From positions 1 through 64,000 of the forward strand of contig NZ_JABEQE010000012.1 of NCBI RefSeq assembly GCF_014174375.1: DNA of 64,000 nt, in the 5' to 3' direction. The stretch is from Gluconacetobacter asukensis (GTDB lineage: Bacteria; Pseudomonadota; Alphaproteobacteria; Acetobacterales; Acetobacteraceae). The notes beneath the pieces are model-generated. The model was not told where the DNA came from, did not search any database, and saw nothing but the letters and a program-made list of their open reading frames with translations. The position numbers and the translations under genes were made by a program. Positions 1 through 64,000 of this stretch are shown piece by piece. Numbering within the stretch: position 1 is the first letter of the stretch; each line of letters opens with the position of its first letter.

Positions 1-121
1 TCATCTCCGGGTCGAACTGACCCAGCATGTCCGCCGACATCGCCCGCAGCACGCGCGGATGCACGTTCACCGGGCCAGGCCCCATCAACAGCCGGTGCGG
101 CGGGTCGATCTCTGCAAACAT
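1..121 (-). CDS. Class V aminotransferase, PucG-like, N-terminal fragment
   Basis: Only the first 40 codons lie in the window; the gene runs off the left edge. The start is the ATG at 119-121, with GAGGAA about 8 bases upstream. The visible peptide contains LLMGPGPVNVHPRVLRAM followed by GQFDPEM. This is the N-terminal signature of the PLP-dependent alanine/serine/ureidoglycine--glyoxylate aminotransferase group. PucG-type enzymes transfer an amino group to glyoxylate in purine or ureide breakdown. The gene is the third in a leftward unit after the M20 amidohydrolase and the TonB receptor, which fits a role in nitrogen recovery from an imported compound. The exact substrate cannot be told from 40 residues. 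Confidence 0.75.
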   Translation of the reverse strand, partial: MFAEIDPPHRLLMGPGPVNVHPRVLRAMSADMLGQFDPEM

Positions 122-151
122 ACTATCATTCCTCGTTATTTCGGCAGGTCT

Positions 152-2680
152 TCAGAGTGTGAAATTTACCCGCCCATAATAATATCCACCCGTCATCGGA
201 ACCTGGGACGAGAACGTATCATACGGGTTCCCGCCCAGCTGATTCAGCTCGCCCGGCAGCTTGCGTGGGCGGACGTTGAAAATATTGTTGGCACCGACTG
301 CGATATGCCACCGCGGGCTGACACGGTAACCGATCTCCAGGTCGGTCAACCAACGGGGCGTATTCTTGAACTGCGCGAAACAGACACTCGACTGTTCCAA
401 CTGCCCACCGCCCGGACATGTGGCGGCCGAAGGCGTCCAGTCCTGATATGTCATCATGCCCGTCGTTTCGCCGTACCGGGTCTGGCGCAGATTGATATCC
501 CACGCCCCCATGGTCCAGTAGGCATTCAGGATGATCTTGCTGCGCGGGAAACCCGTTGTCAGATAACCGATATTCTGCGCATTCAGCAGCGGCGAACCGG
601 TGCTGGACAGACCGTTATGCGTCAGCCGGGTACGGTTCAGGTCCAGCGCCATCGACAGGGCAAGATTGCCGTACTGATGCATGTGCACCATGTAATCCGC
701 CTTGATGTCCAGACCTTGCGTCCGAGTGCTGGCGCCATTCGTGAAATAATAGGTCTGAACCGCATTTTCCGACTGCTGCGTCAAGGCCGGCAGCGAGACT
801 CCCATTTGTTCCAGCGCAGCGACAGCCGCCGGACCAGTAACGTTGCCACCCTGTACCACACGGTCCCGAATGTTGATCTGGTAGACGTCCGCCTCGACAT
901 GAAAGCCATCGACCGGTTCCAGAACGATACCACCGCTTGCACTCGTGGACCGTTCCGGCTTCAGGGGCGAAGCGCCCGTCGCCGCTGCCTCCGGCGACGA
1001 GACAGGCAGCAGCCCCAGAACGGAAGTCGGCCCGACATTGATCGCACTGTAATGCTGTTCGGCCATCGTGGGCGCACGAAAACCGTTGCTGATGGTCGCC
1101 CGCACCCCGACCCGGCGGGTGAAGTCGTAGCGCGTCGAAACCTTGCCGTTTTCGGTGTTGCCGACATCGGTATAATGTTCGAAACGTCCGGCGAAATCGA
1201 GATCCCATTTCGACGTGGGATGGAAATCGCCGTCCAAGTATGCCGCCCAGATATCGCGATTCCACTTCCCGGCATCCTGCGGCGTCAGCCCCGCCAGCGC
1301 AGACGTACCGCCATATTCATAAGATGCCGGTTCGCCCGCGACCACGGTGTACTGCTCCAGCCGGTGTTCGCCGCCAAATGCCAGCGTCATCGGCACGGCG
1401 TTGGCAATTCTGAAATTCCTTCGGAAATCCAGATTGTTCGTCCATTGCGCGAGCCGGAAATTCTCGTTGCGGACGGTCGTCGGCGTATAGCCCGTCGCGG
1501 CATACATATTAGGATTGGTGGTGTGCTTCGTGCTGATCTTGTCCAGGTCTTCCCCCCAGGTCGTACTCAGATCCCAATCGAAGCCGAACAGTCTCTTCCC
1601 TTTCAGACCCAGCGTGGCGGCATAGTCGTTCTCGTCGATCGTCTCCAACGGCGAATAGCCATTGGGAAACAGCGCCGGATTGCTGGCGCTGGTGCCGGAG
1701 GGCAGACGATAATTCTCATACGCTTCGGCATGACGGTGCCCGTACGTGACCTGTCCATAGAATTGGACATCATCCGTAATCGGCTTGCCGAAATCGATTC
1801 CGAGATTCTCGCGCGTCTCCTCCGGCGTGCTCATGATCTTGTTGGAATCACCAGGAACCTTCAAGGAGCCTGTATACAGTTCGTCCTGCACGCCGGTTGG
1901 TGTGTAGCCGGCCAGGCGATGATCAAGCGTCTTCGTTACGAAATGGTCGGTATGATAGACTTGGGCGGCAATATGCATATAGCCGTCCTGGCCCAGCTTG
2001 AACCCGCCGTCGGCATTGACCTGATACTGCCAGCCATCGCCATTATAGGCGTTCGCACCGGTCTGGGAACTGATGTCGAGACCATGATCCTGCTTCTTGG
2101 TGATGATATTCACCACGCCGGCGATCGCGTCGGACCCATACATCGCAGCGGCGCCGTCTTCCAATACCTCGATATGGTCGATCATGTTGGACGGAATCAT
2201 GTTGAGATCGACCGGCGTCGAACCGAAATTCGGTCCCGCGTCGGCATTGATGTTGGCAGTCGTGTGGCGGCGCTTGCCATCGACCAGAACCAGGACCTCA
2301 TTGGGGTTCAGCCCCCGCATGCGGATGGAGGCCGTCAGGGCTCCCGCATCGTTGCCCATCGTACTGACATTGATCGACGGATAGGTTCTGGTCAGGGCGT
2401 CCGACAGGTTCAGCATGCCCGAACGACGCAGCGTCGCAGCGGAAAGAACTGTGACGGGGCTCGTACTTTGGCGCGCATGGCGGTTGCTCGCATGCGTACC
2501 GGTCACGATCACGCTTTCTTCGCTGGCGGCCACATGGCGGGGGGCGGCCTTGGCCTTCTTCACATGCGCGGAACTTTTCGAATCCTGGGCACTCCCGTCT
2601 GCAGTCGCCGCGACGGCTCCCCCGTTCCAGAGACCAAAGGACAGAATCGTGGAATAAAGCGCAAGCTTCCTGATGTTCAT
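152..2680 (-). CDS. TonB-dependent outer membrane receptor
   Basis: Protein of 842 aa starting at ATG 2680, with GGAG 6 bases upstream; longer readings start inside the preceding gene. Residues 1-24 form a signal peptide ending AVA. A TonB-box-like ESVIVTG lies at 55-61. The plug domain follows (about 70-180), with LVLVDGKRRH, the VEVLEDG-type segment (here IEVLEDGAAAMYGSDAIAGVV) and VNIITKK. The rest is a beta-barrel ending in an aromatic-rich strand (RVNFTL). Such receptors import large or scarce ligands using TonB energy. Its place between the M20 amidohydrolase and the PucG-like aminotransferase suggests that it brings in the substrate of this island (inference). The ligand is unknown. 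Confidence 0.9.
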   Translation of the reverse strand: MNIRKLALYSTILSFGLWNGGAVAATADGSAQDSKSSAHVKKAKAAPRHVAASEESVIVTGTHASNRHARQSTSPVTVLSAATLRRSGMLNLSDALTRTYPSINVSTMGNDAGALTASIRMRGLNPNEVLVLVDGKRRHTTANINADAGPNFGSTPVDLNMIPSNMIDHIEVLEDGAAAMYGSDAIAGVVNIITKKQDHGLDISSQTGANAYNGDGWQYQVNADGGFKLGQDGYMHIAAQVYHTDHFVTKTLDHRLAGYTPTGVQDELYTGSLKVPGDSNKIMSTPEETRENLGIDFGKPITDDVQFYGQVTYGHRHAEAYENYRLPSGTSASNPALFPNGYSPLETIDENDYAATLGLKGKRLFGFDWDLSTTWGEDLDKISTKHTTNPNMYAATGYTPTTVRNENFRLAQWTNNLDFRRNFRIANAVPMTLAFGGEHRLEQYTVVAGEPASYEYGGTSALAGLTPQDAGKWNRDIWAAYLDGDFHPTSKWDLDFAGRFEHYTDVGNTENGKVSTRYDFTRRVGVRATISNGFRAPTMAEQHYSAINVGPTSVLGLLPVSSPEAAATGASPLKPERSTSASGGIVLEPVDGFHVEADVYQINIRDRVVQGGNVTGPAAVAALEQMGVSLPALTQQSENAVQTYYFTNGASTRTQGLDIKADYMVHMHQYGNLALSMALDLNRTRLTHNGLSSTGSPLLNAQNIGYLTTGFPRSKIILNAYWTMGAWDINLRQTRYGETTGMMTYQDWTPSAATCPGGGQLEQSSVCFAQFKNTPRWLTDLEIGYRVSPRWHIAVGANNIFNVRPRKLPGELNQLGGNPYDTFSSQVPMTGGYYYGRVNFTL

Positions 2681-2753
2681 GTCGACTCCATCGGTCCATT
2701 CCGTTCCGGAGGACCTGCGTTGCAGGCAAAAGGATGTTTTCAGATCGTTTTCG

Positions 2754-4025
2754 TTATGATTTGGTGCAGGGATGCCCCAGCAGCCGCCACAGGGCGATCG
2801 CCACCACTTTCGTCGCCCGGCGCATGTCTTCCAGCACCACATGTTCGTCCGCCCGGTGGCCATTCGCGTCCTGAAGGCGACGTGGCCCCGCCCCATACAG
2901 AACGGTCGGGCATCCGGCATTGCTGTAAAGGCGGGCGTCCGTGAACAGGGCCATGCCCTCTGCCGGAATCCGCTCGCCGATCACGGTCTCGGCCGCGTCC
3001 TGTAGCGCCGCGACCAGCGGTGCCTGCCGGCTTTCGGGCACCAGCGGAAGCGCCAGAAGATGACGGCGCACGGCGCAGGTCACGCCTTCTACCGTCGCGG
3101 CCCGGACGACGATGTCGCGCAGTTCGCGCTCCACCTCATCCGGATCCTCATGCGGCAGGATTCGCCGCTCCATTCGGAATGTCGCCTGTTCCGGCACGAC
3201 ATTCGCGGCCACGCCGCCGCCGACGGTGCCGATGACGAGCGTCGGCGCGCCGATACCGGGAATGGCAGACGACCGGGAGGCCAGCTCGTCCCGATGGGCA
3301 TACAGCGCCGCCATTACGCCACACGCCGCCTGAATGGCGTCGCAGCCGGTATCGGGCCAGGCGGAATGCGCCGCCTTTCCCACGAATGTCACGTCAAGCT
3401 GCAGGCTTCCCTTATGCGCGATCATCACCCCGTAGGTGAAACCGGCGCTGATGACATAATCGGGACGCGTCAGCCCCTCTTCCAGCAACCGGCCCGGCCC
3501 CGCGCTGCCCCCCGTTTCCTCGTCGTAGGTGAAATGCAACTCCACCTGCCCCTGTAAGCCTTCGGCATGGGCGTTCAGGGCCCGCAGGGCAAAGGCGAAG
3601 GTTGCAAAATCGGATTTCGAAACCGCTGCCCCCCGCCCATACAGGCGCCCGCCTTCGATCACCCCGGCATAGGGATCGTGCGTCCATCCACCTCCCGGCG
3701 GCACCACATCGCCATGGGCGTTCAAGGCGACGACCGGGCCGTCCCCGTTTCCGAAGCGCTGCCGTATGATCAGGTTCGTGGCGCTGCGCAGGCCGCTCCG
3801 CGCCAGGACGTCCGCCGGCACCACGTCCCGCTCCACCACGAACCCCAGCGCCTCCAGGCGCTCGGCGGCAAAGCGGCCGTGCGGCGCGCAATCTCCCGGC
3901 GGATTGTCCGACGGCACGCGTACCAGTTCGCGCAGAAACGCGACCTGCAACGTGTCGAAATCACGGTCGACGGTGCATTCGATCCCGTCGCTCGGAATTT
4001 TCTCATCACTCAGGATCTCAGACAT
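2754..4025 (-). CDS. M20-family amidohydrolase/deacylase (ArgE/DapE-like)
   Basis: Protein of 423 aa, the usual length for ArgE/DapE-type zinc deacylases. Metal and catalytic motifs are visible: NAHGDVV (His104, Asp106), DEETGG (Glu169/Glu170) and the dimerisation-domain His220 in GKAAHSAWPDTG. The canonical GRGxxDMKG segment, which holds the metal-bridging Asp, reads GRGAAVSKSD here, so the bridging Asp is Val135 and the next Asp is 139. The family hydrolyses N-acyl or N-carbamoyl amino acids or similar amides. With a hydantoinase-type enzyme in the same island, an N-carbamoyl- or N-acyl-amino-acid hydrolase is plausible (inference). It is the first gene of a leftward unit, and a candidate operator lies about 40 bp upstream. 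Confidence 0.85.
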   Translation of the reverse strand: MSEILSDEKIPSDGIECTVDRDFDTLQVAFLRELVRVPSDNPPGDCAPHGRFAAERLEALGFVVERDVVPADVLARSGLRSATNLIIRQRFGNGDGPVVALNAHGDVVPPGGGWTHDPYAGVIEGGRLYGRGAAVSKSDFATFAFALRALNAHAEGLQGQVELHFTYDEETGGSAGPGRLLEEGLTRPDYVISAGFTYGVMIAHKGSLQLDVTFVGKAAHSAWPDTGCDAIQAACGVMAALYAHRDELASRSSAIPGIGAPTLVIGTVGGGVAANVVPEQATFRMERRILPHEDPDEVERELRDIVVRAATVEGVTCAVRRHLLALPLVPESRQAPLVAALQDAAETVIGERIPAEGMALFTDARLYSNAGCPTVLYGAGPRRLQDANGHRADEHVVLEDMRRATKVVAIALWRLLGHPCTKS

Positions 4026-4065
4026 CGGCCGCCTTTCGCTCGGATACGCATCACGGTCTTCGTTC

Positions 4066-4083
4066 TATATGCGATTTGTATAC
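4066..4083. promoter_or_regulatory. Candidate GntR-type operator upstream of the M20 gene
   Basis: The site reads TATATGCGATTTGTATAC. It matches a site at 13313-13330 at 16 of 18 positions. The core TATGC-N5-GTATA is a one-mismatch inverted repeat. GTATAC-containing half sites are common for FadR/FCD-type GntR regulators, and one is encoded at 17149. The surrounding 4026-4182 stretch contains no gene. Confidence 0.5.
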
Positions 4084-4182
4084 CAATCGAATTCAATCGT
4101 AAAGCGGAACAATGGCCATTCGTTTTTTTGTGAATCTTCTGTTTGCGGCAGCCCTGCCGGAAAGCGCCCGGCAAGCGCCGGT

Positions 4183-4901
<719 letters not shown>

Positions 4902-4905
<4 letters not shown>

Positions 4906-7787
4906 GCGCAGCCTCCATGAAAGCGCCGGGGGGAAAAGATATCGAGGTCCGCGCGCCGCCCGGTGCCCAGCACCATGTCGGCGACGCTACGCCCCATGGC
5001 CGGCGCCAGCGTGACGCCATTGGCCGTGACGGCATTGTAGAATCCGGGCACGTCCGGGCTTTCGCCCAGGATCGGCGCCCCGTCGATATCGATGTTCATG
5101 GCCGCCCAGCTCCGTACCACGTGCACGCTGCCCAGCGCCGGCACCAGCTTTCGCGCGACCCACAGATTGCCTTCCAGACTGTCCCGCAACGGGCGCGGAT
5201 GGCCATGCACGGCATCCAGCCCGGCGCTCCATCCTCCGCCGATCAGCAGCGTGCCGTTGGCCGCCTGCTTAAGCGTCAGGTGACGGCTGGCATGGGCCAG
5301 CAACGAACCGACCAGCGGGGCCACCGGTTCGGTCACCACCATCTGAAGCGGCGCACCGAAGACCGGCAGGCGCCGGCCGACCAGGCCCGCGACCTCACCG
5401 GCATACGCACCGGCCGCGTTCACCACCGCACCCGCCGACCAGGCCCGACCGTCCTGCGCGACGATGCGGAATCCGTTCGTCTCGCGCGTGATCGCCGCGA
5501 CGGGGGACAGCGGCCGGATGGTGACGCCCACGTCCTTGGCGCGCGCCATCACCGCTAGCGTGGCCGCCATCGGATTGATCTTGCCTTCCTCGGAACAATA
5601 GGCGCCCCCCGGAAACCCCGCCCCCAGCGCCGGCTCGATCGCACGCAATTCCTGGCTGTCCACCATGCACGAGGCCACACCCAGCGACTGCTCGACGGCC
5701 ACTTTCGCCCGCAGGCGCGCCATGTCGGCCTCGCTTTCGGCAACGGCCAGGCCGCCACACACCTTGATTTCCAGGTCCCGGTCGAAGAACGGCACCATGG
5801 ATTGCCACATCCCGATCGATTCCCGCTGCAAGGCCAGCGTCCGCGCCGGCAGCGACGGACCATCCGCCCCGGCGCTGTCGTCGAAGGCCATGAGCTGGGC
5901 ATGAAGGCTGCCGGCATTGCCGCCCGACGCCAGGGCACCGGGGCGTCCGCGTTCCAGCACCACGACCCGACGCCCGGCCTGCGCCAAGAACAGCGCGGTG
6001 AACAGGCCCACGATCCCGGCCCCGATCACCACCACATCCGTCACCTGCACGTTGCCCGATACCGGGGCCGAGACGCCGCCTTTCGGCAGGGCGGAGGGAA
6101 TCTCCACCCGCCGGTGCCCGCGCCATTCGGGCTTTTCCACCGCCAGGGCGGCCAGCGGGATCGGGCGCAGCGGCATCTGCGGCGCGGCGAAATCCATCTC
6201 GCCGGTCGGGGCGGGCAGCATCGCGGCCAGCGCCGGCTGGCAGAACCGCCCCTGGCACCGCCCCATGCCCGATCGGGTCGCCCGCTTGAGCGTTGCGATA
6301 TCCTGCACCTCGTCGCGCGCGCATTGCGCGCGGATACCGGCTGCCGACAGGCCCTCGCAACGGCACAGGATGGTATCGTCCGCCGGCACCGGCAGATCCG
6401 CGACAGGGGCATACAGCCGCCACAGCAGGTCCTGGAAACGCTCTGCGTGCCGGAAACGCCGCCGCGCCGCACGACTCTCCGCCGCCGGTCCCGTCTTCCC
6501 GAACAGGGACAGAAGGCGCCCGGCACACAGCGCGCCCTGCGCCTGCGCCAGGGCCGCGCCCCCGAACCGTCCGGCCTCACCGATGATCGAGACATCGGCC
6601 TGGTCGGTCGTCCCCTCCGCCAGCCGCCCCGCCTCGGGATGCGGCACCGGCCAGCCGGAGACGGAATGGGCGCAGCCAAGCAGGCGGGCCAGTTCGTTGG
6701 CAGGAACGAACCCATCTCCCAGGCAGACGGCATCCGCCTCCAGACGGCACTCACGCCCGTCCGGTTCCGCGACGATCGCTACCTGCGCCCGCCCCGCCCC
6801 CTCGATACGGACCAGGCGGCTTCCCCAAAGCACGGGTACGCGGGCGGCCCGCAGCCGGGACAGGTGCCGCCCGCCGGCCGCAGCCAGCAGGGGGGAGGCA
6901 ACGCTCAGGCGCGCGGCCAGCGCGGGGCGCGTCCAGGGGGGCGCCGCCGCCTCGACCAGCGCCACGACCGATGCCCCCCGCCCGATCAGCTCGGCGGCCA
7001 GTTGCAGGTTCAGCGGCCCGTTCCCCGCGATCACGATCCTGCCCGGCAGGGGGGTATCATAGGCCCGCAGCATGGTCTGCGCCGCGCCGGTGGTCATCAC
7101 GCCGGGCAAGGTCCAGCCGGGGCGCGGGCGCGGCATCTCCTGCGCCCCGGTCGCAATCACGACATGGCGCGGCACGATGTAGCCGGCCCGCCCGCGCCGC
7201 AGGATACCGACACGCAGTTCCGTCCCTTCGCGAAAAGCCCCCCAGACCAGCGTGTCGGTCCAGATCCGCGCGCCGCTGTCCTTCAGCGCCGCGACGGCCT
7301 TGCCACCCTGCCGCGCCTGCCCGTCGGGCGCCCGCCCGCTGACCGCGTCCTGCTTGAAATATTGCCCGCCGGGCCCGTGCCGTTCGTCCACCACCAGCAC
7401 GTCCAGCCCGCCGGCCGCCATCAGGCGGCCCGCCACGATCCCCGCCGGCCCAGCTCCGACGACCAGCACGTCGCATCGTTCCACGCCGATCGCATCGGGC
7501 ACGGCGCCCAGCGGCACGGCCTCCCCCGCATCCGGCAGGCTCCTGGCATGCCGGACCTCCATACCCGCGCACACCGTGGTCATGCAGCCGCGCTGGGACA
7601 ACCGCCCGTCGATTTCCAGAAGACATTCGTGACAGGCGCCGATTCCGCACAATGGCCCGCGCCGCGTGCCATCGCGGACCGTGCGATGGGCGAGGACGCC
7701 ATGCATCAGCAACGCCGCCGTCACGCTCTGCCCCGGCCGGGCCGCCAGGTCCTGCCCTTCGAAACGAAAGGCGATCCCGCCTTCCAT
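4902..7787 (-). CDS. Fused HcnA-HcnB-HcnC-like amino-acid dehydrogenase
   Basis: Protein of 961 aa starting at ATG 7787, which shares one base with the stop of the upstream permease (TGATG). Three modules are joined. Residues 1-90 are a ferredoxin-like [2Fe-2S] domain with Cys47, Cys52, Cys55 and Cys68. Residues about 105-530 are an FAD/NAD(P)-type oxidoreductase (GAGPAG at 111-116) ending in a BFD-like cluster site with Cys475, Cys477, Cys511 and Cys516. Residues about 583-961 are a D-amino-acid-oxidase/glycine-oxidase fold (VVVIGAGIVG). The same parts are separate proteins in HcnABC, octopine/nopaline oxidases and D-hydroxyproline dehydrogenases, and also at 13360-16200 here. It presumably oxidises an amino or imino acid and passes electrons onward. 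The substrate is unknown. Confidence 0.88.
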
Positions 7788-8521
7788 CACCGTGCGTCCC
7801 TGCTTGCGGCGGCCAGGTCCGGCGGCAGGCCGGCGCCCCCAGCCGACGACAGACGGCGATACGGCCGTTCGGCACGGCGTTCGATACGGCGCTGCAGGAA
7901 ATCCCACGCCGTCGTCATGAAGAGGTAATACAGGGCCGCGACCGAGAAGAGTTCCAACACCATGAACTGGTCCTGCACCAGGATCTGGCTGCGCTGCATC
8001 AGCTCTTCCATGGAAATGACCGACGTCACGCTAGTCGTCTTCAGCAAGCCATTCACCGAATTGCCCAGCGGCGGGATGATCAGGCGAAAGGCCTGCGGAA
8101 AGGCGATGCGGCTGGAAATCTGCCACTCATCCATGCCCAGGGCGCGCGCGGCCGCGATCTGGCCAGGCGGCACGGCGTTCAGCCCGGCCCGGATGATTTC
8201 GGCCAGGTAGGCGGCTTCGTTGAGGCTGAGGCCGATCACCGCGCAGGCCGTCACGCTCAGGCGGATATCCAGCTTCGGCAGGCCCGCATAGATCACGACG
8301 AGTTGCACCAGCAGCGGCGTGCCGCGAAACAGCCAGACATAGAACCGCGCCGGCACCGACAGCGCGCGATGGCGCGACCGCTTCATGACCGCCAGCGCCA
8401 GCCCCAGCAGACAGCCGAACACCATCGCCGCGAAGGTCATCCACAACGTGACCAGCGCGCCACGAAAGATGTAAGGGCTCGTAAGGTAAGTAAAGAAACC
8501 GTGCCAGTTCCAGACCTGCAT
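7787..8521 (-). CDS. Polar amino acid ABC transporter permease
   Basis: Protein of 244 aa with several hydrophobic segments and the HisM/GlnP-type fold. The cytoplasmic EAA loop reads AARALGMDEWQISSRIAFPQ. The N-terminal RGALVTLWMTFAAMVFGCLLG segment is typical of PAAT permeases. It is preceded by a binding-protein gene (17-base gap) and translationally coupled to the fused dehydrogenase. It probably imports the amino-acid-like substrate that the dehydrogenase oxidises. About 30 C-terminal residues beyond the last membrane segment are low-complexity and of no clear function. Confidence 0.9.
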   Translation of the reverse strand: MQVWNWHGFFTYLTSPYIFRGALVTLWMTFAAMVFGCLLGLALAVMKRSRHRALSVPARFYVWLFRGTPLLVQLVVIYAGLPKLDIRLSVTACAVIGLSLNEAAYLAEIIRAGLNAVPPGQIAAARALGMDEWQISSRIAFPQAFRLIIPPLGNSVNGLLKTTSVTSVISMEELMQRSQILVQDQFMVLELFSVAALYYLFMTTAWDFLQRRIERRAERPYRRLSSAGGAGLPPDLAAASRDAR

Positions 8522-8538
8522 GTCGGATGCCCTGTCGT

Positions 8539-9384
8539 TCAGTAGCGGTTTGAAAGGCGGCCAGGACCCGACGCCTCGATCCTGCCGGAAATCGCGGAAA
8601 CGCCATACGGCGCCATGATCCGTTCGAGCGTACCATCGGCCCGCATCGCGCTCAGGGCGCCGGCGACCCGGTCCGCCAGCGCGGCGTCACGCAACGCCAG
8701 CGCCACCGGCGTGGGATAGAGGCCATGCAGGTCCCGCCGGACACCGCCCTGCGCCACCCCCCGCTGCGCCACGGCATCGATCGAGAAGACGGCGAACACC
8801 TGGTGCGCACGCAGCGCCGCGAAGGCGATGCCCACATTCTGGAACGTCTTGATATCCAGCCCCGGTTTTCCCGCCTCCCGCAGGACGCGGTCGATCTCGC
8901 GGGCATGGCGTTCCTCGATTCCGCCCATCTCGACGCCCAGCGACCGGCCCGCCAGGTCGTCGACGCCGCGCACGACCATGGGCGCGTCATCCGCCACGCT
9001 CAGGCTGATGGCCTGGATCTCGTACGGCACCATTTCCATCAGCGTCGCCCGCTGGGGGGTGTAGAACATGCCGGTGTCGATCACGTCCCATCGCTTTTCC
9101 AGCAACCCCAACGTCAGTTGCGCAAAGGAGGTGGAAAGAAAGGCGGGCTCCAGGCAGAGCCTGCGCGCGACTTCCCGCCCCAGCACGATCCGCATGCCCG
9201 ACAGATCTCCGTCCACGCTCATATATTGCAGCGGCGGAAGGGTCGGGTTCGTCGCCATCGTCAAATGCCCCGGCGCGACAAGTCCGGGCACCACGGGGCA
9301 CGGTGCCGCGCGGCAGGGGGCGATCGCCACCAGCAGCGACGCCGCCATCCAGACCTGGACACGGACCTGCCGCGTCGCCTTCAT
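8539..9384 (-). CDS. Periplasmic amino-acid-binding protein (SBP family 3)
   Basis: Protein of 281 aa starting at ATG 9384, which overlaps the stop of the DHDPS-family gene as ATGA. Residues 1-26 are a signal peptide (VWMAASLLVAIAPCRAA). The mature part has the family-3 layout: a TMATNPTLPPLQYMSVDGDLSGM start, VIDTGMFYTPQRATLMEMVPY in the middle, and a VDDLAGRSLGVEMGG hinge. These proteins capture polar amino acids or opines and deliver them to PAAT permeases. It sits just before the permease at 7787-8521, its likely partner. Confidence 0.87.
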   Translation of the reverse strand: MKATRQVRVQVWMAASLLVAIAPCRAAPCPVVPGLVAPGHLTMATNPTLPPLQYMSVDGDLSGMRIVLGREVARRLCLEPAFLSTSFAQLTLGLLEKRWDVIDTGMFYTPQRATLMEMVPYEIQAISLSVADDAPMVVRGVDDLAGRSLGVEMGGIEERHAREIDRVLREAGKPGLDIKTFQNVGIAFAALRAHQVFAVFSIDAVAQRGVAQGGVRRDLHGLYPTPVALALRDAALADRVAGALSAMRADGTLERIMAPYGVSAISGRIEASGPGRLSNRY

Positions 9385-10268
9385 GCCGCGACGAAACGCA
9401 GTTCGAGATCGCGCACGATCTCGAACGCCTGCGCATCCTGCGCCGCCGGCAGCGGCAGGCGCGGCGGACGCGGCCCCCCCACGTCGAATCCCATATGCCT
9501 CAGCAGCGCCTTCGATCCCGCCACATACCCGCCGCCGCCCACGAAGCGGATCAGCGGCACATGCCGCCGATAGATCTCGCGCGCCGCGCCGATATCGCGG
9601 AACCCGTCGCACAGGGCGAAGATCTGGCTCATGGCATGGGGCGCGACGTTCGACGCCACGGCGACCCACCCGACAGCGCCTTCGAGAAAGCTTTCGAATC
9701 CCATGATGCCGCCGAACACGCTCATCCGGTCGCCGCACAGGCGGATGATGTCCCGCACGCGCGTGACATCCATCGTCGATTCCTTGATCAGGCGACAATT
9801 GTCGATGGTGCCCAGCCGCGCCACCAGTTCGGGCAGCAGGTCGACATTGGCGGTCGCGGGATTGTTGTAGAGCATGATCGGCAGGCCGATCGCATCCGAA
9901 ACACGGCGATAATGGACGAACAGTTCATCCTCGGTCGGCGTCGAATAGAATGGCGGAATGATCATCACGCCGTCCGCCCCCAGCGATTCGGCCTCCCGGC
10001 TGTAGCGGATGACATCATCCGTGTTCTCGGCACCCGTTCCGATGAAAACCGGAACCCGCCCGGCAGCCTGTCCGATCACCGTCTCGGCGACCAGCGTGCG
10101 TTCATCGTCCGTCAGCGACAGGAATTCGCCCGTCGAGCCCAGGGGGATCAGCCCGCGAATGCCCTGCGCGATCTGCCAGTCGGTAAAACGCCGCAGCGCC
10201 GGCACGTCGATGCGACCCTGCCCGTCGAAGGGCGTGATCATGACGGTGTAGGTTCCTCGAAATTCCAC
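9381..10268 (-). CDS. DHDPS/N-acetylneuraminate lyase family enzyme (first copy)
   Basis: The GTG at 10268 has AAAGGAAA about 5 bases upstream and is preferred over the ATG at 10301, whose spacing to the upstream stop leaves no ribosome site. This gives 295 aa, normal for the family. The TIM-barrel motifs are present: a GSTGEF substrate-binding loop, the YNNP tyrosine and the Schiff-base lysine in LIKEST. Members include dihydrodipicolinate synthase and pyrroline-4-hydroxy-2-carboxylate deaminase (LhpC), which accompanies HcnABC-like dehydrogenases in hydroxyproline breakdown. A dapA role is unlikely because the gene lies inside an uptake operon. It probably acts on the product of the fused dehydrogenase (inference). 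Confidence 0.83.
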   Translation of the reverse strand: MEFRGTYTVMITPFDGQGRIDVPALRRFTDWQIAQGIRGLIPLGSTGEFLSLTDDERTLVAETVIGQAAGRVPVFIGTGAENTDDVIRYSREAESLGADGVMIIPPFYSTPTEDELFVHYRRVSDAIGLPIMLYNNPATANVDLLPELVARLGTIDNCRLIKESTMDVTRVRDIIRLCGDRMSVFGGIMGFESFLEGAVGWVAVASNVAPHAMSQIFALCDGFRDIGAAREIYRRHVPLIRFVGGGGYVAGSKALLRHMGFDVGGPRPPRLPLPAAQDAQAFEIVRDLELRFVAA

Positions 10269-10302
10269 GATATTTCCTTTCCTGCCCAGCCAGGGCGACA
10301 TC

Positions 10303-11025
10303 CTAGCGATGGGCGTTCATGAAGGCCGCGATCGACGGCTCGGCCGCGGCCCGCGCCCCGGCACCGACGGCGCGGACCCGCCCGTCTTCCAGCAGAACGA
10401 TGCGATCGGACAGGGCGGCGACGGATTCCATGCCGTGCGAAACCTGGATGATCGTCATCCCCGCCCTCGCCAGATCCCGCAGCAGCGCCGTCACCTCGGA
10501 CACCAGGCGGGGATCGAGGGCCGATGTCGGCTCGTCCAGCAGCAGCAGGTCCGGCTGGGTCATCAGCGCGCGCGCTATCGCCACGCGCTGCTTCTGCCCG
10601 CCGGACAGGCGCGATGGCCGGATTTCGGCCTTGTCCGCCAGGCCCAGCATGCGCAACCGGTGCCGCGCCGCCTCCTCCACCTCGGCGCGGGGACGCCCGG
10701 CGACGACGGTCGGCGCCAGCGTCAGGTTGCGCAGGACCGACATATGGTCGAACAGCCCGAACTGCTGGAAGACGATCGCCGCGCGGGCGCGCAATGCACG
10801 GGGGGCGGACGCGGCGGTCATGTCGATCGCGACGCCATCCAGCGTCAGGGACCCGCTGACGACGGGCTGCAGCCCGATCAGCGTCCGCAGCAACGTGCTC
10901 TTCCCCGAGCCGGACGGACCGATCAGGCTGACGATCTCCCCCCGCCCGACCTGCAGGCCGACGTCGCGCAGGATCTCGTGCGTGTCTTGACGAACCGTCA
11001 CGCCTCGCAGGTCAAGATAGGGCAA
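10303..11025 (-). CDS. Polar amino acid ABC transporter ATPase (second copy)
   Basis: Protein of 240 aa. The start is TTG at 11025, with GGAG about 8 bases upstream, overlapping the end of the preceding permease by 14 bases. Walker A GPSGSGKST, signature LSGGQKQR, Walker B LLLLDEPTSALD and switch His in QVSHGMES are all intact. It follows two permease genes and their binding protein and completes a full four-part PAAT importer. It is a paralogue of the ATPase at 4183-4905 but clearly diverged. Confidence 0.9.
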   Translation of the reverse strand: MPYLDLRGVTVRQDTHEILRDVGLQVGRGEIVSLIGPSGSGKSTLLRTLIGLQPVVSGSLTLDGVAIDMTAASAPRALRARAAIVFQQFGLFDHMSVLRNLTLAPTVVAGRPRAEVEEAARHRLRMLGLADKAEIRPSRLSGGQKQRVAIARALMTQPDLLLLDEPTSALDPRLVSEVTALLRDLARAGMTIIQVSHGMESVAALSDRIVLLEDGRVRAVGAGARAAAEPSIAAFMNAHR

Positions 11026-11665
11026 GGCGTTTCTCCAGCATGCGGCTGAGGCGGGTCAGCGGGTAGGACAGGGCGAAATACAGGCCGAGCACGGCCAGGA
11101 AGACCTGCATCGTCGGCAGCCCGCGATTCGACAGGATGACCCCCGCCTGGTTCAGTTCCAGCACGCCCACCTGTGACGCCAGGGCCGTATCCTTGATGAA
11201 GAGCACCAGGTAGCCGACCGTCGGCGGCACGATCACCGGCAGCGCCTGCGGCACGATCACATGGCGCCATCGCGCCAGCAGCGGCAGATTCAGCGTGACG
11301 GCGGCCTCGATCTGGTCGGCCGGAACGGAACGGAGCCCTCCATGGACGATCTCCGCGATATATCCCGCCGCGATCAGCCCAATGGCCCAGATCGCGACCG
11401 TCACTTCCGAAACGTCCAGCCCCGCCATGCCGGTCAGGAAGAACACGATATAAAGCGTCACGATGAACGGGACACGCCGCACCACCTGCACATATCCCGC
11501 AGCCAGAAAGCGCAGGGGCGCGAACAGCCGCCCCCGTGCCATCCGCAGGCACGCCAGCGCGGTGCCGCCGGCCAGCCCGGCCAGCCCGCCCGCGACGGAC
11601 AGCACCACCGTCATCCACAGGGCACGCGCCAGCAGCGCGGCGTCGTAATGGGAAAAGGCGATCAT
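11012..11665 (-). CDS. Polar amino acid ABC transporter permease (second of pair)
   Basis: Protein of 217 aa starting at ATG 11665, coupled to the upstream permease by an ATGA overlap. It has the PAAT permease layout with ARALWMTVVLSVAGGLAGLAGG at the N-terminus and FIKDTALASQVGVLEL, typical of HisQ/GlnP-type proteins. The conserved glycine of the EAA loop is replaced by Asn (AAVTLNLPLLARWRHVIVPQ), a minor oddity. With the permease at 11662-12321 it probably forms a heterodimeric channel. Confidence 0.88.
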   Translation of the reverse strand: MIAFSHYDAALLARALWMTVVLSVAGGLAGLAGGTALACLRMARGRLFAPLRFLAAGYVQVVRRVPFIVTLYIVFFLTGMAGLDVSEVTVAIWAIGLIAAGYIAEIVHGGLRSVPADQIEAAVTLNLPLLARWRHVIVPQALPVIVPPTVGYLVLFIKDTALASQVGVLELNQAGVILSNRGLPTMQVFLAVLGLYFALSYPLTRLSRMLEKRLALS

Positions 11666-12321
11666 GCCGCGCCCTCGAACAGCCTGCGCCCCAGGGCGAA
11701 CAGCCCCGTCAGGGCGATGGACAGCAGCGCATACAGCACCCCGGTCACCAGCATCACCTCCAGAATGCGGAAGGTGGTCGACCCGACATCGTAGGCGCGC
11801 CCCGTCAGGTCCTCGACCCCGAAGATGGACGCCATCGAACTGCCCAGGATCATGATCTGGAAATGATTGGCCAGCGCCGGAGCCATCGTCTGTAGCGCAT
11901 GGGGGAAGATGACGCGCATATAGGCCTGCCGCCGCGTCAGCCCCAGCGACGCCGCCGCGTCGTGATAAAGCGGCGGCACCCGACCCAGCCCCGTCGTCAG
12001 GATATCCGCCAGATAGGCCGCTGCGTTCAGTGCCATGCCGATGAAGACCGACGCGAACGGGGACACTATGACCCCCAACAGCGGCAGGCAGTAGAAGATC
12101 GCGAAGATCTGCGAAAGCTGCGGCGTATTGGTCATGATCGTGCTGTAGATCGTACCGAACCGCCGCCCCGCCTTCGGCCCCTCGGCGCGCAGGACCGCAA
12201 GGCCGCCCGCCAGAAAAAGGCCGGCGCCAAAGGACGCGACGGACAGAAGAACCGTCGTCGCGACGCCGCCCAGCAGGAACGGCAGACGTTGCAGGACCGG
12301 CTGGAAATGCAGCGCCGTCAT
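11662..12321 (-). CDS. Polar amino acid ABC transporter permease (first of pair)
   Basis: Protein of 219 aa starting at ATG 12321, overlapping the stop of the binding-protein gene as ATGA. The PAAT signature VATTVLLSVASFGAGLFLAGG and the EAA loop AAASLGLTRRQAYMRVIFPH are clear, as is GSSMASIFGVEDLTG, the periplasmic-loop segment common to these permeases. It pairs with the permease at 11012-11665, the ATPase at 10303-11025 and the binding protein at 12318-13238. Confidence 0.88.
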   Translation of the reverse strand: MTALHFQPVLQRLPFLLGGVATTVLLSVASFGAGLFLAGGLAVLRAEGPKAGRRFGTIYSTIMTNTPQLSQIFAIFYCLPLLGVIVSPFASVFIGMALNAAAYLADILTTGLGRVPPLYHDAAASLGLTRRQAYMRVIFPHALQTMAPALANHFQIMILGSSMASIFGVEDLTGRAYDVGSTTFRILEVMLVTGVLYALLSIALTGLFALGRRLFEGAA

Positions 12322-13238
12322 GGACGCCTCTCCACCGGCGCGACCATGGAGACGCCGAACCAGCGGCGATAGGCGGCCTGGATCGTTCCATCCCGCGTCA
12401 GGCCGGCCAACATCCCATCGACCGCGCGCAGCAGATCGGTATCGGACCGGGCCACACCTACGCAATCCTCACCGGCGGCGGGCGCGAAGCCGCGCCGGAT
12501 CGTCCAGCCGGCCTGGGGTTCGGCCGCCAGGAACCGGCCGACATATTCGATGACGTCCACCATGGCGTCGCCTCGCCCCTGGGCCAGGGCGCGCACGGCG
12601 TCCGGATAGCTGCCCAGCAGAAGGATCGGTGCCTTCGGCGCGTGCTCCCGCAGGAAAGGCACCGCCGTGGACCCCCGGACCTCGACCATCCGCACCCGTC
12701 CGGACGCCAGGTCGTCCAGGCCACCCACCCGGGCCGCCGCCGGGGCGATGATGGCGAATTCCTCGACATAGAGCGGCACCGAGAACGCGATGACGGCCGC
12801 GCGTTCAGGCGTGCGGGTCAGCCCGCCCAGCACCACGTCCGCCTTGCCGGCCATCAGATAGGGAATGCGCCCACTCGAGGACACCGGGACGAAACGCGGC
12901 ACCACCCCCAGCCGCGCCGCCAACGCGGTTCCGACATCCACATCGAATCCTTCGATCACGTTGCGCGAATCATACGCCGCCAGCGGCGGAAGCGCCGGGT
13001 TGACGCCGATATTCAGATGGCCGCTGGCGCGGATGTCGGCCAGCGCCCGCGCCTGGACCGCCGGGCCGGCGCAGACCGGCAAGGCCGACAGGACACAGGC
13101 GGCCACCCCCCTGCCCACTTTCCGCACACCAGAACGCAACGCACCGAAAGGGCCGCCATGCGCCCTGGAACCCCGAAGCGGAACGCCCCCCGGCCATGGC
13201 GTGCGGAAAACGCGCATCGGGCCGCCGGCACTGCGCAT
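12318..13238 (-). CDS. Periplasmic amino-acid-binding protein (SBP family 3)
   Basis: First gene of the long leftward operon. The start is uncertain: ATG 13238, ATG 13217 and TTG 13256 are in frame, and none has a strong ribosome site. The hydrophobic signal core VAACVLSALPVCAGPAVQA lies about 45 residues in, so even a GTG near 13127 is possible. The mature part begins LADIRASGHLNIGVNPALPPL and has the family-3 segments GFDVDVGTALAARLGV, IPYLMAGKADVVLGGLTRTPERAAVIAFSVP (split over the lobe) and GRGDAMVDV. It collects an amino-acid-like ligand for the permease pair downstream. A candidate operator lies about 75 bp upstream of ATG 13238. Confidence 0.83.
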   Translation of the reverse strand: MRSAGGPMRVFRTPWPGGVPLRGSRAHGGPFGALRSGVRKVGRGVAACVLSALPVCAGPAVQARALADIRASGHLNIGVNPALPPLAAYDSRNVIEGFDVDVGTALAARLGVVPRFVPVSSSGRIPYLMAGKADVVLGGLTRTPERAAVIAFSVPLYVEEFAIIAPAAARVGGLDDLASGRVRMVEVRGSTAVPFLREHAPKAPILLLGSYPDAVRALAQGRGDAMVDVIEYVGRFLAAEPQAGWTIRRGFAPAAGEDCVGVARSDTDLLRAVDGMLAGLTRDGTIQAAYRRWFGVSMVAPVERRP

Positions 13239-13312
13239 TTTCAGACAGGCTCTCAAGATTCAGGCCCCCTCCATATTGGATATTGCGGTCCAGGCATCAG
13301 TGTCCTAAAGAA

Positions 13313-13330
13313 TATATACGCTTTGTATAC
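13313..13330. promoter_or_regulatory. Candidate operator in the divergent promoter of the island
   Basis: The site reads TATATACGCTTTGTATAC and contains the perfect inverted repeat TATAC-GCTTT-GTATA. It is 30 bp upstream of the rightward hcnA-like gene and about 75 bp upstream of the leftward binding-protein gene. It matches the element at 4066-4083 at 16 of 18 positions. A FadR-type GntR regulator, encoded in the rightward arm, is the obvious candidate binder (inference). Confidence 0.55.
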
Positions 13331-13359
13331 GATTAAAACACCGTTCAAGGAAGAGTTTC

Positions 13360-13641
13360 TTGCCCGAACCGATTCCGCCGGGGAACGAAAACCGTTCCGT
13401 CCCCTTTTCCTTCGAAGGACGCGCCATGCAGGGGCCGGAAGGCGAACCTCTGGCCGCCGTCCTGCGGCGGGCGGGAATCGTGGCCCTGGGCGTTTCCCCG
13501 CGCGACGGCACGCCGCGCGGGGCCTTCTGCTTCATGGGCAGTTGCCAGGAATGCCGCGTCCTGATCGACGGCACCCTTGCCTATGCCTGCCGCGCCACGG
13601 TGCGGCAGGACATGCAGGTCACATCCTATGTCGCCTCCTGA
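13360..13641 (+). CDS. HcnA-like [2Fe-2S] subunit of amino-acid dehydrogenase
   Basis: Small protein of 93 aa read from TTG 13360, with a strong AAGGAAGAG ribosome site 5 bases or so upstream. Four cysteines (57, 62, 65, 77) have the spacing of the ferredoxin-like domain in HcnA, OoxA-type and D-hydroxyproline dehydrogenase gamma subunits; the fused protein at 4902-7787 has nearly the same spacing. It probably carries electrons within a three-subunit flavoenzyme. It overlaps the next gene by 14 bases and is the first gene of the rightward arm. Confidence 0.85.
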   Translation: MPEPIPPGNENRSVPFSFEGRAMQGPEGEPLAAVLRRAGIVALGVSPRDGTPRGAFCFMGSCQECRVLIDGTLAYACRATVRQDMQVTSYVAS

Positions 13642-15052
13642 GCGCGGCGCACTGGTCGTAGTCGGCGGCGGCGTGGCCGGCGCCACCGCGGCCCTGACCA
13701 TCAGCCGCCACGGCCTGCCCGTCACCCTGGTCGACGAGCAGCCGCAGGCGGGCGGACAGATCTTTCGCGCGCCGACACCCCATGCCCGGCGGCAGGTGCC
13801 ACCGAACCATGAATTCTCCGACGGCGACCGCCTGCGCGCGCTGCTGGCGGCATCCCGAGTCGAAACCCGCCCCGCCACCCGTGTCTGGGGCGTGTCTCCC
13901 CGGATGGAGCTGGATGTCCTGGGACCTGACGGCATCGACCAGCTCCCCGCACGGGCCCTGGTCGTGGCGAACGGCGCGACGGAACGCCTCCTGCCCTTCC
14001 CAGGCTGGACCGATCCGCGCGTCATCGGGCTGGCAGGGGCCAGCATCCTCCTGCGCAACGCCGGAACCCTGCCCGGCCGGCGCGTCGTGGTCGCGGGTGC
14101 CGGCCCCCTGCTCTTTTCCGTCGCCCATCAGGTGATGGAACCGGGCGGCCATGTCGTCGCGGTGATCGATGCCGGCCGGCGCGGCGACTGGCTCCGGCTG
14201 GGGGCCACCCTGATGCGGGACCCGGCACGGCTGCGCATGGCCGCACAATGGATGACGCGCCTGCGCCTGGCCGGCATTCCGATCCATCACCAGACCCACA
14301 TCGCCGCCGTCCATGCCGCCCCGCACGGCCTGTCCGTCGCGGTCGCGAAAACCGGGCGGCCGGGCGTGGCATACCAGTACGATGATGTGGACGCCGTGGC
14401 CTGCGGTCATGGCCTGAAACCCACCACCCTGCTGACCCGCACGCTAGGCGCGCGCCACCGTTTCGACAGCGCGGGCGGCTATTGGGAGCCGGAGACGGAT
14501 TCGTCCGGCCGCACCAGCCGGGCCGGCCTCTATGCGACCGGGGATGCCGCGGGCATCCGCGGTGCCGCCGTCGCGCGGCTGCGGGGCCTGATCACCGGCC
14601 ACGCCGTCGCCCTGGACCAGGGGGCCATCACCGCTCGGGATTTCGCACGGCTGACGCGGCGTCCCCGCATGCTGCTGCGCCGGCTGGACCACGTGTCGCG
14701 AACCATGCTGCCTCTCCTCAACGCCTCCGCACCGCTGTTCCGCGCCATCCCGGACGACGCCATCGTCTGTCGCTGCGAACGGGTGCGGGCTGCAACACTC
14801 CGCGAGACCGCAGCCACGGGCGCGCGCGACCTCAACCAGATCAAGGCCTGGACCCGCTGTGGCATGGGGCCCTGCCAGGGCCGCATGTGCGAGGACGGCG
14901 CTCGGGGCGTGCTGGCCGCATCCTGCGACCTGCCGCCCGAAGAGGCCGGCAGCTTCACACCGCGCACGCCCTTCTTCCCCCTGCCCCTCGCGGCGCTGAC
15001 CGGGACGTTCGCCTATTCGGACATCCCACTCCCGAAGGCCGCCCCGCTATGA
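13628..15052 (+). CDS. HcnB-like FAD/NAD(P) subunit of amino-acid dehydrogenase
   Basis: Protein of 474 aa starting at ATG 13628, inside the end of the hcnA-like gene. The FAD-binding GGGVAG is at 13-18 and a second dinucleotide-type fold (VVVAGAGPLLF) is near 153-163. A C-terminal BFD-like [2Fe-2S] site has Cys381, Cys383, Cys416 and Cys421. The length equals that of HcnB, OoxA/NoxA and LhpB-type subunits. It works with the hcnA- and hcnC-like proteins encoded on either side. It is a separate-gene paralogue of residues 105-530 of the fused enzyme. Confidence 0.87.
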   Translation: MSPPERGALVVVGGGVAGATAALTISRHGLPVTLVDEQPQAGGQIFRAPTPHARRQVPPNHEFSDGDRLRALLAASRVETRPATRVWGVSPRMELDVLGPDGIDQLPARALVVANGATERLLPFPGWTDPRVIGLAGASILLRNAGTLPGRRVVVAGAGPLLFSVAHQVMEPGGHVVAVIDAGRRGDWLRLGATLMRDPARLRMAAQWMTRLRLAGIPIHHQTHIAAVHAAPHGLSVAVAKTGRPGVAYQYDDVDAVACGHGLKPTTLLTRTLGARHRFDSAGGYWEPETDSSGRTSRAGLYATGDAAGIRGAAVARLRGLITGHAVALDQGAITARDFARLTRRPRMLLRRLDHVSRTMLPLLNASAPLFRAIPDDAIVCRCERVRAATLRETAATGARDLNQIKAWTRCGMGPCQGRMCEDGARGVLAASCDLPPEEAGSFTPRTPFFPLPLAALTGTFAYSDIPLPKAAPL

Positions 15053-16200
15053 CCATGAAACCGGCATGGCCCGACGCGCCCGTCGATGTCGCCGTCATCG
15101 GCGGCGGCGTCATGGGGGCGACCGCCGCGCTGTTCCTGGCGCGCGGCGGCATGCGCGTCGCCCTTCTCGACCGGCAGGACCTGTTCCGGTCGGCCTCCGG
15201 CGTCAATGCCGGCACGCTGACCCTGCATATGACGCGTGCGCAGTTGATCCCCCACGCCATGCGCGGCCGCGAAATGTGGCTGACGAGCAGGGAATGGCTG
15301 GGGACGGATGTCGGCGCCCTGGCCACGCCAGGCCTGTCCCTGGCCTTCACGGAAGGCGAGGAAGCATTGCTGCGCGAGCGCGCCAGGGTCCGGCAGCAGG
15401 CGGGCGCGCCCATCGAAATCGTCCCGCCCGCCCGCGCGATCGCGATCGAACCCGGCCTCAACCCCTCGATCCGCGCCGCCGCCTATTGCGCACTGGACGG
15501 ACATATCCCCGCCTACCGCGTCGGCCGGGCCTACGCACGGGCCCTGGCCGGGGCTGGCGTGAGCCTGTTCGAACATTGCGCGGTAACGGCGATCCACCCC
15601 TCCGGCAATGGATACGACATAAGCTGCGCGGAACAGGCGCGCCCGCTGGCGGCCCGGCGCGTGGTGCTGGCCGCCGGCGTATGGCTGGAAAAGATGCTGG
15701 GCTGGTTCGGCCATACCATTCCCATCCGCTGCCTGATCAACCAGCTCGTGGTGACGGAAACGATGCCCCAGGTCATGGGCAGCGTCGTCAGCATCGCCAA
15801 CGGCCTTCTGTCGCTCAAGCAGTTCGCGAACGGCAGCGTCCTGATCGGTGGCGGCTGGCAGGGCGAAGGCAATATCCATGACGGCGGCACCCGCGTCATT
15901 CCCGAAAACCTGCGCGGCAACGTGCGCCTGGCGCAGCATGTCATCCCGCGCCTGTCCCAGGCGCAGATCCTTCGGGTATGGCTCGGCCTCGAATCCGAAA
16001 CGCCCGATGCCATGCCCCTGATCGGCGCCCTGACCCCGCGCGACGACGCGTTCGTGATCGGGTGCGCCCATTCCGGCTTCACCAGCGGCCCGTATATGGG
16101 CCGCCTGCTGGCGGAACGCATCCTGGGCGGCACCCCGGACCTGAGCGCATTCGACCCCCACCGTTTTTCTCCGTCCAGCACCCCGGAACCCTCGCCATGA
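15049..16200 (+). CDS. HcnC-like FAD-dependent oxidoreductase (DAO fold)
   Basis: Protein of 383 aa starting at ATG 15049, ATGA-coupled to the hcnB-like gene. It has the DAO-fold N-terminus VAVIGGGVMGATAALFLARGG and the C-terminal GCAHSGFTSGPYMGRLLAE motif that contacts FAD. This is the catalytic amine- or imino-acid-oxidising subunit in HcnC, OoxB/NoxB and D-hydroxyproline dehydrogenases. Cyanide formation is not implied: the operon encodes uptake and catabolic enzymes. Its downstream neighbour, a DHDPS-family lyase, overlaps by ATGA, so the two are made together. Confidence 0.87.
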   Translation: MTMKPAWPDAPVDVAVIGGGVMGATAALFLARGGMRVALLDRQDLFRSASGVNAGTLTLHMTRAQLIPHAMRGREMWLTSREWLGTDVGALATPGLSLAFTEGEEALLRERARVRQQAGAPIEIVPPARAIAIEPGLNPSIRAAAYCALDGHIPAYRVGRAYARALAGAGVSLFEHCAVTAIHPSGNGYDISCAEQARPLAARRVVLAAGVWLEKMLGWFGHTIPIRCLINQLVVTETMPQVMGSVVSIANGLLSLKQFANGSVLIGGGWQGEGNIHDGGTRVIPENLRGNVRLAQHVIPRLSQAQILRVWLGLESETPDAMPLIGALTPRDDAFVIGCAHSGFTSGPYMGRLLAERILGGTPDLSAFDPHRFSPSSTPEPSP

Positions 16201-17144
16201 TCCCTGCTTCCGCCACCCCTTTCCGGGGCGTCTACGCCGCGACGCTGCTTCCCCTGCACGAAGACGGGACGATCGACGTACCCAACCTCGCCCGTCACCT
16301 GAGGGACTGCACCTCCAGCGCGGACATCGTGGGCATCCTCTGCAACGGCCATGCCGGCGAGAACCACCTGCTGAACCGCGAGGAAAAACGACTCGTCGTC
16401 GAAACCGCCCGCGGCCAGATCGGCGCGGAGAAGATCATCGTCTCGGGGGTACTGTCGGAAGATGTCGAGGATGCCTGCCTGCAGGCCCGGGACGCGGTCG
16501 ATGCCGGGGCGGACGCCCTTCTGATCTTCCCGTCCTTCTCCTGGGCCGTGTCGCAGGATGCCGAAGCCATCGTCGCGCATCATCGCGCCATCTGCGAGGC
16601 GACGGATGCGCCGATCATGCTCTACCAGTCGTCGATCGGCACCGCCGGCATGGCCTATTCCCTTCCGATCCTGGAACGGTTGCTGGCGCTTCCCCGGATC
16701 GTGGCGATCAAGGAAGGAAGCTGGGAGACCAACGCCTATGACCGTCATCGCAGGCTGGCGGCGCGCGTCGCCCCCCATGTCGAGGTCATGGCCTCGGGCG
16801 ACGAGCACCTGCTGGCCTGCTTCGCCATCGGAACCACCGGCAGCCTCGTCAGCCTCGCGGCCATCCTGCCCCGCAGCATCGGCGGGCTGTGGAACGCCAT
16901 CCAGGCCGGAGACCTGAACACCGCCCGCCGGATCCACGCCACCATCCAGCCCCTGGCGAACCTGATCTACGGCCGCGCCCCGGCCGGCCGCGCCACGCTG
17001 CGCCTGAAAGCCTGCCTGGTCATGCAGAAGAAATGGTCGTCCTGCCGCACCAGGAAGGCGTCGGAAGTTCTTTCGCCGGAGGAATGGCGGGAATTGTCAC
17101 AGGCTCTACAATACCCGCTGGCAATGGAACTGGAACGTGACTGA
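16197..17144 (+). CDS. DHDPS/N-acetylneuraminate lyase family enzyme (second copy)
   Basis: Protein of 315 aa starting at ATG 16197. The Schiff-base lysine is in VAIKEGS and the active-site tyrosine in MLYQSS. The substrate loop reads CNGHAGE where the other copy has LGSTGE and dapA enzymes have GTTGE, so the substrate carboxylate is probably held differently. Family members cleave or deaminate 2-oxo acids or cyclic imines. Placed immediately after the dehydrogenase subunits, it probably takes the oxidised product. The two copies in this island share the fold but differ strongly in sequence. Confidence 0.82.
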   Translation: MIPASATPFRGVYAATLLPLHEDGTIDVPNLARHLRDCTSSADIVGILCNGHAGENHLLNREEKRLVVETARGQIGAEKIIVSGVLSEDVEDACLQARDAVDAGADALLIFPSFSWAVSQDAEAIVAHHRAICEATDAPIMLYQSSIGTAGMAYSLPILERLLALPRIVAIKEGSWETNAYDRHRRLAARVAPHVEVMASGDEHLLACFAIGTTGSLVSLAAILPRSIGGLWNAIQAGDLNTARRIHATIQPLANLIYGRAPAGRATLRLKACLVMQKKWSSCRTRKASEVLSPEEWRELSQALQYPLAMELERD

Positions 17145-17148
17145 CACC

Positions 17149-17790
17149 ATGACGGTCGACCGCGAACTCAATCTTGCCGAACATGCCTACGGGCAGATTC
17201 GGCGCATGATCTTGGAACGGGAACTGCCCGGCGGCATGTCGGTCGTCGAAGGCCGTCTGGCGGACCATCTGGAAATCTCCCGCACCCCGGTCCGCGAAGC
17301 CGTGATGCGCCTGGCCGCCGAGGGACTCCTGACCAAGCAGGGGTCGCGGTCGTTCGCCGTCCGCCGCGTCTCGGCGGCAGAATTCTTTCAATGCATGCAT
17401 ATTCGCGAGGTCCTGGAAAGCGAGGCAATCCAGTTGGCCTTCGGCAAAATCGACCGCAGCCGTATTGCCGACTTACGCGAGAGGGTCATCGCACTGGGCC
17501 AATCTCCCGAGCAGACCGCCGCTCACTGGCAGCTGGACGACCAGATCCATCTGATGTTCGCTCGGGCGTCGGGCAATATCGTTCTGACCAAGACCATAGA
17601 CGATCTGCGAACGCTGACGCGGCTGTGTGAGATCACGTATCCGCTCGGGCGCGTGCCCGCTTCGACCATCGAACACCTGGCCATTCTGGACATGCTGCTC
17701 GATGGCGACGCCGAAGCCACGAAGACGGCCATGCTGACGCACCTGCGCAACGTCGCGACAGACTGCATGGACATCCTTCGCGGCGGTTAG
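17149..17790 (+). CDS. GntR-family transcriptional regulator with FCD domain
   Basis: Protein of 213 aa from ATG 17149; a GTG at 17137 in the same frame would add four residues and overlap the previous stop. Residues about 10-75 are the winged helix (LEISRTPVREAVMRLAAEGLL). The rest is an all-helical FCD ligand domain with the usual metal-type Asp/His positions (LDDQIHLMF, EHLAIL, THLRN). FadR-type regulators commonly repress local catabolic genes and respond to an organic-acid ligand. It is the only regulator inside the island and the best candidate to bind the shared GTATAC-containing element. Confidence 0.87.
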   Translation: MTVDRELNLAEHAYGQIRRMILERELPGGMSVVEGRLADHLEISRTPVREAVMRLAAEGLLTKQGSRSFAVRRVSAAEFFQCMHIREVLESEAIQLAFGKIDRSRIADLRERVIALGQSPEQTAAHWQLDDQIHLMFARASGNIVLTKTIDDLRTLTRLCEITYPLGRVPASTIEHLAILDMLLDGDAEATKTAMLTHLRNVATDCMDILRGG

Positions 17791-17827
17791 CCCCTGCCAG
17801 ACCTTATCCAACGTCAGGAACCTTCCA

Positions 17828-19213
17828 ATGACATTCGACGTGGTCATCCGCAACGGTACCATCGTGACCGCCAGCGACATGTTCACCGCCGATATCGGCA
17901 TCACCGGAGAAACGATCGACACGATCGGGCACGATTTGACCGGCCACCGCGTCATCGACGCCACCGGCCTGCTGGTCATGCCGGGAGGCATCGATGGCCA
18001 TTGCCATATCGAGCAGGAAGAGGCGGACGGCACCGTGCATGAAGACGATTTCGCTTCGGCCAGTGCGTCCGCCCTGTTGGGCGGAACGACGAGCGTGGTC
18101 TGTTTCGCGTCCCACGTGCCAGGGCGCGACATCGTCGCACAGTTCGAGGATTATCTCCGGCGCGGGCAGCGTTCGCGCGTCGATTTCGCCATTCACCAGA
18201 TCGTCACCCGCACCGACGCCGACACGATCGAAAAGGGCATTCCCGAAATCGCCCACCGGGGCGCGGCGGGGCTGAAGGTCTTCATGACCTACGACGATTT
18301 CCATCTGACGGACGGACAATTCCTGCGCGTTCTCGACGCGGCGAAAGCCAGCGGCCTCGTGGTTTCGGTTCATTGCGAAAATTACGATGCGATCCGCCAC
18401 ATGATAGAAGCCCATCTCGCCGCCGGGCGAACCGACGCCCACGCCCACGCCACCTCACGCCCCTCCTGCCTGGAGCGCGAAGCCACCTATCGCGCCATGA
18501 CCCTGGCGGAACTCGCCGGCCACGACATCCAGATCTTCCATGTCTCCTGCCCGGACGTCGCGGAGGAAATCGCACGGGCCCGTCATCGTGGGGTCAGAGT
18601 CTCCGCGGAAACCTGCCCCCATTATCTCACCCTCACGGAATCCGACCTGAAACGGGATGGATTCGAGGGCGCGAAATATATCTGTAGTCCTCCGCTGCGT
18701 ACCCAGGCCGACAGGGACGGCATGTGGCCGTATCTGCGCGACGGCGTGATCGGCATCGTCTCGTCCGACCATTGCGGTTACACGTTCGAAGGATCGTCCG
18801 GCAAGGCGCGACACGGGCGCGATGCCGATTTCTCCCTGATTCCCAACGGCATGCCCGGTCTGGGAACGCGCCTGCCCGTCCTGTTCGATGCCGGCGTGAA
18901 CGGCGGCGAGATCGGCCTGACGGATTTCGTCCGCCTGACCGCCACGGCACCGGCCAGGCGATACGGCCTCTACCCCCGCAAGGGCACGATTGCCCCGGGC
19001 AGCGACGCGGACCTGGTCCTCTGGGACCCGGCAAGACAGGTCACGATCACCAATGACCTGTTTCAGGGCAATATCGATTATACGCCATACGAAGGGCGTC
19101 TCGTCACCGGCTGGCCCACCATCGTGCTTGCACGCGGCAAGATAGCGGTCGAGAATGGTCAGGTATTGCGCGAACCCACGATGGGCCGTTTCATCAGGCC
19201 GGAATGCTCATGA
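17828..19213 (+). CDS. Dihydropyrimidinase/hydantoinase-type amidohydrolase
   Basis: Protein of 461 aa with AGGAA 7 bases before the ATG. The cyclic-amidohydrolase metal site is complete: GHCH at the first strand, the lysine that is carboxylated in this family (GLKVFMTYDD), VSVHCEN, IFHVSCPD and the catalytic Asp in SSDHCGY. The sequence around GGIDGHCHIEQ...GTVHEDDF matches D-hydantoinase/dihydropyrimidinase better than allantoinase. It would open a cyclic ureide or imide to an N-carbamoyl or amide acid, a product that an M20 enzyme such as the one at 2754-4025 could hydrolyse (inference). It follows gntR by 37 bases. Confidence 0.87.
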   Translation: MTFDVVIRNGTIVTASDMFTADIGITGETIDTIGHDLTGHRVIDATGLLVMPGGIDGHCHIEQEEADGTVHEDDFASASASALLGGTTSVVCFASHVPGRDIVAQFEDYLRRGQRSRVDFAIHQIVTRTDADTIEKGIPEIAHRGAAGLKVFMTYDDFHLTDGQFLRVLDAAKASGLVVSVHCENYDAIRHMIEAHLAAGRTDAHAHATSRPSCLEREATYRAMTLAELAGHDIQIFHVSCPDVAEEIARARHRGVRVSAETCPHYLTLTESDLKRDGFEGAKYICSPPLRTQADRDGMWPYLRDGVIGIVSSDHCGYTFEGSSGKARHGRDADFSLIPNGMPGLGTRLPVLFDAGVNGGEIGLTDFVRLTATAPARRYGLYPRKGTIAPGSDADLVLWDPARQVTITNDLFQGNIDYTPYEGRLVTGWPTIVLARGKIAVENGQVLREPTMGRFIRPECS

Positions 19214-19314
19214 TGTGACACCATAAAGATGATTCGATATAAAATTCGAACGCTTTTCGATGTGCCAATGAGGGACGTGCCGGCGAGCCCTCAACCAGCA
19301 AGGCCCCTCATCGG

Positions 19315-20607
19315 ATGAGCGAGACGACCCTTCCCGCGACACATGCTGGCCGGACCGGACGCCCCGGCATGTTCCTCCAGGTCGTCATCGCCACCCTGCT
19401 GGGCCTGGCGCTGGGCGTCTTCGCACCCGACCTCGCAGCGCAGACACGCTGGGCGACCGACCTGTTCCTCCATCTGATCGTGATGGCGGTCGGCCCCCTG
19501 CTGTTCTGCATCGTGGTAACGGGGATCGTCGGCGCCGGGTCCTTGCGCACCGTCGGGCGGCTGGGCGCCAAGGCGCTTCTCTATTTCGAGGCGATGACCA
19601 CGCTGGTCCTCCTCTTCGCCGTCGGCATCGCGCTGCTCCTCCAGCCGGGCCGGGGCATCGTGTTCGCCCCCACGTCCGACGATACCCGCATGATCGCGTC
19701 CTACGCCCACAACGCCCATGTGATGCATGAGGGCGGCATCACGGACTTCCTGCTGGCATTGATCCCCCGCACCCCGGCCGATGCCTTCGCGCAGGGCAAT
19801 GTGCTGCAGATTCTCTTCTTCGCCATCCTGTTCGGCTGCTGCCTCAGCCAGATCGGCGAGACCGGCGCACCGATCGTCCGCCTGATCGACGCGCTGTCCG
19901 CCCTGTTCTCGCGCATGATGCGCTTCATCATCGCGCTGGCACCGCTCGGCGTGTTCGGCGCCATGGCCACCACCACCGCACGCTATGGCCTCAACGCGAT
20001 CGGACATCTAGCCGCCTTCGTTCTCCTGTATTTCGTGGTCATCACCCTGTTCGTCGTCGGCGGGCTGGGGCTCTGCCTGCGCCTGTCGGGGGTCAGCCCG
20101 ATACGGTTCTTCCGCTATTTCCGCACGGAATTCGCAATCACCTTCGCAACGACCGCCTCGGATGCAGTGCTGCCCAGCGTCATGACCAAGCTGGAACAGA
20201 TGGGCGTGGACCGTCAGGTGGTAGGGCTGGTGGTACCGGCAGGCTATTCCTTCAACCTCGACGCCCTGTCGATCTATCTGGGCCTCGCCGTCATCTTCCT
20301 GGCCCAGGCGACGGGCACGGTCTTGAGCGCGTGGCAGATCCTGATCATGCTGGCGACTGCGTTGGTGACCTCCAAGGGCGCCCATGGCGTACCCGGCATC
20401 GCCATTGTCGTGCTGGCCGCCACCTTGTCCGCCATCCCCTCGATCCCCGTCGCCAGCCTGGTCATGCTGCTGGCGGTGGACTGGTTCGTCGGCATCGCAC
20501 GCGCGGTGGGCAATCTGGCCGGCAACTGCGTGGCGCCGGTCGTGATCGGCGCCTGGGAAGGCAAGCTGGACCGCAAACGCGCGGCCGAGATCCTGGGGCG
20601 GCCATGA
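19315..20607 (+). CDS. DctA-like dicarboxylate/amino acid:cation symporter
   Basis: Protein of 430 aa in the DAACS family. Hairpin motifs are visible: ITFATTASDAVLPSVMTKLE (HP1), GYSFNLDALSIYLGLA in TM7, LVTSKGAHGVPG (HP2) and a TM8 ending in VGNLAGN. DctA-type proteins import C4-dicarboxylates, and relatives import acidic amino acids. A 101-bp gap precedes it (19214-19314) with no clear promoter; the ribosome site is weak. The next gene overlaps by ATGA. It may import a carboxylate related to the island substrate. Confidence 0.88.
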   Translation: MSETTLPATHAGRTGRPGMFLQVVIATLLGLALGVFAPDLAAQTRWATDLFLHLIVMAVGPLLFCIVVTGIVGAGSLRTVGRLGAKALLYFEAMTTLVLLFAVGIALLLQPGRGIVFAPTSDDTRMIASYAHNAHVMHEGGITDFLLALIPRTPADAFAQGNVLQILFFAILFGCCLSQIGETGAPIVRLIDALSALFSRMMRFIIALAPLGVFGAMATTTARYGLNAIGHLAAFVLLYFVVITLFVVGGLGLCLRLSGVSPIRFFRYFRTEFAITFATTASDAVLPSVMTKLEQMGVDRQVVGLVVPAGYSFNLDALSIYLGLAVIFLAQATGTVLSAWQILIMLATALVTSKGAHGVPGIAIVVLAATLSAIPSIPVASLVMLLAVDWFVGIARAVGNLAGNCVAPVVIGAWEGKLDRKRAAEILGRP

Positions 20608-21635
20608 CCGACACCATCCTCGTCGACACCGAAACGCTGGCATCCCGCGTCACGGCCGCATTGCTGACCGCCGGCGCCTCGCCCGACTCCGCCGCCGCGG
20701 CTACCGAGGCGCTGATGCATGCCTCACGGACCGGCATCGACAGCCACGGGGTCAGACTGGCCGCACATTACGCCACCATGCTGCGGCATGGACGGCTGAA
20801 TCGCACACCGCGCCTGACGATCCGGCGCACCGCCCCGGCCACGGCCATGCTGGATGCCGATGACGGGCTGGGCCATTACGGCTGCTACCGTGCGATGGAC
20901 CTGGCCGTCGAGATCGCAGCCGAAACGGGGGTGGGCGCGGTCGGCATCGTCCGCTCATCGCATTGCGGCGCGGCCGGCGCCTATGCCCTGAAGGCCGCCG
21001 AGGCCGGCATGATAGGCATCGTGACCAGCAATTCCGACGCGAATGTCACGCTCTTCGGCGGCAGTCTGCCGTTCCACGGCACCAACCCGATCGCCATAGC
21101 CGCCCCCGTCGCCGGACAGGCTCCGTGGCTGCTAGACATCGCGACCTCGTCCATTCCCTTCAATCGCGTTCGGCTCTACCGGTCGCTGAACCGCCCCCTG
21201 CCCGCCGGCGTGGCAGCCGACATGCATGGCCATGAGACGACCAGCGCGCATGACGCGCACATGCTGCTGCCGCTGGGCGGCCCGGATTACGGGTTCAAGG
21301 GCGCGGCACTGGCCGGAATGGTCACCATCCTGTCGGCCGTTCTGACCGGGGCCGCGACCGATCCCGCCATGATCCCGATGACGGACACGGACGACCGGAC
21401 GACGGCGCGCAACGTGGGCCAGTTCTGCCTGGCGATCGACCCCGCGCGCTTCGTGGGTCGCGCCGCCTACGACCGGGCGATGGCCGACTATCTGCGCCGA
21501 CTCCGCGCCGTCCCGCCCACGGATGCCGAACACCCCGTCATGGCGCCGGGCGACCGCGAATGGACGACGGCCCGGCACCGGGCCACTAAAGGCATACCGA
21601 TCGACCCCGACACACGGCGCTTCCTCGGCCTTTGA
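20604..21635 (+). CDS. LDH2/MDH2-family NAD(P)-dependent oxidoreductase
   Basis: Protein of 343 aa starting at ATG 20604. The family motifs GIDSHGVRL and SSHCGAAGAY (active-site His) and FGGSLPFHGTNPIAIAAP are clear. The group includes malate, ureidoglycolate (AllD) and 2,3-diketogulonate dehydrogenases and the pyrroline-2-carboxylate reductases (LhpD/DpkA) used in D-proline and hydroxyproline metabolism. With HcnABC-like dehydrogenases and DHDPS-family enzymes nearby, an imine or 2-hydroxyacid substrate is likely. The choice cannot be made from sequence. It is the last gene of the rightward arm. Confidence 0.83.
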   Translation: MTDTILVDTETLASRVTAALLTAGASPDSAAAATEALMHASRTGIDSHGVRLAAHYATMLRHGRLNRTPRLTIRRTAPATAMLDADDGLGHYGCYRAMDLAVEIAAETGVGAVGIVRSSHCGAAGAYALKAAEAGMIGIVTSNSDANVTLFGGSLPFHGTNPIAIAAPVAGQAPWLLDIATSSIPFNRVRLYRSLNRPLPAGVAADMHGHETTSAHDAHMLLPLGGPDYGFKGAALAGMVTILSAVLTGAATDPAMIPMTDTDDRTTARNVGQFCLAIDPARFVGRAAYDRAMADYLRRLRAVPPTDAEHPVMAPGDREWTTARHRATKGIPIDPDTRRFLGL

Positions 21636-21637
21636 TC

Positions 21638-21655
21638 CCGCCCGCGAACGGGCGG
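21638..21655. terminator. Hairpin between convergent genes
   Basis: CCGCCCG-CGAA-CGGGCGG is a perfect 7-bp stem with a tetraloop in the 25-bp space between the convergent LDH2-family gene and hemA. No U-tract is visible on either strand, so it is either a weak terminator or a Rho-assisted one. Confidence 0.5.
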
Positions 21656-21660
21656 CCGGA

Positions 21661-22920
21661 TCAGGCCGCCTCTTCCTCGTGGCGGGCATTGATCCGCAGC
21701 AGCGCCGTCAGGGCCGAGACCATCTCGTCCATCATCTCGTCCGTATGGTGCGGCCCCGGCGTCAGGCGCAGCCGCTCGGTCCCGCGCGCAACAGTGGGAT
21801 AGTTGATCGGCGTGGCATACAGCCCGAAATCCGACAGCAGACGCCGGCTGATCTCGTTGCAGCGATCGGCATCCCCGACCGGGATCGGCACGATATGGCT
21901 GGGCGTCGACATGAACGGGATTCCAGCCTTGGTCAGCTTGGCGCGGAACGTCGCCACCCGCTCGAACATCTTCTCGCGCCGCCAGCCCTCGCGCCGCACC
22001 ATGCGCACACTGGCCAGCGCTGCCGCCACCACCGACGGCGGCAGCGCGGTGGTGAAGATGAAGCCCGACGCGGCACAGCGCAGGTAGTCGATCAGTTCCG
22101 CCGACCCGGTGACGTAACCGCCATGGACGCCGAACCCCTTGGCCAGCGTGCCCTCGATGACGTCGACCTGGTCGGCCACCCCGTCACGCTCGGCCACCCC
22201 GCCGCCCTGCGGGCCATACAGCCCCACGGCATGCACCTCGTCCAGATAGGTCATGGCGCCATATTTGCGCGCCAGCGCACAGGTGGCGCCGATATCCGAG
22301 ACGTCGCCATCCATCGAATAGACGCTCTCGAACGCCACCAGCTTGGGCGCGTCCTTGGGCGCCGCCGCCAGCTTGGCCTCCAGATCCGCCAGGTCGTTAT
22401 GCTCGTAGATCACGCAGGACGAACCCCGCGCGCCCTTGATGCCGGCGATCATCGAGGCATGGTTCTGCCGGTCGGAGAAGCAGATCCAGCCCGGCATGCT
22501 GGTCAGGATCGTCTGCAGGCTGGCCTGGTTCGAGACATAGCCGGACACGAACAGCAGCCCGGCCTCCTTGCCATGCAGGTCGGCCATCTCGGCCTCCAGC
22601 TCCGCGTGCAGCGGGCTGGTGCCGGCAATGTTGCGGGTGCCGCCGGCACCGGCCCCATGTTCGCGGATCGCGGCAATCGCGGCCTCGGCCACCGCCGGCT
22701 CGACCCCCATGCCCAGATAATCGTTGGCCGACCACACCACCACCTCGCGCCCCACGGGCGGCTCGGCGGCAGGCGCGGTCACATGATCATAGACGGGGTA
22801 CCGATCGGCCTGGCGTGCCAGCGGCGTGAAGCGGCGATATCGTCCCTGCTCGCGGATACCGTCCAGAGATTCCCGGCAAAAACGGTAGAAGGGATGCCGA
22901 TCCACGTCGATACTGGGCAC
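21661..22920 (-). CDS. hemA: 5-aminolevulinate synthase
   Basis: PLP enzyme of the alpha-oxoamine synthase family, condensing glycine with succinyl-CoA to start heme synthesis (C4 pathway, typical of alphaproteobacteria). A GTG start at 22920 with GGGAGA 9 bases upstream gives 419 aa beginning near the usual [19 protein letters not shown] region. The PLP lysine is in [37 protein letters not shown] and [12 protein letters not shown] are the expected cofactor-site motifs. Related 2-amino-3-ketobutyrate ligases lack the GRYR N-terminus, so ALAS is favoured. Confidence 0.92.
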
Positions 22921-23034
22921 TCTGTCATTCTCCCGCGACGCCGATGCGGGCCCGCCGGCCCGCACGGCCGTCGCCGTTACGGTCTGTCCACCTACAACGC
23001 GGGCCACCGACAGCGCGGGGACCACGATCCTGTT

Positions 23035-23499
23035 TCATCGCACATACACCCGCACGGCGCCGGTGGTCATCGACGAATCCGACATAGCCGCCATTTCCAC
23101 CTGTTCGGGCCGCGCGCCGGCGGCGACGATGGCAGCCGCCACCGCCTGGCCATCCGTGGTCACGGCATGCCGCATGGCCAGGGCCTCCTGCTCCGGCGTC
23201 GGGCCGGCCGGCACCACGACCCGGACCACGAACAGCACGTTCGGCTTGCGCGCCAGCGCCCGCCTGACGGCGCCTTCCAGCGCCGGCCGCCACGCATTGT
23301 CCGGCGTGCCGGCACGGATATCCACCAGCGGCGGCACCGGGCGCGGCGCGGGGGGCGCAGGCGGATAATGCGGCACCGGCGGCCGGCTGGCGCGCGGATC
23401 GAAGGTCCGCTGGTCCACCAGGTTGCAGCCGGCCAGCCCGGTCACGCACAGGGCGGACACGGCCATCAGGGTCGAAACGGAACGAATACGATGCAGCAT
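23035..23499 (-). CDS. Predicted lipoprotein of unknown function
   Basis: Protein of 154 aa with a lipoprotein signal peptide and lipobox LAGC at about residues 22-25. A proline-rich stretch (PHYPPAPPAPRPVPP) is followed by a compact domain with VLFVVRVVVPAGPTPEQEALA and GARPEQVEMAAMSD. The last part resembles small periplasmic domains that carry an invariant acidic-polar segment, but I do not recognise a named family. It probably sits in the periplasmic leaflet of a membrane. It is divergent from the transketolase-like gene; 176 bp (23500-23675) separate them. Confidence 0.7.
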   Translation of the reverse strand: MLHRIRSVSTLMAVSALCVTGLAGCNLVDQRTFDPRASRPPVPHYPPAPPAPRPVPPLVDIRAGTPDNAWRPALEGAVRRALARKPNVLFVVRVVVPAGPTPEQEALAMRHAVTTDGQAVAAAIVAAGARPEQVEMAAMSDSSMTTGAVRVYVR

Positions 23500-23675
23500 G
23501 GCCCGCCACGGTTACAGCATCCACGCCATGGAGCAAGAGTACCGGCCCCGAACAGCCGCTGCTCCCCCCGCCGATCGCATCGCGCTTGCGGAGCATCCGG
23601 CACGATCCTATAGCCAACAGCAATAGTTTTGCCGCTGCCGGCACAACCGACCGGCCTTCAGGACGCCCTGCCCCC

Positions 23676-25685
23676 ATGTTCTGCGCGCAGACCGATATCG
23701 CCCCCGAGCTGGAGGCGCCCCTCGACCAGGCCCCGCCCTCCGACGCCCTGGCCGAACCGGCAACGCGCGAGACGATCCACGCCCTGCGCGACGCGGTCAG
23801 CACCTTCATCGAGGCCCGGCTGGGCAACCCGGCGGACACCGCCCAGGCCGGGGCCATGGCGGTCCCCGCCTGCGTGCTGTGGAACCAGTTCCTGCGCTTC
23901 GACCCCGCAAGCCCCGACTGGCCCGACCGCGACCGCTTCGTCGTCTCGTCCACCCGGCACCGGCCGCTGCTGGATGCGCTGATGCGCCTGGCCGGCCAGA
24001 CTGTGGCGCCCGACAGCGTGGTCGAATATGGCGTCCATCCGGCGGTGGAAATGGCCTTCGGCCCCAGCGGCCAGGGGCTGGGGGCCGCAATCGGCATGGC
24101 GTTGGCCGAACGGCAGCTCGCGGCGCGGTTCGGCCGCTCGATCGTCAATCACCGCATATGGGCCCTGTCCTGCGGCACCGAACTGGCCACCGGCGTGGCG
24201 ATGGAAGCCGCGTCCCTGGCCGCGCGGATGCGGCTGGACCGCGTCACCGTCCTGTTCGAGATCGCCCCGCATGAGGAGGACGAGGCCGAGGACACGCTGG
24301 CCCGCTACGCCGCGACCGGATGGATGGTGCGCAAGGTCGCCGCCGACGACCACGACGCCGTGCAGGCCGCGCTGTCGGCGGCGATCCGCTCGCGCAAGCC
24401 CTCGGTCCTCGCCTGCTCCATCACGCCCCGATCCGCTCCGCCCCGCCCCGTCGCATCTGCCACCGGGCCGGCGCCCGATCATTCGACGCTGCTATGGGCC
24501 CGGGCGGCCCGCCGTGGGGCATCGGCCCGGCGCTCCTGGCTGCGCCGGCTGGTCAAGCACCGGCTCCGCGCGGAATTCGAACGTATCGCGGCACGGCGCC
24601 TCCCCTCCTTCTGGCGCGAGGACTGGCTCCGCGCATGGCACACGGCCACACTATCCGCGATCCTGCCCGACCCCGACACGATTCAGGCCGATACAACCCT
24701 GGGCTACGGCCGCCAGGGGCTGGACATCCTGCGCGACCTGGTGCCGGAAATGCTCTGCCTGTCCTCCCGTCGCGGGCGCGAGCGGACCGAGGCCATGCCG
24801 GCCGACCAGACGCTGCCCGATTGCGGCACCCTGGTCCACGGGCTGGCCGCCCTGCTGAACGGAATCGCGGTGCATGGCGGAATGGTGCCGTGCGGGGCGA
24901 TCACCTTCGTCGCCATCGACCGCATGCGCCCGGCCCTGCGTTTCGCGGCCATGATGCGCCAGCAGGTGATCTACCTGCTGACCGATGACGGGCTGGCCCT
25001 CAGCGAAGACGGCGCGGGCTGGCTGCCGGTGGAACAGCTTGCCAGCCTGCGCGCCATGCCCAACGTCCTGGTCTTCCGCCCCGCCGACCGGCGGGAGACG
25101 ATGGAATGCTGGGAACTGGCCCTGCGCCGCGCCGACGGCCCCAGCCTGATCACCCTGTCGCCGATGGCGACCGACGCCAACGCCCCGCCCGACCTCCGCC
25201 AGCGCCGCCCGCGCGACGGCAGCGCGCGCGGTGGTTATGTGATGGAAGACGCCCGCGGCCCGCGCCAGGTCACGCTGATCGCCACCGGCAGCGAGATGGT
25301 CATCGCCCGGCAGGCCCAGCACCTGCTGGTGCGCGACGGCATCAGCGCCGCCCTGGTGTCGCTGCCCTGCTGGGAGCTGTTCGCCCGGCAGGACGCCGCC
25401 TATCGCGCGCAGGTGCTGGGGGATGCGCCGCGCATCGGCATCGAAGCCGCCTCGGGTTTCGGCTGGGACCGGTGGCTCGGCCCGGATGGCGCCTTCATCG
25501 GCATGGAGGATTTCGGCGAAGCCGCACCGTCGAGCGAACTGTATCGCCGCCTGGGCATTACAGCCGAACGCATACACGAAACGGCGATCCGCCTTGTCAA
25601 CGAGACGGGACGTGACTTTCAATCGCCTTCCGGGCAGAAAGCGGATGGCCCTCGCGCACGATCCGTTGCCGGAGGCACCACGTAG
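23676..25685 (+). CDS. Transketolase-like protein lacking catalytic residues
   Basis: Protein of 669 aa from ATG 23676, about the length of E. coli TktA, and alignable to it over most of its length. GPSGQG (129-134), VEQLASLRAMPN, RPAD and the C-terminal IATGSEM and GWDRWLGPDGAFIGMEDFGEAAP are conserved. The thiamine-diphosphate site is gone: the GDG of the GDG-N motif is SCG (166-168 region), its Asn partner is lost in VLFEIAPHEED, the catalytic Glu of YGVREFGM is Val387, and the SGHPG, NGHGSM and GPTHQP histidines are absent. It lies 48 bp before gap and on the same strand. It is intact with no frameshift, so a non-catalytic or changed role is likely. Confidence 0.85.
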   Translation: MFCAQTDIAPELEAPLDQAPPSDALAEPATRETIHALRDAVSTFIEARLGNPADTAQAGAMAVPACVLWNQFLRFDPASPDWPDRDRFVVSSTRHRPLLDALMRLAGQTVAPDSVVEYGVHPAVEMAFGPSGQGLGAAIGMALAERQLAARFGRSIVNHRIWALSCGTELATGVAMEAASLAARMRLDRVTVLFEIAPHEEDEAEDTLARYAATGWMVRKVAADDHDAVQAALSAAIRSRKPSVLACSITPRSAPPRPVASATGPAPDHSTLLWARAARRGASARRSWLRRLVKHRLRAEFERIAARRLPSFWREDWLRAWHTATLSAILPDPDTIQADTTLGYGRQGLDILRDLVPEMLCLSSRRGRERTEAMPADQTLPDCGTLVHGLAALLNGIAVHGGMVPCGAITFVAIDRMRPALRFAAMMRQQVIYLLTDDGLALSEDGAGWLPVEQLASLRAMPNVLVFRPADRRETMECWELALRRADGPSLITLSPMATDANAPPDLRQRRPRDGSARGGYVMEDARGPRQVTLIATGSEMVIARQAQHLLVRDGISAALVSLPCWELFARQDAAYRAQVLGDAPRIGIEAASGFGWDRWLGPDGAFIGMEDFGEAAPSSELYRRLGITAERIHETAIRLVNETGRDFQSPSGQKADGPRARSVAGGTT

Positions 25686-25733
25686 CCCCGGTCGATCTTT
25701 CGACCGAGAGGCTGATATCGGGAGAGAAATAGA

Positions 25734-26756
25734 ATGACTGTCAAAGTCGCAATCAATGGCTTCGGGCGCATCGGTCGCCTCGTTCTCCGCGGCATCATCG
25801 AAAGCGGGCGCACCGACGTCGTGCCCGTGGCGATCAACGATCTGGGCAGCGTGGCCGACAACGCCCACCTGCTGACCTATGACAGCATTCACGGCCGCTT
25901 CCCCGGCGAAGTCCGCGTCGAAGGCAACAATATCGTCATCACGGCCAACGGCCGCACCTATGCGCCTATCGCCGTCTCGGCCGAAGCCAATCCGACCAAG
26001 GTGCCCTTCGAGGGCGTGGACGTGGCAATGGAATGCACCGGCCGCTTCACGAACAAGGAGAAGGCCGCCCATCTGATCGAGGCCGGCGCGCGCAAGGTCA
26101 TCATCTCCGCCCCCGCCAGCCACGTGGATGCCACCATCGTCTTCGGCGTGAACCAGGACACGCTGACCAGCGACATGACGGTGATCTCCAACGCCTCCTG
26201 CACCACCAACTGCCTGGCGCCGGTCGCCAAGGTGCTGGACGAGGCGTTCGGCATCGAGCGCGGCTACATGGTCACCATCCACTCCTACACCGGCGACCAG
26301 CGTACGGTGGACACGCTGCACAGCGACCCGCGCCGCGCCCGCGCGGCGGCGATGAACATCATCCCGACCTCGACCGGCGCCGCCCGCGCGGTCGGCCTGG
26401 TGCTGCCGCACCTCAAGGGCAAGCTGGACGGCACCGCCATCCGCGTGCCCACGCCCAACGTCTCGCTGGTGTCGCTCGATTTCGTGCCGACGCGCATCCC
26501 CGCCTCGGTCGAGGTGGTGAACGAGGCGATGCTGAAGGCGGCGTCCGAAGGGCCGCTGAAGGGCATCCTGGCCTATAACACCGCGCCGCTGGTCAGCTCC
26601 GACTTCAACCACTCCATCGCCTCCTCGACCTTCGACGCGACCGAAACCGCGCTGATCGACGGCGGCAAGCTGGTGCGGATCTGCAGCTGGTACGACAATG
26701 AGTGGGGCTTCTCGAACCGCATGTCCGACACGGCAGCGGTCTTCGGCGCGCTCTGA
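25734..26756 (+). CDS. gap: Glyceraldehyde-3-phosphate dehydrogenase, type I
   Basis: Protein of 340 aa with a good ribosome site (GGGAGAG). The NAD-binding [15 protein letters not shown] is at 4-19 and the catalytic Cys156 is in SNASCTTNC. The usual HSYTGDQ and [12 protein letters not shown] segments are present. It converts glyceraldehyde-3-phosphate to 1,3-bisphosphoglycerate (or the reverse in gluconeogenesis). It shares one base with the pgk start, so the two are translationally coupled. Confidence 0.97.
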
Positions 26757-27979
26757 TGGCCGCGCTGTCCTTCAAGACGCTGGACGCCTTGCAGCCCAAA
26801 GGGCGCAAGGTGCTCCTGCGCGCCGATCTGAACGTCCCGGTGCGCGACGGTCAGATCACCGACCTCACCCGTATCGAGCGCCTGGCGCCCACCATCCGCG
26901 AACTCGCGGACAAGGGCGCGCGGGTGATCGTGGTCAGCCATTTCGACCGTCCCAAGGGCCAGCGCGTGCCCGCCATGTCGCTGGAACCGATCGCGACCGC
27001 CCTGGGCACCATCCTGGGCCGTCCGGTGCGCTTCGCCGAGGACTGCATCGGCCCGGTGGCCGAACAGGCCGTGGCCAGCCTGCAGGACGGCGACGTGCTG
27101 GTGCTGGAGAACACGCGCTTCCACGCGGGCGAGGAAAAGAACGACCCCGAATTGTCGAAGGCGCTGGCCGCGCTGGCCGACGATTACGTCAATGACGCGT
27201 TCTCCGCCGCCCATCGCGCCCACGCCTCGACCGAAGGCGTAGCCCGCTTCCTGCCCTCCTTCGCCGGAAGGCTGATGGAAGCGGAGCTGAACGCCCTGAA
27301 CGTCGCGCTGGAAAACCCGGTCCGCCCGGTCGGCGCGATCGTCGGCGGCGCCAAGATCTCGACCAAGCTGGACCTGATCGGCAACCTGCTGGACCGGGTG
27401 GATGTGCTGATCATCGGCGGCGCGATGGCCAACACCTTCCTGGCCGCCAAGGGCGTCGCCGTCGGCAAGTCGCTGCAGGAAGCCGACATGCACGACACGG
27501 CCCGCGCCATCATGGCAAAGGCCGCCGGCAAGGGCTGCGAGATCATCCTGCCCGTCGACGCGGTGACGGCCACGGAATTCCGTGCCGACCCGCCGACCAA
27601 GACGGTGCCGGTCGATGCCGTTCCCGCCGACGCGATGATCCTGGATGCGGGGCCGGAAACGGTGCGCCTGCTGACGGAAAAGATCGTCGGGCTGAAGACG
27701 CTGGTGTGGAACGGCCCGCTGGGCGCGTTCGAACTGCACCCGTTCGATACCGCCACCAACCTGGTCGCGGCCGAAGTGGCGCGGCGCACCCAGGCCGGCC
27801 AGCTGACCAGCGTGGCCGGCGGCGGCGACACCGTCTCGGCCCTGCGCCATGCCGGCGTGGCGGACGAGATGACCTACACCTCGACCGCCGGCGGCGCATT
27901 CCTGGAATGGCTTGAGGGCAAGACCCTTCCCGGCATCCAGGCGCTCAGCGAACTGTCCGAGCGGATTCTCCCGCTCTGA
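26756..27979 (+). CDS. pgk: Phosphoglycerate kinase
   Basis: Protein of 407 aa starting at ATG 26756, with the stop of gap and this start overlapping as TGATG. The signature [15 protein letters not shown] is at the N-terminus, followed by [35 protein letters not shown] and the C-terminal [11 protein letters not shown] nucleotide site. The length is normal. It catalyses the ATP-forming step after gap. Confidence 0.97.
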
Positions 27980-27993
27980 TCATGGGGCGGCGG

Positions 27994-28010
27994 CCCGGCC
28001 TCAGGCCGGG
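27994..28010. terminator. Hairpin between convergent pgk and ftsY
   Basis: CCCGGCC-TCA-GGCCGGG is a perfect 7-bp stem with a 3-base loop. The loop is the ftsY stop codon read on the other strand, and the stem lies 14 bp after the pgk stop. No U-tract follows on either strand, so bidirectional termination is only suggested. Confidence 0.4.
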
Positions 28011-28978
28011 TCGCCCTCGCCATCCTTCTTCTCTTCGCCTTCCGGCGAAGACAGCTTGATCGACGGCCCGACCAGCCCGTTGGCAAAGGCCTCGGCCGAG
28101 AACGGCCGCAGATCCTCGGCCTGCTCGCCCACACCCACCGCATGCACCGGCAGGCCGAACGTATCAGCCAGCGCGACGACAATGCCGCCGCGCGCCGAGC
28201 CGTCCAGCTTGGTCACGATCAGCCCGGTGACATTCACCAGTTCCTTGAACACCCGCACCTGCTCGATCGCGTTCTGGCCGGTCGTCGCGTCCAGCACCAG
28301 CAGCACCGAATGCGGCGCGGTTTCATCGAACTTGCGCATCACGCGGATGATCTTGGCCAGCTCCTCCATCAGCGCGCCCTTGTTGTGCAGGCGGCCGGCG
28401 GTATCGATCAGCAGCAGATCCGCGCCTTCGGCCCGCGCGCGCTTCAGCGCATCGAACGCCAGCCCGGCAGCATCGGCATTGGGCGGCCCGGAAATCACCG
28501 GCGCACCAACCCTGTCGCCCCAGACCTGAAGCTGTTCGACGGCGGCGGCGCGGAACGTATCCCCCGCCACCATCATCACCTTCAGCCCCTGCTCGCCATA
28601 GAAGCGCGCCATCTTGCCGATGGTCGTGGTCTTGCCGTTGCCGTTCACGCCGACCACCAGCGCCACATGCGGCTTCAGGGTCGGGTCGGGCACGAACGGC
28701 ACCGCCACCGGCTCCAGGACCTGGGCAATCTCCGCCGCCAGCGCGGTGCGGATTTCCTCGTCCGTCACCTCGGTGCCGAAGCGCGAACTGCGGAAGGATT
28801 CGATCACCCGTGCCGCGACATTGGGGCCGAGATCCGCTGCGATCAGCAGATCCTCCAGTTCCTCCAGCGCGGCGTCGTCCAGCTTGCGGCGGGTAAAGAC
28901 CGCGGCGATCCCGCCACCCAGTTTCTGGGTCGACCGGGACAGGCCCGCCTTCAGGCGGGAAAAGAAGCCAAGTGCCAT
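28001..28978 (-). CDS. ftsY: Signal recognition particle receptor
   Basis: Protein of 325 aa starting at ATG 28978, one base after the mtaB stop. It has the SRP-GTPase NG domain: P-loop GVNGNGKTTT, DTAGRLHNKGALM, TKLDGSARGG and the final GVGEQAEDLRPF. The acidic A domain of E. coli FtsY is missing, as is usual in alphaproteobacteria. It docks ribosome-SRP complexes to the membrane. The last 20 residues are charged (SSPEGEEKKDGEGD). Confidence 0.96.
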   Translation of the reverse strand: MALGFFSRLKAGLSRSTQKLGGGIAAVFTRRKLDDAALEELEDLLIAADLGPNVAARVIESFRSSRFGTEVTDEEIRTALAAEIAQVLEPVAVPFVPDPTLKPHVALVVGVNGNGKTTTIGKMARFYGEQGLKVMMVAGDTFRAAAVEQLQVWGDRVGAPVISGPPNADAAGLAFDALKRARAEGADLLLIDTAGRLHNKGALMEELAKIIRVMRKFDETAPHSVLLVLDATTGQNAIEQVRVFKELVNVTGLIVTKLDGSARGGIVVALADTFGLPVHAVGVGEQAEDLRPFSAEAFANGLVGPSIKLSSPEGEEKKDGEGDPA

Positions 28979-28979
28979 G

Positions 28980-30227
28980 TCAGAGGATTTCCGCCACCAG
29001 ACCGTTTTCGTCAACCGCCGTGGCCCGCACGGCCACGATGCGCCCGGCTTCGGCCTCGCCCGCCGCCAGGCGGACAGGCGCGAATTCCTCGGAATGCCCG
29101 CTGGTCGCGGTCTCCAGCAGCACGTTCAGCGTCCGCCCCAGCAGCCTGGTATGATAGGCCCGCGCCGCCTCCTGCCCCGCCGCGCGCAGCCGCGCCGCGC
29201 GCTCGCGCCGGGTCGCCACCGGCACGGCGGGCATCTTTGCCGCCGGCGTCCCCGGCCGCTCGCTATAGGGAAAGACATGCAGGTAGGGCAGCCCCTGCCC
29301 CCGCACGAAGTCCAGCGTCTCGTCGAACAATTCGTCGCTCTCGGTCGGAAAGCCCGCGATCACATCCGCGCCAATGCCCAGATCCGGCCGGCAGGCCCGC
29401 GCCCGCGCGATCACACCCGCCACATCGGCCACCAGATGCCGCCGCTTCATCCGCTTCAGCACCATGTCCGACCCGGCCTGCAGCGACAGATGCAGATAGG
29501 GCATGAAACGCCGCTCGCTTTCCAGCAGGCGCCACAGATCCTCGTCGATCTCCACCGGATCGACCGACGACAGGCGCAGCCGCTCCAGTTCCGGCACCAA
29601 CACCAGCAGCCGGCGGCAGAGCTGCCCCAGCGCCGGCTGCCCCGGCAGGTCGCCACCCCACGAGGTAATATCCACCCCCGTCAGCACCACCTCGCGATAG
29701 CCCGAGGCGACCAGCGCGCGCACCTGCTCCACCACGGCGCCCACCGGCACCGAGCGCGACGGCCCCCGCCCGAACGGGATGATGCAGAAGGTGCAGCGAT
29801 GGTCACACCCCTGCTGCACCTCGACGAAGGCGCGGGTCCGGCCGGCGAATTCCGTCACCAGATGCGGCACCGTCTCGGTCGCCGCCATGATGTCCGATAC
29901 CGCGCGCCCTTCCCCCAGCGCCGCCGGGGTCCAGCTCGCGGCCTCCAGCTTCTCGCGATTGCCCAGCACGCGGGCCACGCCGGGCAGCGCCTCCCATCGG
30001 GCCGGGTCGATCTGCGCCGCGCAGCCGGTGACGACGATCCGCGCGTCCGGCCGGTCCCGATGCGCCCGGCGGATCGCCTGCCGCGCCTGGCGCTCGGCCT
30101 CGGCGGTCACGGCACAGGTATTGACGATGATCACATCGTCCAGCCCCGCCGCATGGCCGCGCATCACCTCGCTCTCATAGGTGTTCAGCCGGCAGCCGAA
30201 GGTCAGGATCTCGGGCGGCTTGCTCAT
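28980..30227 (-). CDS. mtaB: tRNA t6A37 methylthiotransferase MtaB
   Basis: Protein of 415 aa starting at ATG 30227, coupled to dapF by ATGA. It has an N-terminal UPF0004 domain ([39 protein letters not shown]: three cluster cysteines), a radical-SAM site [15 protein letters not shown], and a C-terminal TRAM-like part. The CRLNTYE N-terminus distinguishes MtaB from MiaB and RimO. It converts t6A37 to ms2t6A37 in tRNA. It sits between dapF and ftsY, an arrangement common in alphaproteobacteria. Confidence 0.92.
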
Positions 30228-31048
30228 GACGGATAGGCCTCGGGGTCGAAGGTCCCGACAAAACTGGTGGTCGCCGGCCCCGTCATCAGCACGTGCCCGT
30301 CCGCTTCCCGCCAGGTGATCGACAAGGCACCGCCATCCATTTCCACCCGGCAGGTGCGTTCCACCAGCCCGCGCCGCACGGCATTCACCACCGCCGCACA
30401 GGCGCCCGACCCGCAGGCCAGCGTCAGCCCGCTGCCCCGCTCCCACACGCGCAGCCGCATGGCCTCGCGTGAGAGGATCTGCGCAAAGCCGATATTGGCC
30501 CGTTCGGGAAACAGCGGATCATGTTCCAGCAGCGGCCCGGCCACGACCGGGTCGAGGTCCAGAATATCGGCCAGGAAGAAGGTGGCATGCGGATTGCCCA
30601 TCGAGGCCGCCGCCGGATCGCCCGCCAGCGGCAGATGCAGCGTATCGACCGGCTCCGCCAGCGGCACATCGCGCCACTCCAGCGCCGGCGCGCCCATATC
30701 GACCGTCACCAGCCCGGTCTCACCCACCCAGGCCGGCAGCAGCCCGGCCCGGGTCTGCAACACGCTCTCCCGCCGCCCATCGCCCCGCCACAGCAGGTCG
30801 GCCACACAGCGCGACGCGTTGCCGCAGGCCCCGGACTCGCTGCCATCCGCATTGAAAAAGCGCACGAAAACATCCGCCCCATCGCGGCAGGCCGGGCGCA
30901 GCACCACAAACTGGTCGCACCCGATCCCGCGATGGCGGTCGGCCAGGGCGGCGATGCGTGCGGGCGTCAGCCCATGGCGCTCCACGCGCTCGTCCACCAC
31001 GACGAAATCGTTGCCCAGACCGTGCATCTTGCTGAAGGGGATCATCAT
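30224..31048 (-). CDS. dapF: Diaminopimelate epimerase
   Basis: Protein of 274 aa from ATG 31048, which has AAGG about 6 bases upstream; an ATG 18 bases earlier is in frame but less well placed. The N-terminal [15 protein letters not shown] is characteristic. Both catalytic cysteines are present, in GACGNASRC and ACGSGACAA. It interconverts LL- and meso-diaminopimelate for lysine and peptidoglycan synthesis. It is the first gene of the dapF-mtaB-ftsY unit. Confidence 0.95.
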
Positions 31049-31080
31049 GCGCGCCTTATAGGCCACGCGCCCCGCTTATA

Positions 31081-31482
31081 TCAAAGGAAACGACCGGGCG
31101 CGCCGCGCTGCAGCACCTCGATCCTGTACCCGTCCGGATCGACGACGAAGAAGAAGCGGCCAACCACCCGATCCTCCAGCGCCAGTTGCTTCACCGGCAG
31201 CGGCGACAGATCCTCGCTGACGAAACGGGCATGTTCGGCATCGACATCCTCGACCGACACCGCCAGATGCCCATACCCGTCCCCCAGTTCATAGGGCCGG
31301 TCGCGATCGTGATTGACCGTCAGTTCCAGCTCGAAGGTCTGCTCGGCGTTGGACAGATAGATCAGGGTGAACCCGTCGAACACCAGCCGGTCGGCCACGG
31401 TCAGGCCGAAGGCCCGCTCGTAGAAGGCCAGCGACGCCACCTCGTCCCGCACCCGGATCATGGAATGGATCAGCTTCGCCAT
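31081..31482 (-). CDS. gloA: Lactoylglutathione lyase (glyoxalase I)
   Basis: Protein of 133 aa from ATG 31482, with GGAG upstream. It is a two-module VOC-fold protein with the four metal ligands of glyoxalase I: His in LIHSMIRV, Glu in FELELTVN, His in YGHLAVSV and Glu in YRIEVLQ. The FYERAFGL segment is standard. It detoxifies methylglyoxal via its glutathione adduct. The substrate-loop details were not checked, so another small VOC enzyme is possible but less likely. Confidence 0.9.
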   Translation of the reverse strand: MAKLIHSMIRVRDEVASLAFYERAFGLTVADRLVFDGFTLIYLSNAEQTFELELTVNHDRDRPYELGDGYGHLAVSVEDVDAEHARFVSEDLSPLPVKQLALEDRVVGRFFFVVDPDGYRIEVLQRGAPGRFL

Positions 31483-31759
31483 CGTTTCGGGCTCCTTCCC
31501 CGCATGTCTTTCCATGCGCGACATATCGGCCCCGGCGGCATACGGTCCAGCCCGCATTTCCAGACAGGCTTCGGGTCTCCGATGCCGCCACCGGCCGCAC
31601 GGAAACGGGATCTGACATCAATTAATTCTAAAAATGAATATATTACATTCAATAAATTTCATAATGAAACAAAACTAAAAGAATTTATTATTTACCTTTT
31701 CTGAGAAATCTTTTGACATACTCGCAGAAACTTCATCAGCCCTCTTGCGATTGTCCCGA
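31483..31759. other. AT-rich intergenic region between gloA and the porin gene
   Basis: This stretch separates divergent genes. Positions about 31615-31710 are strikingly AT-rich compared with the neighbourhood, with runs such as ATTAATTCTAAAAATG. A TTGACA hexamer at 31713-31718 could be a -35 element for the porin gene, but no convincing -10 follows. No gene is seen. Confidence 0.6.
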
Positions 31760-33619
31760 ATGCCATTGCCCTCCCTGCCCATAAAGCGGCCCTTCCCGCT
31801 GTTCCTGCTCTGCTGCTCCACGCTCGTACCGGCCGCCGCCCATGCCCAGGGCCAGGGGCCGGAGGAAGCCGAAGCGATCGAGGCGATGGAGAACCAGATC
31901 TCCCGCATCCAGGAGCAGCAGCTCGAATTGCAAAAGGACCTGATGGCGATGCGCCGCGAACTGGCGCAGCATCGGGCCCATCTGCACCTGGCCCACACGG
32001 CCACCGCGAACGAGTCCGTGACGCACGACCATCCCTCTTCCGGGCACGGCCCGGCGGGGTCGCGCCAACTGGCCCGCACGATCGGAAAACCCGCCCCCGG
32101 CCCGGCAAGCCATCCCCATCTCTATCCCGGCGAAGTCCCCACGCCCACGATCGGCGAAGACACGCCAACCTACGCCGCCGTGGTCCGCCACCGCGACGAA
32201 GACATGGTCAACCGCGTCGCCGACAATAATGTCGGCCCCCACCCGCGCGAAACCGCCGGCGCGCAGGCCGCCGGCGCGCTGGGCGATCACGGCGTGTTCC
32301 ATGTCGGGCCGGTCACGGTCATCCTCGGCGGCTTCTTCGACACTTCGGCCGTTCTGGAAAATCGCCATATCGCATCGGGCACGTTCAATTACTGGACGGC
32401 CATGCCGTTCCCCCGCAGCGCCAATTATCACGAGAACAGCTTCGAAGGCAGCCCGCGCTACAGCCGGTTCTCGCTCATGGCCCGCGCCAATATCGATTCC
32501 CACACCACCGTGTCCGGCTTCGTCGAAACCGATTTCGGCGCCGGCGCGGAAACGACCAACCCGTACGAAAGCAATGCCTATGTGCCGCGCCTGCGCCAGG
32601 CCTATCTGAGCTATGACGACACGCAGGATGGCAATCACCTGCTGGTCGGCCAGGCCTGGAGCCTGCTGACCCCCGGCCGCGTCGGCATCGTCGCCCGGCA
32701 GGAAAGCCTGCCCGAGACCATCGAATCCTCCATGCTGGCCGGCCAGACCTGGACCCGGCAATGGCAGGCCCGCTTCGTCCACGACATGCTGCACCACCGG
32801 CTGTGGCTCGGCCTGTCGATCGAAAATCCCGCGACGATCTACGACACCACGGGCTTCGACAATGATAACGGCTCGGTCGCGCTGCCCAATGGCGGCACGG
32901 CCACCATCGGCGCCAACGGCACCGGCCTGACCGAATTCACCACCATTTATTCCGACGAAATCGCGCCCGACGTCATCGGCAAGGTCGCGTGGGACCCGGC
33001 CTGGGGCCATTACGAGGCCGAAGGAATCGTCCGCTTCCCCCATGATCGCGTCTTCGCGAACGGCACGGGCCACAACAACACAGCCATCGCCGGCGGCGGC
33101 GGCGCCTCGGCAGTGCTGCCGGTCATCCCCCACAGGGTCGAAATCCACCTGTCCGGGCTCGCGGGAGTCGGGGTCGGCCGCTACGGGTCGGTCCTGCTGC
33201 CGGACGTCACGCTGAATGCCCAGGGCAAGCCGAAACCCCTGCCCGATGCGCAGGCAACAGCAGGCATCGTCGCCCATCCGAATCAGCGAATCGACGTCTA
33301 TGGCTATTACGGCATGCAGCGTTCGGGCCGGAGCTATTTCTCCTCCGGCGGCTCGGCCTACGGTTACGGCAACCCCATGTCTTCCAACGCGGGGTGCGAG
33401 GTGGAAATGTCGCCGCTGGCCTGCACGGCCAGCATCCGCTCGGTGCAGGAATTCACCGTCGGCGCCTGGTGGCGCTTCCTCCAGGGCCGGTATGGCACGG
33501 TCGAGGTCGGAACCCAGCTCGCCTATTCGCGCCTGCAGACCTGGAAAGGCATCGGCGGCGCCCCCTCCACCAGCGTCAGCCAGATCTTCTTCGATTTCCG
33601 CTACCTGCCCTTCCAGTAA
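31760..33619 (+). CDS. DcaP-like outer membrane porin
   Basis: Protein of 619 aa from ATG 31760 (a TTG five codons earlier is in frame). A signal peptide (FPLFLLCCSTLVPAAAHAQ) is followed by a coiled coil of about 30 residues (ENQISRIQEQQLELQKDLMA), then a His-rich linker, then a beta-barrel. LRQAYLSYDD, LLVGQAWSLLTP, RQWQARFVH and LSIENPA match the DcaP-type porin pattern. Such porins are trimers that pass small anions or acids. Its N-terminal part, with coiled coil and a HAHTHDHP-like His-rich stretch, is longer than usual. The substrate is unknown. Ribosome-site evidence is weak. Confidence 0.75.
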   Translation: MPLPSLPIKRPFPLFLLCCSTLVPAAAHAQGQGPEEAEAIEAMENQISRIQEQQLELQKDLMAMRRELAQHRAHLHLAHTATANESVTHDHPSSGHGPAGSRQLARTIGKPAPGPASHPHLYPGEVPTPTIGEDTPTYAAVVRHRDEDMVNRVADNNVGPHPRETAGAQAAGALGDHGVFHVGPVTVILGGFFDTSAVLENRHIASGTFNYWTAMPFPRSANYHENSFEGSPRYSRFSLMARANIDSHTTVSGFVETDFGAGAETTNPYESNAYVPRLRQAYLSYDDTQDGNHLLVGQAWSLLTPGRVGIVARQESLPETIESSMLAGQTWTRQWQARFVHDMLHHRLWLGLSIENPATIYDTTGFDNDNGSVALPNGGTATIGANGTGLTEFTTIYSDEIAPDVIGKVAWDPAWGHYEAEGIVRFPHDRVFANGTGHNNTAIAGGGGASAVLPVIPHRVEIHLSGLAGVGVGRYGSVLLPDVTLNAQGKPKPLPDAQATAGIVAHPNQRIDVYGYYGMQRSGRSYFSSGGSAYGYGNPMSSNAGCEVEMSPLACTASIRSVQEFTVGAWWRFLQGRYGTVEVGTQLAYSRLQTWKGIGGAPSTSVSQIFFDFRYLPFQ

Positions 33620-33723
33620 CACTGCCGGTTAACACTGCCGGTTGCGCCGGAGAGAAAAACGGAGGATGTTCCCGCCGACCGGACCACAGGACGCCGGACC
33701 ACAGGACGAAGGAGGATACGGTC
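33619..33723. repeat. Two short tandem duplications after the porin gene
   Basis: TAACACTGCCGGT occurs twice in a row from 33617 to about 33642, and GCCGGACCACAGGAC-like units occur twice between about 33679 and 33708. These look like recent small slippage duplications in non-coding DNA. No function is apparent. Confidence 0.55.
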
Positions 33724-34068
33724 ATGCAGGACAGAACACTGCGTATTCTGGCGGTATCCCTCTGCCTCGCCGCTACGGGCGCGCCGGCGCTGGCGCTCGC
33801 GCAGGAAGATGACGAGGCCAAGGGCCCGTCGATGCATCAGCTGGCCACCCGCCCGCCGGTGCCCAGCGCGCACAAGGATTTCAGCCAGTTCCATTTTCGC
33901 CCCGCCGGCGACAGGGTGGTCGAACAGTCCGACGCCAACCGCCTGCTGTTCTGGACGCCGCAGGGCACGCCGGACGGCTATGCCGAACGGCGCGGCAACG
34001 CGATCTTCTATTACGACCGCACCGGCAAGGCCGTGCGGGTGCAGGAACTGCCCGTCGAGGAAAACTGA
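33724..34068 (+). CDS. Small secreted protein of unknown function
   Basis: Protein of 114 aa with AAGGAGGAT just upstream of ATG 33724. Residues 1-26 are a signal peptide (ILAVSLCLAATGAPALALA). The mature part is short and polar, with a conserved-looking SQFHFRPAGDRVVEQSDANRL and FYYDRTGKAVRVQELP. I do not recognise the family. It follows the porin on the same strand and may share its transcript. Confidence 0.7.
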   Translation: MQDRTLRILAVSLCLAATGAPALALAQEDDEAKGPSMHQLATRPPVPSAHKDFSQFHFRPAGDRVVEQSDANRLLFWTPQGTPDGYAERRGNAIFYYDRTGKAVRVQELPVEEN

Positions 34069-34078
34069 CGCGCCCCGC

Positions 34079-34891
34079 CTAGCCGCGCGCCTGCTGCCGC
34101 AGATAGTACCATCGGGTCAGATGCGACCACACGATCATGACCGGCAGGCACAGGCGCAGGAAAACCGGCGACCATAGGAACAGCGGGGGAAATATCCTGT
34201 CGATGAGCGACGGGAAATGCTCCTCCTTCCCGCCCCGCGCCGACCCCAGAATCCAGGCCGCCGCCCGCTCGGGCGCCAGCGGCCAGGACATGAAGTTCAG
34301 CAGCGACCCACCCTGCTCCATTTCCTCGCGGAACATGGCCGTATCCACGCTCCCGGGAAACACCGACGTGACACGGATGCGCCGGGGCCTGAGTTCCAGC
34401 GCCAGGGCCCGCGCGAAACCGCGCAACCCGAATTTCGACGCGGTATAGACGGCACTGCCCGCCAGCGGAAACACGCCCGCCATCGAATTGACGAACAGCA
34501 CCCGCCCACCAGCCACGATGTTCGGCAGCACCTCATTGGTCAGCAGGATCACCCCGGTCAGATTGGTGTCCACCTGCCGCCGGACATCCTCGCCATCCAG
34601 GGTGCCAGCGGGCTGGGGAGAGATCGTGCCCGCACAGGAAATGAACAGGTCGATCGTCGGACACGCGTCACGAATGGCCCGCCCCGCCGCTGTGATCGAG
34701 CCCGCATCCATCAGGTCACAGCACACGGCCAGATCGGCCTCGATATCGGGCGGCATACCCGCGCGACGCGACAGGATGATGATCCGATAACCGTCCTGGC
34801 GCAGCCGGCGGCACAGAAACTGCCCGATTCCACCGGTCGCTCCGCTGACGATGACGGTTTTCTGACGGGACAATCCATTTTCCTGGGGCAA
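34079..34891 (-). CDS. Short-chain dehydrogenase/reductase
   Basis: Protein of about 270 aa. The dinucleotide motif SGATGGIGQ, the NSMAG segment and the catalytic YxxxK (YTASK) are intact, so it should be an active NAD(P)-dependent oxidoreductase. The C-terminus has a hydrophobic segment (FPPLFLWSPVFLRLCLPVMIV), suggesting membrane attachment. Only TTG starts are available near the N-terminus; TTG 34873 has AGGA upstream and may be the real start. The substrate is unknown. Confidence 0.83.
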   Translation of the reverse strand: MPQENGLSRQKTVIVSGATGGIGQFLCRRLRQDGYRIIILSRRAGMPPDIEADLAVCCDLMDAGSITAAGRAIRDACPTIDLFISCAGTISPQPAGTLDGEDVRRQVDTNLTGVILLTNEVLPNIVAGGRVLFVNSMAGVFPLAGSAVYTASKFGLRGFARALALELRPRRIRVTSVFPGSVDTAMFREEMEQGGSLLNFMSWPLAPERAAAWILGSARGGKEEHFPSLIDRIFPPLFLWSPVFLRLCLPVMIVWSHLTRWYYLRQQARG

Positions 34892-35164
34892 GGCAGCCGC
34901 TCTTCACGCTGTGATGGTCGGCCCGTGGCAGTCCTGCTTGCCACGGAATGACGGCCCGCCCGTATACCAGTTCCCCCCCGGCGGCGCGAGGGCCGCCGCC
35001 CACCCACCGGCGAGAGCATCCGTCGAAACCCGTTCTTTCCTTTTAATGTCACACTCTTTTAAAAATCGCTCCGACAGCCCGATCACATCCCCGATACCCG
35101 CTTGCAGGGCGACCCGGCACGCGCCACGTCATCTTCCGACATCCGTCGGATACAGGAGGCGGAC
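34892..35164. other. Intergenic region with hairpins
   Basis: The stretch between the leftward short-chain dehydrogenase and the next rightward gene holds CCGTGGCA-N8-TGCCACGG (34923-34946), a perfect 8-bp stem, and a GCGGC/GCCGC stem near 34980-35000. An AT-rich patch lies around 35035-35065. I see no gene. Confidence 0.5.
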
Positions 35165-35392
35165 ATGCGGACCCTGCACAAACTGATACCGGTCGAGGCG
35201 ATCGAACTGGTGGACCATCACGGCTCCCACGCCCTGCTGATCGCGCGCACCCATCTCGCCCAGGCGCGCGATGCCGGCGACGAGGTCCGTGCCGCACGCT
35301 GGCAGACCGTGAGCGAGGCCATCATCACGATCATCGAGGAACAGAAATGTAACGCCACGCCCCGGGAAAAACTGACGACGGAAGAAGGATAA
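35165..35392 (+). CDS. Small hypothetical protein
   Basis: Protein of 75 aa with a strong AGGAGG ribosome site 7 bases before ATG 35165. The N-terminal MRTLHKLIPVEAIELVDHHGSHALLIARTHLAQARDAGD is helical and charged, followed by QTVSEAIITIIEEQK. No domain recognised. It is followed directly by a strong hairpin, so it seems to be a one-gene transcript. Confidence 0.65.
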   Translation: MRTLHKLIPVEAIELVDHHGSHALLIARTHLAQARDAGDEVRAARWQTVSEAIITIIEEQKCNATPREKLTTEEG

Positions 35393-35399
35393 CGCCTGA

Positions 35400-35438
35400 C
35401 CCGGTCCTGTCGCACCGACCATCGGTCGCAAGACCGGG
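35400..35438 (+). terminator. Strong hairpin after the 75-aa gene
   Basis: CCGGTC pairs with GACCGG (35401-35406 and 35432-35437), with further pairing inside including ACCGA/TCGGT around a CCA loop. It starts 8 bp after the stop of the small gene. A GC-rich run follows rather than a U-tract, so this is a probable but not classical terminator. Confidence 0.5.
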
Positions 35439-35611
35439 GCCCCTCCCATACGATCATGAGTCCTGGAGGGATAACCGCCTTGTGACCGTGACCTATTCAC
35501 CTAACATATATTTGTTATTGTTCCTTTCTATAAAAAAGACGAGAAAAATCCCAACGGTCACAGCGTTTCGGGCTGGTCGGACAGCCCCTGTGGCCGATGG
35601 AGTTTCCCGTC

Positions 35612-36208
35612 ATGAAACCTCTCGCCAATCCAGCACCCCTCGGTCTCGCCGGCTTCGGGATGACGACTATCCTGCTCAATCTCTGCAATGCCGGTTTCCT
35701 GCCGCTCAATTCGTCGGTCCTGGCCATGGGGATCATCTTCGGCGGATGGGCCCAGATCCTGGCCGGGCTGCTTGAATATCCCAAGGGCAACACGTTCGGG
35801 CTGACGGCCTTCACGGCCTACGGCGCGTTCTGGATCTCCCTCGTCCTGCTCGTCATCCTGCCGAAATTCGGCCTGATCCCGGCGGCAACCGCCCCGGCCA
35901 TGGGGGCCTATCTCGCGCTCTGGGGCGTTTTCACGGGCTTCATGTTCATCGGCACGCTGCGCGGCAACCGCGTGCTGCAGTTCGTGTTCTCCTCACTGAC
36001 GCTCCTGTTCTTCCTGCTCGCGCTGGGCGAATGGACAGGCAATCTCATGATCACCCGCATCGCGGGATATGAGGGGCTGCTGTGCGGCGCCTCCGCCCTG
36101 TATCTCGCCATGGCGGAAGTGATCGAGGCCCAGTTCGGCCACCCCGTCCTGCCGGCTGGCCTTCCCGCCCCGCAGGCACCCCGGCACGTAACGGGCGTTC
36201 CCGCCTGA
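35612..36208 (+). CDS. satP: Acetate uptake transporter, GPR1/FUN34/SatP family
   Basis: Protein of 198 aa from ATG 35612, with GGAG about 10 bases upstream. The family signature [11 protein letters not shown] is at residues 5-15. About six membrane segments follow, with the usual [20 protein letters not shown] and AFTAYGAFW motifs. SatP/YaaH carries acetate and succinate across the inner membrane. In an acetic acid bacterium it may serve acetate reuse or resistance (inference). The upstream 219 bp are AT-rich near 35500-35550. Confidence 0.92.
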
Positions 36209-36224
36209 ACGGTTCGCCGACTGT

Positions 36225-36260
36225 CCCTGCCTTGCGCCCTTCCGGGGGCAAGGGGCAGGG
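36225..36260 (+). terminator. Hairpin downstream of satP
   Basis: CCCTGCC (36225-36231) pairs with GGCAGGG (36254-36260), continued by TTGC/GCAA and CCC/GGG with a small bulge. It starts 17 bp after the satP stop and is followed by CCCTTTCCCC. A likely intrinsic-type or Rho-assisted terminator. Confidence 0.55.
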
Positions 36261-36335
36261 CCCTTTCCCCGAACGGGTCAACAGAGCAGGTGAGTCCCTT
36301 ACGGACCGGCCGCTTCCGGCCTACACTGCCTCACC

Positions 36336-37346
36336 ATGACCGACCGACCGCACAGCGCCCTGCTCACCGTCGATACGCATATCGACATCCCCTGGCCCGA
36401 CCGGGGCGATTTCACGCAGGACACCGATTATCGCCATGTCGACCTGCCCAAGCTGCGCCGGGGCGGAATCGCCGCCGCCTGCCTGGTGGCCTATGTCGGA
36501 CAGGGCGCCACCGACCCGGCTACCCACGCCGCCATCTCCCGCCAGGCCCTGGCGATGCTGGATGCGATCAACCGGGGGGTCGAAGGCGGTCCGGCACGGA
36601 TCTGCCCCCTCGCGGCGGATATCGAGGCCGCGTTCCACGAGGACATCACCGCCATCGTCCCGGCGGTCGAGAACGGCTATGCGATGGGCGAGGATCTGTC
36701 GCTGCTGGCACAGTTCCGCGCGCGCGGCGCCCGCTACATGACACTGACGCATAACGGCCACAACGCGCTGGCCGATTCCGCCCGCCCGATGGCCGCGCTG
36801 AACGATCCCGAAATCCGCCATGGCGGCCTGTCCGGCCTGGGGCGCGAGGCCATCGCCGAAATGAACCGGCTGGGCCTGATGGTGGACATCTCCCACACCG
36901 CGCGCAGCACCATGATGCAGGCGGTGCGCCTGTCGCGCAGCCCGGTCCTGGCCACCCATTCCTGCGTCCGCGCACTCTGCGACCATCCGCGCAACCTGGA
37001 TGACGAACAGCTCGACGCGCTGCGCGATTGCGATGGCGTGGTCCACATCACGGCCGTCGATGCCTTTCTCCGCCCGCGCGAGGTCCGGGCCCAGCGCCCG
37101 GTCAGCGTGGCCGATTATGTCGATCATATCGACTATGTGGCGGCCCGGATCGGCGTGCGCCATGTTGGTATCTCGTCCGATTTCGACGGCGGCGGCACCA
37201 TCGAGGGCTGGCGCGACGCCGCCCAGAGCCGGTCACTGACGGCAGAGCTGCACCGTCGCGGCTACGACCACGACCAGATCGCCGCGATCTGGGGCGGCAA
37301 TTTCCTGCGCGTGCTGCGCGCGGCCGAGGCCATCGCCACGGCCTGA
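36336..37346 (+). CDS. Membrane-dipeptidase family (M19) peptidase
   Basis: Protein of 336 aa. The M19 metal ligands are visible: VDTHIDIP at the N-terminus, Glu in VENGYAMG, His in MVDISHT and His in ATHSC. The end has [13 protein letters not shown] and the final GGNFLRVL. These zinc enzymes hydrolyse dipeptides, often with D-residues at the C-terminal side. No signal peptide is visible, so it is probably cytoplasmic. Confidence 0.9.
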
Positions 37347-37378
37347 GGGCTTCGGGGTCGGAGCCCGCGCTAGCCCTC
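37345..37378 (+). terminator. Nested hairpin at the dipeptidase stop / ahcY leader
   Basis: GAGGGCT (37345-37351) pairs with AGCCCTC (37372-37378), with an inner CGGG/CCCG stem. It overlaps the dipeptidase stop codon and ends 56 bp before ahcY. It may stop the upstream transcript or form part of the ahcY leader. It does not match the SAH riboswitch consensus that I know. Confidence 0.4.
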
Positions 37379-37434
37379 GCGCGCCCGAGCGTCTATACCC
37401 GCCGGGATTCTGCATCAACCAAACAGGACCGAAC

Positions 37435-38733
37435 ATGACCGCCAGCACGGACTATAAGGTACGCGACATCGCTCTCGCGGAATGGGGCCGCAAGGAAATC
37501 GCGATCGCCGAGGGCGAAATGCCCGGCCTGATGGCTCTGCGCGAGGAATTCGGCGCCAGCCAGCCGCTGAAGGGCGCGCGCATCGCCGGCTGCCTGCACA
37601 TGACGATCCAGACCGCCGTGCTGATCGAGACCCTGACCGCGCTGGGCGCCACGGTCCGCTGGTCCTCGTGCAACATCTTCTCGACCCAGGACCACGCCGC
37701 CGCCGCCATCGCCGCAACGGGCGTGCCGGTCTTCGCCTGGAAGGGCCTGACCGAGGAAGAGTTCTGGTGGTGCATCGAGCAGACCATCACCGGTCCGGAC
37801 GGCTGGACGCCGAACATGATCCTCGACGATGGCGGCGACCTGACCGTGCTGATGCACGACAAGTATCCCGAGATGCTGAAGGACGTGCGCGGCCTGTCCG
37901 AGGAGACGACCACCGGCGTGCATCGCCTGTGGGAAATGGCCAAGAAGGGCACGCTGGCCGTGCCGGCCATCAACGTCAATGACAGCGTCACCAAGTCGAA
38001 GTTCGACAATCTGTACGGCTGCCGCGAAAGCCTGGTCGACGCGATCCGTCGCGGCACCGACGTCATGATGGCCGGCAAGGTCGCGGTCGTCGCCGGTTAC
38101 GGCGATGTCGGCAAGGGCTCCGCCGCCTCGCTGCGCAATGCCGGCTGCCGCGTGCTGGTCACCGAGGTCGACCCGATCTGCGCCCTGCAGGCCGCCATGG
38201 AAGGCTACGAGGTCGTGACGATGGAAGCCGGCGCCCCGCGCGGCGACATCTTCGTCACCTGCACCGGCAATGTCGACATCATCACCGTCGACCACATGCG
38301 CGCGATGAAGCACCGCGCCATCGTCTGCAATATCGGGCATTTCGATTCCGAGATCCAGGTCGAGGCGCTGCGCAACTTCACCTGGGACAACATCAAGCCG
38401 CAGGTCGACGAGGTCGTGTTCCCCGACGGCAAGCGCCTGATCCTGCTGTCCGAGGGCCGTCTGGTGAACCTGGGCAACGCCACGGGCCACCCGTCCTTCG
38501 TCATGTCGGCGTCCTTCACCAACCAGACGCTGGCGCAGATCGAGCTGTGGACCGCCCCCGAGGGCAAGTACGAGCGTCAGGTCTACACCCTGCCCAAGCA
38601 TCTCGACGAGAAGGTCGCGGCCCTGCACCTGGCCAAGGTCGGCGCCGAACTGTCGAAGATGTCGGCGAAACAGGCCGACTATATCGGCGTTCCGGTCAAC
38701 GGGCCGTTCAAGAACGACCTGTACCGCTACTAA
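37435..38733 (+). CDS. ahcY: Adenosylhomocysteinase
   Basis: Protein of 432 aa with AGGA before the ATG. SAH-hydrolase signatures include [37 protein letters not shown], the NAD-binding [15 protein letters not shown], and [10 protein letters not shown] with the C-terminal KNDLYRY end. It splits S-adenosylhomocysteine to adenosine and homocysteine, keeping the methylation cycle running. The length is as expected for the bacterial type that lacks the 40-residue insert. Confidence 0.97.
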
Positions 38734-38742
38734 GGCGCAGCG

Positions 38743-38772
38743 CCGCCCGGGGATACCACGTGCCCCGGGCGG
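38743..38772 (+). terminator. Hairpin downstream of ahcY
   Basis: CCGCCCGGGG (38743-38752) pairs perfectly with CCCCGGGCGG (38763-38772) around a 10-base loop; the stem extends by one G-C pair. It starts 10 bp after the ahcY stop and lies just before the ribosome site of the next gene. Confidence 0.55.
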
Positions 38773-38796
38773 CCCCGCCGCAAGGAGAATCCGCGC

Positions 38797-39195
38797 ATGA
38801 GCATCTTCGGCACCATCCTGTCCACGATCTTCGGCCATGCCGGAGCCGCCCCCCCGGCGGCCACTCCCGCCACCACGACACCGGCTACGCCCCCGGCGGG
38901 GCAGACCCCGGCACCGGTCGCGACCCCCGCGCCATCCGCCCCGGTGGATGTCGCCGCCATCCTGACCGACCTGGCCGCCAAGGCACCGCAGAAGCTCAAC
39001 TGGCAGCAATCGATCGTCGATCTGATGAAGCTGCTGGGCCTGGACAATTCGCTGGCCGCGCGCAAGCAACTGGCTGAGGAACTGCATTATACCGGCGACA
39101 CCAACGACAGCGCGTCGATGAATGTCTGGCTGCACCGGCAGGTTATGCAGAAACTGGCCGAAAATGGCGGCAAGGTCCCCGACGATCTGAAATGA
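38797..39195 (+). CDS. DUF3597-family protein
   Basis: Protein of 132 aa with AAGGAGA upstream of the ATG. It starts MSIFGTILSTIFGHAG, has an Ala/Pro/Thr-rich linker (about 20-50), then the conserved domain with KLNWQQSIVDLMKLLGLDNSL, ELHYTGDTNDSASMN and QKLAENGGKVP. These blocks match the DUF3597 pattern. The function of the family is unknown; a link to cell envelope or stress is not established. It stands alone between ahcY and a deaminase gene. Confidence 0.85.
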   Translation: MSIFGTILSTIFGHAGAAPPAATPATTTPATPPAGQTPAPVATPAPSAPVDVAAILTDLAAKAPQKLNWQQSIVDLMKLLGLDNSLAARKQLAEELHYTGDTNDSASMNVWLHRQVMQKLAENGGKVPDDLK

Positions 39196-39249
39196 TCCAC
39201 GGCACGGGGCAGCCCCGCCCCGTCCACGCTTTTCCGGCAGGGTACGACA

Positions 39250-39771
39250 ATGCATGACGCCCCCTTCCCCCAGAACGCCACACCGATGGACCTCGACATG
39301 CTGCGCCAGGCCATCGCGCTGTCGGCGGAAGCCCGGGCAGCCGGCCGGCACCCGTTCGCAGCCCTCGTCGCCGATGCGGACGGGCGGGTGGTCAGCCAGG
39401 CCATCAACAATTCCATGCCGCCCGAGGGCGATCCGACCCAGCATGCCGAACTGCAGGCGGTGGCCGAGGCCGCCCGCATCCTCCCGCCCGAAACCCTGGC
39501 CGACTGCACGCTCTATACCAGCGCCGAACCCTGCTGCATGTGCGCAGGGGCCGTCTACTGGACCAACATCCGCCGCGTGGTGTACGGATTGTCGGAACAC
39601 GCCCTGCTGGGCCTGACAGGCGCGCACCCGGAAAACCCCACCTTCTCCCTGCCCTGCCGCGAGGTCTTCGCGCGCGGACAGCACATGGTCACGGTTCTGG
39701 GCCCCCTGCTGGAGGACGAGGCCGCCGGGCCGCATCTCGGCTTCTGGTGCGACGCCACGCCGGCCGGCTGA
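39250..39771 (+). CDS. Nucleoside/guanine deaminase, CDA superfamily
   Basis: Protein of 173 aa (ATG 39286 in the same frame would give 161 aa). The zinc site is clear: HAE in PTQHAELQA and the PCxxC of SAEPCCMCAGAV. The sequence after it (WTNIRRVVYGLSEHALL) is that of guanine-deaminase/nucleoside-deaminase relatives rather than the tRNA-specific TadA set. It probably deaminates a purine or related base in the cytoplasm. Confidence 0.85.
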   Translation: MHDAPFPQNATPMDLDMLRQAIALSAEARAAGRHPFAALVADADGRVVSQAINNSMPPEGDPTQHAELQAVAEAARILPPETLADCTLYTSAEPCCMCAGAVYWTNIRRVVYGLSEHALLGLTGAHPENPTFSLPCREVFARGQHMVTVLGPLLEDEAAGPHLGFWCDATPAG

Positions 39772-39864
39772 ACCCGCCGTCCCTCATCGGCACGCGTGGG
39801 ATTGCAACGAACGGGCACCCATGCCAAGTGTGCGCTTGAATTCCGAGCGGTCCCGGATATCACG

Positions 39865-40950
39865 ATGCCCGATACGATAGCCCAGACCGAAATGTCCCTT
39901 GCCGATACGCCGCAGAGCGATGCGGCGGATGGCCTGGTCTGGGCGGTCTCGTGCATACCCGGCCAACGGCCGGTCCAGCTCTCGCCCCAGCAGGCGGCCG
40001 AGTATCTCAACAGCCGCCCCGCGCATTCCGACGATGCCGAGGCGCTCCCCACCACGGCCGAGGAGCGGCCCGCCGGCTGGGTCTGGCTCCATTACGACGT
40101 GGTGCATACCGCCAGCCGGGCTCGGGTCGAGGCGATCGCCTGCCTGCCCGAGGAAGCCCGCACCACCCTGTCCGGCACCGACCGGGGCACAAGGCTCGAA
40201 GCCGAAGGCGACATCGTCTACGGCGCCCTGCCCGGCTTCGACGACGGCATGACCGACGACGATACCAGCGTCTCGGCCTGGCGTTTCGCGGTGCTGCCCG
40301 ACCTGCTGATCACCACCCGTCGCCACCCGGTGCCCGCGCTGGGCGCCGCCTATCGCTGGCTGCAGCGTGATGAGGTCCCGCGCACCCCGGCCGAAATCGT
40401 GGACCGGACGCTGCTGGAATTCGCCGACAGCGTGCGGCGCAACATCGCCATGCTGGACGACCAGCTCGACCGGGCCGAGGACCTGCTGCTGACCCTGGAC
40501 CAGCATACCGATTTCGGCCGCATCAGCGGCCTGATCGGCAAGGTGCGGCGCCGTTCGACCGAACTGCGCCGCGTGATCTCGCCGGTGGACCGGATCTTCC
40601 ATAACGAGGATCTGGAACTGCCGGACTGGGCCGAGGACGATATCCGCGACCGCTCGCAGCGCCAGATCCACGCGTCGCTGGACGATCTGATGGCATTGCA
40701 GGATCGCGCGCGATCGTTGCAGGATGAGCTGGCCTCGGGCCAGGCGGAAGAAACCAACCGGCGCCTGTACACGGTTTCGGTCCTGACCACCCTGATGCTG
40801 CCGGCGACCTTCGTGACCGGATTCTTCGGCATGAATACCGGCGGCATGTTCCTGGCCACCGGCCCTCTGGGCACCGTCGAAGCCGGCGGCGTATGCTTTC
40901 TGTTCATGGTCATCGCCTGGCTGCTACTGAAATTCACCAAGCTGCTCTGA
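39865..40950 (+). CDS. ZntB/CorA-family metal ion transporter
   Basis: Protein of 361 aa from ATG 39865. The large N-terminal cytoplasmic domain is followed by a helix bundle (about 180-300) and two C-terminal membrane segments. The GMN signature is in TGFFGMNTGG. The sequence ETNRRLYTVSVLTTLMLPATFVTGFFGMN matches the ZntB branch (zinc) better than CorA (magnesium). The final segment ends LLLKFTKLL. It lies 61 bp before the debranching-type gene. Confidence 0.87.
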   Translation: MPDTIAQTEMSLADTPQSDAADGLVWAVSCIPGQRPVQLSPQQAAEYLNSRPAHSDDAEALPTTAEERPAGWVWLHYDVVHTASRARVEAIACLPEEARTTLSGTDRGTRLEAEGDIVYGALPGFDDGMTDDDTSVSAWRFAVLPDLLITTRRHPVPALGAAYRWLQRDEVPRTPAEIVDRTLLEFADSVRRNIAMLDDQLDRAEDLLLTLDQHTDFGRISGLIGKVRRRSTELRRVISPVDRIFHNEDLELPDWAEDDIRDRSQRQIHASLDDLMALQDRARSLQDELASGQAEETNRRLYTVSVLTTLMLPATFVTGFFGMNTGGMFLATGPLGTVEAGGVCFLFMVIAWLLLKFTKLL

Positions 40951-41011
40951 TCCGTCCGCCGCCGGACCCCGATAATCAATTCACGCGCCAATTCAAGCGA
41001 AGGACCCCGTC

Positions 41012-43201
41012 ATGGACAGCCAAGCCGAAACCCAGACGCACGCCGGGGACCTGGACGGCTTCCCCGTCGCCGCGAAATCCCTGCTGTCGGAACGCCGCCT
41101 CCATACGCTCAAGCAGGGCGACATGTTCGGGGTCTTCGATCAGACAGGCGATATCCTGTACGGCGACGGCATCGCGGACGGGCTGTATTTCCACGACACA
41201 CGCTACCTGTCCGGCCTGTCCATGAGCCTCCAGGGCACCCGGCCCATCCTGCTGTCCTCGACGGTGCGCGAGAACAACGTGATGCTGTCGGTCGACCTGA
41301 CCAACACCGACATCGAAGGCCCCGAGGGGCAGCGCATGATCCACGACCTGCTGCATGTGCGGCGGTCGCGCTTCCTGTGGAACCGGGTCTGCTACGAACG
41401 GGTCGAGATCCGCAATTTCGATGTCGAGCCCCGTACCGCGGTGCTCGACATCCGCTTCCTGGCCGATTTCGCCGACCTGTTCGAGGCACGCGGTTCCACC
41501 CGCCCCCGCCGCGGCACGATGCGCGCGCCCGAAATCAGCGATGCCGAGGTGAAATTGTCCTATGACGGGCTGGACGCCCGCCGGCGCACCACCCAGCTGC
41601 GCTTCTGGCCGCCGCCGGCCGAGCTGACGGCCCAGCATGCCGCCTACCGCTTCGATCTGCCGCCGGGCCAGCGGGTGCTGATCCATTACGAGGTCGAATG
41701 CGACCCCACCGAACAACACGACACCCAGCCGAACCGCCGCTTCCTGCGCGGCGCGGTCGAGGCGCGGCGGGCGCTGCGCCTGTCCTCCTCGCGTGCGGCG
41801 GCGATCGCGACCTCGAACGAGATTTTCAACGAGGCCATCCGCCGCTGCGTCTGCGACATCTACATGCTGCTGACGGACAAGAAGACCGGCCCCTACCCCT
41901 ATGCCGGCGTCCCCTGGTTCAGCACCGCCTTCGGCCGAGACGCGCTGATTACCGCCATGCTGACCCTGTGGCTGGACCCCGAGATCGCGCGCGGGGTGCT
42001 GGCCTATCTGGCCCGCCACCAGGCCCAGACCGAAGACCCGGTCGCCGATGCCGAGCCAGGCAAAATCCTGCATGAGGTCCGCCACGGCGAAATGGCCGAA
42101 CTGGGCGAGGTCCCGTTCCGCCATTATTACGGCTCGATCGATTCCACGCCGCTGTTCGTCATGCTGGCGGGCCAGTATCTAGAGCGCACCGGCGACGTGG
42201 CGCTGATGACCACGATCTGGCCGAACATCGAACGCGCCGTCGAATGGATCGACCGCTATGGCGATCGCGACGGCGATGGATTCGTCGAATATGGCCGCCG
42301 CAACAAGGACGGGCTGATCAACCAGGGCTGGAAAGACAGTTACGACAGCATCTTCCACGCCGACGGCACCCTGGCCGAAGGGCCGATCGCACTGTGCGAG
42401 GTCCAGGCCTATGTCTATGCCGCGCGCCGCGCCGCCGCGACCATCGGCCGCCGCCTGGGCAGGACCGCTTATGCCGACCGGCAGGACCACCTGGCCGAAA
42501 CATTGCGCGTCGCCTTCAACGCCCGGTTCTGGATCGAGGAACTGGGCACCTTCGCCCTGGCGCTGGACGGCCACAAGAAGCCCTGCCGCGTCCGCTCGTC
42601 CAATGCGGGCCATATCCTGCTGACCGACATCGCGACGCCGGACCGCGTGCCCCGGCTGGTCGCGGGGCTGATGCACCGGTCGTCCTTCTCGGGCTGGGGC
42701 ATCCGCACCATCCCCGAGGGCGAGGCCCGCTACAATCCCATGGCCTATCACAACGGCTCGGTCTGGCCGCACGACAACGCCCTGATCGGTCTGGGCCTGG
42801 CCCACCACGGCTATCGCGACGAGGCCGCGCGCCTGTTCCGGGGCATGTTCGACGCCGCGTTCCATACCGACCTGCGGCGCCTGCCGGAACTGTTCTGCGG
42901 CTTCACCCGCAACCGTGCGGAAGGGCCGGTGCGCTACCCGGTCGCCTGTTCGCCGCAGGCCTGGGCGGCGGCGACGCTGCCGGCGCTAATCCAGTCCACC
43001 CTGGGGCTGAGCTTCGATCCGGCAGCGGTCGCAGTGCATTTCCAGCGCCCGCGCCTGCCCGATTTCCTGGACCAGATGACGCTGTACAATCTGGAAGTCG
43101 GCGGCGACAAGGTGACGGTGCGCCTGGTGCGCGTGGAGGACGAAGTCGCCATCAACGTCGTCCAGCGCACCCAGTCCATCCAGGTCCAGATCACCAACTG
43201 A
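41012..43201 (+). CDS. Glycogen-debranching-type amylo-alpha-1,6-glucosidase
   Basis: Protein of 729 aa with AAGGA before the ATG. The N-terminal half resembles the GDE N-terminal domain (DMFGVFDQTGDI, LYFHDTRYLSGL). The C-terminal half is an (alpha/alpha)6 glucosidase with GVPWFSTAFGRDALITA, INQGWKDSYDSIFHADG and NGSVWPHDNALIGLGLA; acidic residues in GRDAL and GWKDS are likely catalytic. Such proteins remove alpha-1,6-linked glucose from branched glucans or hydrolyse related oligosaccharides. No signal peptide is visible, so it is probably cytoplasmic. No glycogen genes are seen nearby. Confidence 0.83.
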   Translation: MDSQAETQTHAGDLDGFPVAAKSLLSERRLHTLKQGDMFGVFDQTGDILYGDGIADGLYFHDTRYLSGLSMSLQGTRPILLSSTVRENNVMLSVDLTNTDIEGPEGQRMIHDLLHVRRSRFLWNRVCYERVEIRNFDVEPRTAVLDIRFLADFADLFEARGSTRPRRGTMRAPEISDAEVKLSYDGLDARRRTTQLRFWPPPAELTAQHAAYRFDLPPGQRVLIHYEVECDPTEQHDTQPNRRFLRGAVEARRALRLSSSRAAAIATSNEIFNEAIRRCVCDIYMLLTDKKTGPYPYAGVPWFSTAFGRDALITAMLTLWLDPEIARGVLAYLARHQAQTEDPVADAEPGKILHEVRHGEMAELGEVPFRHYYGSIDSTPLFVMLAGQYLERTGDVALMTTIWPNIERAVEWIDRYGDRDGDGFVEYGRRNKDGLINQGWKDSYDSIFHADGTLAEGPIALCEVQAYVYAARRAAATIGRRLGRTAYADRQDHLAETLRVAFNARFWIEELGTFALALDGHKKPCRVRSSNAGHILLTDIATPDRVPRLVAGLMHRSSFSGWGIRTIPEGEARYNPMAYHNGSVWPHDNALIGLGLAHHGYRDEAARLFRGMFDAAFHTDLRRLPELFCGFTRNRAEGPVRYPVACSPQAWAAATLPALIQSTLGLSFDPAAVAVHFQRPRLPDFLDQMTLYNLEVGGDKVTVRLVRVEDEVAINVVQRTQSIQVQITN

Positions 43202-43218
43202 CAACCACCCACGACGCC

Positions 43219-43239
43219 GCGCCCGCACCCTGCGGGCGC
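43219..43239 (+). terminator. Hairpin downstream of the debranching-type gene
   Basis: GCGCCCGCA-CCC-TGCGGGCGC is a perfect 9-bp stem with a 3-base loop, 17 bp after the stop. The rest of the 279-bp gap to 43480 holds no gene that I recognise. Confidence 0.55.
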
Positions 43240-43480
43240 AATCGCTGCGACAGCGTGATCATGTTGCAAGGAAGTACGTCGTTCTATAAAGATTTACGGC
43301 AGATTCCTCCTCTCTGACCTGAACTTCCGCCCAGGACCGGGATGCGATCATGATGCCGAAGGCCAATCCGACGTACGAAACCGGGCCGGGTCCCTACTTT
43401 CGCCATAATCGGCGCCAAATTTCTGCCTTTGCCCCGGCGCCTCCCTCACGGGTCGGGCGCCCGTCCCGGATGAACGCCCG

Positions 43481-44839
43481 ATGACCCGACAGAAGCAGGC
43501 CCGCCCCCCTCGTCCGTCCCGGCGCAGGACGGAGCGCGCATGCGATCTGCCGCAATCGCCCCCCGGCCGGATTACGGCCCGCGTCGCCGGCGCGGTCGGG
43601 CTGGCCAGCCTGCTGGCAGCCTGCGCCACCGAGCCCGGCCAGCACGCCCCGGTCATGCAGGAAGCCGCGGAATACCGGGCCCACGCCAAATCCTTCTACG
43701 CCCCGCCAGGCCCGCCCGACGATCCCTGGGGCCCCTATATCATGGAAGCCTCGAAGCGATTCGACGTGCCCGATACGTGGATTCGCTCGGTCATGCAGCG
43801 CGAATCCGGCGGCCAGCTCTTCCGCAACGGTCAGTTCGTCACCTCGGCTCCGGGCGCGATGGGCCTGATGCAGCTCATGCCGCCGACCTATGACGAAATG
43901 AAGGGCGAATACGGGCTCGGCGACGATCCGTTCAACCCCCGCGACAACATCATGGCCGGCACCGCCTATATCCGGCAGATGTACGATATCTACGGCTCCC
44001 CCGGCTTCCTGGCCGCCTACAATACGGGGCCCGGACGGCTGGACGATTTCCTGCTGCACAACCGGTCGCTGCCCCGCGAGACCCGCAATTACGTCGCCGC
44101 GATCGGGCCGCAGATCGCCGGCATCACCCCCAATGTCCGCTCGCAGACCGACCTGATGGTCGAAGCCCATGACGTCGCGCGCGGACGCGTCTACGCCGCC
44201 GCGCAGAGCAGCACCGAAACCCGTTCCGTGCGGGCGGCCTGGGCCCACCGCACCGACCATCAGGACAGCAACGACAGCCAGCCGATCCAGGTGGCCGAAG
44301 CCCCGGCGGAAGCCAGTCCCACCCCGGCACCGGCCTATACGGCATGGAAGAATGTCGCCCCCGCCGGCCAGGGCACGTCGGCCGACGCGGTCCGCGCCGC
44401 CTGGGCCGCCCGGGCACGACCGGACGACGCCGACAGCACCCGGCCTTCAGCACCCGTCGCCATCGCATCCGCGGCCCCGCCTCCACCATCCGCGCCGGCA
44501 GCCGGCCACGGCTTCCAGCTCGTTCCCCCTGCCATGGCGGAGCCCGCGCCCTTACTGCGACGCGGCAGCCTCGCCCCGGCCCAGCATGATTGGGCAATCC
44601 AGGTGGGGGCCTTCGGCACGGCATCGCTGGCATCGCAGGCGGCCGGCCATGCGCGCAGCCGCGCCGCCGCCGTGCTGGGCAGCGCCCACCCGCTGGTCGC
44701 CGGCGTGCATGCCCCCCATGGCATGCTCTATCGGGCCCGGCTGACCGGCCTGTCGCATGATGCGGCGGTCGAGGCCTGCCATCGCCTGTCGACGGGATCG
44801 GACAATTGCGTCATCATTTCACCTGACTCGCGGTCCTGA
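43481..44839 (+). CDS. Lytic murein transglycosylase with SPOR domain
   Basis: Protein of 452 aa. The N-terminus is basic, followed by a hydrophobic segment and lipobox LLAAC (about residue 47), so it is probably an outer-membrane lipoprotein. The SLT domain (about 80-215) has the catalytic Glu in VMQRESGGQ, then GAMGLMQLMPPTYDEM and the LAAYNTGPGRL motif. An Ala/Pro-rich linker follows and a SPOR domain (about 365-452) starts at DWAIQVGAFG. It cleaves peptidoglycan glycan strands; the SPOR domain binds denuded glycan at the septum. Confidence 0.92.
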   Translation: MTRQKQARPPRPSRRRTERACDLPQSPPGRITARVAGAVGLASLLAACATEPGQHAPVMQEAAEYRAHAKSFYAPPGPPDDPWGPYIMEASKRFDVPDTWIRSVMQRESGGQLFRNGQFVTSAPGAMGLMQLMPPTYDEMKGEYGLGDDPFNPRDNIMAGTAYIRQMYDIYGSPGFLAAYNTGPGRLDDFLLHNRSLPRETRNYVAAIGPQIAGITPNVRSQTDLMVEAHDVARGRVYAAAQSSTETRSVRAAWAHRTDHQDSNDSQPIQVAEAPAEASPTPAPAYTAWKNVAPAGQGTSADAVRAAWAARARPDDADSTRPSAPVAIASAAPPPPSAPAAGHGFQLVPPAMAEPAPLLRRGSLAPAQHDWAIQVGAFGTASLASQAAGHARSRAAAVLGSAHPLVAGVHAPHGMLYRARLTGLSHDAAVEACHRLSTGSDNCVIISPDSRS

Positions 44840-44868
44840 TCGCGCGCTTCCGGTCGAAAGGTTCGCCA

Positions 44869-45462
44869 ATGCTCCGTTCCAATATCCTTCGTCGCTTCAC
44901 CAGGCTGAGCATGGTGCTGCCCGTAGCCGCGACCCTGGCGGGGGTGACGCTGGTTTCCTTCTCATCGGCCCGGGCGGCACTGCCGCTGGGCAGCACGGCA
45001 CCCTTGTTCGACGCACCGGCCAGCCTGGGCGGCAAGCAGTTCAGCTTCTCGCTGGCCGAGGCCCTGCACAAGGGGCCGGTGGTCCTGTATTTCTACCCGG
45101 CAGCCTTCACGCGCGGCTGCACGATCGAAGCCCATGATTTCGCCGACGCGATGGACCAGTTCAAGGCGCTGGGCGCCACGGTCATCGGCGTGTCGATGGA
45201 CAAGATCGAAACGCTGGACCGCTTTTCGGTCAGCGAGTGCCGCAGCCGCTTCCCCGTCGCATCCGACCCGGCAGGCAAGATCGCCAGCTCCTACGATTCA
45301 AGGATGCCATTGCTGCACTACGCCAACCGGACCTCATACGTGATCGCCCCGGACGGCCATATTCTCTATGCCTACAGCGCCATGGCGCCCGAAGGCCATA
45401 TCAGCGGCACCCTCGCCGCCCTGCGCGCCTGGAAATCAGTCGCGACACCCGCCCAGCACTGA
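44869..45462 (+). CDS. Exported peroxiredoxin, Bcp/PrxQ type
   Basis: Protein of 197 aa with AAAGG before the ATG. Residues 1-37 are a signal peptide ending ARA. The thioredoxin fold carries the peroxidatic cysteine in FTRGCTIEAHDF and a second Cys in SECRSRF. Bcp normally has its resolving Cys five residues after the first (GCTxxAC); here that position is His/Asp, so the more distant Cys may resolve. It should reduce peroxides in the periplasm. Confidence 0.88.
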   Translation: MLRSNILRRFTRLSMVLPVAATLAGVTLVSFSSARAALPLGSTAPLFDAPASLGGKQFSFSLAEALHKGPVVLYFYPAAFTRGCTIEAHDFADAMDQFKALGATVIGVSMDKIETLDRFSVSECRSRFPVASDPAGKIASSYDSRMPLLHYANRTSYVIAPDGHILYAYSAMAPEGHISGTLAALRAWKSVATPAQH

Positions 45463-45475
45463 CCCCGGCAGGCGC

Positions 45476-45994
45476 TCAGGGGACCGACTTCGCCGTCCCC
45501 AGCGCCGCCAGGCACCGATCCCGCACCCCACGCAACCCCTCGTCACGCACCCCGCGCAGGGCGGCACGGGTGCGCCGGACATATCCTTTCAGGTCCGGCA
45601 CTTCATCATGCATGAAAGGATGGGCGCAGACCCGGGCCGGGTCCAGCGCCGGCGTCGCGGCATCCAGCAGCGGCAGGACCAGGCGCGGCTTTTGCGGCAG
45701 CGCCAGGGCCAGCGCCGCCGCCACTGCCGGGCCGCTGTCGGAATCCAGCCCCGGCCCCATGGCCGGCACCAGCGCCAGCCAGGCCGGATCGGCCGCCGCG
45801 ATTCCATCGGTCACCGTATCGAACGTATCGGCGTCATCCAGCGCCCCCAGCGCCTGCGCCGCCCCATCCGCCTGGATCGCCGCCGCGACACTGGCGGGAG
45901 TCGGCGCCCCCTGAGCCGCCGATGCCGCCCGGGCTGGAGAAAGCACCAGCAAGGCCGGCAGGGCAAGGCAAGGGAACAATCCGGATTTTCTCAT
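45476..45994 (-). CDS. Exported hypothetical protein
   Basis: Protein of 172 aa from ATG 45994 (an in-frame start 13 codons earlier exists but is less likely). Residues 1-23 are a signal peptide (LFPCLALPALLVLSPARAA). The rest is rich in Ala, Asp and Leu with a helical-repeat look (ASVAAAIQADGAAQALGAL, GPAVAAALALALPQ). Two Cys (in VCAHPF and RDRCLAAL) could form a disulfide. No known domain recognised. It is convergent with the peroxiredoxin. Confidence 0.7.
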   Translation of the reverse strand: MRKSGLFPCLALPALLVLSPARAASAAQGAPTPASVAAAIQADGAAQALGALDDADTFDTVTDGIAAADPAWLALVPAMGPGLDSDSGPAVAAALALALPQKPRLVLPLLDAATPALDPARVCAHPFMHDEVPDLKGYVRRTRAALRGVRDEGLRGVRDRCLAALGTAKSVP

Positions 45995-46053
45995 CACATG
46001 ATCATGAGCGAAGCCGGACGCTTTGAAAAGCAATACGCAGCGGACGGATGCCG

Positions 46054-46980
46054 TCAGGTCATGCCCTCGCCGGGCGAGGAATCCACCACCACCATCGCAT
46101 CCCCCGCGATCGGCGAGGGCGTGCGGTCATGCGGCAGCAGGGCACGGAAGCGGCCATCATAGCTGGCCGCCTGCTCATATTGCGCGTCCAGCAACCCATG
46201 ACGATCCATGAACCGGTTCAGCGCCGCCGGAATGCGCACACAGCCCTCCGAGGCCGGACGACCCAGCCGCGCCTCCAGAAAATCCGGGTCGGTGGCATGG
46301 ATTTCCAGCCGGATCTGCCCCTGCTCGCGGTCGGACCGCCAGCCCTTCACAGCCCACTGCCAGCCCATGTCCCACACCCGCATCCCCCGCGCGCCCAGGC
46401 CGCGAATACCATGCTCATTGCGCGTGCCCTCGGCACGATAGCCCAGCCGGTCGGGCGAATTGATGAACACGCCCGTCGGGGTCAGGTAATAATATTTGCG
46501 CCCGGCCTGCCCGGTCGAAACCCGGGTCCCGCCCAGCACCAGCCATTCCTCATTGTCCGGCAACGCCAGCACGAAGCACACACGCTGCACCCGCGGATTG
46601 CGATCGACCACCATCAGCACCTGCGCGCGGTCGATCGTGATATTGGCGCGGGCCAGTTGCGCATGCGCCAACATGATCCAGCGGGCCGCATCCTCGGGCG
46701 AGGCCACCTGAAAATGCGGCACCTCACGCTGCATGGCCTGGAGCAGATGGCGGGCCTCGCTCCTGGCGGCATCGTCATCCAGCGCCGGCAATGGCGGAAT
46801 ATCAAGGGCAGGACTGGCCTGATCGGCAGACGCCCCCACCGGCGCTGGCGGAGGCATCACGGCCTCCGGAAGCAGCGGCATCGGATCGGCCCAAGCGGCA
46901 TCGGCTACAGACAGAAGGAAAAGGAACGCCAGAGCACCGGCTCCCATCCCCGGAACCGCCGCCGGAAAAACTGTCCGCAT
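46054..46980 (-). CDS. L,D-transpeptidase (YkuD) domain protein
   Basis: Protein of 308 aa from ATG 46980. A signal peptide (GALAFLFLLSVADAAWA) is followed by a Pro-rich stretch and a YkuD catalytic domain. The active-site motif is HATDPDFLEARLGRPASEGCVRIP with the conserved His, Gly and Cys. Such proteins cross-link peptidoglycan or attach proteins to it in the periplasm. The segment YYYLTPTGVFINSPD matches the start of the fold. Confidence 0.87.
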   Translation of the reverse strand: MRTVFPAAVPGMGAGALAFLFLLSVADAAWADPMPLLPEAVMPPPAPVGASADQASPALDIPPLPALDDDAARSEARHLLQAMQREVPHFQVASPEDAARWIMLAHAQLARANITIDRAQVLMVVDRNPRVQRVCFVLALPDNEEWLVLGGTRVSTGQAGRKYYYLTPTGVFINSPDRLGYRAEGTRNEHGIRGLGARGMRVWDMGWQWAVKGWRSDREQGQIRLEIHATDPDFLEARLGRPASEGCVRIPAALNRFMDRHGLLDAQYEQAASYDGRFRALLPHDRTPSPIAGDAMVVVDSSPGEGMT

Positions 46981-47146
46981 GCTCCCCTCTCCGCCACGGC
47001 CACCGATCCCAACCGCCACAGGTCTAGACGCAAGGGCCACCCCGCCGTTCCCTCCCGAAGGTAGGAGAATGACGGATCGGCGCCCGATAGCGGTCAGTTT
47101 TTCCAAATCATATCAAGCGCGCCCCTTGTCCGCCATGCAGTTCCCC

Positions 47147-49564
47147 CTATCCTGCCCTCAGCGAGGAAGCCGGCGGATCGGCCGCCGCCTTGGCGGATTG
47201 TCCAATCACGGTCAGCAGCGCGATCAGCGCCGCGCCGCCCGCCGCAATCACGAACGGCCACGGTGTCAGCGCAATCCGCTGATCGAACCCCGACAGCCAC
47301 CGGCTCATGAACACCCACGCGACCGGCCACGCGATCAGGTTCGCGATCAGCACGGGCCGGAGAAACTGACCGGCCAGCAGGGCCAGGACCTGGCGACGAT
47401 CCGCCCCCAGCACCTTGCGCACCCCGATCTCATGCCGGCGGCGCGACACGTTGAACGACGACAGGCCGAACAGCCCCAGGCATGCAATACCGATTGCAAC
47501 AGCGGAGCCAATGCCGAACAGCGCACCATAATTCTGGTCGCTGCGAAAATCGTCGGCAAAAATATCGCTTACACCCTGGGCCGAGAACGGAATATCCGGC
47601 GCGATACTCGCCCAGGCCGACCGCAGACGCGCCATTTCCTCAGCCTGCGACGCCCCCTCATAACGGATGATCGCGCCTGCCTCGTCAAACGATCCCGAGC
47701 GGCCGTAATACAGCAATGGACGCATCGGCTCGTGCGCGCCGCCGAACCGGATGTCGTCGATCACCCCGATGATGCGATAGGTTTGCGCGACACCATCTTC
47801 CCGCAATTCATGCCCCACCGCCGCCTCCGGCGACGCAAAGCCGAACCGTTCCGCCGTCAGGCGCGAAATGACGATGCTGGTACCCGCCACCTCCTTCTCC
47901 CGGGCGACGTGATAATCATTACCCTGATGCGCGTCGAACAGGCGTCCCGCGACCAGCCTCGCCCCGATCGCCTCGAAATATCCGGGCGTGGCATAGCCCC
48001 ACCAGACGGAGATCAGACTATCGCCACCCGGAGGGCGAAAATTGTCGCTGTCGATGGTATGGTGAGGATACATGTCCGATCGCGTGGCGATCCGTACCCC
48101 CGGCACCTCGCCCAGCCGGCGCACAATCTCATCCTGCCGCGCCGCCAGGCTGGAGTTCGCCAGCGCATCGATGACGATCACGCCCTCCTTGCTGATTCCG
48201 CGATCGAGCACGCGAACGAACGCCGCCTGATCGGTCATCACGATCGTGCAGACCGCCAGCACGATGGCAAAACCGAATTGCAGCACCACAAGCACGCTGC
48301 GCAGCGCACTCTCGATCCGCCCGCCCGCCGGCATCCGGCTCGCCGCCAGCACAGAAGCCGGACGGAACGACGACAGGACCAGCGCGGGATAGATCCCGGC
48401 AACGATCCCCACCACCAGCACGACCAGCACCGACACCGGCAGCACGAAGCCCCAGTCGAAGGCGACATTCCATCCGCCCAGCATGTTGACCCACCGCAGC
48501 GAGAGTTCCGTCAGCGCCAGCCCGACCAGCACCGACACCCCGACCAGCATGATCGCATCGCCCATGAAGCGCACGATCAGCGCCGGACGGGTCGCCCCCA
48601 GCACCTTGCGCATCGCAACCTCACGCGCCCGCAGCCCCGATCGCGCGGTGGCGAGATTGACGTAATTCACGATCGCGGTCGCCAGCGCCGCCAACCCGAC
48701 CAGCCCGAGGATATCGATCAGCCGGCGGCTGGCCCCTCCCTCGCCGATCGACGCATTATGGAAATGCACCGCGCGCAGCGGCACCAGCATCAACCCGCCA
48801 TCGCCATATGTAAAACGGATCAGGCTCTCCTTCCAGTTTCCCGGATGCCGATACGGAAATCCGCGCAATCCGGCGACGATGCGCGGCACGGCCCGGGCAT
48901 CGTCAATCCTTACCCACACATGCCCCCACAGGCTCCCCCAGTTGCGAAATGGCCATTTATCCATCCAGGAACTGGGAAAAACGGTGATGATCCTGAAGTC
49001 GCCGGTGGAATTGGGCGGCGGGTCGGCCACAATGGCCGACACCACATTATCGTCACCGCTATTGTCGATCCGCAGCCGGCGGCCGACCGCATGGACGGTG
49101 CCGAAATACTTCCGCGCCATCGTGGCCGACAGCACCACCTTGCCGGGTCCATCGAGCGCCGTCGCCTTGTTTCCTTCCAGAAGGGGCAGGTCGAAGACGG
49201 AGAAAAAATTCCGGTCGGTCAGTGTTACCACGTCGCGTCCCAGCACCTCTCCGGCCCGTACGGGCACCGGATTTTCGAAAACGCGAACCGCCTGGCTGAT
49301 TTCGGGAAAATCCTGCTCCATGAAAGGAACGGGCACGAAACTGATATAACTCGATTGATAGGGCGCCCGCCCGGCCGGGCGAAAATCATCATCGACCTGA
49401 TAGATATGCGACGCACCGGGCAGGTAGCTGTCATACCCGTATTCGTACCGCACGATCAGCATCATCATCAGGAAGACGGCAACCCCCAGCCCCAGCCCAA
49501 GCAGGTTGATCGCACCATAAGGCCCATGCCGGGGCAGGATTCTGAAACCGGACGCAAACATCAT
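47147..49564 (-). CDS. Large FtsX/MacB-type ABC transporter permease (copy 1)
   Basis: Protein of about 805 aa from ATG 49564, with GGGAGG upstream (an ATG seven codons earlier has no ribosome site). One N-terminal membrane segment (INLLGLGLGVAVFLMMMLIVRYEYGYDSYLP) precedes a MacB-type periplasmic domain, FtsX membrane segments with LATARSGLRAREVAMRKVLGA, a second periplasmic domain and C-terminal FtsX segments with ASFNVSRRRHEIGVRKVLGADRRQVL (read as FNVSRRRHEIGVRKVLGA). This two-halved layout is typical of macrolide- or peptide-exporter-like permeases. It is one of three paralogues. It is less similar to copies 2 and 3 than those are to each other. Confidence 0.9.
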   Translation of the reverse strand: MMFASGFRILPRHGPYGAINLLGLGLGVAVFLMMMLIVRYEYGYDSYLPGASHIYQVDDDFRPAGRAPYQSSYISFVPVPFMEQDFPEISQAVRVFENPVPVRAGEVLGRDVVTLTDRNFFSVFDLPLLEGNKATALDGPGKVVLSATMARKYFGTVHAVGRRLRIDNSGDDNVVSAIVADPPPNSTGDFRIITVFPSSWMDKWPFRNWGSLWGHVWVRIDDARAVPRIVAGLRGFPYRHPGNWKESLIRFTYGDGGLMLVPLRAVHFHNASIGEGGASRRLIDILGLVGLAALATAIVNYVNLATARSGLRAREVAMRKVLGATRPALIVRFMGDAIMLVGVSVLVGLALTELSLRWVNMLGGWNVAFDWGFVLPVSVLVVLVVGIVAGIYPALVLSSFRPASVLAASRMPAGGRIESALRSVLVVLQFGFAIVLAVCTIVMTDQAAFVRVLDRGISKEGVIVIDALANSSLAARQDEIVRRLGEVPGVRIATRSDMYPHHTIDSDNFRPPGGDSLISVWWGYATPGYFEAIGARLVAGRLFDAHQGNDYHVAREKEVAGTSIVISRLTAERFGFASPEAAVGHELREDGVAQTYRIIGVIDDIRFGGAHEPMRPLLYYGRSGSFDEAGAIIRYEGASQAEEMARLRSAWASIAPDIPFSAQGVSDIFADDFRSDQNYGALFGIGSAVAIGIACLGLFGLSSFNVSRRRHEIGVRKVLGADRRQVLALLAGQFLRPVLIANLIAWPVAWVFMSRWLSGFDQRIALTPWPFVIAAGGAALIALLTVIGQSAKAAADPPASSLRAG

Positions 49565-49587
49565 TCGCCCTCCCGTATCTGCCATCT

Positions 49588-51054
49588 CTACCAGCCCGCC
49601 CGGTCAAGGGCGGCAATCGGCGTCTGCAGCGGCTCCCACCCTCTGGTCCGCGCGCGATGCAACGCGGCCTCGCTGTCATAATGCTGGGTGCCCGGCAGCA
49701 AATCGCGGGCCTGCAACCGCCCGATCGAGGCCAGCAGCTTCGCTTCCGCGACGATCGTGTCATGGCGGCTGCCCGCCAGATCCACCTGAGCGGCGCGCAA
49801 ATTCTGGTCGGCATACAGCACGTCGGTGGTGCTGCGCAGCCCATAGCCATATTCGACCTGATAACCCTTCAGCGTCGTCTCGCCCGATTGCACTTCCGCC
49901 AGGCTGGCCTGGATCGCCTGCTGGCCGTTCTCGACCGCCCGCCAGTTGGTCACCACGTCCTGCAACGCCGCCCGCCGGGCCTGCTCCAGATTCTGCCGGG
50001 CCTGCTCGTCCTTGTCGCGCGCCTGCCGGATCTGCGAATTATACAGGTCACCATTATAAAGCGGCTGCACCAGCGACACGGTGCCGCTGACCTGTTCCGA
50101 ATATTCATGCCCCCGAAACGGCGCCGCCGGCCCCACGGTGCCAAACAGCCCCTGCACCTGAATCTGCGGCCCCCATTGCGACCGCGCGGTATCGATATCG
50201 GCCTCGGTGGCCGATTTCATCTCGCGCGTCTGCGCCAGTTGGGGATTGGCCGCAATCGCCTGCCGCACAGCCTGCTCGATCGAGGGCGGCAGGCCCGGCA
50301 ACCCGTCCGGCATGGTCAGTTGCGCCGGCATGACACCGATGACGGCCCGGAAATTCGCCTCCGACGCCGCCAGCGTCGCCCGCGCCTGCGTCAAGGCCAC
50401 CTCGGCCGAACGGCGGCGCGTCTCGGCCTGCTCCACATCGGTGCGCGTCACCTGCTCGCCCGGCGCGCCGCCCAGAGTGTAGCGCGAGGTGATCAGCCGC
50501 ACCTGCCGCACCAGCATCTCCAGATCGGCCACGCGCACATCCAGCACGTATCGGTCGCGCAGCACATCCATGTAGGCGCTGATGGCACTGGTGAAGACCT
50601 GCGATTCGGTCAGCCGCACCGCCTGCCCCTCGGCCCGCGACCGCGCATCCGCCGCCCGCACCTGGTTGGCGACATGGCCGAACGAATACAGCGTCTGCTT
50701 GGCCGAGACATATCCTTCCGCATAATTCGACGTGAAGGTCCCCAGCGCAAAGGCGCTGGTATAGGGCCCCTGCTGGTAGTTCGCATCCATGTTGACCGAC
50801 ACGGTCGGCCGCCAGCCACTGCGCGCCTGCGCCGAATTCTCGGTCACGGCCCGCTGGTTCGCCTGCTCGCCCAGCAATGTCGGATTGCCGCGATAGGCCA
50901 GCGCCAGCGATTCCTGAAGCGTCTGCGCGGCGGCGGGCGACACGGCGGCAAGCGAAAGCCCAAACGCCGCTGAAAGCCTGGCCGAAAACGCGCGTCGGAT
51001 GACCGCCCGCGCATATTTTCGGTCAGGTTCTGAAAGAATACGCACGGCGATCAC
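49588..51054 (-). CDS. TolC-family outer membrane factor
   Basis: Protein of 488 aa, read from GTG 51054, whose first bases overlap the stop of permease copy 2 (GTGA). A signal peptide (FGLSLAAVSPAAA) is followed by two OEP repeats with TLQESLALAYRGNPTLLGEQANQRAVTEN at the start and VLYADQNLRAAQVDLA near the end. TolC-family proteins form trimeric channels that export substrates past the outer membrane. It is translationally coupled to the permeases, so it is part of this export machine. Confidence 0.94.
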   Translation of the reverse strand: MIAVRILSEPDRKYARAVIRRAFSARLSAAFGLSLAAVSPAAAQTLQESLALAYRGNPTLLGEQANQRAVTENSAQARSGWRPTVSVNMDANYQQGPYTSAFALGTFTSNYAEGYVSAKQTLYSFGHVANQVRAADARSRAEGQAVRLTESQVFTSAISAYMDVLRDRYVLDVRVADLEMLVRQVRLITSRYTLGGAPGEQVTRTDVEQAETRRRSAEVALTQARATLAASEANFRAVIGVMPAQLTMPDGLPGLPPSIEQAVRQAIAANPQLAQTREMKSATEADIDTARSQWGPQIQVQGLFGTVGPAAPFRGHEYSEQVSGTVSLVQPLYNGDLYNSQIRQARDKDEQARQNLEQARRAALQDVVTNWRAVENGQQAIQASLAEVQSGETTLKGYQVEYGYGLRSTTDVLYADQNLRAAQVDLAGSRHDTIVAEAKLLASIGRLQARDLLPGTQHYDSEAALHRARTRGWEPLQTPIAALDRAGW

Positions 51055-53513
51055 TCCGCCCGCAAGGCCCGCGCCGGCTCGGCACGCGCAAGATGAAAGG
51101 TCTGTCCAAGGACGGTGAGAATGGCGATGGCGACGGCGCCAGCCACCGCGATCAGGAAATGCGCCGGCGTCAGCGCGATACGCTCGTCGAACCCCGCCAG
51201 CCAGCGCCGCATGACGACCCAGGCAATGGGACAGGCCAACAGGCAGGCCACCACCACGGGCCGGAGAAAGTCCCCCAGCAGCAGCGTCACGATCTGGCGT
51301 CCGGTCGCGCCCAGCGTCTTGCGAATACCGATCTCATGCACCCGCCGCGCGGCCGCGAAGGCCGCAAGCCCATACAGCCCCATGCAGGCAATCAGCAGCG
51401 CCGCCACGGCACCCAGCGTAAAGATCCGCCCGCGCCGCTCATCGCCGCTGTAATAAGCCGCCATCCGCGCATCGACGGCCGAAAAATCGCTGGCAACGTC
51501 GGGCAGAACCCCCGCCCAGGCCCGGTTCAGCCGCCGCGCCATGTCGGACTCCACCACACCTTGAAACCGAACGGCCGGTATAGGATCGACGAAAGGCCGT
51601 TTCGAGAGCGTGTCGAAGAATATGATTTCCGGATAGATGGCCTGCCGGGGTGATTCGAAGCGCACATCGTCGATCACGCCGATGATCCGGGCCGTAATCC
51701 CACCGGTCCCGATAACCTTGCCAAGCGCCTCAGCCGGCGAAGCAAAACCGAACCGGGATACAGCACTCGCATTGAGAACGGCGCCGGCCGTGCGGGTCCG
51801 CGTTTCATCGCGCGCCGGCATGTCATCCAGCCCACGGGCTGTGTCGAACCAACGCCCCGCCAGCAGGCGCGGCCTATACACCTCGAAATAGCTGGTGCTC
51901 ACGATGTCCTGTAGCAGATGCACATGCACCGGCCCGGACGGCCCGTCATATGTATAGGTCGAACGGGTCTTGTTATCCGGGCTCGGCGCCAGTTCGCCGA
52001 AGCCCGCCGCCACGACGCCGGGCACCGCACGCAACGCATCCAGCATCCTGCGCTGGGCGGCAAGGTCATTGCCCGGCATCGCCGACCCGATCAACAACCC
52101 GGAACGCACATAGCCGGGGTCGGCCGTGCGCATGAAGTCCGTCTGATGGTTGATCACCAGCATGCAGATAACGATCGTGACCGCGATACCGAACTGCCCC
52201 GTCACCAGCGCGTCGCGCAGCCGCGCAGCCCCTCGTCCGCCAGACGGCATCCGTGCGGCAGCCAGCACGGCAGCCGGCCGATAACCGGACAACACCATGG
52301 AAGGATAAACCCCGCTTGCAAACCCGCAGGCGACGACGATCAGCGGCAGCAGAACGCCGACCAGCCCATAGCGGACGACAAGCGCCTCCCCCGTCAGGCT
52401 CGCCACCTCGGGCACCAGGATTTCGCACAAGGCAAGACCAAGCACGCCGGCAATGACGGCCACCAGCATCGCCTCACCCATGAACTGGACGAACAACACC
52501 TTCCGCGAGGCGCCAAGCGTCTTGCGGATCGCCACCTCGCGGGCACGGAGCCCGGCCCGCGCCGTGGCAAGATTGATCGCATTGGCACAAGCCAGCGCCA
52601 GCGCCAGCAGCCCCATCAGTCCGATACTGTTGATGACGGTACGGTCCACCCCGTCATCGGCATACAGAACATGGAAATCACGGAACCGCGCCCCCCGCAA
52701 CGGCGCCAGCGAGAGCCCGAACACCTTCTCAGGATGCATGCCCAGCGCATTGGCGTCGCTATCCGCTCCTGCGGCATGACGGATGACGAAATCACGCATC
52801 CGCGCATTCACGGAAACGATGTCGCCCGGCCGGCGCAGTTTCAGATAAAGCCTGCCGCAATCACTCCCCCAGGCAACAAAACAGGACCGGGTCAGATCCG
52901 ACGACGCAAATGGGGCCAGCATCTCGATGTCGGAGAGAAAATCCGGCGTCGTCTTTCTCGCCAGCACGCCCGTAACCGTATGGTTCACCGTAACCCCGTC
53001 GCGATTGACCGGCACCGTGCGTCCCATCACGTCCGTCGTGCCGAACAGCCGGATCGCGGCCCGCTCCGAAAGCACCAGCCCGTCGGGTCGCGCAAGCGCC
53101 TCATCTGGCGCCCCATGCAGCAGTTTCAGCCCGAAGACACGAAAGAAGGACGGATCGGTCAGGCCGGAAACGAACGCGGTAAAATTCCCCTCCCGCACCG
53201 TGCTCAACCCGGTATTCTCCAATCGGGCGGCCGTCTCGATTTCCGGAAAATCTTCGCGCAGAAAAGACAGGGCATGGAAGGTGCTGCCTGCATATTCCCC
53301 CGGCGCGGTGCCAGGCAGCGACCAGCGCGTGTCCACCCGCACCAGCCTGTCCACGTCCGGCAACGCGGCGTTGAAGCCATATTCGTAGCGCACCAGCAGC
53401 GCCAGCGTCAGGAACACGCCGATCCCCAGCGCCAGCCCGAACACATTGAGCCCGACATAGAGCGGATGCCGCCGAATCTGGCGCACAACGCTTTTCAGGA
53501 TGGTAGCAAGCAC
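51051..53513 (-). CDS. Large FtsX/MacB-type ABC transporter permease (copy 2)
   Basis: Protein of 820 aa from GTG 53513, with GGGGAGG 7 bases upstream. It has the same two-halved layout as its neighbours: GLNVFGLALGIGVFLTLALLVRYEYGFNAALPDVDRL, a periplasmic domain, LATARAGLREVAIRKTLGA-type FtsX segments, a second domain and RRVHEIGIRKTLGATGRQI. It is closely similar to copy 3 throughout. The two may form a heterodimer with one ATPase pair (inference). Confidence 0.9.
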   Translation of the reverse strand: MLATILKSVVRQIRRHPLYVGLNVFGLALGIGVFLTLALLVRYEYGFNAALPDVDRLVRVDTRWSLPGTAPGEYAGSTFHALSFLREDFPEIETAARLENTGLSTVREGNFTAFVSGLTDPSFFRVFGLKLLHGAPDEALARPDGLVLSERAAIRLFGTTDVMGRTVPVNRDGVTVNHTVTGVLARKTTPDFLSDIEMLAPFASSDLTRSCFVAWGSDCGRLYLKLRRPGDIVSVNARMRDFVIRHAAGADSDANALGMHPEKVFGLSLAPLRGARFRDFHVLYADDGVDRTVINSIGLMGLLALALACANAINLATARAGLRAREVAIRKTLGASRKVLFVQFMGEAMLVAVIAGVLGLALCEILVPEVASLTGEALVVRYGLVGVLLPLIVVACGFASGVYPSMVLSGYRPAAVLAAARMPSGGRGAARLRDALVTGQFGIAVTIVICMLVINHQTDFMRTADPGYVRSGLLIGSAMPGNDLAAQRRMLDALRAVPGVVAAGFGELAPSPDNKTRSTYTYDGPSGPVHVHLLQDIVSTSYFEVYRPRLLAGRWFDTARGLDDMPARDETRTRTAGAVLNASAVSRFGFASPAEALGKVIGTGGITARIIGVIDDVRFESPRQAIYPEIIFFDTLSKRPFVDPIPAVRFQGVVESDMARRLNRAWAGVLPDVASDFSAVDARMAAYYSGDERRGRIFTLGAVAALLIACMGLYGLAAFAAARRVHEIGIRKTLGATGRQIVTLLLGDFLRPVVVACLLACPIAWVVMRRWLAGFDERIALTPAHFLIAVAGAVAIAILTVLGQTFHLARAEPARALRAE

Positions 53514-53607
53514 GCGATGCCTCCCCAGGCCGCCACAGGGCGAAAGGCCACCCTCCCCGCCAGGGCGGGAAGCACGACCGGAATGAAAACGGATGCCGTC
53601 ATGTCGC

Positions 53608-56079
53608 CTACTGCGCCCGCAGCGCCCGCGCCGGCTCGGCACGCGCGACACGCACCGTCTGCCCCAGCACCGTCAGCGCCGCGATCAGCAGCGCCGCCGC
53701 GACCGCGACCAGGAAATGCAGCGGGCTCAGCGGCACGCGCTGTTCGAACCCCGACAGCCAGCCCCGCATCACGACCCACGCCACCGGGCAGGCCAGCACG
53801 CAGGCCAGCGCCACCGGCCGCAGGAAATCGCGCAGCAGCAGAATGGTGATCTGCCCGCCGGAAGCCCCCAGCGTCTTGCGGATACCGATCTCATGCACCC
53901 GCCGGATCGCAGAGAACGCCGCCAGGCTGTACAGCCCCATGCAGGCGATCAGCAGCGCCACCACCGCGCCGACAGTAAAGATATGCCCCCGTCGCTCGTC
54001 GCCCACGAACAGTTCGGCCATCCGCTCGTCGGCCGGCTGGAAATTGCTGGCCAGCTCCGGCCGGACGGAGGCCCAGGCCCGGTCGAGGCGCCGCGCCATC
54101 TCCGCCCGCGCCACACCCTGAAAGCGCACGGCCGGAATAGGATCGACGAACGGCACCCGGGCCAACGTGTCGAAGAAGATGATCTCCGGCGCCACCTCCT
54201 CCCGTGGCGAGACGAAGCGCATGTCGTCCATCACGCCGATGATCCGCGCTCTCAGCCCATCCGCCGTAAGGACCTGGCCAATCGCCTGCCGGGGCGTGGC
54301 GAAGCCCAATGTCGTCGTCGCCTTGACATTGACGACGACATTGAAACTGCCTTTGCTCTTCAGAAGATCGTCGGCATCCGGCCCCTCGTCCTGCCCGCGT
54401 TCCGGGTCGAACCAGCGCCCCGCCAGCAGGCGTGGACGATAGACCTCGAAATAACCGGGCCCCACCCGGTCGAACAGCATCTGGATCGAAACCTGGCCGT
54501 TCGGCCCGGCATATTTATAATCCGAGCGCGACATCGCATGGGGCGCGGGCTCCAGTTCGCCAAACCCGACGGCGGAGACACCCGGCACCGCCCGCAGGGT
54601 ATCGAGCATCCTGCGCTCCTGCTCCAGGTCGCCGCCGAGCACCTGCTGGCCGATCAGCAGGCCGGATTTGCTGTATCCCCGGTCGGCATCGCGCATGAAC
54701 GCGGTCTGCCGGTCGATCACCAGCGTGCAGATGACGATGGCGATCGCGATCGCGAACTGCCCCGCGACCAGCGCATTACGCAGCCGCGCGGCACCCCGCC
54801 CGCCCGAGGGCATGCGCGCCGCCGCCAGCACGGCCGCCGGCCGATAGCCGGACAGGATCGTGGCCGGATGAAACCCGCTGGCCAGGCCGGCCACCACGAC
54901 CACCACCGGCAGCACCGCCAGCACGAACCCGTATGAAACCGTCACCCCTTCCCCGGTCAGGCTCGCGATCTCGGGCGTCAGGATCTCGCACAGCACCAGG
55001 CCGACAATCCCCGCGACGGCGGTGACGACCAGCGCCTCGCCCATGAACTGGACGAACAGCACCCGGCGCGTGGCACCCAGCGTCTTCCGCACCGCGACCT
55101 CCCGCGCCCGCAGCCCGGCCCGCGCGGTGGCCAGATTGACCGTATTGGCACACGCCAGCACCAGCGCCAGGAATCCGATCAGCCCGATCGCGTTGACCAC
55201 ATTGCGGTCCACGCCGTCATCGCTATCCACCACGCCCACATCGTAAAAATTCAGGCGACGCAGCGGCACCAGCCGCATTTCATAGATCTTCTCCGGATGC
55301 GGGCCGATGGCGACACGATCGTCATCGGCGCCCGAGGCATGGCGGATGACGAAATCACGCAGCCGCGCGCGCATGGCACCGATATCCTCCGGCGTCCTCA
55401 GACGCAGGACGATCGCGCCGCACGCCGATCCCCAATACAGAAAGCACGATCGCGTCCGCGCTTCCTCGCCGGGAATGGGCACGATCATCTCGGCACGGGC
55501 AAGAAGATTCGGTCCATGAATGGGCGCCATGACACCGGTCACGACATGAACCGACCGCACGCCCGCTTTGTTGAGTTCAACGCGCCGGCCCAGGATATCG
55601 CGCGTCCCGAATGCCTTCATCGCGGCCGCTTCCGACAGCACCAGCCCGTCCGGCCGCGACAGCGCATCGTCCACCACCCCGCGCGACAAAGCGATTCCAA
55701 AGACACGAAAGAACGACGGATCCGTTTCATAACCGTCGAATTTCGTAAAGGCGCCACCCTGCTCGGTACGGAATGCCGACGGCAGAAGCCGCGCGGCATC
55801 CTCGATTTCCGGAAAATCCTGGCGTAGAAACGGCAGGGCGAGAAAACTGATATCCGCTTCCTCCATCGGCGCGATCCCGGCCAGCGTCCAATGTTCGTCC
55901 ACCCGCACCAGCCGTTCGACACCCGGCAGCCCGGCATTGAAGCTGGATTCATACCGCACCAGCAACGCCAGGCTCAGGAACACGCCGATCCCCAGCGCCA
56001 GACCCAGAAGGTCGAGCCCGACATAGACCGGATGGCGCCGCGCCTGCCGCAGGGCACCGCGCAGGATGGTCGTCAGCAT
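53608..56079 (-). CDS. Large FtsX/MacB-type ABC transporter permease (copy 3)
   Basis: Protein of 823 aa starting 12 bp after the ATPase stop. N-terminal segment GLDLLGLALGIGVFLSLALLVRYESSFNAGLPGVERL, FtsX segments with LATARAGLRAREVAVRKTLGATRRVL and the C-terminal RRVHEIGIRKTLGASGGQI mark the MacB/FtsX class. The ESGGR-like SGYRPAAVLAAARMPSGGRG run is shared with copy 2. Tandem duplication is the likely origin of the three genes. Confidence 0.9.
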   Translation of the reverse strand: MLTTILRGALRQARRHPVYVGLDLLGLALGIGVFLSLALLVRYESSFNAGLPGVERLVRVDEHWTLAGIAPMEEADISFLALPFLRQDFPEIEDAARLLPSAFRTEQGGAFTKFDGYETDPSFFRVFGIALSRGVVDDALSRPDGLVLSEAAAMKAFGTRDILGRRVELNKAGVRSVHVVTGVMAPIHGPNLLARAEMIVPIPGEEARTRSCFLYWGSACGAIVLRLRTPEDIGAMRARLRDFVIRHASGADDDRVAIGPHPEKIYEMRLVPLRRLNFYDVGVVDSDDGVDRNVVNAIGLIGFLALVLACANTVNLATARAGLRAREVAVRKTLGATRRVLFVQFMGEALVVTAVAGIVGLVLCEILTPEIASLTGEGVTVSYGFVLAVLPVVVVVAGLASGFHPATILSGYRPAAVLAAARMPSGGRGAARLRNALVAGQFAIAIAIVICTLVIDRQTAFMRDADRGYSKSGLLIGQQVLGGDLEQERRMLDTLRAVPGVSAVGFGELEPAPHAMSRSDYKYAGPNGQVSIQMLFDRVGPGYFEVYRPRLLAGRWFDPERGQDEGPDADDLLKSKGSFNVVVNVKATTTLGFATPRQAIGQVLTADGLRARIIGVMDDMRFVSPREEVAPEIIFFDTLARVPFVDPIPAVRFQGVARAEMARRLDRAWASVRPELASNFQPADERMAELFVGDERRGHIFTVGAVVALLIACMGLYSLAAFSAIRRVHEIGIRKTLGASGGQITILLLRDFLRPVALACVLACPVAWVVMRGWLSGFEQRVPLSPLHFLVAVAAALLIAALTVLGQTVRVARAEPARALRAQ

Positions 56080-56091
56080 CGCCGCCGCTCC

Positions 56092-56775
<684 letters not shown>

Positions 56776-56809
56776 GTCCGTTGCATTCCGTTCGTTCTGT
56801 GGTCGTGGT

Positions 56810-58132
56810 TCAGTGGATCGAGAGATGATTGAAATTCTTGTAGGAATTATATGACGAGACGACCACGCGATCCCCCGCGTGCAGCCCGCCCGTAATTTCG
56901 ACCTGCTCCGGATTGCGCCGCCCGGACGTGATCGCCGCCCGGTCGGCACCATGCCCGTCCGGCGTCATGACGAAGGCCGCCGCCCCGCCGCCGGCTTCCA
57001 GCCACGCGCCGTTGGACAGAACCAGCGCCGGATGCGTCTCGCCCAGCGTGATCCGCACATCCACGCTCTCGCCCCGGCGCAGCCCGGCGGGCATCGCCCC
57101 GTCAAAGGTCAGTTCGGCGCGGAACTGCCCGTTGGTCACCTGCGGATGCACGCGCGCCACCGTCATCGCGACCTTCGCATCCCCCATTTCGGCATCCGCC
57201 CGCTGCCCGACCGAGACCCGGCCGAGATAGAATTCGTCGATATCGGCATCCAGCCGATACTGGCCCTCGCTGTCGATCTGCCCGATCCGGTCGCCCGCCT
57301 TCAGCGACTGCCCCGGCTGAAGGTCGAAATTCGTCAGCCGCCCCGCCACCGGCGCGCGCAGCACCAGCGCGTTCAGACTGTCCTCCACCACTTCCAGATT
57401 GCTGCGCAGCCGCTGCGCCTCACGGTCGATTTCGTCGCTCTGCCGCGCCGCCACCGCCAGATCCTGCGCCCGCGCCGCATCCAGCCGGGCCACGCGACTG
57501 GCATCATACTCCGCCTCGTCGCGATAGCTTTGCAGATTGGCGTCGGATTCGAACCCCTGCCCGTGGAGCTGTTCGTGAATCTCCAGTTCCCGCCGCGCCT
57601 TCAGCAGATTGTAGCGCGCCTCGCCAAGCTGGCTTTCCTCGCTGGTCCGCGTCTGCTGCAACGCCAGCCGCTGCGCGCTGACCGCGCCCAACTGGCTGGC
57701 AATCTGCGCCTCGCGCGACGTGACATCCAGTTGAAGCTGCGGGTTGGTCAGCCGCGCGAGAATATCGCCCTTTGCCACCAACGCGCCGTCACGGGCCACA
57801 ACCTCCGACACCTCGCCGCCCTGCACCGCCCCGACATAGGTCACATGCAGCGGCGCCACGCTGGCCCGAACCGGCAGATAATCCAGAAACGGCGCCGAGC
57901 GGACAGTCTCGATCGTCAACTGGTCATTGCGGACCGACAGCGTGCCCGACGCCGGCACTATCCGCCACACGACCACGCCAGCCATCACCATTGCGGCCGC
58001 GACACCCCAGCGCCTCGCGCGCCGCATCAGCACATGATGGCGCGAACGGCGCACCGCCCGATCCATCCCCCCACCCGGGATCGGACGTGTTGGCGACGCC
58101 ACCGCGCCGGGGGATGAAATCGGTCGGTCCAT
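56810..58132 (-). CDS. Periplasmic adaptor (membrane fusion) protein, HlyD/MacA type
   Basis: Protein of 440 aa with GAGGGAA 8 bases before ATG 58132. A single membrane segment (about 42-60) follows a basic N-terminus. A biotinyl-lipoyl half (VSEVVARDGALVAKGDILARL), a long coiled coil (about 125-230), a second lipoyl half (LRAPVAGRLTNFDLQPGQSLKAGDRIG) and beta-barrel parts follow. It would link the inner-membrane permeases to the TolC-like channel. It is the first gene of the leftward operon. Confidence 0.93.
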   Translation of the reverse strand: MDRPISSPGAVASPTRPIPGGGMDRAVRRSRHHVLMRRARRWGVAAAMVMAGVVVWRIVPASGTLSVRNDQLTIETVRSAPFLDYLPVRASVAPLHVTYVGAVQGGEVSEVVARDGALVAKGDILARLTNPQLQLDVTSREAQIASQLGAVSAQRLALQQTRTSEESQLGEARYNLLKARRELEIHEQLHGQGFESDANLQSYRDEAEYDASRVARLDAARAQDLAVAARQSDEIDREAQRLRSNLEVVEDSLNALVLRAPVAGRLTNFDLQPGQSLKAGDRIGQIDSEGQYRLDADIDEFYLGRVSVGQRADAEMGDAKVAMTVARVHPQVTNGQFRAELTFDGAMPAGLRRGESVDVRITLGETHPALVLSNGAWLEAGGGAAAFVMTPDGHGADRAAITSGRRNPEQVEITGGLHAGDRVVVSSYNSYKNFNHLSIH

Positions 58133-58227
58133 GCTCTGTTTCCCTCGTTCGCAAACAGTGTATGGTACCCGAACGGATTTTTATCCCATTGTAAGAAAAC
58201 GATGTTTTCCGCATCACCGCCTCACCC

Positions 58228-58243
58228 TGTCCGCCAGCGGACA
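58228..58243. promoter_or_regulatory. Palindromic operator 1
   Basis: TGTCCG-CCAG-CGGACA is a perfect 6-bp inverted repeat with a 4-base spacer. It lies 85-98 bp upstream of both gene starts. It is one of two copies whose centres are 19 bp apart, roughly two helical turns. The NtrC-like regulator encoded beside it, with a Fis-type helix-turn-helix, is the likely binder. Confidence 0.6.
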
Positions 58244-58245
58244 AA

Positions 58246-58263
58246 CTGTCCGAAACCGGACAG
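58246..58263. promoter_or_regulatory. Palindromic operator 2
   Basis: CTGTCCG-AAAC-CGGACAG is a perfect 7-bp inverted repeat with a 4-base spacer. It shares the TGTCCG-N4-CGGACA core with operator 1. Confidence 0.6.
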
Positions 58264-58325
58264 TCCCCTAGACGTGTCAAGACGGTATCCGGACGACTGC
58301 GAAACGAATCGGGAGCGACCACACC

Positions 58326-59528
58326 ATGACGGACCCGGCCAGCCAGCCAACGGTCCTGTTCGTCGATGACGATGCCGACATCCAGTCCGCCGCCCGCCTG
58401 CTGCTGACGCGGCGCGGTTTTCGCGTACTCGCGGCACACAACGCGGCAGAGGCCCTCACCCGCGTCGCCGCCGCCCCGATCGACCTGGTGCTGCTGGACC
58501 TGAACTACGCCCCCGGCGCCACCACCGGGGCGGAAGGGCTGGCCCTGCTGCGCGACCTGCACGCGCTGCGCCCCGCGCTGCCGGTCATCGTGGTGACAGG
58601 CCATAGCGGGGTTGCCATCGCCGTCGCCGCCATGCGCGAGGGCGCCACCGATTTCGTCATGAAGCCGTGGCATAACGAACGGCTGGTCACCCTGCTGCAC
58701 GACACGCTGGACCGCCAGCGGCGCGAAGCCCGCCCCGAAGCGCCGGGGGCGGAAACGGACGAACCCGTCCTGATCGCGGTGTCGGAGCAGATGCGCGCGC
58801 CGATCGCCCTGGCCGACCGCGTCGCCCCCACCCGCGCGCACATGCTGCTCTCGGGGCCGCCCGGCAGCGGCAAGACCCTGCTGGCCCGCCGCATCCATGC
58901 GCGGTCGGGCGATGCGCAACCACCGCTCCTGCTCGACGCGGATGGCCTGTCCGCCCTGCCGCCCGGGCACGGCACCTGGGTCCTGCGCGGTATCGAGGCA
59001 CTGACATCCCCGCTCCAACGCGCCCTGGCTGACCGGCTGGACGGCACCGCCCCGCCCCGTGTCCTGGCCCTGTCCGCCCTGGGGCCGGAGGAACTCGCCG
59101 CCCGCCTGCCCCCCCGCCTGTGGCTGCCGATCGAGGCCGTCCGCATATCGCTGCCCCCCCTTACGGAGCGCCCGGACGATATTCCGGCACTCGCCGCCCA
59201 CTTCCTGCATTATTTCGCCATCCGCCACGGCCTCGCCGAACCGGCGCTGGATGCCGCATCCCTCGACGCCCTCCGCCTGCGCCCCTGGCCGCAGAATGTC
59301 CGCGAACTCCGCGCGGCGATGGAGCGGATGGTGGTGCTGGGCGATGTGACCTCCCCCGTGTCCACCGACGGCGAACGCGCCCACGACAACCCCACCCTGG
59401 CGCAGTCGGAACAGGCCCTGATCGAGGCCGCGCTGCGCCGGCACGGCTTCAACGTCTCGCATGCGGCACGCGACCTGGGGCTGACCCGCCCCGCTTTGTA
59501 TCGCCGCATGGCGCGCTACGGCCTGTAG
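58326..59528 (+). CDS. NtrC-like response regulator with degenerate AAA+ domain
   Basis: Protein of 400 aa. Residues 1-125 are a receiver domain with Asp58 as phosphoacceptor and Lys113. The AAA+ part has a Walker A GPPGSGKT (177-184), but the segment that should hold GAFTGA is deleted and Walker B, normally GGTLFLDEIG, reads HGTWVLRGIE. The last 27 residues (GFNVSHAARDLGLTRPALYRRMARYGL) are a Fis-type helix-turn-helix. Without GAFTGA it cannot contact sigma-54 in the known way, so it is probably a DNA-binding switch for sigma-70 promoters. It is immediately followed by its kinase. Confidence 0.92.
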   Translation: MTDPASQPTVLFVDDDADIQSAARLLLTRRGFRVLAAHNAAEALTRVAAAPIDLVLLDLNYAPGATTGAEGLALLRDLHALRPALPVIVVTGHSGVAIAVAAMREGATDFVMKPWHNERLVTLLHDTLDRQRREARPEAPGAETDEPVLIAVSEQMRAPIALADRVAPTRAHMLLSGPPGSGKTLLARRIHARSGDAQPPLLLDADGLSALPPGHGTWVLRGIEALTSPLQRALADRLDGTAPPRVLALSALGPEELAARLPPRLWLPIEAVRISLPPLTERPDDIPALAAHFLHYFAIRHGLAEPALDAASLDALRLRPWPQNVRELRAAMERMVVLGDVTSPVSTDGERAHDNPTLAQSEQALIEAALRRHGFNVSHAARDLGLTRPALYRRMARYGL

Positions 59529-60731
59529 ATGCGCGCCATCCGCAGTTTCGTGGTCTGCATCCTCATGGTCGCGGGCGCCTGCCTGCTGGCACCGCACGCG
59601 CTGGCGGCCGGCCTGTATGCCACCACCGCATTGCTGGCGCTGGCGGCCCTGGGCACGGCGACCGTCCACCTGGCCACGCTGGCCGGCCTGTCGCGCCGCC
59701 CGGTACGGGTGGAAACCTCCATCGTCCGGCCGTCGGACCGCGAGCGGCTGCGCAACCGGGCCCTGCTGGACCATGCGCCCATCCCCCTGCTCTACCGCAC
59801 GGGCGACGGCGCCTTCCACGCCGCCAACCGCGCCGCCCGCCGCCTGTTCGCCACCGAGGACCGCCTGCCCGCCGACACGGCATCCCTGCTGGGCACCCCC
59901 ACGCCCGAACGCCGCATCGTACGCATTCCCACCATGCCGGACGCCCCGCCCCGCACCTTCGCGCTCGCCATCGCGCAGGGCAGCGGCGCGGGCGGGGTGA
60001 CGCATTTCCTGGCCCTGACCGATATCGAGGCGGAGCTGAACGCCGCCGACGCGCGCACCCTGCGCGACCTGCTCCAGATCCTCGGCCACGAGATCATGAA
60101 TTCGCTGACCCCGATCATCTCCCTGGCCGAAACGGCCCACGAGGTCGCGGACCACCCCATGGACCCGCCGGCGGCGGACATGATCCGCGAGGCATTGGCC
60201 ACCATCCTGCGCCGCACACGCGGGCTGGACCGCTTCGTGCAGGGCTATCGCGACCTGGCCCGCCTGCCGCCCCCCGACCTGCGCCCGACCGACCTGCACG
60301 ACCTGCTGCGCGCGCTCGGCGCGCTGTTCCACGCCCGCTGGAACGGCCGCGTGCATCTGGAAACGAGCGTCCCCTCCAGGCGCGTCATCGTCCGCCTCGA
60401 CGCGGCGCAGATGGAACAGGCGCTGCTGAACCTGCTCAACAACGCGGCGGAAGCCGCCCTCGCCTCCAGCGACGCCGCCGGCCCCACCGTCTGGCTCCAG
60501 GGCCATGCCACATCGACCGGCATGGTCATCGCCGTCCGCGACAATGGCAGCGGCATCGAAGACGCCTATCGCGACGCGATCTTCCGCCCCTTCTTCTCGC
60601 TGAAACCCAACGGCAACGGCATCGGCCTCAGCCTCGCCCGCCAGATCGCCCTGGCCCATGGCGGCTCACTCACCCTCGAGCCCTCCCGTCCCGACACGCC
60701 GTGGCACACCGCCTTCCTGCTGAGCTTATAA
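59529..60731 (+). CDS. NtrY-like sensor histidine kinase
   Basis: Protein of 400 aa starting directly after the regulator stop with no gap. Two N-terminal membrane segments (about 8-28 and 30-53) enclose almost no periplasmic loop. A PAS-like part follows, then the H-box with His187 in LGHEIMNSLTPI. The ATPase domain has NLLNNAAEA, DNGSGIED and FFSLKPNGNGIGLSLARQI. With so little periplasmic sequence it probably senses an intramembrane or envelope signal. It should phosphorylate the adjacent NtrC-like regulator. Confidence 0.93.
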   Translation: MRAIRSFVVCILMVAGACLLAPHALAAGLYATTALLALAALGTATVHLATLAGLSRRPVRVETSIVRPSDRERLRNRALLDHAPIPLLYRTGDGAFHAANRAARRLFATEDRLPADTASLLGTPTPERRIVRIPTMPDAPPRTFALAIAQGSGAGGVTHFLALTDIEAELNAADARTLRDLLQILGHEIMNSLTPIISLAETAHEVADHPMDPPAADMIREALATILRRTRGLDRFVQGYRDLARLPPPDLRPTDLHDLLRALGALFHARWNGRVHLETSVPSRRVIVRLDAAQMEQALLNLLNNAAEAALASSDAAGPTVWLQGHATSTGMVIAVRDNGSGIEDAYRDAIFRPFFSLKPNGNGIGLSLARQIALAHGGSLTLEPSRPDTPWHTAFLLSL

Positions 60732-61126
60732 AGGGCACGTGCCAGGACCTCTTCGGAGCGTCCCCGAAGCGCAGGCGGCGCATGTTCGACCAACTGGAAT
60801 TCCAATGCGAGGATCAAGATCCTCAATCACATATCTTCCGCCAAACGAGTGCCGACTTGAAACTGGGGCACATTGGAGGAAGCTGGATCACTCCAGGTTG
60901 CTGGAGACGCCGCAATATCTCACTGAAAGCCGGATGCTCCCGCATCACAGCCGAGAAGTTGCTAAAGATACATATATTCTGATAAAATAACGAGCAATGG
61001 AGCACCAAAGACAAGGCTCATAGGACTCTTATAAAATTCAGCCTGCCCTTCTGCCTCACCCGCTGATTGTGTAGACGTCAGCAAACGAATTGGGAAATTA
61101 TTGGCGAAAAACTGAGGAACTGAAAT
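60732..61126. other. Unassigned intergenic stretch
   Basis: No gene is supported here. A CTTCGG/CCGAAG hairpin lies at 60751-60769, just after the kinase. A near-perfect palindrome GAGGATC-AA-GATCCTC is at 60809-60824 and TGGAATTCCA at about 60795-60804. The base composition becomes more AT-rich from about 60960. It may be a decayed insertion, but nothing recognisable remains. Confidence 0.5.
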
Positions 61127-62041
61127 TTGATCCAGTCAACAGCTTCCTTTTATGTCCAACAAGTTGCCAGGAGCGGCTCAATTCGAAAAGCCGCAATGAC
61201 ACTCCGGGTCGCTCCATCCGCCATCAATCGTCAATTATCAAAATTGGAACAGGAACTCGGCGGCAGGATCTTTGAAAGAACCTTGAATGGCATGGTGCCA
61301 ACAGAATTTGGCAAGATAGTTTTAGAATACATTGAAAAATCGTTCTCCGACTATCACGGAATGCTAAATACTCTCGAAGAAATCAAGAAGACAGGGAAAC
61401 ATCACGTCCGGATACATACTTTGGATAGTTTTATGGTTTCCATAATACCATCCGCCATTATGACTCTCACCACAGAAATGCCGGAAGTCACCTTCTCGGT
61501 CGTGGCTGGCAGACCGTCGGACATGCTATACAAGCTTCAGCATGGACAAACGGATATCGTTATTACGTTTTTATTACCGAGCAGCCCTGTCACTTTGACT
61601 CATGCCATCTTTTCCACGCCTAGCGGCGCCATCGTTTCTTCCGCACATCCGCTGGCCTCTCAAAGCATCATCTCGTTGAACGAGATGCTCAACTACCGCT
61701 TGCTTCTTCCCATGGAACCACTACCGCAACCAGCCTCCGACAATCTCGATTATATCGCATTTCGCCGTGCGGCCAGCAGTGTTTGCAGAAGCAACGAAAT
61801 AGGTTTCGTAAAAAAACTCATCATGCAAGGCGTTGGAATCGGATGCTACACAAAAGTTGGGTATATAGATGAAATAGAAGAAAATAAAATTTCCTGGATT
61901 CCAACGGATAACACTTTTTTAAATTCCCTTAAAACAGGAATATTCTCGTCATTATCGGCCTCAGCAGGAACAAGCTCTGTCATTAAACGTGTCGCCACCT
62001 GCCTGGGTCAGGTCGCGGAACATATGATCAATCGGACCTGA
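61127..62041 (+). CDS. LysR-family transcriptional regulator
   Basis: Protein of 304 aa read from TTG 61127, with GAGGA about 9 bases upstream. The N-terminal winged helix-turn-helix (TASFYVQQVARSGSIRKAAMTLRVAPSAINRQLSKLEQELG) is followed by a periplasmic-binding-protein-like effector domain. It is notably richer in A and T than most genes of the window, with Lys, Asn, Ile and Ser common, which suggests a separate origin. Its target is unknown. The TonB receptor downstream, on the opposite strand, is one possibility. Confidence 0.85.
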   Translation: MIQSTASFYVQQVARSGSIRKAAMTLRVAPSAINRQLSKLEQELGGRIFERTLNGMVPTEFGKIVLEYIEKSFSDYHGMLNTLEEIKKTGKHHVRIHTLDSFMVSIIPSAIMTLTTEMPEVTFSVVAGRPSDMLYKLQHGQTDIVITFLLPSSPVTLTHAIFSTPSGAIVSSAHPLASQSIISLNEMLNYRLLLPMEPLPQPASDNLDYIAFRRAASSVCRSNEIGFVKKLIMQGVGIGCYTKVGYIDEIEENKISWIPTDNTFLNSLKTGIFSSLSASAGTSSVIKRVATCLGQVAEHMINRT

Positions 62042-62093
62042 ACGCGCGGTGCAGGTTCAGTCAATCCGGTAACACGGCAATCGCCGGAGCACC

Positions 62094-62465
62094 TTGGCGC
62101 CAGCCAGGACGCTGTTCGTCTGGCCGATTCCGGCTCTGGCGCGTGACGGTCCGGTCATCATCCGGATCGACGATACGCTGGACCGGCGGACAGGGCGCAG
62201 GATCATTGCCATCACCAACAATTCCTATGCCGCGATCGACCGGCTCAACGCGGTCAGGGACCGGGCGTGCATCGCCAGTTATCTGTGCTCGGACGCCAGG
62301 CTGTCCGACCCGCCGCCTCCGCATACCGCAAGGATACTGGGCCGGCCCCGCCGGACAGGCGGACGGCAGCCATCACTGGCGATGCCGCCCGCAAAATCCG
62401 GCCGTATGGTGGGGCGAAACCACAACCGTCTGCTCTGCCGTGCAAACCGCCAAAGTCCAGCTTAG
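62094..62465 (+). pseudogene. Transposase remnant, DDE superfamily (IS701-like)
   Basis: The reading frame includes PVIIRIDDTLDRRTGRRI, like the first catalytic-Asp block of IS701/DDE_5-type transposases. It runs directly into NNSYAAIDRL and RILGRPRRTGGRQPSLA, blocks that normally lie a hundred or more residues further on. WWGETTT, another expected block, appears in the next frame at about 62407-62427. So the gene has an internal deletion and a frameshift and no intact ends. Assignment is from memory of the family pattern, without a search. Confidence 0.55.
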
Positions 62466-64000
62466 AAGGACGTGGAAATAGTTCCGGTCATTGAAAAGCG
62501 CGGCTCGAGCCAGAACTGGGCACCTGAACCGGTGGAAGGGCCAGCCATTCCGTTGATAAGCGTCACCGCATAGCGATTGATTGCGGTGCCATAAATACTG
62601 CTGCGAACGACAGATCCCGTAAGATTACGAAAGTTCAAACGAAAAGTCGGTGATTTCATAAAGCTGATCGGCTTGAAATGATACCCGATCGACACGGAAT
62701 CGGTCATGTAGCCAGGCATGCGCTGGTCGCCGACGAGCGTGACAGATTGAGGTCCGACATACTTCAACGACAGGTTGCCGAAGAAATGCCCATCATCGTA
62801 ACTCAGGCCCGCACTGGTGATGACATGCGGCGAGGCGATGGCCTGCTTGCCTTTTGTCGGCAAATAGGAGGTCGCGTAGGGAATATTCGTATCGAACGTT
62901 GAATGCAGATATTCAAAGCCGAAGAACGGACTGAAATGATGCCAGGGATGCGTCGACAGCATGGCGTCGAATCCGCGGGAAGTCTGGTTGCCTGCGTTGA
63001 TCGTCCCACTCTGCGTGGTGGACGTATATGTCGTCAGCAGGCGGTTGGTGATGTTGATGTTGAAAAACGAGAGATCGACGATCAGCACTGGACCGGCGTA
63101 ACGGTAGCCCAGTTCTTCCTTGATGGAATATTGTGGCTTGGGCATCTCCCCCTTGCTGTTGATGGTCAGGGCATTCGGGCTGGGCTGACGGAAATCGCCT
63201 TCGGCATTGAGATAAATCTGATTCTCGCGATCGAAATGATATCCGATCGACAAATGAGGCAGAGGAGCCGTCGTATTCGTGCCGTAGGTACGATTGGAAC
63301 TCGTCGAGACGACGTTGTCCCAGTAATTTGTCATGACATATTTGAACCCGGCTGCCACCGTCAAGCGATCCTGAAAATATTTTGCCGCATCTTCAATAAA
63401 GAGAGAGTGCAGCTCATCTCCAGCATTTGTATAAATCGTATTGTGAACCAGTTGTCCCGCTGCATTCTTGACGAAGACCATATACTGCTCCCAGTTTGGG
63501 CTCGGGTTTTCGCCATCTGACATCGTGAAACTTTTCGGTAGACCGCGAGGTGTCGCATAATTTTCAAACCAGTAGCCAAACTGGAGTCGATTATGCCGGT
63601 CCAGATCCACTCCGAAATTGGCCATCACGCCGACCCGCTCATCAGCATATTGCTGAAAATAGGATGTCAGTTGCGTTCCCGCCGGTGCAAGCATGCCATC
63701 GGCGTAATAATAGGGCGTCGCCGAGCTTGTCGTGCCGCCATTCGAACCATCCCAGCCCCGGCCTAACGTATAATAAGGCGTTATGTCCAGCGTGACATGG
63801 GGTGTGATCACGAAATGCTGATGCGCCGAAAGAAAAATCTGGTTCCAATGGTCGATGTTATTCTTCCAGTAATTACCGGAAACATATTCGGCATTACGAC
63901 CATAACTAACACCGGTGTGTTTATATTGCTCGAACTGAGCAACCGTTGGTTTCACATCGATGACAAAGTCTTCGGAATTCCAGGATATGAAGAAATCGCT
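62462..64000 (-). CDS. TonB-dependent receptor, C-terminal part
   Basis: At least 512 residues of a protein that enters from the right edge; the reading frame is open to position 64000 with no start. The visible part is all beta-barrel: alternating aromatic strands such as LFIEDAAKYFQDRLTVAAGFKYVM, YLNAEGDFRQPSPNAL and the C-terminal SMTGTISTSF ending in Phe. The plug domain lies outside the window. The ligand is unknown. It ends beside the transposase remnant and is convergent with lysR. Confidence 0.88.
   Translation of the reverse strand, partial: SDFFISWNSEDFVIDVKPTVAQFEQYKHTGVSYGRNAEYVSGNYWKNNIDHWNQIFLSAHQHFVITPHVTLDITPYYTLGRGWDGSNGGTTSSATPYYYADGMLAPAGTQLTSYFQQYADERVGVMANFGVDLDRHNRLQFGYWFENYATPRGLPKSFTMSDGENPSPNWEQYMVFVKNAAGQLVHNTIYTNAGDELHSLFIEDAAKYFQDRLTVAAGFKYVMTNYWDNVVSTSSNRTYGTNTTAPLPHLSIGYHFDRENQIYLNAEGDFRQPSPNALTINSKGEMPKPQYSIKEELGYRYAGPVLIVDLSFFNINITNRLLTTYTSTTQSGTINAGNQTSRGFDAMLSTHPWHHFSPFFGFEYLHSTFDTNIPYATSYLPTKGKQAIASPHVITSAGLSYDDGHFFGNLSLKYVGPQSVTLVGDQRMPGYMTDSVSIGYHFKPISFMKSPTFRLNFRNLTGSVVRSSIYGTAINRYAVTLINGMAGPSTGSGAQFWLEPRFSMTGTISTSF

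Follow-up and report, generated by a model that had tools for sequence, protein, structure and literature searches.

The window, by which we mean the whole 64,000-nucleotide stretch of Gluconacetobacter asukensis DNA that was analyzed, carries an open frame of 669 codons plus a stop codon, with no internal stop, at positions 23676 to 25685 (+). From the frame, Pfam and NCBIfam matches, alignment with Escherichia coli TktA, and the predicted fold, we describe its 669-amino-acid product as a catalytically dead protein of the transketolase (TK) fold. The three-domain architecture of transketolases is complete in the Pfam matches: Transketolase_N (3.5e-33; residues 47 to 249, positions 23814 to 24422, +), the remnant of the thiamine diphosphate (ThDP)/PP domain; Transket_pyr (4.6e-21; residues 388 to 495, positions 24837 to 25160, +), the remnant of the pyrimidine-binding domain; and the C-terminal Transketolase_C_1 (4.9e-34; residues 519 to 629, positions 25230 to 25562, +). 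The best sequence match in the PDB was the transketolase of Thermus thermophilus (E = 8.6e-86). Against NCBIfam model TIGR00232 (bacterial transketolase, EC 2.2.1.1), the protein scored 328.8 bits, below the curated equivalog cutoff of 682.25. A chance open frame or translation artifact was ruled out by the Pfam domains, the PDB sequence match, and a simulation of neutral evolution. The simulated gene, at 0.1 change per site, gained a mean of 3.0 stops and stayed open in 5% of 200 runs, whereas the frames of its relatives in the genus, at dS values of 0.29 to 0.66 (15 pairs), are all open.

The start codon of gap (GAPDH; 25734 to 26756, +) lies 48 bases past the TK stop and is followed by pgk (26756 to 27979, +), both genes being named by homology. 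The original prediction, a reading of the window without database searches, had placed a 669-codon frame free of frameshifts directly before gap-pgk, and both the frame and its position were confirmed. On the other side, the TK gene adjoins a small lipoprotein-like gene that matches no NCBIfam model (23035 to 23499, −), and hemA, encoding 5-aminolevulinate synthase by its NCBIfam match, lies beyond it (21661 to 23025, −). Farther upstream (15978 to 21635, +), translations show one row of dihydrodipicolinate-synthase-like, GntR-like regulator, dihydropyrimidinase-like, dicarboxylate-symporter-like, and malate/lactate-dehydrogenase-like genes, perhaps a catabolic cluster.

We compared the protein with TktA (reference sequence from NC_000913) at 19 cofactor and catalytic positions, which, with their roles, we take from the TK literature to be the key ones. 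Only G114 and D469 are retained (2/19). The ThDP/Mg motif GDG...N is absent: D155-G156 has become Gly-Thr, and the stretch bearing N185, the Mg/ThDP asparagine, has been replaced by one about 6 residues shorter. With E160 changed to Thr, the former GDG...E part of the motif now reads C166-G-T-E-L-A-T-G173 (24171 to 24194, +). Val387 (24834 to 24836, +) stands in place of the catalytic Glu411. None of the active-site histidines 26, 66, 261, and 473 remains: H26 of SGHPG is Asp, H66 of NGHGSM is Arg, H261 is Ala or unaligned, and H473 of GPTHQP is Trp. H461 has likewise been replaced, by Asp. The loss of the GDG-N motif, the catalytic glutamate, and the histidines of the three sequence motifs had been proposed from an alignment by eye and is borne out here.

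The body of the enzyme is still recognizable, as had also been proposed for its fold-defining parts. Besides the three Pfam domains, an AlphaFold2 model built from a 52-row alignment confidently predicted a TK fold (pLDDT, 84; pTM, 0.86) and superimposed on TktA (PDB 2r5n) with a Z score of 40.5 and an rmsd of 2.8 over 595 residues. The two proteins would therefore have a common fold at about 30% identity, while differing at 17 of the 19 key positions. Foldseek/VIA-align matches outside the transketolases (PDH E1) belonged to the known ThDP superfamily. L122, which belongs to a different dead lineage, retains none of the 19 residues and also gave a good model (pLDDT, 86.4; pTM, 0.89). The window genome has a second TK on another contig, which retains all 19 key positions, scores 841.9 bits on TIGR00232, and adjoins genes for a bifunctional transaldolase/phosphoglucose isomerase (tal/pgi), 6-phosphogluconate dehydrogenase (gnd), and glucose-6-phosphate dehydrogenase (zwf).

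We followed the distribution of the gene through its orthologues. Ten Gluconacetobacter records, among them G. diazotrophicus, contain orthologues with 70 to 97% identity, and Nguyenibacter has a fragment. The gene was found in all 13 other Gluconacetobacter genomes searched (as a fragment in G013), and the orthologues of the genus share the losses, a check suggested along with the original prediction. We then scored 107 TK copies, a set in which second TKs, TKs of outgroups, and 13 nearly identical members of the genus are included, and called a copy dead if it kept fewer than 15 of the 19 key positions. Fifty-nine copies kept 15 to 19 positions, 48 kept 0 to 12, and none kept 13 or 14; because the loci were taken in order of their similarity to the window protein, 48 of 107 is not a frequency in the family. 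No key position was lost in all dead copies alike. Glu411 survives in 15 of the 48, His26 in 11, and Asp155 in 8, and the survival of Glu411 means that the copies are not equally stripped. All 48 lie in open frames, one of which (L148) ends at a contig end.

On a Gap+Pgk tree obtained by a quick search from 95 loci, with intact TKs at 48 and dead ones at 47, the state of the TK required 10 changes, 7 of them forced by starred branches. The dead copy of genome G153, which has no gap beside it, was left out of this tree. A careful tree of 37 loci required 6 changes (6 to 7 over bootstraps), 4 of them forced. A single origin of the dead state was rejected on the 37-locus tree (log-likelihood lower by 256.8; p-AU = 3.1e-5). 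Counts of changes give no direction by themselves; we interpret them as losses, given that the TKs of alphaproteobacterial outgroups, like other TKs, are intact. The dead state has arisen repeatedly within the Acetobacteraceae. In the largest dead clade of the 95-locus tree, which contains the window gene, 31 of 31 copies are dead, and the presence of Gluconacetobacter in it leads us to regard this clade as the acetic acid bacteria.

Next, we estimated selection by the Nei-Gojobori method for pairs of copies inside one group; such pairs lack independence, and dS is in part saturated, with values up to 1.7. Over 41 within-group pairs of dead copies, dN/dS (omega) ranged from 0.05 to 0.53, against a median of 1.0 and a lowest value of 0.64 in the neutral simulation of the window gene. 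Values were 0.15 to 0.39 in Gluconacetobacter (15 pairs), 0.09 to 0.20 in genus code g97 (6 pairs), 0.17 to 0.23 in g84 (6 pairs), 0.05 to 0.19 in g55 (3 pairs), and 0.37 to 0.53 in g80 (3 pairs). Outside the large clade, dead copies gave 0.15 in g11 (1 pair), 0.27 in g121 (1 pair), and 0.23 to 0.36 in g77 (6 pairs). Intact copies of four other groups gave 0.05 to 0.28 (10 pairs). Changes over 21 Gluconacetobacter pairs fell mostly on the third codon position (2019, 1603, and 4670 at positions 1, 2, and 3, respectively). Along the Gluconacetobacter protein, omega was lowest in the strongly constrained pyrimidine domain (0.14; residues 381 to 500), followed by the C-terminal domain (0.18; residues 519 to 640) and the N-terminal domain (0.27; residues 31 to 250), and was 0.33 to 0.60 in the ends and linkers. 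Each of the three domains of the dead protein evolves under purifying selection. The protein shows two marks of a pseudoenzyme, namely, descent from an active family without the catalytic residues and selective retention as a protein. The constraint is weaker than that on an enzyme of the same cluster, since omega was above that of gap in all 41 dead-copy pairs; it was above that of pgk in 40 of 41.

These values bear on the idea that the frame stays open merely so that ribosomes shield the gap-pgk transcript from polarity, an idea that would fit the presence of gap beside 47 of the 48 dead copies and beside all 35 of the further dead copies described below. Shielding requires an open frame but no conserved protein. 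Omega is well below 1 in all domains, which a frame kept open for gap-pgk expression alone would not produce, and we give the idea almost no credence, also in view of the clean absence of the gene in some genomes and of the dead copy of G153, which lies away from gap.

The position before gap-pgk is older than the loss of catalysis. We had collected the 107 TK copies both inside and outside the family; 95 of them adjoin gap, and 48 of these 95 are intact. The gap-pgk neighborhood is ancestral, and the TK gene of the window goes back to the tkt gene of a tkt-gap-pgk cluster in an ancestor. Since intact Acetobacteraceae TKs share the locus, the position is inherited and is by itself no evidence for a new role. 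The link to gap-pgk that the original prediction had stressed therefore stands as a description of nearly all dead copies but does not set them apart, as intact copies occur there too and the G153 copy does not. Intact gap-linked Acetobacteraceae TKs resemble the window protein in locus, in full length, and in 44 type-specific positions, mostly with 38 to 46% identity to it (best local alignment). They differ from it in having 15 to 19 of the 19 key residues, which makes them catalytically plausible. The 44 positions, present in at least 80% of intact and dead gap-linked copies and in at most 30% of 57 other TKs, have been retained in dead copies; common descent may be partly behind this sharing. 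In the large dead clade, 22 of 25 long loci have the small lipoprotein-like gene next to the TK gene. In G153 (loci L111 and L185), the dead TK lies beside the lipoprotein-like gene and hemA, with gap-pgk on another contig.

We also searched 31 genomes picked for a weak or missing match to the window protein (plus G153), of which 27 had a gap match. The gene is missing in 20 of the 31: the small lipoprotein-like gene directly adjoins gap, with no TK between them. No dead TK was found elsewhere in these 20 whole genomes in a search at E = 1e-20, and all 20 retain gap-pgk. All have TKs, and every locus read showed 17 to 19 of the 19 key residues. The absence from 20 related genomes means that the gene is dispensable in some lineages, and its function, if any, is lineage dependent. 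In G127, only a TK remnant is left. The gap-linked TK of G129 (L206) lacks two stretches and has a frame change compared with an intact relative; this assembly is incomplete, and the broken copy may be an assembly fault. Gap-linked TKs of genus code g116 show a graded loss of the active site, with 15/19 key residues in L151 (G186), 12/19 in L146 (G128), and 4/19 in L096 (G228).

Such patterns could mean slow decay, in which the gap-linked copy became dispensable after a second TK was present and is now being lost, with some lineages further along than others. The 20 genomes without the gene, the deleted and frame-changed copy of G129, the remnant of G127, and the g116 series are all what one would expect. 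The original prediction had named relatives with intact sites, showing this copy to be simply decaying, as a finding that would count against it; intact relatives do exist, but the dead copies are constrained. We consider slow decay unlikely given omega values of 0.05 to 0.53 against a neutral 1.0, the 48 open frames, the good predicted folds, and residues newly fixed across genera.

Every one of the 48 dead-copy genomes has a second TK, as does G013, where the copy is a fragment. In 48 of these 49 genomes the second TK has 19/19 key residues, and in one (G165) it has 18/19. Among genomes with an intact gap-linked copy, 11 of 44 have a second TK (counted by presence). The association between loss and a second TK is strong in the raw counts (47/47 versus 11/44) and weak once phylogeny is respected: among 7 phylogenetically independent pairs, 3 to 6 were in the expected direction and none was against it (median P = 0.125). 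The second TKs of seven dead-copy genomes (G122, G089, G233, G250, G213, G189, and G266) are 47 to 49% identical to that of the window genome, compared with 58% or more in the other dead-copy genomes, which suggests that the replacing enzyme has more than one origin.

TK active sites lie between two chains, and the dead chain could therefore be a regulatory subunit that heterodimerizes with the active TK and tunes it. A conserved TK body, the presence of a second TK in 48 of 48 dead-copy genomes, and the retention of TktA E165, presumably an interface residue, in 39 of 39 dead copies would agree with this. Heterodimers are harder to reconcile with the low local identity between the dead protein and its own second TK (about 37 to 38%) and with the divergence among the second TKs of dead-copy genomes, which are of at least two kinds. 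We regard a regulatory subunit of this kind as quite unlikely.

To see what the dead copies keep, we counted residues in 39 of them (23 belonging to the large clade and 16 from other lineages, with the truncated L148 and eight close genus members set aside). Of 169 residues present in at least 95% of active TKs, 62 were kept in at least 80% of the dead copies and 59 in fewer than 30%. The lost residues include H26, H66, H100, D155, E160, N185, H261, R358, S385, F437, Y440, H461, H473, and R520; retention was intermediate for Glu411 (38%) and Asp469 (51%). Alignments also showed new residues in the former pocket of the large dead clade. Arg416 (24921 to 24923, +), at TktA Tyr440, is fixed there, and Asp437 (24984 to 24986, +), at His461, and Trp449 (25020 to 25022, +), at His473, are mostly conserved. 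In a first sample of this clade, the counts were 32/32 for Arg at 440, 30/32 for Trp at 473, and 29/32 for Asp at 461. A second sample comprised 38 further loci, the top matches of a profile search with the large dead clade; 35 were dead, all beside gap, and the other 3 were intact. Arg at 440 was found in 35/35 of these dead copies, Trp at 473 in 28/35, and Asp at 461 in 22/35. Being top ranked and mostly from genus codes already sampled (12 from g84, 22 from g55, and 1 from g95), these 35 are further copies and no unbiased test. Together, Arg at 440 occurs in 67 of 67 sampled copies of the clade and in none of 16 dead copies of other lineages, in which Trp473 and Asp461 are absent or rare.

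The pocket residues favor a rebuilt site in the large dead clade, or the filling of a void. One could suppose that the emptied pocket, with Arg416, Asp437, and Trp449, was rebuilt for a new ligand or chemistry, as a sensor or a ThDP-free enzyme. The invariance of the arginine, the high counts of the other two residues in the first sample, and the rarity of all three in other lineages would agree with such a change. The same residues could be mere void filling, the other dead lineages do not share them, and Asp461 and Trp473 were less constant in the second sample. A new ligand or chemistry as the main explanation thus seems very unlikely to us.

We favor, at a probability of roughly 60%, the reading that the protein is a TK-fold pseudoenzyme derived from the tkt of tkt-gap-pgk and kept for a noncatalytic role after another TK took over. 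The gap-linked TK may already have had a noncatalytic role that depended on the folded body of the protein and its surface. Once another TK had taken over the sugar chemistry, the catalytic site of the gap-linked copy would have drifted and been partly rebuilt, with the side role retained. The present protein would then be a folded, ThDP-free TK body that acts through binding, a property inherited from that side role, most likely as a binding or regulatory partner of a protein of central carbon metabolism; GAPDH, PGK, and the active TK are candidates. The original prediction of a structural or regulatory pseudoenzyme is thus upheld in that shared losses, selection, and the predicted fold argue against decay, while the structural or regulatory role itself is what we infer. 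More tentatively, the tkt of tkt-gap-pgk might hide a second, noncatalytic function in Acetobacteraceae, uncovered repeatedly once another TK was present (about 10 times on the best tree and at least 4 times on the supported branches of the careful tree). The pocket of the large clade could then have become a new site for a ligand or partner, formed by Arg416 and usually Trp449 and Asp437.

Isolated dead paralogues occur often and are difficult to interpret. Here, related lineages lost catalysis repeatedly while an active paralogue was present and selection acted on the rest of the protein, a natural experiment that separates the chemistry of an enzyme from its other roles; a moonlighting function of transketolase would become directly testable. 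The protein resembles pseudoenzymes generally in being a dead homologue kept beside an active paralogue and differs from them in that the loss recurred at a single locus within one family. Human TKTL1 and TKTL2 are divergent TK paralogues whose activity has been questioned, and a modeling study is reported to argue that both are functional (PMC6334435); in the window protein, the ThDP/Mg site is gone. Long lists of literature matches were judged on their best entries (e.g., the best 20 of 1,227). Among the matches listed, from open-license papers, we found no report of a dead gap-linked TK or of repeated loss at this locus, no account that treats this protein as a pseudoenzyme, and no expression or interaction data for it. 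Metabolic models for these bacteria should not list genes of this kind as transketolases. Acetobacter pasteurianus 386B has been annotated with two transketolases (PMC3751514), and one of the two may be such a dead copy.

Three genomes without a dead copy have TKs close to that of E. coli (L272, L274, and L275, in G184, G021, and G121, respectively). Their identity to E. coli TktA is 64%; Asp155 is replaced by Glu and Ile187 by Val, and they were perhaps acquired from outside the family.
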